Virus record (IMG/VR): IMGVR_UViG_3300034061_006535
Span: 1-23,859 of that record
DNA: 23,859 nucleotides
Origin: a virus
Reading direction: 5' to 3' (one strand)
Shown: positions 1 through 23,859 of the stretch, in pieces
How the letters are laid out: each line of letters begins with the position of its first letter
Position numbering within the stretch: position 1 is the first letter of the stretch
Program-made: the position numbers and the translations under genes
The notes under the pieces: model-generated
Told to the model about the DNA's origin: nothing
The model's input: the letters and a program-made list of their open reading frames with translations, nothing else
Databases searched by the model: none

Positions 1-2
1 AA

Positions 3-32
3 GGGCCTGACAAGACAAACCCTGTCAGGCCC
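3..32 (-). terminator. Terminator-like hairpin after the head operon
   Basis: A perfect 10-bp inverted repeat (GGGCCTGACA at 3-12, TGTCAGGCCC at 23-32) with a 10-base loop lies just downstream of the cement protein stop on the minus strand. On that strand it is followed by TT and then the window ends, so the length of any T-run cannot be judged. It is a good candidate for ending or reducing transcription after the capsid genes. Confidence 0.65.
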
Positions 33-47
33 CTATCGGTGAGTGTA

Positions 48-557
48 TTAGAACTGCTTGATAACTACAACGCGCTTCTGAGTAGCACCAGCCGCTGGGG
101 CGACAGTTGCTGCCAAGATACCACAAACTGGCTGGGTTGAAGCTGCGGAAGCAACGTCAGCCTGACCGGCAGTGTTGGTAATCTGAAGAAGTGTTCCAAT
201 GGCGTTACCGGCAGCCGCGTTGTCACCAACGAGGGCGTTACAGACGCCAGAGATACAAACCTTCACTTTCTTGCCAGCGGTCAAGAGACCTGAAGTCTCA
301 GCTGAACCGAGAACGACACCCATAGGTGTACGAACTGGAGTGCTGTTACCGTCAGCCTTGAAAACGCCAAGAGTTACGTCGCCAGAGTTAGTAGCAGCGT
401 AATCGAAAGCAACCCAGTCACCAACAAGGAGAGTCTCCTTGGCAATGAAGGTTTCAACCTGTGAACGGTCCATTGTTTCGTTACCGACAGATACTGAAGT
501 GCCGAGGCCAGTTACGAGGCTAGTCTCGAGGTAGTTAATGAGTGTTGAAGTAGCCAT
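48..557 (-). CDS. Capsid cement/decoration-like protein
   Basis: A 169-residue protein encoded directly downstream of the major capsid gene, the usual place for a head decoration or cement protein. It is rich in Ala, Gly, Thr and Val and has two successive beta-rich halves, each with a pattern like LVGDWVAF or LVGDNAAAG followed by a VLGSA or CGILAA turn. This resembles DUF2190-type capsid cement proteins, which bind the outside of the HK97-fold shell and stabilise it. The start has a strong AAAGGA ribosome site on the minus strand. Base composition is more GC-rich than much of the window, as in the capsid gene. The family call is by pattern and position only; a short head fibre is an alternative. 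Confidence 0.6.
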   Translation of the reverse strand: MATSTLINYLETSLVTGLGTSVSVGNETMDRSQVETFIAKETLLVGDWVAFDYAATNSGDVTLGVFKADGNSTPVRTPMGVVLGSAETSGLLTAGKKVKVCISGVCNALVGDNAAAGNAIGTLLQITNTAGQADVASAASTQPVCGILAATVAPAAGATQKRVVVIKQF

Positions 558-590
558 ATCTTTTTTTCCTTTATTGTTAGTTGTTAGCTA

Positions 591-1595
591 TTACCCGGCG
601 TTGATGAGAACGCCCTGTCCACCAAGGAAGTCAGCAACGAGCTGGCACTTGACGTAGAGCTGAGCTGAACGTGCTGTGGTACCAGAGATGTACTCGAAAG
701 GTGAAACTGCGAAGTCGCCATCAGCGTGGAAGACGAGCTTGATACCATCGTAGTTGAGCATGTATGCGCCAACAGTACCTGCAACTGAAGATGCAAAGCC
801 CATTTGTGGGTCCTGCTCAGCCATTGCGCCGTTGAAAGCAAGTGCCATACGTCCACCATCGAGGGTCTTGGTGTCAATGTAACGCTCATTTGCAAAGAGC
901 AACTGGCGGTACTGGCTTAGAACAGTTTCGCTCGTGATGAGGTGCTTAACGTCACCCATTGGAGCCACTGAGTTTGCCTTGATGTAGAGGTTATAGAGGT
1001 CGTCCATACCGAGTGAACCACCGCCGTTCTGGAACTGGTTCTGCCAGCCTGGAGTGGTTGAGAAGGTTGCCTTGGAGACACCACCGACCACGTTTGTCTG
1101 TGAACCAACAGCGAGGTGCTCAAGGAAACCAGTTGCAGAACCAATACCCACGTTACCGTTTAGGGTGTTGAGTGAGGTAAGGACTGCAGAGTCACCGCGA
1201 AGGACCTGCTTGTTGAGCTCTCTACGGAGCATGCCCATAACAGACTTCATACGAGCCTCAACAATCTTGACGATTGCGTACTCGCCGCTGTTTTCCATTT
1301 CCTCTTTCTTGGTGACTACGATAGGAGCCACGAAGTCAGCCCAGTCATAGATAGCTGGACGGAGGACGTCGTTCACTGCAAGGTTGACAGGCTCATAACC
1401 AGTTGCTAGCTGGGTAATAGTGCTGTGCTCCTGGATTGCAAGAGGACGCTGAATTTTGATACCACCTGGTTCGGTCTCGACGCCACCGGCTTTGCGGACA
1501 CCGTCAAGAAATGCAACCTTCTTGTAGAGTTCGTCGACTTCAGAGTCTCTGATGCTGTAGAGGGTTGAAGAGAGAAGATCGTTTGAGATAGCCAT
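591..1595 (-). CDS. Major capsid protein (HK97-fold type)
   Basis: A 334-residue protein placed after the scaffold-like gene and before the cement-like gene, where a major head protein is expected. An N-terminal helical stretch (DSEVDELYKKVAFLDGVRK) leads to a P-loop-like beta segment, a long helix rich in charged residues (KKEEMENSGEYAIVKIVEARM, about 96-116) matching an HK97 spine helix, and a C-terminal beta/alpha part ending DFLGGQGVLINAG. The size fits coat proteins of podoviruses and small siphoviruses. An AGGAAAAGGAAA ribosome site precedes the ATG. A 206-base leader separates it from the scaffold gene, allowing independent expression. The role as the shell protein is likely from size, context and composition; the fold is inferred. 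Confidence 0.85.
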   Translation of the reverse strand: MAISNDLLSSTLYSIRDSEVDELYKKVAFLDGVRKAGGVETEPGGIKIQRPLAIQEHSTITQLATGYEPVNLAVNDVLRPAIYDWADFVAPIVVTKKEEMENSGEYAIVKIVEARMKSVMGMLRRELNKQVLRGDSAVLTSLNTLNGNVGIGSATGFLEHLAVGSQTNVVGGVSKATFSTTPGWQNQFQNGGGSLGMDDLYNLYIKANSVAPMGDVKHLITSETVLSQYRQLLFANERYIDTKTLDGGRMALAFNGAMAEQDPQMGFASSVAGTVGAYMLNYDGIKLVFHADGDFAVSPFEYISGTTARSAQLYVKCQLVADFLGGQGVLINAG

Positions 1596-1801
1596 GATGT
1601 TTTCCTTTTCCTATTGGAAATACTTAGTTGTTAAAATTGAACTTGAGACTATTAGATTGTCCGGCCTACCCGGGTTCTATTTTGCTTCCTTCACCAGGGT
1701 TTAGGAGAAGTTGTCGACTTGTCGGTCTTCTCCTGCGAACGGGAAAGGTTGCTTCGCATAATTGTATGTATTACTAAAAACTGAAATGATAAACCAATCT
1801 G
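1596..1801 (-). promoter_or_regulatory. 206-base leader/spacer upstream of the capsid gene
   Basis: The spacer between the scaffold-like and capsid genes holds no convincing gene. On the minus strand it contains a weak -10-like TACAAT near 1755-1765, then the 8-bp hairpin described separately, then the capsid ribosome site. A 22-codon frame (MRSNLSRSQEK...) reads through the hairpin but lacks a ribosome site. An extra promoter or an mRNA-processing site boosting capsid expression would fit the position, but this is inference. Confidence 0.3.
1703..1734 (-). other. Hairpin in the capsid gene leader
   Basis: A perfect 8-bp inverted repeat (AGGAGAAG at 1703-1710, CTTCTCCT at 1727-1734) encloses a 16-base loop that can itself pair CGAC with GTCG. 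On the minus strand it is not followed by a T-run, so it may be an mRNA-stabilising or partial-termination hairpin rather than a strong terminator. Confidence 0.5.
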
Positions 1802-2590
1802 TTACTTTCCTTGTGCTTTATGATAATTATATGCCTCAATTGCACTACGGAATTGTGGAGTGCCGCTTGGTGAAGCTTTTGTTCCACTTGTACTTTTTAC
1901 AGCAGTCTCACGTCTTGCAGATTTATTTGCAGCAATCTTTGCCTTTTCAACCTTCAGCTTCTCGCCGTCAATCTGTGCCTTCACAATATAGAAAGCATCT
2001 TCAAGCTTCAGTTCAGGGCGGTCTTGCAAGAGTTTGATGATTGGCTTCTTGTATGCGTCGTCAGTTAGCTCAGGGTTTTCAGTTCTGAACTTCTCAAGAG
2101 CAAGCTTACGTGTGTTTGCTTCAAGCTCTTGCTGAGCAGGTTCGAGCATTTGCTTCAACATGAGAGCTGCTTGACGCTGTATTTCGTTCTTCATGCCATC
2201 TTCATCAAAGAGGTCATACTTTGTCTCAGTATCAATTTGCTTTAACTGATTTGCAAGTGGACCTTTTAGGAGGCTTTCATTGTTTCTTGTTAGCTCTGAC
2301 TTTGCAGCCTCTACCTCAGCACGCATTTTTGAGATTTCCTGTGTTTTGCGTGTGTAGTCTGCTCTGATGTTTGCAAGATGCTTTCTGACCTCTTCAGGTA
2401 CGTTCTTTAGCCATGACTGTATTGGCTTCATACCCTGATGTTTTGCATCATCATGAAAGAGTGGGTCATCATCAACTGAAAGCTGAAGTAAGTCTTCCAA
2501 AGTTGCAATGGTTGGGGTTTCTTCAACCACTGCTTCAGTTGCGGTGGCTGAGGTATTGTCAGTTGCGACAGTCTCAACATTTTCGCTCAT
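1802..2590 (-). CDS. Head scaffolding-like protein
   Basis: A 262-residue, highly charged and mostly helical protein immediately upstream of the capsid gene. The N-terminus is acidic and low in complexity (MSENVETVATDNTSATATEAVVEE). The centre (about 75-165) is rich in Lys, Glu, Gln and Ala with heptad-like spacing. The C-terminus is basic (KVEKAKIAANKSARRETAVKS) and ends in a short predicted helix (FRSAIEAYNYHKAQGK), where many phage scaffolds bind the coat protein. Scaffolds guide procapsid assembly and are lost before or during packaging. The ribosome site is GGAGAAATATT before ATG. No protease motif was seen. The call is by composition and position. Confidence 0.72.
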   Translation of the reverse strand: MSENVETVATDNTSATATEAVVEETPTIATLEDLLQLSVDDDPLFHDDAKHQGMKPIQSWLKNVPEEVRKHLANIRADYTRKTQEISKMRAEVEAAKSELTRNNESLLKGPLANQLKQIDTETKYDLFDEDGMKNEIQRQAALMLKQMLEPAQQELEANTRKLALEKFRTENPELTDDAYKKPIIKLLQDRPELKLEDAFYIVKAQIDGEKLKVEKAKIAANKSARRETAVKSTSGTKASPSGTPQFRSAIEAYNYHKAQGK

Positions 2591-2622
2591 AATATTTCTC
2601 CGTGTTTTGTTATGGTTGGCAG

Positions 2623-2644
2623 CTTAAGGACCAACCAATGCTTG
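2623..2644 (+). repeat. Dispersed 22-base repeat, copy A (intergenic)
   Basis: The 22-base sequence beginning CTTAAGGACC and ending AATGCTTG occurs here and exactly at 9572-9593, 9857-9878 and, inverted, 15452-15473. This copy is in the spacer before the scaffold-like gene. Similarity to copy D continues a few bases (TAGT) on the right. GGTTGG at 2614-2619 can pair with CCAACC at 2631-2636 inside the repeat. Confidence 0.9.
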
Positions 2645-2668
2645 TAGTATGTATCTATCTTATCTATT

Positions 2669-2693
2669 AGGAGGGGGCGACATGCCCCCTCCT
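2669..2693 (-). terminator. Strong GC-rich hairpin between head genes
   Basis: A perfect 10-bp stem (AGGAGGGGGC at 2669-2678, GCCCCCTCCT at 2684-2693) with a 5-base loop lies between the 173-residue gene and the scaffold-like gene. No T-run follows on the minus strand, so a partial terminator or an mRNA-stabilising hairpin adjusting head protein ratios is as likely as a full terminator. Confidence 0.55.
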
Positions 2694-2705
2694 CAACATT
2701 ACTTC

Positions 2706-3227
2706 TTACATGCGTCCCATCATGAGTTGGTCAGCATTTTCACTTGACATTTCCTCTTCAGGCATGTCGCCTTCCTCACCAGCTTCAGTTCCACGAGTCT
2801 CGTCCGTAGGTGGCTCAGACAAGAACTTCTTGAAGTCTTTTGATGAGGCAAGCATCTGCAGTTTGCCAGCAAGTGTTAGCAAGCCAGTGTCATCTGTGAT
2901 GCTGTCAAGGCTGATTGCCATTTCGGGTCCAACAACTTCCTCAGCAATTGCATCATTAACAGCTGCTACGAACATTGTGATAACACGAGTGAAGTCTTCT
3001 GGAAGCTCTTTTAAGTTACCAGGGAGGGTTGGGTAGTCACCAGACTGTCCAAAAAGTGGAAGCAACTTATTTGTAGCTTTTACAAGAGGAGCCAAACCTC
3101 TCCCAGTGAAGTTGCCTTTTGGTGATAATACCTTCACGGTCTCACTGTCAGCATATGCTGCTTCTTTTAGTCCACCTGAAAGTGGTCCAGTCATATCACC
3201 GCCAATCTCGATTTTGATTTTTTTCAT
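2706..3227 (-). CDS. Uncharacterised head-operon protein
   Basis: A 173-residue protein between the zinc-ribbon gene and the scaffold-like gene; I do not recognise its family. The N-terminus is short, basic and beta-like (MKKIKIEIGG). The middle is helical (VKATNKLLPLFGQ, FTRVITMFVAAVNDAIAEEVVG, LAGKLQMLASSKDFKKFL). The C-terminal 40 residues are very acidic and probably disordered (EPPTDETRGTEAGEEGDMPEEEM), ending MMGRM. A clear CAGGAG ribosome site lies 5-6 bases before the ATG. Its position in the portal-to-capsid block suggests a minor head or assembly protein. The acidic tail could act as a chaperone-like or DNA-mimicking region, which is speculation. Confidence 0.6.
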   Translation of the reverse strand: MKKIKIEIGGDMTGPLSGGLKEAAYADSETVKVLSPKGNFTGRGLAPLVKATNKLLPLFGQSGDYPTLPGNLKELPEDFTRVITMFVAAVNDAIAEEVVGPEMAISLDSITDDTGLLTLAGKLQMLASSKDFKKFLSEPPTDETRGTEAGEEGDMPEEEMSSENADQLMMGRM

Positions 3228-3243
3228 AATGTCTCCTGACCAA

Positions 3244-3723
3244 TTAGGTCGTTGAAATTTTATCGTCCCACACTTTATCTAGTTCACCACTAAGACACTT
3301 CTCAGCAGTAAAGGTTTCAGTAATCGCCTGAGCTGGTGTCAGACCACCCTTTATCTTACTTGCATAAGTATCTGAAAGTGCATCTTGCTGCGCTCTCTTT
3401 TCAATTATTTTGCTCTGATTATCTGCAAACCAGTGCTGTGGCAGGTCACGCTCATTTACAAAGCCACGGCTCTGCATAATCTTGGCCTCTTCACGTGCAT
3501 TGGCAACCTGCCGACCAAGTGCTTTGCTGAAGTAAGTATGACTCATGCCTTCAGACCAATTTCCGTGCCAACCCATTGCAGTTTTTGCAATAAGAGAAAC
3601 AATACGTGTCATTGCTAATGAGCATTTCTGGCAGACAACTTCAACCCTCTGTGCACGTTCCCATGACATAATGTGTTCATCTTTCAGACCACACTTATCA
3701 CATTTCCACTCATAAATCGGCAT
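3244..3723 (-). CDS. FmdB-like zinc-ribbon protein
   Basis: A 159-residue protein starting MPIYEWKCDKCG, with Cys8-x2-Cys11 and a second pair Cys31-x2-Cys34 (CQKC). This is the four-cysteine zinc ribbon of the FmdB family, in which the PxYEYxCxxC start is characteristic. The remaining 120 residues are a helical, charged extension without recognised motifs (GLTPAQAITETFTAEKCLSGE near the end). The ATG overlaps the portal stop as TAATG, and GGAG near the portal's end can serve as ribosome site, so translation is probably coupled. Small zinc ribbons next to portal genes occur in other environmental phages, but their role is unknown; nucleic-acid or protein binding in head assembly or gene control is possible. 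Confidence 0.72.
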   Translation of the reverse strand: MPIYEWKCDKCGLKDEHIMSWERAQRVEVVCQKCSLAMTRIVSLIAKTAMGWHGNWSEGMSHTYFSKALGRQVANAREEAKIMQSRGFVNERDLPQHWFADNQSKIIEKRAQQDALSDTYASKIKGGLTPAQAITETFTAEKCLSGELDKVWDDKISTT

Positions 3724-5351
3724 TATGCAACTCCAAGTGCGCTTGCAATCTTTTCAGCGCCAGTTGTTTGTGTAGTAGGACCACCTTCAATATTTGCAAT
3801 GTCAGAAGCTGAAGGACCAGGTGCTGGGCTCCTAACCTCATCGACTTGGAGGAAGGTCTTTGGTAGTTCGTAGTTTCTGACAATCTCTTCAAGAACAGCT
3901 CTTGGAGCGACGCCAAGACCCTGAAGCGTTGGAAGAAGACTGATGAGGTTCTGCTTTCTAATAGCATCTGAAAGAGGTGTGCTGCCTTGGTCAAGTGCAT
4001 TGATGCGGAACTTTCCTTCCAGGTCGTCTGCTGTTAGAACCTTTGCAGTTCCTTCAACATCAAGAACAGCGGTCTCGCCTTCATCAGCAAGCAAGACCAA
4101 CTGACGAAGATAAGTGATGATGATATTTTCAAGTGCATTATCACGCTCTCTTGCCATCTTACCAATTTCAGATGCAGAGTACTGTGCAAGAGCTGTAATC
4201 TCAGTTGCTGTTGCTTTTGTTGCCTCACCACGACTGAAAGGAGCAAGGACAGAGCCACGAGCAAGGTCACTTTCAATGTATGCGAGGTAACGGTCAAAGT
4301 TTCCAGAGATTGGTTCAACTGGAACTGCTTTGATGACACCTTCAAGTGTATCATTGTCAATGCCAATCATTGCGCCGTCAATGCCAGCAGTTACCTTTGC
4401 AAGTGCCTCTTCATCGACAAGTCCTTCCTTGTAGAGATATTGGCGACTGTCTCTGCGGACAGCGTTTGCCCAGTAAGTTCTGAGGACGTTCTTCTCGTAA
4501 ATCTGGTCATAAACACGGCCCATTGCCGAAAGCCCTATAAATGGACGACTTGGTACACGTGAGAAGAACAGTGGAACAATTGGAGCAAGTGCCTTGTCAT
4601 CATAAGTTCTGACTGGTATGGTATCACGTAGCAAGAACTTCTGACCATTGTGATAGTTTGGTGAGAAGAAATATACTTCATCATTGACAAAGTCATAGAG
4701 CTCAAGTATCTCAATATAGAGATAATCATCAGGAAGTGAGTTGTTTGAACGAGGAAGGCGACCTTTGTCATCTGAAGTAAAGTAGTCTACCTTTGGAACT
4801 GCAGTGTATTTCTTGGTTCCCCAAATCTGCTTTGCCTGTGCAAGTGTGATGTAGTAGTTGTGTCCAATGTATCTCTGGTCATCAGCACCAGTTGCATCGC
4901 GGTCAACAACAACTTCCCAGCAAGGAACTGCTTTGATAACAACTTTGTCCAACATATCAGACGAAGTACGTGGTGATAGTTTCAACGCTGAGTAATCATA
5001 AATGAGTGCAAGTCTTGCAGCAATCTCAAGTTGTTCGCGCTGATTATAAAGAAATCTGTTACTTGCTGCTTGAGCAAGCTTAGGGTCACCACCTGAAGCA
5101 GCAATGTCTGCTCCAACGACAACAGCTGGCTGACGTGCAAAGAAAGCTGAAATAAAACCTTCAATATAACTGAAACCATCACTAGTCTCAACACGTATCA
5201 TTGTGTCATCAAACTTGTGGTCAGACCAAAACTTGTTCTCATAAACGTTCTTATAGCGCTTCAGTTCTGCCTGCTTGTCAAGCCAATACTTCTTATGCTC
5301 AGCCAAGACAAGTGTACAAAATTTCAAAGCATCATCAACTGTGCGTGCCAT
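3723..5351 (-). CDS. Portal protein
   Basis: A 542-residue protein directly downstream of the large terminase and upstream of the scaffold and capsid genes, the standard position of the portal. Twelve copies normally form the ring at one capsid vertex through which DNA enters and leaves. An N-terminal helical part (VDDALKFCTLVLAEHKKYWLDKQ) is followed by a mixed alpha/beta wing with a PVRTYDDKALAPIVPLFFSR segment. A later helical stem and crown contains RGEATKATATEITALAQYSASEIGKMARERDNALENI-type residues, resembling the conserved TATE(I/V) plus helix seen in many portals. The ATG at 5351 (MARTV) is chosen because GGAG lies upstream. The frame is open further upstream, but only with a TTG codon lacking a ribosome site. 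Confidence 0.85.
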   Translation of the reverse strand: MARTVDDALKFCTLVLAEHKKYWLDKQAELKRYKNVYENKFWSDHKFDDTMIRVETSDGFSYIEGFISAFFARQPAVVVGADIAASGGDPKLAQAASNRFLYNQREQLEIAARLALIYDYSALKLSPRTSSDMLDKVVIKAVPCWEVVVDRDATGADDQRYIGHNYYITLAQAKQIWGTKKYTAVPKVDYFTSDDKGRLPRSNNSLPDDYLYIEILELYDFVNDEVYFFSPNYHNGQKFLLRDTIPVRTYDDKALAPIVPLFFSRVPSRPFIGLSAMGRVYDQIYEKNVLRTYWANAVRRDSRQYLYKEGLVDEEALAKVTAGIDGAMIGIDNDTLEGVIKAVPVEPISGNFDRYLAYIESDLARGSVLAPFSRGEATKATATEITALAQYSASEIGKMARERDNALENIIITYLRQLVLLADEGETAVLDVEGTAKVLTADDLEGKFRINALDQGSTPLSDAIRKQNLISLLPTLQGLGVAPRAVLEEIVRNYELPKTFLQVDEVRSPAPGPSASDIANIEGGPTTQTTGAEKIASALGVA

Positions 5352-5372
5352 ATGAGTTTTTATCTCCAATGT

Positions 5373-5382
5373 TACTATATAT
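5373..5382 (-). promoter_or_regulatory. Candidate promoter before the portal gene
   Basis: On the minus strand the spacer contains ATATATAGTA, with TATAGT as a possible -10 box, about 20 bases upstream of the portal start. The same ten bases occur upstream of the resolvase gene (7853-7862) and the polymerase-like gene (10160-10169). No good -35 box is visible (TTTTTA at 17-base spacing). Confidence 0.4.
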
Positions 5383-5468
5383 ACGCGACTATTGCTTAAA
5401 AATAACAAAGTTTGCGTCTTTTTAACACATTTTTTGCATCTGTCATCTGAAAGTGTGCTCTTTTTCCA

Positions 5469-7019
5469 TTAGTACCTTCGAGATCTTCCAACTGATGCAC
5501 CTGCATTTTTTGTGATACGTTGTGCTCTGTTTGCCACAACCCAATCTGGAAGATAAGAGTTTTGACGCAATATCACCTTTTCAGCGCAAGTATAAGCAAG
5601 TGCCATTGCAACTGCGGAGTCTGCGTGTGTTGACATCTGTTCTGGAAGTTGTATCAAACCACGTTCAGTTATTGTGATTGCTCGCAACTCTGAGTATGTG
5701 ATGTTGTCAACTTGTCTAATGACACACTTTTGTATGTGGTCTTTCAAACGCTCAAACATTTCAGTTTTGGTCTTCACTGTTGTTGTCCAATCACCACCAC
5801 TATCATCTTTCCAGAGCTTGTGATAGCCTTGATGTTTCATCTCATTAATGACAACATGGCCGTAGTTGTTACTTTCTACAAGTACGAGAGCATTGTTGTA
5901 TGATGTCCCAAGGTTCACTGCCATTTCAGCCTGACCAGTTGGAGGGACAAGATTAGAGCGCCAAATTGCTGCAGGTTGCATTGTTCGCTTGTTGATAACA
6001 TAGATGACTGCATTGTCTCCTCCAACGCCGCCTGAGGTGTCAACACCAATTGCATATGACTCGCCAGCTTGTGGCTTTTGAAATGTTACAAGTTCAGTCG
6101 GGTCAACACGCAGGACTTCAATGTTGTTGAAGTCATCAGCACGAAGCCAAGTGTTGCCTGAAATTGCATACGCATCATTAATGTCAGCAGGGTACTCACG
6201 TTTGAACTTGTCTCTTCCAATCTTTTCTATCTTCAGACGACGCCAATACAACTGTTCATCAGTCAAACCCCAGCGACCCCTTTCATCTATTTCGCTTTCA
6301 GTCCAAGCGACACCTGGTGGTAGGTCTTGTTGATACTCTTCGTGTTCGAACCATGGGAAGAAAAGATAGTTCCATGATGCTTCACCACGGTCATATTTCA
6401 TAACTTCTTGATGAAGTGCATCATTAAAGTGATTTGCTGTGCTCTCGATAATGAGCTGACCATTGTTCAGGGCGCTGATTGCTGTTGCCTTCAGCTCTTC
6501 TGGGTTCGGACTGAAAGCATACTCTGACATATGAAGAGCAGTACATGTAAATGAGCGTAGACCACCTTCACCACCAGCAGATGCAGCAATGATGCCGGCG
6601 CCTGTATCAGCAAAACGCAGTTCCATTGTGTTATCAACTGCAAGTTCACGCTTTAGTGACGTTGGTAAGTTGTCATAAAATGTTTTATGCATCTTTAGCA
6701 AATGCTTTGAACTGCCCATCTTATGGCTCAAGATTGCATAAGTCTCAGGCTCTTCAGCAACATATGCTTTCCAAAACAAGTAAGCTGAGATGATTGTTGA
6801 TGAACCAATTTGTCGGCCCTTACAGACAAGAGTATCGCCGCCTTCTTCCAAGGCAGAGATGATTTTTATCTGTTCAGCATTTGGTTGTAATTTGACACGC
6901 TTACCGTTTTTATTGATAATTATCAGATTGCTGATAAATCGAAGTGGCTCGTTTTTAATGACCTGGAGAAATTTCGTCTTTGAGCCACTCGTCGAGTTCT
7001 TCTGTTTCTTCACCGTCAT
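5469..7019 (-). CDS. terL: Terminase large subunit (TerL)
   Basis: A 516-residue DNA-packaging motor protein. The N-terminal ATPase has a Walker A-like CKGRQIGSST (66-75), a Walker B-like TALHMSEYAF with acidic Glu166, and a coupling motif ESTAN (192-196). The C-terminal RNase H-like nuclease shows GVDTSGG (Asp327), VESNNYG (Glu382) and HADSAVAMALAY (Asp467), the expected three acidic metal ligands. The protein cuts concatemeric DNA and drives it through the portal. The start at 7019 has AAGAAGG upstream and makes a 65-base overlap with the upstream gene, longer than other overlaps here. The motif set and gene order make this the most secure functional call in the window. Confidence 0.95.
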   Translation of the reverse strand: MTVKKQKNSTSGSKTKFLQVIKNEPLRFISNLIIINKNGKRVKLQPNAEQIKIISALEEGGDTLVCKGRQIGSSTIISAYLFWKAYVAEEPETYAILSHKMGSSKHLLKMHKTFYDNLPTSLKRELAVDNTMELRFADTGAGIIAASAGGEGGLRSFTCTALHMSEYAFSPNPEELKATAISALNNGQLIIESTANHFNDALHQEVMKYDRGEASWNYLFFPWFEHEEYQQDLPPGVAWTESEIDERGRWGLTDEQLYWRRLKIEKIGRDKFKREYPADINDAYAISGNTWLRADDFNNIEVLRVDPTELVTFQKPQAGESYAIGVDTSGGVGGDNAVIYVINKRTMQPAAIWRSNLVPPTGQAEMAVNLGTSYNNALVLVESNNYGHVVINEMKHQGYHKLWKDDSGGDWTTTVKTKTEMFERLKDHIQKCVIRQVDNITYSELRAITITERGLIQLPEQMSTHADSAVAMALAYTCAEKVILRQNSYLPDWVVANRAQRITKNAGASVGRSRRY

Positions 7020-7221
7020 CTACTGCACCTTCTTGTTCACGTAATTTTTTGAGGGTTGATAACATGTCATAAAGAGTTCTGGGTGATAGTTTGTAGTCTT
7101 CAGGTTCATTAGCCTCTAGACCAAGTATCATCAACTCTTTTAGACCTCTTTGAACATCGCCATTTTGGATTGCACGGCGGACTCTTCCGACTCGCGTTGC
7201 AAACGTAACTTTCCTTGCCAT
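6955..7221 (-). CDS. Small protein upstream of TerL, possible small terminase
   Basis: An 88-residue helical protein with a basic N-terminus (MARKVTFATRVGRVRRAIQNGD) and an acidic C-terminus (DDGEETEELDEWLKDEISPGH). The central LSPRTLYDMLSTLKKLREQEG could form a helix pair. Lying immediately before TerL is typical of the DNA-recognising small terminase subunit, and basic-head, acidic-tail architecture fits, but it is short for that family (usually 120-180 residues) and no clear helix-turn-helix is visible. AGGAG lies 8 bases before the ATG, which shares TAATG with the preceding 58-residue gene. The last 65 bases overlap TerL in another frame. Small terminase is a context-based suggestion. Confidence 0.6.
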   Translation of the reverse strand: MARKVTFATRVGRVRRAIQNGDVQRGLKELMILGLEANEPEDYKLSPRTLYDMLSTLKKLREQEGAVDDGEETEELDEWLKDEISPGH

Positions 7222-7397
7222 TAATTTTCTCCTAATTTTTGTGTTTGTTCGGCCCGCACTTGCTCTTCATTTTCATTTGTGAGTCTTTCTAATAACTCTC
7301 TCATATGCAGTTCAGCATATGCTATTTCAACAATCATTTGTAAGTCTTCAACCGAACTGTTTCTGACAAAATTTATAATACGCTTCGTCTTGTTCAT
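7221..7397 (-). CDS. Small uncharacterised protein (58 aa)
   Basis: A 58-residue frame beginning MNKTKRIINFVRNSSVEDL and ending AEQTQKLGEN. It has a GGAGAAACTGAG ribosome site before the ATG, an ATGA overlap with the stop of the upstream gene, and a TAATG overlap with the downstream 88-residue gene. These overlaps on both sides and the good ribosome site make it a convincing gene despite its size. It is mostly helical, basic at the N-terminus and acidic/Gln-rich later (LLERLTNENEEQVRAEQ, coiled-coil-like). A small helical partner in packaging or a regulator are possibilities; no family is recognised. Confidence 0.75.
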   Translation of the reverse strand: MNKTKRIINFVRNSSVEDLQMIVEIAYAELHMRELLERLTNENEEQVRAEQTQKLGEN

Positions 7398-7807
7398 CTC
7401 AGTTTCTCCACTGGCACCAAAAATGGTATCATTATGTTTCGTGTTAAGTTTATTGATTGAGACTCACCAAATAACTTGTTCACATTATCGTGCATTTGGA
7501 AGTTTGAAGTATAAATCTGCACTGCGAAGTTGTTCTTTCTTTGCTGAAACGCTGAGAAGACATATTGACCACCGAGATCGAGCGCCCTGTAGAAAGTGCA
7601 AACGCGTTCTCCTAACAAGACTGAAATCTTATTTTCAGTTCTTTCAATAAATATGACAGGTGCTGAGACGCTTATGTTGAAAATGTTGTCCTGAAAGGCA
7701 TCAGGAGTGATAGCCAATATTTGAAACAGTTCACCAATATGCTCAGTCTCGGTTGGGTCTATGCATATTTTTTCTATTTCACTGAAGATTGCGTCACTGC
7801 TTGTCAT
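7394..7807 (-). CDS. Uncharacterised protein at the head of the packaging operon
   Basis: A 137-residue protein with no recognised family. It starts MTSSDAIFSEIEKICIDPTE; this ATG is preferred over two upstream ones because AAGGA lies about 12 bases before it, whereas the others lack ribosome sites. It is a mixed alpha/beta protein with beta-like stretches (NIFNISVSAPVIFIERTENKISVLLG; QYVFSAFQQRKNNFAVQIYTS) and no catalytic or metal-binding motif. Its stop shares ATGA with the next gene, so it is the first gene of the operon leading to TerL. A divergent promoter region lies upstream (7834-7862). Its role cannot be stated from sequence. Confidence 0.7.
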   Translation of the reverse strand: MTSSDAIFSEIEKICIDPTETEHIGELFQILAITPDAFQDNIFNISVSAPVIFIERTENKISVLLGERVCTFYRALDLGGQYVFSAFQQRKNNFAVQIYTSNFQMHDNVNKLFGESQSINLTRNIMIPFLVPVEKLR

Positions 7808-7833
7808 AAGTATTTTGGTTCCTTTTTGCATAT

Positions 7834-7862
7834 TTGAGATACTATCTAGTAGATATATAGTA
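7834..7862 (+). promoter_or_regulatory. Divergent promoter region before the resolvase gene
   Basis: On the plus strand TTGAGA (7834-7839) and TATAGT (7856-7861) are spaced by 16 bases, a reasonable sigma70-type arrangement about 25 bases before the resolvase ATG. TACTAT (7840-7845) and ATAGTA (7857-7862) form a dyad, so the minus strand also carries GATAGTAT about 34 bases before the ATG at 7807. This suggests back-to-back promoters or an operator. Confidence 0.5.
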
Positions 7863-7886
7863 CACATAAAACACTTGGAGTAACAA

Positions 7887-8258
7887 ATGCAACAAACATC
7901 ATTAACATTTCAGTTAGATGGCGTTCCTATTGTGAGCAAGAAAAACAAAATGAAGGTTGGTCGTGGACGTGTCTATAAGCCAAAAGATGTGACTGACTTT
8001 GAAGATGCATTGGCAAAGGCTGCATCTGAGGTTGTGTGTCAAATTGATAATTGGCAACCACTAACAGGCAATCTGCAAATGGAGCTACACGTTCAGTTTC
8101 CAGACAGACGTCGTCGTGATTTGCATAACTGCTTTGACACGATTTGTGACGCACTTCAAGACATTGTCTATCTTGATGATAACCAAATCTTTCAGGTCTT
8201 TGCAAAGAAGTCAATTGGAAAGACTTGGTCACTCACAGTTACAATAACAGAAATTTGA
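7887..8258 (+). CDS. rusA: RusA-like Holliday junction resolvase
   Basis: A 123-residue protein with the RusA signature: RRRRDLHNCFDTICDAL (74-90) followed by YLDDNQIF (95-102). In RusA-family endonucleases, acidic residues in the D-x-(D/H)-N motif and in the DD motif bind metal and cut branched DNA; here Asp78, Asp97 and Asp98 are candidates, with His80 in place of the second Asp of Escherichia coli RusA, a substitution common in phage homologues. Length matches the family (about 120). It probably resolves recombination or replication branches before packaging. GGAG lies 8 bases before the ATG. It is encoded alone on the plus strand, ending at a strong terminator, among minus-strand genes. 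Confidence 0.85.
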   Translation: MQQTSLTFQLDGVPIVSKKNKMKVGRGRVYKPKDVTDFEDALAKAASEVVCQIDNWQPLTGNLQMELHVQFPDRRRRDLHNCFDTICDALQDIVYLDDNQIFQVFAKKSIGKTWSLTVTITEI

Positions 8259-8274
8259 GCAAACTCGAGACAAA

Positions 8275-8313
8275 ACAAAGGCCTCAACAGCGTAGGAACT
8301 GTGAGGCCTTTGT
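8275..8313. terminator. Bidirectional terminator after the resolvase gene
   Basis: A perfect 12-bp inverted repeat (ACAAAGGCCTCA at 8275-8286, TGAGGCCTTTGT at 8302-8313), extendable by CAG/CTG within the loop, sits 16 bases after the resolvase stop. On the minus strand the hairpin is followed by TTTGTC, so it can also stop transcripts from the polymerase-like operon. It lies between convergent transcription units, where a two-way terminator is expected. Confidence 0.85.
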
Positions 8314-8435
8314 TGATCTAAGGAAACAAACAAATGACAGAGAGACTAAAGACTTTTACCAGCGGGGCTCACTATTAAGCTTGCCGCCTAAAGATATATA
8401 TGCCTACAAAGTCGTTTTGGCAACAAAAAATGCAA
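8314..8435. other. Short spacer without a convincing gene
   Basis: This 122-base stretch holds a plus-strand 14-codon frame (MTERLKTFTSGAHY) starting at 8334 after AAGGAAAC. No longer supported gene is seen. It may be a trailer of the minus-strand unit. Confidence 0.4.
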
Positions 8436-8573
8436 TTAAACAAAAATAATTACAAGCATCACAACAAATGCCATTACGAGAAGACCCTGAACAATCATCA
8501 TTGCCAAAACATGAAGCGCCAGCATGACAGTGTCGAGCAGTCCAAAAAAAGTATGAAAAAGTTTCTTCAGCAT
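8436..8573 (-). CDS. Small membrane peptide (45 aa)
   Basis: A 45-residue frame starting MLKKLFHTFFGLLD and ending VMLVIIFV. After a short basic start, roughly residues 16-45 are almost entirely hydrophobic (VMLALHVLAMMIVQG, LLVMAFVVMLVIIFV), enough for one or two membrane passes. GAGGAAAC sits 4-6 bases before the ATG, and an extended -10 box (TGTTATAAT, 8595-8603) lies 22 bases upstream. It is too short for easy family assignment. In phages such peptides can be holins, pinholins, lysis regulators or superinfection-exclusion proteins. It lies far from the endolysin-holin pair at 12.8-13.4 kb, so a role outside lysis is equally possible. Confidence 0.6.
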   Translation of the reverse strand: MLKKLFHTFFGLLDTVMLALHVLAMMIVQGLLVMAFVVMLVIIFV

Positions 8574-8594
8574 TTTGTTTCCTCTTGTTTTTAT

Positions 8595-8603
8595 ATTATA
8601 ACA
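8595..8603 (-). promoter_or_regulatory. Extended -10 promoter for the 45-aa membrane peptide
   Basis: On the minus strand TGTTATAAT matches an extended -10 element exactly (TGn plus TATAAT). It lies between the stop of the NUMOD3/zinc-finger gene and the membrane peptide, with start of transcription predicted about 15 bases before the ATG. No strong -35 box is seen, which extended -10 promoters do not need. Confidence 0.5.
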
Positions 8604-8632
8604 TGTTGCCGCACCGGTTGCATAACGGCCTG

Positions 8633-9001
8633 CTAGTGACCTCCTGTGGCCTTCGTATCACCTCGTGGTTGCTGATGGTATGGACTATTGGTAGGCTCAT
8701 TAGAAGCCGGCTCGTGTGTCACCAGTGCCTCGTCCATAATATTAGCTATGCAATTGTCTCCATGCCAACGCTTTATGTTACCAATGTCTGCTACCAAACC
8801 ACAATGAGTGCAAAATGCATCAGGTGGACGCTTTGCAGTTAGCATACGCTCTGACAACTTCTGCCGTGCTTCACTGTTGCTGTAATAGTCGAGAGCAGAT
8901 TGTTTCAGTCTCTCTCTATGTTTTTCACCAAACTTTCTGCCTTTCAGTTTTTCTGAAATTGCCTGCTTTTCTTCTTCTGTTTTTGGTCTTCTGCTTTTCA
9001 T
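8633..9001 (-). CDS. NUMOD3/zinc-finger protein, homing-endonuclease related
   Basis: A 122-residue basic protein. Residues 1-50 (KTEEEKQAISEKLKGRKFGEKHRERLKQSAL) resemble NUMOD3 DNA-binding repeats found in GIY-YIG and HNH homing endonucleases. Residues 64-84 form a putative C-C-H-C zinc site (FCTHCG, then RWHGDNC), also common in those proteins. No GIY-YIG or HNH catalytic motif is present, so it is either a DNA-binding accessory or the C-terminal remnant of an endonuclease. The start at 9001 (MKSRRP) is chosen because GGAG lies 8 bases upstream; an ATG two codons earlier would be too close. The ATG overlaps the stop of the polymerase-like gene as TAATG, suggesting coupling. Confidence 0.7.
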   Translation of the reverse strand: MKSRRPKTEEEKQAISEKLKGRKFGEKHRERLKQSALDYYSNSEARQKLSERMLTAKRPPDAFCTHCGLVADIGNIKRWHGDNCIANIMDEALVTHEPASNEPTNSPYHQQPRGDTKATGGH

Positions 9002-10086
9002 TACCATTTCTCCACTTTAAGTTTGTGAGGGCTTGCAAGATAGGCAGCTTTCTTAACATCAAGTTCACTGAAAATAATGCCGTCATGAATTAACAAGGCT
9101 TCCTTTCCTGCCTGCAAACAACGTTCAACAACTTGCCACTCAAGGTAAGTAAAGACGTTATGCACAGTCAGCATGATGTCTTCAGGCAGGTTGTGCTCTC
9201 CCCAAGATGTTGCTTTTTCAATGATGTGCTCACGTAGGTTATCATACCAAATGACGCCTGTCTTCTCTGTGTGATGACGCTTCTTGCTGAAGAGCTTTGA
9301 CCTTATACGCTTTGCTCTCTCATCATCATACACATGGAAGTCACGCTTGATGATGCTGAGGAAATAGTCTTTATGTTCAGGGTTAAGCCATTGAGCGTTC
9401 TCTAGTTCGCAGTCATAGCCACCAAGTTCGTGCCACCAAATAGATGAGAAGCATGAGACGATGTCAATGTTGAAACAACCGCGAAATATCTTTTTCTTTT
9501 CAGCAGTCGAAATGTTCTGGTCTGGGTGATACCAGCGGTAGCTCTTCTTTGTTCTGTAATAGAACGGCTTGCTTAAGGACCAACCAATGCTTGCTGTATT
9601 AGTAGTGTCTCTTGTCTGGTGGTGGAACAGGCGTTCAATATAAGAAGGTATTTTGAGGTCGGCATACTTGTTGAAGAGATTTTCAGCTCCTGAAGTCCAA
9701 CCATTGATTGTTCTTGCACGACCTTGAAATGAACTTGATGTCTTACACTTCCAGATGACGAAAGCATCAAAATACTTGTCATAGTCTTTTGTATGAACAC
9801 CTAACTTGTTCTTGATAACTTCAGTTGATGGAGCAAGTAGTTCAATTTGTTTTCTTCTTAAGGACCAACCAATGCTTGCTGTGTTGGTGGTCTTCTTGTT
9901 CTTATGTGGTTGAAGCTTGCCAATAGAAGCAGCCTTCATAACTGGTGCATTTAATAGAGTCTGTTGCTTGCGGTAGCACCAGAGAAAATAAAAGAAGATA
10001 TCAAGGCTCCTGGGAACGCGTGTCATTAGGAGTAGAGCCTTGATATCTTGCTTGATTTGAACGTATGTGGGAGAAACAGAGCGCAT
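9001..10086 (-). CDS. Compact polymerase-like protein (possible family A/T7/TV-Pol relative)
   Basis: A 361-residue basic protein. Near 205-215 lies CFNIDIVSCFSS with Asp208, like palm motif A of polymerases. Residues 331-341 read LLIHDGIIFSE with Asp335, closely matching the (V/I)HD(E/S) motif C of family A DNA polymerases and T7-like RNA polymerases. RIRSK (260-264) has the Arg-x3-Lys spacing of motif B. TV-Pol proteins of transposons and viruses are a known small branch with such motifs. The palm here is compact (127 residues between motifs A and C). Motif A also resembles reverse transcriptases, but no YxDD is present. Residues 66-76 and 161-171 (TTNTASIGWSL) are encoded by the dispersed repeat. 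AAGGA precedes the ATG. Polymerase activity is inferred; the N-terminal half is unrecognised. Confidence 0.6.
   Translation of the reverse strand: MRSVSPTYVQIKQDIKALLLMTRVPRSLDIFFYFLWCYRKQQTLLNAPVMKAASIGKLQPHKNKKTTNTASIGWSLRRKQIELLAPSTEVIKNKLGVHTKDYDKYFDAFVIWKCKTSSSFQGRARTINGWTSGAENLFNKYADLKIPSYIERLFHHQTRDTTNTASIGWSLSKPFYYRTKKSYRWYHPDQNISTAEKKKIFRGCFNIDIVSCFSSIWWHELGGYDCELENAQWLNPEHKDYFLSIIKRDFHVYDDERAKRIRSKLFSKKRHHTEKTGVIWYDNLREHIIEKATSWGEHNLPEDIMLTVHNVFTYLEWQVVERCLQAGKEALLIHDGIIFSELDVKKAAYLASPHKLKVEKW
9572..9593 (+). repeat. Dispersed repeat, copy B (inside the polymerase-like gene)
   Basis: An exact copy of the 22-base repeat, in the same plus-strand orientation as copies A and C. Read on the minus strand it encodes ASIGWSL in frame. 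Similarity to copy C runs about 20 bases further (both encode TTNTASIGWSL with synonymous changes), and to copy D through AGTGTCTCT. Copies B and C are 285 bases apart, exactly 95 codons. Confidence 0.95.
9857..9878 (+). repeat. Dispersed repeat, copy C (inside the polymerase-like gene)
   Basis: An exact copy of the 22-base repeat, in frame in the polymerase-like gene. Compared with copy B the adjacent codons are ACC ACC AAC instead of ACT ACT AAT, so the peptide is kept while third bases differ; the core itself is identical. Confidence 0.95.
9995..10049. repeat. 15-bp perfect inverted repeat in the start of the polymerase-like gene
   Basis: AAGATATCAAGGCTC (9995-10009) and GAGCCTTGATATCTT (10035-10049) are perfectly complementary around a 25-base loop. 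It begins about 37 bases inside the coding region and would make a strong mRNA hairpin on the minus strand, also possible as a cruciform or protein-binding site. It encodes QDIKALLL...RSLDIF. Confidence 0.9.
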
Positions 10087-10093
10087 TTGGAAG

Positions 10094-10141
10094 TCCTTGT
10101 TTGTGAGCCGTGGTGAAAGACAAACAGGCTTACCACGGCTC
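10094..10141 (-). promoter_or_regulatory. Structured leader with two competing hairpins at the ribosome site
   Basis: On the minus-strand mRNA a perfect 10-bp stem (GAGCCGTGGT, 10141-10132, with ACCACGGCTC, 10114-10105) encloses a 17-base loop. The loop's TGTTTGT (10126-10120) is complementary to ACAAACA (10104-10098), which directly abuts the AAGGA ribosome site. The two pairings overlap topologically with no linker, so they should compete: one leaves the ribosome site open, the other masks its edge. A translational switch is a reasonable inference. Confidence 0.55.
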
Positions 10142-10159
10142 TGTTTCTACAACCACTGA

Positions 10160-10169
10160 TACTATATAT
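10160..10169 (-). promoter_or_regulatory. Candidate promoter for the polymerase-like gene
   Basis: On the minus strand ATATATAGTA, including TATAGT, lies just upstream of the structured leader, so a transcript would start near 10150 and include the whole leader. The same ten bases occur before the portal and resolvase genes. The -35 area is A-rich (AAAAAAAGTGAAAGTAAC) without a clear box. Confidence 0.45.
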
Positions 10170-10224
10170 TATGTTACTTTCACTTTTTTTACATTTTTTA
10201 GAGTTATAACAAATTTTTTATTTA

Positions 10225-10285
10225 CATCAAAAACAGTTCATTTATTTCACATCTAAGATAATATTTAGTTGTAAAAGGGAAATAA
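10225..10285 (+). promoter_or_regulatory. AT-rich spacer with possible promoter for the nuclease gene
   Basis: The AT-rich plus-strand spacer has GATAAT near 10256-10261 as a weak -10 candidate about 25 bases before the nuclease ATG, and AAAAGGGAAATAA as ribosome site. No convincing -35 box is seen. Confidence 0.3.
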
Positions 10286-10807
10286 ATGATGACAAAATTT
10301 ATTGATGAAAATACTGAAACTGGAAAGAGAGCAATTGCTATTGGAGAAGAGGCTGAACTTGCAGTTATTGCAATGTTCAAAAAGCGTGGCTTCAATGTAA
10401 GACGCAATCTCCCCTCAGGCACGGACACGCGTCCTCTTCCAGGTTATGACATAGAAATTGAGAACGGTGGACAAACTCGACTTGTTGAAATAAAATCATC
10501 TTCAGGAAAGCATACTGATGGAGCACCTTGCTCAACAGCATTTCTTCAGACAAAGAAAGGTTCACTCACTGGAACAGTACAAGAAGATTGGTGCAACACG
10601 AGCATTGAGACTCATGCTGACCTCCTTGTTCTCTTCAATCATGCAAATGGCAAAGCACATCTTTATAATGCTGATAAACTCCGCCGTTTTTGTAAAGAGT
10701 GGGGCTGGCTAGAACGCGGTATGAAAGATAGTGGAACTACGATTGGTATTTTGTTGCCTTGGTCTTGCCGTGACGCAGGTTTCATAAAGACATTGGAGAC
10801 AAAATGA
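10286..10807 (+). CDS. PD-(D/E)XK-type nuclease
   Basis: A 173-residue protein with the PD-(D/E)XK pattern: a helix with conserved Glu (GEEAELAVIAMFKKRGF, Glu24), GYDIEIENGG with Asp55, and RLVEIKSSSG with Glu68-x-Lys70. These residues bind metal and cut phosphodiester bonds in restriction enzymes, Holliday junction resolvases and phage exonucleases. The subfamily cannot be told from sequence alone. The later half (ETHADLLVLFNHANGKAHLYNADKLRRF) fits the fold's sheet and helices. GGGAAATAA precedes the ATG, and the stop shares ATGA with the next gene. It is one of two plus-strand nuclease units, so recombination, host DNA degradation or defence against other DNA are possible roles. Confidence 0.75.
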   Translation: MMTKFIDENTETGKRAIAIGEEAELAVIAMFKKRGFNVRRNLPSGTDTRPLPGYDIEIENGGQTRLVEIKSSSGKHTDGAPCSTAFLQTKKGSLTGTVQEDWCNTSIETHADLLVLFNHANGKAHLYNADKLRRFCKEWGWLERGMKDSGTTIGILLPWSCRDAGFIKTLETK

Positions 10808-11085
10808 AAATTGGTAATGAAGCACGCGTTTGCGTCAAGTGTAAAGTCGAAAAACCTATCTTCGATTATGATATTATGTGGGTGAAGCGCGACTGGAAAC
10901 TGTCATATCTCAAGCGTGTTTGCAAGAAGTGTGACCCGCTCCGAACAGATATTGGAACTGAGAAGTTGGAGCTCCGCAAGCAACTGCAAAAACTTAATAA
11001 GAAGCGATTGCAGTTGCAAGTTTCAATAGACAATTGTCAAACGTCTATTGAAGAGCTATTGACCGCACTCGAAGAAATGCCTTAA
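10804..11085 (+). CDS. Small zinc-finger coiled-coil protein
   Basis: A 93-residue protein with two CxxC knuckles: Cys10-x2-Cys13 (CVKC, followed by KVEKPIFDYD) and Cys40-x2-Cys43 (CKKC). This spacing and the KP-x-x-x-(D/F) after the first knuckle match the zinc ribbon found before HNH nucleases in many phage proteins, but no HNH is present. Residues about 53-90 (EKLELRKQLQKLNKKRLQLQ onward) form a coiled coil. The ATG overlaps the nuclease stop (ATGA), so it is translated with the nuclease and may help it bind DNA. Its stop shares TTAA with the stop of the convergent gene. Confidence 0.7.
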   Translation: MKIGNEARVCVKCKVEKPIFDYDIMWVKRDWKLSYLKRVCKKCDPLRTDIGTEKLELRKQLQKLNKKRLQLQVSIDNCQTSIEELLTALEEMP

Positions 11086-11288
11086 GCCTCAGTTCGTTCG
11101 ATGGTGATACTCCAGCCACCATCGATAAGATTTGTATCACCATCTTTCAACAAACTGCCACTGAACATGTCCCATAACCAGGTGTGTTGATTTCCGAACA
11201 CTGTTTCGAACTGAGGTTCAGTTGTTGGTGTATAACGGAGCTCCCAATGCATAGTACCTATCATGTCATAAATTTTAAATGTGCACAT
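11082..11288 (-). CDS. Small uncharacterised protein (68 aa)
   Basis: A 68-residue protein starting MCTFKIYDMIGTMHWELRY and ending DGGWSITIERTEA. It looks beta-rich with several aromatic residues (Trp 15, 37, 39 and 59 or nearby), no cysteine pairs and no membrane segment. A good AAAGGAAACTGAAA ribosome site precedes the ATG, and it follows the appendage gene by 12 bases, so it is the last gene of the tail/lysis operon. Its 3' end converges with the plus-strand zinc-finger gene. No family is recognised. Confidence 0.65.
   Translation of the reverse strand: MCTFKIYDMIGTMHWELRYTPTTEPQFETVFGNQHTWLWDMFSGSLLKDGDTNLIDGGWSITIERTEA
11100..11144 (+). terminator. Candidate terminator for the nuclease operon with two alternative stems
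   Basis: GATGGTGATAC (11100-11110) pairs perfectly with GTATCACCATC (11134-11144), 23-base loop, followed by TTT on the plus strand. The first seven bases can instead pair with CACCATC at 11117-11123. It lies 15 bases after the plus-strand stop, within the convergent gene's coding region, so it may be an embedded terminator or attenuator. Confidence 0.4.
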
Positions 11289-11300
11289 TTTCAGTTTCCT

Positions 11301-12254
11301 TTATGTGTTCATGAAAGCAAGTGCAATTAATGTTGTGCTAAATTGGGCGTCATCTGGGAACCAAACATAACCAACAGTTGAAGCAGCATCTTGTATTGTT
11401 GTTCGTGTCTTATAACTGTTTGTGTTATAAATACCACGAAGGACCCAACCATTTTGTGGAAATATTGGAAGGAAGACGCCACCATAAGTTGCTGCTGCAG
11501 GTGTTGAAAGTGTTGTTAGTGCAGCACTGTTAACGTTGTAACCTGGTGACCAAAGACCACGAGGTGTATTTACTGCAAACATGTTAGATGGAGCAAATGT
11601 GGTGTTTGAAATACCTGAACGAAAATATGACATTGCTTGCATCCAGGCGGAGCCGCCTGGGTTTGTATAAGCAGTTGTCTGAGCCATCAATGCTCCAACA
11701 CCAACCAATGTATGTGATGTTGCTGCTGAACGGTTAACAAGCCAAAATGCACCTTCACACAGGTAAGTCCAGATCGCTGTTGCTGGCAAAGTGATTGAGC
11801 CCCAAACGTCATTATAAATACCGCCGCCAGCATTATATTTGTAAGATGTTGAAGAACCAACATAGACGTAACTATTGTTTGCTCCTTCACAATTTGCTGG
11901 TGTAAAAGTGCCTGAACCACCATCAGGACAGAAATGATAATAAATTGCTGATGTGCTGTTCCAAGTAATTGTTCCTGACATTGAAGCAGCTGCGCTTTTA
12001 TTAGTTGCTGAAACAACTTTTTCAAAGAACACAAGTCGATAACCTGCATAAACTGAAGAGTTGTTAGATGGTTTCAGTTCGATATATTTTGCACCAGTTG
12101 CAGCGACTGTGCCAGAACTATTAACTGACCAAGAGCTTGAAGCAGCAACAGCTGCCTGTATTGCGTTAATTGTGCTCAGTGCACTAGTTGTTGGCGTAAT
12201 AATTTGAGCAGCACTCTGTTGCCAGGTGCATGGTGTCATCAGCATTTGAGACAT
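11301..12254 (-). CDS. Phage appendage/tail-fibre-like protein
   Basis: A 317-residue protein rich in Ser, Thr, Ala, Gly, Asn and Tyr, with many predicted beta strands and few charges (GSITLPATAIWTYLCEGAFW; NTTFAPSNMFAVNTPRGLW). This composition is typical of receptor-binding or tail appendage proteins. The N-terminus (MSQMLMTPCTWQQSAAQI) differs from the two SSNN-type appendage proteins upstream, so it may attach to the virion by another route or to the coiled-coil protein encoded just upstream. A strong GGAGGAGAAAATTTA precedes the ATG. The role in host binding is inferred from composition and position among fibre and lysis genes. Confidence 0.55.
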   Translation of the reverse strand: MSQMLMTPCTWQQSAAQIITPTTSALSTINAIQAAVAASSSWSVNSSGTVAATGAKYIELKPSNNSSVYAGYRLVFFEKVVSATNKSAAASMSGTITWNSTSAIYYHFCPDGGSGTFTPANCEGANNSYVYVGSSTSYKYNAGGGIYNDVWGSITLPATAIWTYLCEGAFWLVNRSAATSHTLVGVGALMAQTTAYTNPGGSAWMQAMSYFRSGISNTTFAPSNMFAVNTPRGLWSPGYNVNSAALTTLSTPAAATYGGVFLPIFPQNGWVLRGIYNTNSYKTRTTIQDAASTVGYVWFPDDAQFSTTLIALAFMNT

Positions 12255-12279
12255 TAAATTTTCTCCTCCAAATTAAGTA

Positions 12280-12795
12280 TCACGGAAACCCACCATTTAA
12301 TGTTGTAATATTTGTGTATGCTGGAACAGTTGGAAGTTTCCATGCACCTGTTACTGAAACCGTGACATCATTGTATGATGGCGGAACGTAGAAGTTATCA
12401 TCGATAGTTGTGATGTTTGTATAAAACAGGACTGGGTATCTGTTAGATAGGCTTGCGACTTGAGACTGCAGACTCACTATTTGAGCGTTCAGTGAAACAA
12501 TGGTTGCTGCATCAATAACTGCCTGTGCCTGAAGGCTTGCGACTTGTGCTCCAAGACTTGCTACTTGGCTCTGAAGATTTGCAATAGTTGCAGCATCGAC
12601 AACCGCCTCCGCTTCTAAGACTGCTATTTGAGCTTCTAACTGCGCTATCTGGGCAACATACGTGCTAATATCAACAGTTGGCGCTGAAACAATAGTTGCA
12701 ACAACAGTCGTCTGTGGGACGTTGTTAGTTGAAGCTGGAGGTTGAGGAGCGTTCCTTCCACTTCCAGGTTTTGTTGGCCAACCACGAAGCGACAT
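12280..12795 (-). CDS. Coiled-coil fibre-stalk-like protein with 28-residue repeats
   Basis: A 171-residue protein. Residues 47-118 form a heptad coiled coil built of two near-identical 28-residue units (AVVDAATIANLQSQVASL from 64 and AVIDAATIVSLNAQIVSL from 92), each four heptads, preceded by a partial unit. The N-terminus is Pro/Ser/Asn rich, and the C-terminus (from 120) is beta-like and carries YTNITT twice, around 125 and 158. Such a trimerising stalk with a small head domain fits a short tail fibre. The ATG overlaps the endolysin stop (TAATG) with a weak ribosome site, so it probably depends on translational coupling. The function is inferred. Confidence 0.65.
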   Translation of the reverse strand: MSLRGWPTKPGSGRNAPQPPASTNNVPQTTVVATIVSAPTVDISTYVAQIAQLEAQIAVLEAEAVVDAATIANLQSQVASLGAQVASLQAQAVIDAATIVSLNAQIVSLQSQVASLSNRYPVLFYTNITTIDDNFYVPPSYNDVTVSVTGAWKLPTVPAYTNITTLNGGFP

Positions 12796-13184
12796 TAGTC
12801 ACGCTCAAGTTGAAAGTGTGGGCTGTCTTTAAACTTTTTCCAGTCTCCGCCCCAGACTAAGCGATAGCCAGCTCGTTCTGAGATAGGCAAACGAAGCCAG
12901 CATTTCCAAACAACTTCACCTAACTTCTTCCATCTCTCAGCATCGCTCCAATTAATTGGGTAAGGAGCAACGTCAACGGCCATTGAGGGAAGACTGTTAT
13001 GCTTCGAGTTAGGAAATTTCACTTTACTGAAACCATCGGCATATGCCTTGTCCTGTTCAGTTTTTGAGCGATGGCCACACAAAATGGAAATGTCAATTTC
13101 CTGCAACACATCTTCCATCAGTATCTGAAGCAGGTCATGACAGGTGTCAAGTCTCTCACGAGACACACGGGAAAATTTGTTCAT
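12795..13184 (-). CDS. M15-type peptidase endolysin
   Basis: A 129-residue cell-wall peptidase. It shows the D-Ala-D-Ala carboxypeptidase/L-Ala-D-Glu endopeptidase pattern: GHRS (37-40), EQDKAYADGFSK, SKHN with zinc ligand His62, MAVDVAP with Asp71, and SPHFQL with His123. The W-G-G-D-W segment (111-115) before the last histidine is typical. There is no signal peptide, so export depends on a holin, a candidate for which is encoded just upstream with a 3-base gap. AAGG lies about 9 bases before the ATG. Its single-domain length matches small phage M15 lysins. It cleaves peptidoglycan peptide stems to release progeny. Confidence 0.9.
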   Translation of the reverse strand: MNKFSRVSRERLDTCHDLLQILMEDVLQEIDISILCGHRSKTEQDKAYADGFSKVKFPNSKHNSLPSMAVDVAPYPINWSDAERWKKLGEVVWKCWLRLPISERAGYRLVWGGDWKKFKDSPHFQLERD

Positions 13185-13187
13185 AGT

Positions 13188-13448
13188 CTAAGCCTTCAAT
13201 TTTGTTTTGATATTGTCGACGACCTCTTCAACTTTTTCGAGACGGTCACCAATAGTTTTGATAGCCTCACGAAAGGCTTCACGGTCTTTCCCGTGCTCTT
13301 CGAAAAGCTTGTTAAAACGAGCTTCACTGTCTGGAAGTATTTTTTCAGTGAGCAATTTCCAAGCCGCCCAGCCCACCAACAGACAAACACCGACTGAAGA
13401 TGCAGGGCCAGTTAGAAGAGGAAGCAGTTCAGAAATTTCAGAAGACAT
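13188..13448 (-). CDS. Holin-like membrane protein
   Basis: An 86-residue protein with one clear transmembrane segment near the N-terminus (about 12-33, TGPASSVGVCLLVGWAAWKLL) and a charged helical remainder with heptad spacing (FREAIKTIGDRLEKVEEVVDNIKTKLKA). Direct placement before the endolysin gene supports a holin role: pores made in the inner membrane let the lysin reach the wall. One-pass plus coiled-coil architecture is seen in several holin and haemolysin-XhlA-type families. The ATG overlaps the stop of the 58-residue gene (TAATG), with GGAG in that gene's end. A tail-to-membrane component is an alternative. Confidence 0.7.
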   Translation of the reverse strand: MSSEISELLPLLTGPASSVGVCLLVGWAAWKLLTEKILPDSEARFNKLFEEHGKDREAFREAIKTIGDRLEKVEEVVDNIKTKLKA

Positions 13449-13624
13449 TATGGTGTCTCCAATGCGTCTACAACGACGTCCATAAGTAGGGCGCCTAATG
13501 CAGCGTCGTCTTCAATTGCAACTGCTTCCCAGTCGCTGGCATTAGCCCAGACGGTGACGATGACTTTAAGTCCGTCGTCGCCTTGCATTTTTTGAGCAAC
13601 CATTTCAATATTATTTAAAGCCAT
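13448..13624 (-). CDS. Small acidic protein (58 aa)
   Basis: A 58-residue frame starting MALNNIEMVAQKMQGDDGL and ending VVVDALETP. TAGGAGATAACAA gives a strong ribosome site before the ATG, and the stop overlaps the holin ATG as TAATG, supporting a real gene. It is acidic (DDGLKVIVTVWANASDWEAV, EDDAALGALLMDVVVD) and probably alpha/beta. Its place between an appendage gene and the holin suggests a small virion or lysis-control protein, but no family is recognised. Confidence 0.75.
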   Translation of the reverse strand: MALNNIEMVAQKMQGDDGLKVIVTVWANASDWEAVAIEDDAALGALLMDVVVDALETP

Positions 13625-13634
13625 TTGTTATCTC

Positions 13635-14498
13635 CTATACCATACGTGTTGGACGTGAAATTCTGTGTCTCTTCAAAGTAAAGCCACCTTCTTCAGTGCC
13701 ACCGCCGCAAATACAACGCAGCGTTGAAGCAAAGACACCGAGCAGGTCAGCCTGTGGAGCGGCAGTGGAGCAACCGGTGTGTCCATCATCGAAGGCAGCA
13801 TTAAATGGAGATGCTGCACCGACGACTGGTTGAGATAGAAAAGTTGTCTGTCCTTCAACGACAGCAACACGACTGCAGTACATACCATCATACCAAATTT
13901 GTACACAATAGTCTGTACTGATTGGTTGAGCTGCAGCAATTGTAACTGAGCGAGCACCACCTGACGTTGAGAGGCCTCGTGCAATATAATTAACAGTCGT
14001 TAAACCGGCCACAGCTTGCATTTGTAGTCCATGCCACTCCACCTGACTGTAGTGACCACCTGCTCCAATGCCCCAAAAAAAGTTTGCATTTGCAAAGTCC
14101 CAAGTAGCACCAGTGATAAGCATTTCAAGTAAGATCTGCTCACCTGGGTTATAGTCTGCAGGGACCAGGTCAAAGCGAAAAGCAGCGCCACCACCTGCAG
14201 TAAAACCAGCAGTGACGTCCCATACCAAGCCTGAGCCATTGACGTTTTGTGTTGTATAAGTTGGCGCAGCTGAGACTGTAACGTTTGTTATGCTCTTGCC
14301 GCCCATCGTTGCGGTGCCTGCACCTGTCAAAACTGTAGATGTTGCCTGAGCTGACCAATCATAGTCCTCCACGGTTTCCCACACGGGTGCGGTAGCTGGA
14401 GGTGCGTTTGAAACTGTAAGCGGGAAAGCAGAAGCATTGTTTGATGATGTGCCGGTACCGCCGATAAAAATGTCATAGTTATTTGACGTGGTTGACAT
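13635..14498 (-). CDS. Appendage protein with SSNN-type N-terminus (287 aa)
   Basis: A 287-residue beta-rich protein with low charge. Its start, MSTTSNNYDIFIGGTG then TSSNNASAFPLTVSNA, resembles that of the next upstream gene (MSSNNSDNFAG then SDTSSNNTSVFADVVNA), suggesting a shared virion-attachment segment. The middle (about 85-240) has alternating strands and looks like a SPRY- or lectin-like domain (FANANFFWGIGAGGHYS; VQIWYDGMYCSRVAVVEG). The C-terminus is basic (TLKRHRISRPTRMV). GGAGCGTTCTA precedes the ATG, which overlaps the upstream stop as TAATG. Tail fibre or capsid-surface fibre with carbohydrate binding is inferred from composition and context. Confidence 0.55.
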   Translation of the reverse strand: MSTTSNNYDIFIGGTGTSSNNASAFPLTVSNAPPATAPVWETVEDYDWSAQATSTVLTGAGTATMGGKSITNVTVSAAPTYTTQNVNGSGLVWDVTAGFTAGGGAAFRFDLVPADYNPGEQILLEMLITGATWDFANANFFWGIGAGGHYSQVEWHGLQMQAVAGLTTVNYIARGLSTSGGARSVTIAAAQPISTDYCVQIWYDGMYCSRVAVVEGQTTFLSQPVVGAASPFNAAFDDGHTGCSTAAPQADLLGVFASTLRCICGGGTEEGGFTLKRHRISRPTRMV

Positions 14499-14929
14499 TA
14501 GAACGCTCCTGTCTGGAGGACTGCCTTCATAATGGCATTAGCAAGTGGTATTGCCTTTTCAGCTGAAAGACTATTTGTTGACAAGTAGTCTGCAACATAA
14601 TCTTCAATGCCAGCATGTGTTGCATTGCCATCACCGTAATTGCCTGGCCATCTGATTGTTATCTCAGCAAATGGTATTGTTGAAAAGTCGTATGGGCTTT
14701 CTGTATTGCCTGATTTGGCATAGACAGCAGTTGCGCCATCGGCTACATACCATTGGCCTTGAACACTGTTATAAGTCCAGCCAATATCATCAATTATGTT
14801 ATTTGGGTAAAAGTCATAAAGTGGTCCCAAGCTTCCTCCTGCCGCATTTACTACATCAGCAAATACGCTTGTGTTGTTTGATGATGTGTCACTGTTTCCA
14901 GCAAAGTTATCTGAGTTGTTGGAGGACAT
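14498..14929 (-). CDS. Appendage protein with SSNN-type N-terminus (143 aa)
   Basis: A 143-residue protein. The first 35 residues match the 287-residue neighbour in spacing (SNN, D-F, TSSNN-S-F, V-NA), while the rest differ: YDFYPNNIIDDIGWTYNSVQG, an aromatic beta segment, then EDYVADYLSTNSLSAEKAIPLANAIMKAVL, a helical end. It may be a shorter fibre or an adaptor. GGAGGAG lies 8-13 bases before the ATG inside the end of the 139-residue gene, and its stop overlaps the next ATG, so three genes form one tightly packed unit. The function is unknown beyond likely virion association. Confidence 0.55.
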   Translation of the reverse strand: MSSNNSDNFAGNSDTSSNNTSVFADVVNAAGGSLGPLYDFYPNNIIDDIGWTYNSVQGQWYVADGATAVYAKSGNTESPYDFSTIPFAEITIRWPGNYGDGNATHAGIEDYVADYLSTNSLSAEKAIPLANAIMKAVLQTGAF

Positions 14930-14932
14930 GCA

Positions 14933-15352
14933 TTACTCCTCCCAGGTAATCTGTATGTTTTCTACAGTAGCAGTTCCGGCATCGAGCTTCCAGAAGCAAT
15001 AGAGGTTGTCTGTGTCTGCTGACCAGAGACTGTCAATCTTAAATGTAACAGCACCATCAGTTGCAGTTGTTACACCAGTTGAGATGGTTGCGGTTGTGTC
15101 ACCAAAAACAACTTTATCACCAGAAGCATCTGAGGTGAGGCGCATTGTTAGAGTTGTAGCAGCACCTGCGATGGTGTTCACTCTAATGAAAAGGCTTCCA
15201 AGCTTGCCTCTATAAGCAGGTGCAGGTAAGATACCCTTGTAATCAGAGTAGAGGTCAAGATTATGACGTCTTGCAGTTGCATAAGTAGTATTTGCTGCAA
15301 TGCTGAGTCCGCTGTGGACTGCGTTATGTACGAACTTCCCAGTTTTTGGCAT
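14933..15352 (-). CDS. Beta-rich virion-like protein (139 aa)
   Basis: A 139-residue protein, first gene of the appendage/lysis operon. From about residue 50 it alternates short strands (KLGSLFIRVNTIAGAATTLTM; VVFGDTTATISTGV; YCFWKLDAGTATVENIQITWEE) in a jelly-roll- or fibronectin-like pattern, as in many tail-tip, head-fibre or appendage proteins. The N-terminus is basic with HNAVHSGLSIAANTTY. AGGAGAAGAAGAA precedes the ATG, with a small hairpin (15368-15382) just before it. A promoter-like pair lies at 15392-15421. Exact role not recognised. Confidence 0.6.
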   Translation of the reverse strand: MPKTGKFVHNAVHSGLSIAANTTYATARRHNLDLYSDYKGILPAPAYRGKLGSLFIRVNTIAGAATTLTMRLTSDASGDKVVFGDTTATISTGVTTATDGAVTFKIDSLWSADTDNLYCFWKLDAGTATVENIQITWEE

Positions 15353-15391
15353 TTCTTCTTCTCCTTCAGTGCCAAAAGCACTTCAATAATA

Positions 15392-15421
15392 ACTATATCG
15401 TTCGTCCGGAACTGTAACCAA
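15392..15421 (-). promoter_or_regulatory. Candidate promoter for the appendage/lysis operon
   Basis: On the minus strand TTGGTT (15421-15416) and TATAGT (15397-15392) are separated by 18 bases, about 40 bases before the 139-residue gene's ATG. The TATAGT box is shared with other proposed promoters in this window. Confidence 0.45.
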
Positions 15422-15451
15422 TATCTTCACTATAGAGAGACACTACCACTA

Positions 15452-15473
15452 CAAGCATTGGTTGGTCCTTAAG
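15452..15473 (-). repeat. Dispersed repeat, copy D (inverted, intergenic)
   Basis: The 22-base repeat is exact but inverted relative to copies A, B and C: the plus strand reads CAAGCATTGG to GGTCCTTAAG. Upstream AGAGACACTACC resembles the extended region of copy B. It sits between the giant virion gene and the appendage operon, outside any credible gene. Confidence 0.95.
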
Positions 15474-15511
15474 GGTTCGAGGCAGTCGACCTCACTGGTG
15501 ACATATAGAGA

Positions 15512-15549
15512 CACTTCCAGGCAGAGGTGTTAATCAATACCTGGAAGTG
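15512..15549 (-). terminator. 10-bp hairpin after the giant virion gene
   Basis: CACTTCCAGG (15512-15521) and CCTGGAAGTG (15540-15549) pair perfectly around an 18-base loop, about 40 bases after the giant gene's stop on the minus strand. No T-run follows, so it may be partial or factor-dependent. Confidence 0.5.
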
Positions 15550-15564
15550 AGGGGTGAGTGACGA

Positions 15565-15582
15565 GTGAGGACGGGGCCTCAC
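15565..15582 (-). terminator. Small hairpin directly after the giant virion gene stop
   Basis: GTGAGG (15565-15570) and CCTCAC (15577-15582) pair around ACGGGG, 8 bases after the stop. It is followed by GTGAG-type low-complexity sequence rather than T's. It may act together with the 15512-15549 hairpin. Confidence 0.4.
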
Positions 15583-15589
15583 GGTGCCA

Positions 15590-18500
15590 CTATTTTGGTG
15601 TTTCACCAGCTTGCAATGCAGCCTTCTTAACTTTCAAGTCAGCAAGTTCAGTCTTGATTTGGTCACGACGAAGAAGTGCTTGAGTCTTTGTAATCTCACC
15701 ATCACGAACACGTTTTGGCAAACTATTAAGCTCAGACTGCTTAGCAAGCATTTCAGCTTTCACAGCATCAAGTGTCAAGACTTTCTCAGCTTTCTTCTGA
15801 ACTTTTGCTTCAGTCTTAGCAAATCTGATGTCCTGCTCTGTTTTCTCAGCAGCGGTTGCAGGAAGAGCAGTCTTGACATCTTCGATTGCCTTGTTGCTCA
15901 AATCACGAGCCCATGATGCTGCTTCCTTGTCAAGCAAGATGACGTTCTTGGCACGTTGCATCATTGGTGACTGACCCTTCAGCGGTGTGTTCAAGTTAAG
16001 TGTGTAAAGAACATTGTCAACACCAGATTTTGTGACTTTCATACCTGGCTCTCCAAGCATGTTTGGTAGCTCACCAACAATACGCATTAAACCAAGATAG
16101 TTGAGAACTGCAATACGGTCAGTGTAAGTTTTCTGCTGTATTGGGTCAACAAGTTTGTAAGTCAATGTGCCGTCTTCTTTCTTAATTGGTTTGACATAAT
16201 CAAGTTCACCACGTAACCATTTTGAAGTAGGTGTGACAAGAGCTGAGACAAGGTCTCCAGTTTGCTGACCTGTTGCAGCTGCAACAAGGCTAATTGCATA
16301 AAGTTGCTCTGTAGGTATTTCTTCCATGTCACGTGTTTCATCAAGATTGAGAAGCGCCTTTGTTTCTGGACGCAACATGCCTGTTAACTGCTCAGCGTAA
16401 CGTCCAGCAAGAAGATTTCCAAATAGATCAAGCGCTGATAATGTGCTGTCAGATGGACCTGCAGCAATGTAGACTGGCTTACCATCTACTGGTTTTGCAA
16501 GTCCCATGATAATGCGTGTATCAGTTGACGTTGGAGCAAATGCTCTTAACTCTTTCAACTCTTGTTGTGACATATCATTTTCAGTGCTGTTTAAAATTAA
16601 GCCTTCTGCTCCACGTTTTGTTGCGCCAATTTTGACGATACGCTTGAAGAAAAGAGGGTCAGTCATATTTTTTAGAAGATTTACAAGGTTATTTCTTGCA
16701 AAGCTATAAAACAATGTAGCTGCTTGTATTTTCTTCTCAGCTGAAGTAATGTCACCTGTGTCATACATTGCTCGTCTTGCAAGTTCAACTGCATCATCAA
16801 GCGAACGACCTTCCTTTAGAGCATCAATACCAACAGTCATACGCCAGATTGTGTCTGATGTTGTTGGAAAGTCTTTAAATGATTGATAGGCTCGTTCTGC
16901 TGGTCCTGCGATGCCTTCGCTCAGTTCACGTGCAACTGCTGTTGAACGGACGTCTGCAAGACCAAGTTCTTGTGTGCTTGCACCTGCTCTTGTTGAGAAG
17001 GCTTCCCAAAGCTCATCTGGTGTATACTTTCTGCCAGCCGCATCAAGAACTGAGAGTGTACGTATGCTAACATCGTCCGCCGTAAACGGCTTGCTTAAGC
17101 GTTTACCTACTCGTGAGGCCCAGGTTCCGTCGGGCACGGCCTCGGCAGCCTTGTTCTTAAAGATGCCGGTTTGTAGCACACCATTTTCAAAGTCGCCACC
17201 ACGAGCTGTACCAGCTTTAGTAGCGACATTAATCGCTTGATTAAGTGTCTCTGGGTCTACAAACCTTCCAGTTGTTCCGTAAATAAGACCAGGTGCTCCG
17301 AACCAGTTGCCTGCGTGGAAGCGTGGACTTAAATTTAAGACTGCTGTGTAGAAAAGGTCAGTGACAGCTGAAAGTGCAGAGCTTACCAATCTTGTAGACT
17401 TGTCAAGTCCACTTTCATCAGCATACTTTCGCAAAGCATCTGCGATATTTGACTCCACAGTTGCAGCACCACTTTCAGCAAATGCAGCTTTCATTTGTTT
17501 TGCGATGTCTTCACCAAGAACAAGTTTTGCGCGTTCATAAACATCAGGACTGTTCAACGCTTTTCTTATGTCTGATACTCGATCACTTATGTTGTCAGCA
17601 CTACGCAGACCATTTGCATCAAAAATTTGTTTTGCAAAATCATCAACAAGGGCAAGTACCTCAGGTGTTACCTGAGGCTTAGGTCCAAACAATGATAACT
17701 GTGGGTCCGCTTCGTCAACACCAAATGCACGAAGAACATTATTATCAACAGTTGTAGAAGACTTCAAGATGTTTGGGTCTGAAACAAAAGTTTCTAATCT
17801 TGCAACAATCATGTCTTTTAATTTTTGTTCTGCGCCACTTCCTAATGCTACAAGAGCATCGTCACTTATACGTGTGAACAATTGCTCAATGTCATTTTGC
17901 TCGACAATAGATTTGATTGTATCATCAATTGCGCGTTTAGCCTCAGCTCTATAATATGTGCCTACCAACACTTCTTGTGGAAGCTCCCATCTGAGGACAT
18001 CACTGTTTTTTACGATATCAATGATCTTATCATTTGGGTTTTTAAGATTTTTTGCATCTGCAGTTAATCTTACAAGATTATCATGAAGCTCTCTCATTTC
18101 GCTCCAAAGAGTTGCAGGAGCGTTTTGGACATTGCGCGCAGCATCTGTAACAAGGTTGTCAACAAGACTGCGACCAGTCTCTGACCAGATATCAGTTGAA
18201 CGCTCTAAATTGATACCGCTGAAAATGTCGAAAATGTCTTCGCGATAACCTGCTGTTGTCAACATTGATTTTGACATGTCATTTAGTATTTTTTCTATAT
18301 CGATAATGTTGATGTCTGCGTCTTTTGGAAATGTCAAATATGCAAGCGCTTCTGACCGACTAATCTCATTTTTTGAGCCTGTCAATGCTTCACGAAAGTT
18401 TAGGTCGCCCATTACTTTTCTGATGTCATTACGTAACTTTTGGTCAATCTTAGACAACTTTGATGTAACATCATTAATTGCTGCACGTTGTGATGCATTA

Positions 18501-21304
18501 AGTCTGAGGTTCGCAGGTTTGTTGACACCTGCAATGCTTGTCATTTTGTCATAAATTGACAAGAAAGTTTGATGATTGAAGCTTCTTGCTTCGACAGGTA
18601 TAGTTGTTGCAAGCGCTTGACGAGGTTGCAAACGACTGACTTCAGCGGCTCCAACAGCATTTTTACTAGTTGCTGCAAGTTGATCAATATCAGCATCAAT
18701 AAGTTTTCTTAAGTCTTTGTATGAAATGAAGTCATCAATTGCGACATCGGCTGCCAACTCTGGTCGACGACTTCCGCGGCCTGGGACAAATGGGAAATCA
18801 GTAATTTGTAACTTACCAACTGCCTTTAAGCGATCTATAGCGTCTTGGACTTCTGCTGCCTCTGCACGAGTCAACTCCACCCCTGATGAAGTTTCTCTTG
18901 TAATGTAAGGCACGTCTTGTAGACGTTGTGGAGCACCGATAAATGTTGCTCGTCTACCTGACTTTCCATAAACAGTTGGTTTATCACGAAGTTCTTGTAG
19001 AAGTTGTCCAAAGTCTCCTTTTCTAAATTGATTTAACAAGCGGTCTGCTTCAACAGGTGAAGCCCAAGTGTTTCTTGTAACACGAACATAATCATCAAAT
19101 GCATCAACATCTGCTGTTGCACTATAAACTTCTTGTAATGTCTTGCGCTCTACAATTTGACGTTTTACTGCATTTGCAACATCAGCATCAGAACGAACTA
19201 ACCTGAGGAGTTCTGTTGCACCTACTCCTTGACCTGTTTTGATTGCCTGTCGCACTTTTGTAGCTATTGCTGGGTCAGCAACAGCAACTTCACCAAGTGA
19301 ACGAAGAACATCACGGCTTGATGTTGGAACACCACTGCCTGCAAGGAAGTTATCAAACTTCTTAATGTCTTCAATTGCACTGTCGAGGTATTTTGCATCA
19401 GCAACAATTGCCTCCAGCTTTTCAGCATCAGTTGCACCTGGAGTTGATGCCCAACGCTTTGCAAACTGTGTCTTTTCTTTTCCTGGAGCAAACTGAACAG
19501 GAGCACCAGCTTCAATAGCTTTGCGTGCATCATTGGCAACATCAATCTCACGTGTTATTTGCTCTGCAACAAAATGGCGAAGGTCACCAGGCTGAAGTGA
19601 TTTCTTGCTGAAAGGTACGCCGAGTAGCGGAGAAGTTGATGCAGCTTCTTTTACACCTTCAGAAACACCACGACTTAATGCCTTTTGAACATCTGGTACA
19701 AGACCTGCTGCTTTCATACCTTTGTAAGTCTGAGTTGCAACACGAGCACCTTTTGAGGCACCTGAAACAATGTCAAGACTTGGGTCTAGAAGATCTGCAG
19801 CAAATGCACCTGCTAAGTAGACGTTTGCTGCGTTTCCAAATACTGGTACATCAACTTCACGAAGTCCCATGATATCTGCAGTTTCTATAGCTTCACCAAT
19901 GAAACCACGACCTTCAGCAACGTTTAGAAGTATTGGACTGTCTTTATAAGCTTTCGGACGTCTTACACGTTTTTCTGCTGCAATGTCTTCACGTGTTTCT
20001 GGAGCTAATGCGCTACCTTCGAAAAGTAATGGAGCAATGGCTCCTGCAGTAACGTTAGGTACAATCATTGCCGAACGGAGCAACCAACCCATGTTTGTTT
20101 CACGAGTGGTTCCATAAGGGTTTGTCTGGCTCAGGAGACCCCAATTAAATTTGTTTGGGTCTGCTAAACGTTTCTCTAGTTTCTCTTGGTCAGCCCAAAA
20201 TGGAAGAGCAACCTCATTTTCAGCCATCTGACGAAGTGCAGTATCTTTCTCAGAGCCTGAGAGTGTCTTCTTTTCAATGCGTGTACTTCCGCCAGGTCCA
20301 GGCACTTCATCACTGACTGTAATGTCTTTGTTTGCATACTCAGCTTTTAACTGTGCATATCGTCTATCAACTTTCTTGTTTTTCTGAGTAGTCAAGTAAG
20401 CAATCTGTACTGGTGACAAGTCAGGGAAACCTTCACCAGCTTTTGTCTGCTTCTGAAATGCAGCATAGAGCGGGTCAGTCATCAACCCAGTCATTTGTGC
20501 AGTAGGTTCTTTCTTCCACTTTGTCTTGTTGCTAATGGCCCCAGATATGGAGCCTAACTCCTTGTTGACCATTTCGAAGATTTCTTTTGATGTGGAGTTA
20601 GGGTTTTTTACACGAACGACATCATATGCAGTCTTGAGAGCAAAGAGCTCATCATTTACTGCATCTTCAGTCAAATCTGGCTTCTGCTCTTTGATTGACT
20701 TATAGACATCGCCCCAAGTGAAGTCTTGCTTTGTAGCTTCAGTCTTCTTCTTTTCAGCTTCTACCTGAACATCTGGAAGATAGGTTCTTGGACGAAGTGC
20801 TTCACGTAGTGTTGCAGTGTTTGTCAAATCGAGTGGTAGACCACCTTCTGGGACAATACCACCAGCTCTCTTTTCTGCAACTGTTCCAGCATAGTTTTTG
20901 CCCATTGGAACACCAAACATTTCTTCAAAAGTTGTTGCTGCTTTTTCTTGTGCAACAACACCTGGAAGACCAGTTTCTGAAAGCTGGCGTGCCTTTTCAG
21001 TTGTAACAATTTGTTTTGAACCAGCAAGACCTTTCTCAGCCCCTAAAATGTCGCTCTTTGCAGCAACTTCACGTTTTGCAACTTCTCTTGGAAGGTTCTG
21101 AGGAAGTGGAGCACGTGAGGCAGCAAGCGCAGCTTTTACTTCAGGCGTCGCTGTACCTTTTTCTTCCAACGCTGAAGTCAGACCTTCAGCACCAACTTCT
21201 TCAGTAAATGCTTTGTCAACCGCTTGGACCGTAGGTAAGCCCTGAGCAATAAGTTCCTGTGCGCGCTTTTGAACACGAGCACGCTGTTCATTAGTAATTG
21301 GCAT
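15590..21304 (-). CDS. Giant internal virion/ejection-like protein (1904 aa)
   Basis: A 1904-residue, mostly helical protein. It starts MPITNEQRARVQKRAQELIA. About residues 405-430 and 485-505 are moderately hydrophobic (MIVPNVTAGAIAPLLFEG; VYLAGAFAADLLDPSLD). Around 1325-1343 it reads LSPRFHAGNWFGAPGLIYG, and around 1521-1543 SAEKKIQAATLFYSFARNN; both resemble conserved blocks near the C-terminus of very large phage internal or polyvalent proteins. The last 70 residues form a Lys/Glu coiled coil. It is third of three genes in the order 220+, 616 and 1904 residues, as T7 gp14, gp15 and gp16, which build the DNA-ejection tube. CAGGAG precedes the ATG. No lytic transglycosylase motif was seen. 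The role is inferred. Confidence 0.7.
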   Translation of the reverse strand: MPITNEQRARVQKRAQELIAQGLPTVQAVDKAFTEEVGAEGLTSALEEKGTATPEVKAALAASRAPLPQNLPREVAKREVAAKSDILGAEKGLAGSKQIVTTEKARQLSETGLPGVVAQEKAATTFEEMFGVPMGKNYAGTVAEKRAGGIVPEGGLPLDLTNTATLREALRPRTYLPDVQVEAEKKKTEATKQDFTWGDVYKSIKEQKPDLTEDAVNDELFALKTAYDVVRVKNPNSTSKEIFEMVNKELGSISGAISNKTKWKKEPTAQMTGLMTDPLYAAFQKQTKAGEGFPDLSPVQIAYLTTQKNKKVDRRYAQLKAEYANKDITVSDEVPGPGGSTRIEKKTLSGSEKDTALRQMAENEVALPFWADQEKLEKRLADPNKFNWGLLSQTNPYGTTRETNMGWLLRSAMIVPNVTAGAIAPLLFEGSALAPETREDIAAEKRVRRPKAYKDSPILLNVAEGRGFIGEAIETADIMGLREVDVPVFGNAANVYLAGAFAADLLDPSLDIVSGASKGARVATQTYKGMKAAGLVPDVQKALSRGVSEGVKEAASTSPLLGVPFSKKSLQPGDLRHFVAEQITREIDVANDARKAIEAGAPVQFAPGKEKTQFAKRWASTPGATDAEKLEAIVADAKYLDSAIEDIKKFDNFLAGSGVPTSSRDVLRSLGEVAVADPAIATKVRQAIKTGQGVGATELLRLVRSDADVANAVKRQIVERKTLQEVYSATADVDAFDDYVRVTRNTWASPVEADRLLNQFRKGDFGQLLQELRDKPTVYGKSGRRATFIGAPQRLQDVPYITRETSSGVELTRAEAAEVQDAIDRLKAVGKLQITDFPFVPGRGSRRPELAADVAIDDFISYKDLRKLIDADIDQLAATSKNAVGAAEVSRLQPRQALATTIPVEARSFNHQTFLSIYDKMTSIAGVNKPANLRLNASQRAAINDVTSKLSKIDQKLRNDIRKVMGDLNFREALTGSKNEISRSEALAYLTFPKDADINIIDIEKILNDMSKSMLTTAGYREDIFDIFSGINLERSTDIWSETGRSLVDNLVTDAARNVQNAPATLWSEMRELHDNLVRLTADAKNLKNPNDKIIDIVKNSDVLRWELPQEVLVGTYYRAEAKRAIDDTIKSIVEQNDIEQLFTRISDDALVALGSGAEQKLKDMIVARLETFVSDPNILKSSTTVDNNVLRAFGVDEADPQLSLFGPKPQVTPEVLALVDDFAKQIFDANGLRSADNISDRVSDIRKALNSPDVYERAKLVLGEDIAKQMKAAFAESGAATVESNIADALRKYADESGLDKSTRLVSSALSAVTDLFYTAVLNLSPRFHAGNWFGAPGLIYGTTGRFVDPETLNQAINVATKAGTARGGDFENGVLQTGIFKNKAAEAVPDGTWASRVGKRLSKPFTADDVSIRTLSVLDAAGRKYTPDELWEAFSTRAGASTQELGLADVRSTAVARELSEGIAGPAERAYQSFKDFPTTSDTIWRMTVGIDALKEGRSLDDAVELARRAMYDTGDITSAEKKIQAATLFYSFARNNLVNLLKNMTDPLFFKRIVKIGATKRGAEGLILNSTENDMSQQELKELRAFAPTSTDTRIIMGLAKPVDGKPVYIAAGPSDSTLSALDLFGNLLAGRYAEQLTGMLRPETKALLNLDETRDMEEIPTEQLYAISLVAAATGQQTGDLVSALVTPTSKWLRGELDYVKPIKKEDGTLTYKLVDPIQQKTYTDRIAVLNYLGLMRIVGELPNMLGEPGMKVTKSGVDNVLYTLNLNTPLKGQSPMMQRAKNVILLDKEAASWARDLSNKAIEDVKTALPATAAEKTEQDIRFAKTEAKVQKKAEKVLTLDAVKAEMLAKQSELNSLPKRVRDGEITKTQALLRRDQIKTELADLKVKKAALQAGETPK

Positions 21305-21322
21305 TATTTCTCCTGATGTTAA

Positions 21323-23173
21323 TTATACAGGCTTGGTCGTATTTGTGGCTAAGATATCTTTTGCTGTTAAATACTCGTGAGCTGCCTTTCTCGTATCTGG
21401 AGCATTTGCATAGAAACGGCTAATCTCATCATATGTTGATTTGAAAGCTGTTGCCTTGCCTGCGTTTACATCATACAACTTATCAACGATTGTTATAAAC
21501 TGTGGAACAACTGCGGCACGTTCATTTTGTGGAAGGTTTGTTTTTGCAAGTCTTTCAAATTTCTTTGGCTGAGCTGCAAGGCGTGCTCCACCTTCAACAA
21601 CTGCAAGAGCATATGCATCACGGCGAGCAGGCACACTCATCTTTGCTCCAGTTTCATTTAGCTCTTCATCAATTGCTTTTGTATCTAAAGGCTTTCTGAG
21701 TGGAGCAGTTTTTGTAGGAGTTCTTATATCTACAGGTGGTTGGGCAAGCTCATTTGGAGCAAGCTGAGCAGGCACTGGAAGAGGAGGTTGTGTGACTAAT
21801 GGAGATGGCCCAGATCTTAATGCCTCTCTTATTGGAGCTTCATATTGATAACCTGGAATTTCTCCGTAAGTTTTATTTCCTATATCAACTGATGTTTTGT
21901 ATGGTCCAGATTGAAAACTTTCTGGAACCTGTGCAGGAAGACGGGCTACAGTAGGAGAGGAGAAAGGCATCAATGGACGACTACGTACAACTGAGGAAGG
22001 AGCACTAATATTTGGAAGTGGTACTCCAAGCATTTCGAAGATAGCAGCACGTTCATCAAACCCTGGAAAGCCTGAACCTCCAGTACGTGGTGCTTCATCA
22101 GTGATTGTTTCTTCGTCTTCATACTCAAATGGAACTTTTGGAACTTCAACTGGGCCACGGTCACGTGGGACTGGTGGTTCACCAGTGATAGGTCCACCTC
22201 TTGACAAATTAAACTCTTCAATCTCTTTATCAGTGATTGGCTTACGTCCTACAACTCCTCCTCTCGGACCAAAGCGAGGTCCTTCAACAGGAAGTTCTGC
22301 TCCAGGCTTTGGAACAACAGACGTGTAAATATCTTCAATAGTTTTTGCTCTTGCATCAGCACGAACCTGTGCCTCAACTTCAGGTAAGCCTTCAGCGATA
22401 CCTTTTGACTGCAAGTCTGAGCGATACTTCATTGCTGCATCGTCCTCAGCATTTTGTAGAAGTGCATTGATATCACCTGCAGCAGTTGAGTAATCAACAG
22501 CTGGCTTTGCAGATTTTGGAAGTCCAAAACCACCATAACCCATTTGAGCAGCATAACGCTGCTGAACCTGTGTCATCAAGTCTTGCTGAGGAGCAGATGT
22601 TCCAACAGGCGTTGACTTTAGTTTGTCAAGTTCAGCTACACGTTCGCCAATGAGTTTATCAATTTCTTCAACATTTGGTTGTATTGCTGCTCGAACACCT
22701 GCAGTAGGCGTTTCAGTTGCAGATGCTTCAGGAGCTGGTGCCTGTCCACCTTTGCTTTTGATGACAACTCTCTCAGGAACTTTTAATGTGACTTTATCAC
22801 CAAATGAGTCAATAACTTCTTTAGTAGTTTCTTTGTAAGTTGTTACTTCAACATTTGAACCACTTGCAGCTTTTGCTTTTACTGTTGCGTCTTTTGTTAC
22901 TGCACCAGCAATGAGACTGTTCTTCTGACGAACAAGGTCACTGATTTGTGACTGTAGCAGACGCTGTTGCTGAGCCTGTGCCTTGACAATGTCATCGTCA
23001 GCAGCACCAGCAGCTCTCATATCAGCAGCAGTCATCTTACTGATTTCGTCCCAAACCCTCCAACGCTGGTCTGAAACAAGAAAGCCGTAACCGCGACCAC
23101 GACTATCAGTTGGCTCAGGTACATTTGTCTCAATGATGTAAACGTTTGAGTTTCCAACACGCTGAATTGCCAT
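21323..23173 (-). CDS. Internal virion-like protein (616 aa)
   Basis: A 616-residue protein. The N-terminus is structured (MAIQRVGNSNVYIIETNVPE, then DQRWRVWDEISKMTAADMR). Residues about 60-85 are Gln-rich and helical, the centre (about 280-470) is rich in Pro, Gly, Arg and Glu with short repeated PxPxx pieces and probably disordered, and the C-terminal 110 residues are helical (RRDAYALAVVEGGARLAAQ; DEISRFYANAPDTRKAAHEYL). A strong GAGGAGG ribosome site precedes the ATG, one base after the upstream stop. Placement between a small helical gene and the giant gene matches the T7 gp15 slot, an ejected protein. The family is not recognised; the role is inferred from context. Confidence 0.65.
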   Translation of the reverse strand: MAIQRVGNSNVYIIETNVPEPTDSRGRGYGFLVSDQRWRVWDEISKMTAADMRAAGAADDDIVKAQAQQQRLLQSQISDLVRQKNSLIAGAVTKDATVKAKAASGSNVEVTTYKETTKEVIDSFGDKVTLKVPERVVIKSKGGQAPAPEASATETPTAGVRAAIQPNVEEIDKLIGERVAELDKLKSTPVGTSAPQQDLMTQVQQRYAAQMGYGGFGLPKSAKPAVDYSTAAGDINALLQNAEDDAAMKYRSDLQSKGIAEGLPEVEAQVRADARAKTIEDIYTSVVPKPGAELPVEGPRFGPRGGVVGRKPITDKEIEEFNLSRGGPITGEPPVPRDRGPVEVPKVPFEYEDEETITDEAPRTGGSGFPGFDERAAIFEMLGVPLPNISAPSSVVRSRPLMPFSSPTVARLPAQVPESFQSGPYKTSVDIGNKTYGEIPGYQYEAPIREALRSGPSPLVTQPPLPVPAQLAPNELAQPPVDIRTPTKTAPLRKPLDTKAIDEELNETGAKMSVPARRDAYALAVVEGGARLAAQPKKFERLAKTNLPQNERAAVVPQFITIVDKLYDVNAGKATAFKSTYDEISRFYANAPDTRKAAHEYLTAKDILATNTTKPV

Positions 23174-23174
23174 A

Positions 23175-23859
23175 TTACTTGCCTCCTCTACTTGCCATCA
23201 AATAATATGATGCAAGGTCTGGGTTATTGCTAAATGTTTGAAGAAGTTGCTCAGTTTTTTCTGGAGAAAGTTTTAAGTCTGTTGACATCTTCTGGACAAG
23301 TCCAGTGTTAAATGCAGTCAACTGCTCAGGTGACATTTGAGAAACTTGCTTCATCATGTTATCAAGTGGTTTGTTTGTTGCATAAGCTACAAGTGCACCA
23401 GCAGCGACATTTCCAAGAGCAGCAACTCTCTTGGCACGAACATCAGCAATTGAAGCGCGAAGAGCAAGTATGTCTTCTTCTTGCTGTTGCTTCTTCATCA
23501 TGTTTGCTTCTTCAATCTTAGCATTTGCTTCTGAGATTGCTCTTGCCTTTTGTTCGTCTGCAAGTTGTGCCTGAAGGAGGGCTTGCCCACCACCAACTTG
23601 TGCACCACTTCCAGCAATGAAGCGCGCTCTTTCATTTGCAGCAGCTTGGCTGGCAGCAGTGATGCCACCAGTTAATCTGCCTTCCATGAGTCTACGCTCC
23701 TCATCAGTGAGACCGAGGTCACCGGCCTGCTGTTTCTTTAGAAGAGTTTGTAATCTTTGTTTCTCCTCAGCTTGATAACGTGTTGGTACCAAATCTGGAA
23801 GTTGTTTTGCTACTGATGCTCCTGTTCCAAGAAGCATAGCGAGAGTAATTGGGTCTATG
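23175..23859 (-). CDS. Small internal virion-like protein, 5'-incomplete
   Basis: A helical protein of at least 228 residues. The frame stays open to the window edge with IDPITLA before the first internal ATG at 23837; xDPITLAMLLGTG looks like a natural N-terminus, so the true start probably lies just outside the window. Residues after it include a Gln/Ala/Glu-rich coiled coil (ALLQAQLADEQKARAISEAN, MMKKQQQEED) and a hydrophobic helix (VAALGNVAAGALVAYA). This resembles T7 gp14, which is small, helical and inserts in the outer membrane during DNA ejection. It is followed at one base by the 616-residue gene. Role inferred from order and composition. Confidence 0.65.
   Translation of the reverse strand, partial: IDPITLAMLLGTGASVAKQLPDLVPTRYQAEEKQRLQTLLKKQQAGDLGLTDEERRLMEGRLTGGITAASQAAANERARFIAGSGAQVGGGQALLQAQLADEQKARAISEANAKIEEANMMKKQQQEEDILALRASIADVRAKRVAALGNVAAGALVAYATNKPLDNMMKQVSQMSPEQLTAFNTGLVQKMSTDLKLSPEKTEQLLQTFSNNPDLASYYLMASRGGK

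Follow-up and report, generated by a model that had tools for sequence, protein, structure and literature searches.

Does a tailed phage carry a polymerase of unusually small size among its accessory genes? The question is raised by the open reading frame P0001, located on the minus strand at positions 9001-10086 (stop codon included) of a virus record of 23,859 bases, the whole of which was analysed here and is referred to as the window. The window contains the head and packaging module of a tailed phage, with the genes for the major head protein (591-1595), a portal-like protein (3723-5408) and the large subunit of the terminase (5469-7019). A gene for RusA is located at 7887-8258. A 1904-aa protein encoded at 15590-21304, without convincing family match, is by its position probably virion-associated. 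P0001 comprises 361 codons, starts with ATG at 10086, with the good ribosome-binding site AAGGA seven bases upstream, and ends with the stop codon at 9003-9001. The stop-free frame around it spans 381 codons, which is far above chance at 44% GC, and the plus-strand translation of the same interval (9001-10086) contains 18 stops.

The original prediction had read two palm motifs of family A polymerases in the P0001 protein, and both are found at the positions claimed: motif A (NIDIVSCF) carries Asp208 and motif C (LLIHDGIIF) carries Asp335, 127 residues apart. Sequence searches against Pfam, PHROGs and the PDB gave no match, nor did the curated families of DNA polymerase I (PF00476) and T7 RNA polymerase (PF00940) at E 10. 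Using tblastn, no credible match was obtained in 50,697 phage records or in plasmids, and a search of 84,980 genomes of bacteria and archaea, sensitive enough for close relatives only, yielded none. The sole carrier of P0001 found in a scan of IMG/VR was another contig from this phage, near-identical in sequence, and DNA patterns for its motifs A and C gave either this contig or out-of-context chance matches. By these searches P0001 is an orphan and appears nearly unique, therefore no family profile of its own can be built. The lack of any Pfam, PHROG, PDB or phage match would suit a protein that is no polymerase at all, i.e., an unrelated orphan phage protein with coincidental motifs. The choice of the ORF by eye, for its motifs, points the same way; since the window holds about 20 to 30 genes, the correction for this choice is small compared with the profile numbers given below.

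Small A-type palm families have been described in mobile elements, namely TV-Pol (Iyer et al., 2008; PMC2579912) and divPolA2 (PMC11348598), and P0001 was compared with profiles of both. The divPolA2 profile (PHROG 4756), made from 12 collected proteins, gave P0001 a score of 0.2-2.2 bits, within the range of shuffled sequences. The same profile picked the ORF MAP_030 of Microcystis phage Ma-LMM01, located beside a transposase as expected for a TV-Pol, and from MAP_030 a TV-Pol set was grown that includes plasmid, bacterial-genome and phage members; P0001 was left out of all TV-Pol profiles. With the first of these (seven proteins) P0001 scored 6.9 bits and was exceeded by 6 of 20,000 shuffles of its own sequence. 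With 11 proteins it scored 16.4 bits (single-target E 2.4e-7), a value reached by none of 20,000 shuffles, the best of which scored 10.0 bits. Such a rise on adding true TV-Pols is what homology predicts. Leave-one-out profiles gave 12.2-16.4 bits, with 0 of 5,000 shuffles higher, and in a set of 868 ORFs P0001 ranked just under the true TV-Pols and above the divPolA2s, which were followed by T7 DNA polymerase and then by all other ORFs. A point against the relationship is the low similarity in pairwise comparison, where BLASTP gave E values of 0.5 or worse.

The match to the TV-Pol profile consists of two collinear and correctly spaced blocks. Block 1 (residues 177-219; 9430-9558, minus strand; profile positions 3-48) contains the hairpin Arg184, Gln190, the motif A Asp208 and Cys212; the Arg, Gln and Asp fall in columns that are invariant in the 11 TV-Pols. 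Arg184 and Gln190 are sequence-level matches to the beta-hairpin with a conserved arginine that precedes motif A in TV-Pols, and the invariant TV-Pol Gly ahead of Arg184 is a Tyr in P0001. Block 2 (residues 261-346; 9049-9306, minus strand; profile positions 135-211) contains a helix with a Glu, the motif C triplet His334-Asp335-Gly336, likewise aligned with invariant columns, and then ELD. Which residue corresponds to the invariant TV-Pol Glu ahead of motif C varies with the alignment (E302 or E316). The protein ends with LKVEKW, 26 residues past Asp335, and TV-Pol cores also end shortly after motif C. The score above shuffles, the two collinear blocks and the leave-one-out stability support the assignment of P0001, at sequence level, as a divergent TV-Pol-like palm protein of superfamily A, and homology of its palm to that of TV-Pols is well supported and very probable. 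Both the palm reading and the suggestion of TV-Pol in the original prediction are thereby backed by an independent profile test.

Structure prediction was uninformative. The AlphaFold model of P0001 from its single sequence had a pLDDT of 37 and placed a helix over motif A, and a model of residues 150-361 together with five TV-Pols was equally poor (pLDDT of both models about 36). The order of elements in the former (hairpin 168-186, long helix 302-325, hairpin 331-338, helix, final strand) is compatible with a palm and is not counted as evidence. The thumb of TV-Pols, a module of two antiparallel helices, was likewise not modelled with confidence. The poor models would also be in keeping with a protein unrelated to polymerases; however, coincidental motifs would have to account for two collinear profile blocks, a score beyond 20,000 shuffles and a rank just under true members that is stable to leaving out single proteins, and we regard this explanation as decidedly unlikely.

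Between the two blocks, about 86 profile positions are represented by 41 residues in P0001 (residues 220-260; 9307-9429, minus strand), therefore the fingers of P0001 are shortened. An unusually small polymerase had been predicted from the 127 residues between motifs A and C, and this spacing is indeed the shortest among 24 proteins compared, the other 23 (TV-Pols and divPolA2s) having 136-219. In TV-Pols the fingers contain an invariant Lys (RxxxK, in a helix-turn-helix) that is followed in most members by Tyr/Phe-Gly, with the Gly invariant. The RIRSK that had been proposed as motif B is present in P0001 (R260-K264), but K264, just beyond the shortened region, is one of three candidates for this Lys, along with K239 and K259, and the Lys...Tyr-Gly signature was not recognizable in the alignment with the 11 TV-Pols. 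In view of this reduced fingers motif, P0001 may well have lost its activity. The main rival to an active P0001 is a decayed TV-Pol-like gene, i.e., a catalytically dead polymerase homologue whose fingers were deleted and into which repeats were inserted, with the downstream homing-endonuclease fragment as a second remnant. The shortened fingers and the missing Tyr-Gly would fit such decay, as would the repeats and the inverted repeat in the 5' half of the gene, the lack of a nuclease domain in the downstream protein (both described below) and the codon-use scores of P0001, which lie below those of the structural genes. Furthermore, related palm-only proteins are thought to be inactive (PMC10061031). 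Against this stand the 361 open codons behind a good ribosome-binding site, whereas unselected decay is expected to break the frame first, and the retention of both catalytic aspartates and of the hairpin Arg. We therefore consider a decayed gene possible, although rather improbable.

Comparison with known systems places P0001 closest to the TV-Pols. It shares with them (e.g., with MAP_030) the hairpin Arg, the Gln, a motif A Asp in the context [NY]xD[IV]xxC, the helix Glu, the motif C HDG and the C-terminal end of the core, as well as the occurrence in phages, TV-Pols being found in phages and mobile elements. In contrast, P0001 has 361 aa compared with about 500-775 in TV-Pols, its motif spacing of 127 compares with 142-219, and the Lys...Tyr-Gly-Ala of TV-Pol fingers is not recognizable. 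The D5 helicase, resolvase and transposase of the TV-Pol context were not recognized near P0001 or among any of the contig's proteins that were compared with Pfam and PHROGs, in a contig that may be a fragment; this association is a contextual and not a structural criterion for TV-Pols, of which standalone members exist. P0001 shows the palm motifs and the hairpin (both at sequence level) and the profile relationship; its fingers signature is ambiguous, and no helicase/recombinase context was recognized within the contig. TV-Pol-like is a better name for it than typical TV-Pol. In Desulfovibrio phage SRB7757 we observed an unannotated TV-Pol-like ORF of 775 aa with the motif C LLHDGLYF. The divPolA2 family resembles P0001 in having a small A-type palm in tailed phages, a variable neighbourhood and an N-terminal part unrelated to known thumbs, but its motifs (GGRxY, [DE]xD[FY]xxxxPS[IV] and HDSF) are unlike those of P0001. 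The CcPol-MP / PolA-SSB primases (PMC10061031), compared here from papers and not by sequence, include members with little beyond the palm, and their A-type polymerase gene is followed, as at the P0001 locus, by a gene for a small DNA-binding protein; this partner is an OB-fold protein, whereas the protein encoded next to P0001 resembles the DNA-binding half of homing endonucleases.

The latter is encoded at 8633-9007 in the same direction as P0001 (minus strand) and overlaps the 3' end of P0001 by 7 nt. Its 124-aa product matches PHROG 655 (homing endonuclease, E 5e-7, profile positions 143-235 of 343) and PHROG 314 (homing endonuclease, E 4e-6), contains a NUMOD3-like repeat and a CxxC...HxxxxC (C2HC-type) finger, and lacks the catalytic nuclease domain. 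In Pseudoalteromonas phage J2-1 (889-3333) the next gene after that of a divPolA2 is annotated as a homing endonuclease, thus small A-type polymerases and homing-endonuclease parts adjoin in a second phage. Upstream of P0001, on the opposite strand and divergent, lies a possible nuclease-like gene (10286-10807) with weak NOV_C and Holliday-junction-resolvase matches. P0001, a small gene of the 8633-9007 type and the nuclease-like gene were absent, where covered, from the locus in two contigs with 55-56% identical terminases, one of which covers the P0001 locus most fully. Because of this absence, the cassette of the three genes looks accessory. The location of P0001 away from any replication module had been called odd; no helicase or replication module was recognized within the 23.9-kb contig, a point against the polymerase reading, and such a location fits an accessory mobile gene, in line with the variable neighbourhoods of TV-Pol and divPolA2 relatives in phages and mobile elements (PMC2579912; PMC11348598).

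A structured RNA leader had also been predicted. The folding is real, the minus-strand region 9930-10250 having a fold z of -4.4 as RNA and the region 9980-10160 fold z values of -6.9/-5.7 as DNA; the folded part is, however, not confined to a leader but spans the start codon and the first 34 codons. It consists of a long stem enclosing an inner hairpin (10067-10153, minus strand; inverted repeat, RNA fold and DNA folds), which holds the ribosome-binding site and the start codon, and of a 24-nt inverted repeat (88%) with a 25-nt loop in codons 10-34 (9986-10058, minus strand; inverted-repeat search, RNA and DNA folds). No Rfam family or tRNA was found. Unlike P0001, the divPolA2 genes have no structured leader, no special structure being seen in the 12 genes analysed. 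The suggestion that P0001 copies its own leader found no direct support.

The residues ahead of the P0001 core also hold, besides the long inverted repeat, two copies of a phage-wide repeat, which likewise counts against the polymerase reading. This 22-nt element, CTTAAGGACCAACCAATGCTTG, occurs four times in the window without mismatch: twice within the P0001 ORF (9572-9593 and 9857-9878, both plus strand, the former translating to ASIGWSL on the minus strand) and twice in intergenic regions, at 2623-2644 (plus strand), 33 nt ahead of where the minus-strand gene 1802-2590 starts, and in the opposite orientation at 15452-15473 (minus strand). In some copies the likeness reaches further upstream (AGAGACACTAC...). 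In a 97.8% identical relative the copy at 2623 is present with three mismatches, and no convincing match to the element was found in phage records. The translated repeat TTNTASIGWSL had been considered as a protein domain repeat; it was rejected as such and represents an interspersed DNA element.

Four exact copies, one of them preceding a structural gene by 33 nt, might suggest that P0001 is a single-subunit RNA polymerase with these elements as promoters. An A-type palm makes RNA in T7, and a possible role as RNA polymerase has been suggested for divPolA2 (PMC11348598). On the other hand, one intergenic copy is wrongly oriented and two copies lie inside the P0001 ORF, a promoter-recognition domain was not recognized and the T7 RNA polymerase Pfam family was unmatched within the window. 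The RNA polymerase idea has no direct support, and we consider it extremely improbable.

Altogether, P0001 is probably a highly divergent, compact TV-Pol-like member of superfamily A that is accessory in a tailed phage and has a palm and a primase/polymerase role; for its function, an accessory primase/polymerase appears most likely by analogy. The association of TV-Pols with D5 helicases led to the prediction that they are primase-polymerases (PMC2579912). CcPol, which has been assigned to the TV-Pol group, synthesizes DNA primers de novo together with a small protein that binds DNA (PMC10061031). In the Vibrio phages GR11A (1451-4220) and GR7B (1445-4150), a ribonuclease HI gene comes after the unannotated TV-Pol, a neighbour that may point to RNA primers. 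The analysis demonstrates the ORF, its motifs, the relationship to the TV-Pol profile and the overlap with a gene for a DNA-binding protein of homing-endonuclease type. From these we infer that P0001 folds into a palm, binds metals, acts as a primase/polymerase and works together with the protein encoded downstream. The C-terminal 185 residues would form the palm, Asp208 and Asp335 would bind two metals and Arg184 would contact the template. If P0001 works like TV-Pols and CcPol-MP, it would initiate short DNA strands or elongate them in phage replication or repair, and the small DNA-binding protein (8633-9007) might guide it to DNA. A more far-reaching version, in which P0001 is a minimal primase-polymerase with fingers smaller than in any A-type enzyme compared, addressed to its sites by the co-translated homing-endonuclease DNA-binding protein and starting at the hairpins of its own gene or at the 22-nt elements, is speculative and very unlikely.

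Genes of the P0001 type escape all standard annotation: P0001 matched no library and was recognized only via the hand-built TV-Pol profile. If P0001 is active, the known minimal size of the catalytic unit of superfamily A would be lowered, and the TV-Pol branch would reach phages with reduced fingers. If it is inactive, P0001 would mark a decay route of accessory polymerases.
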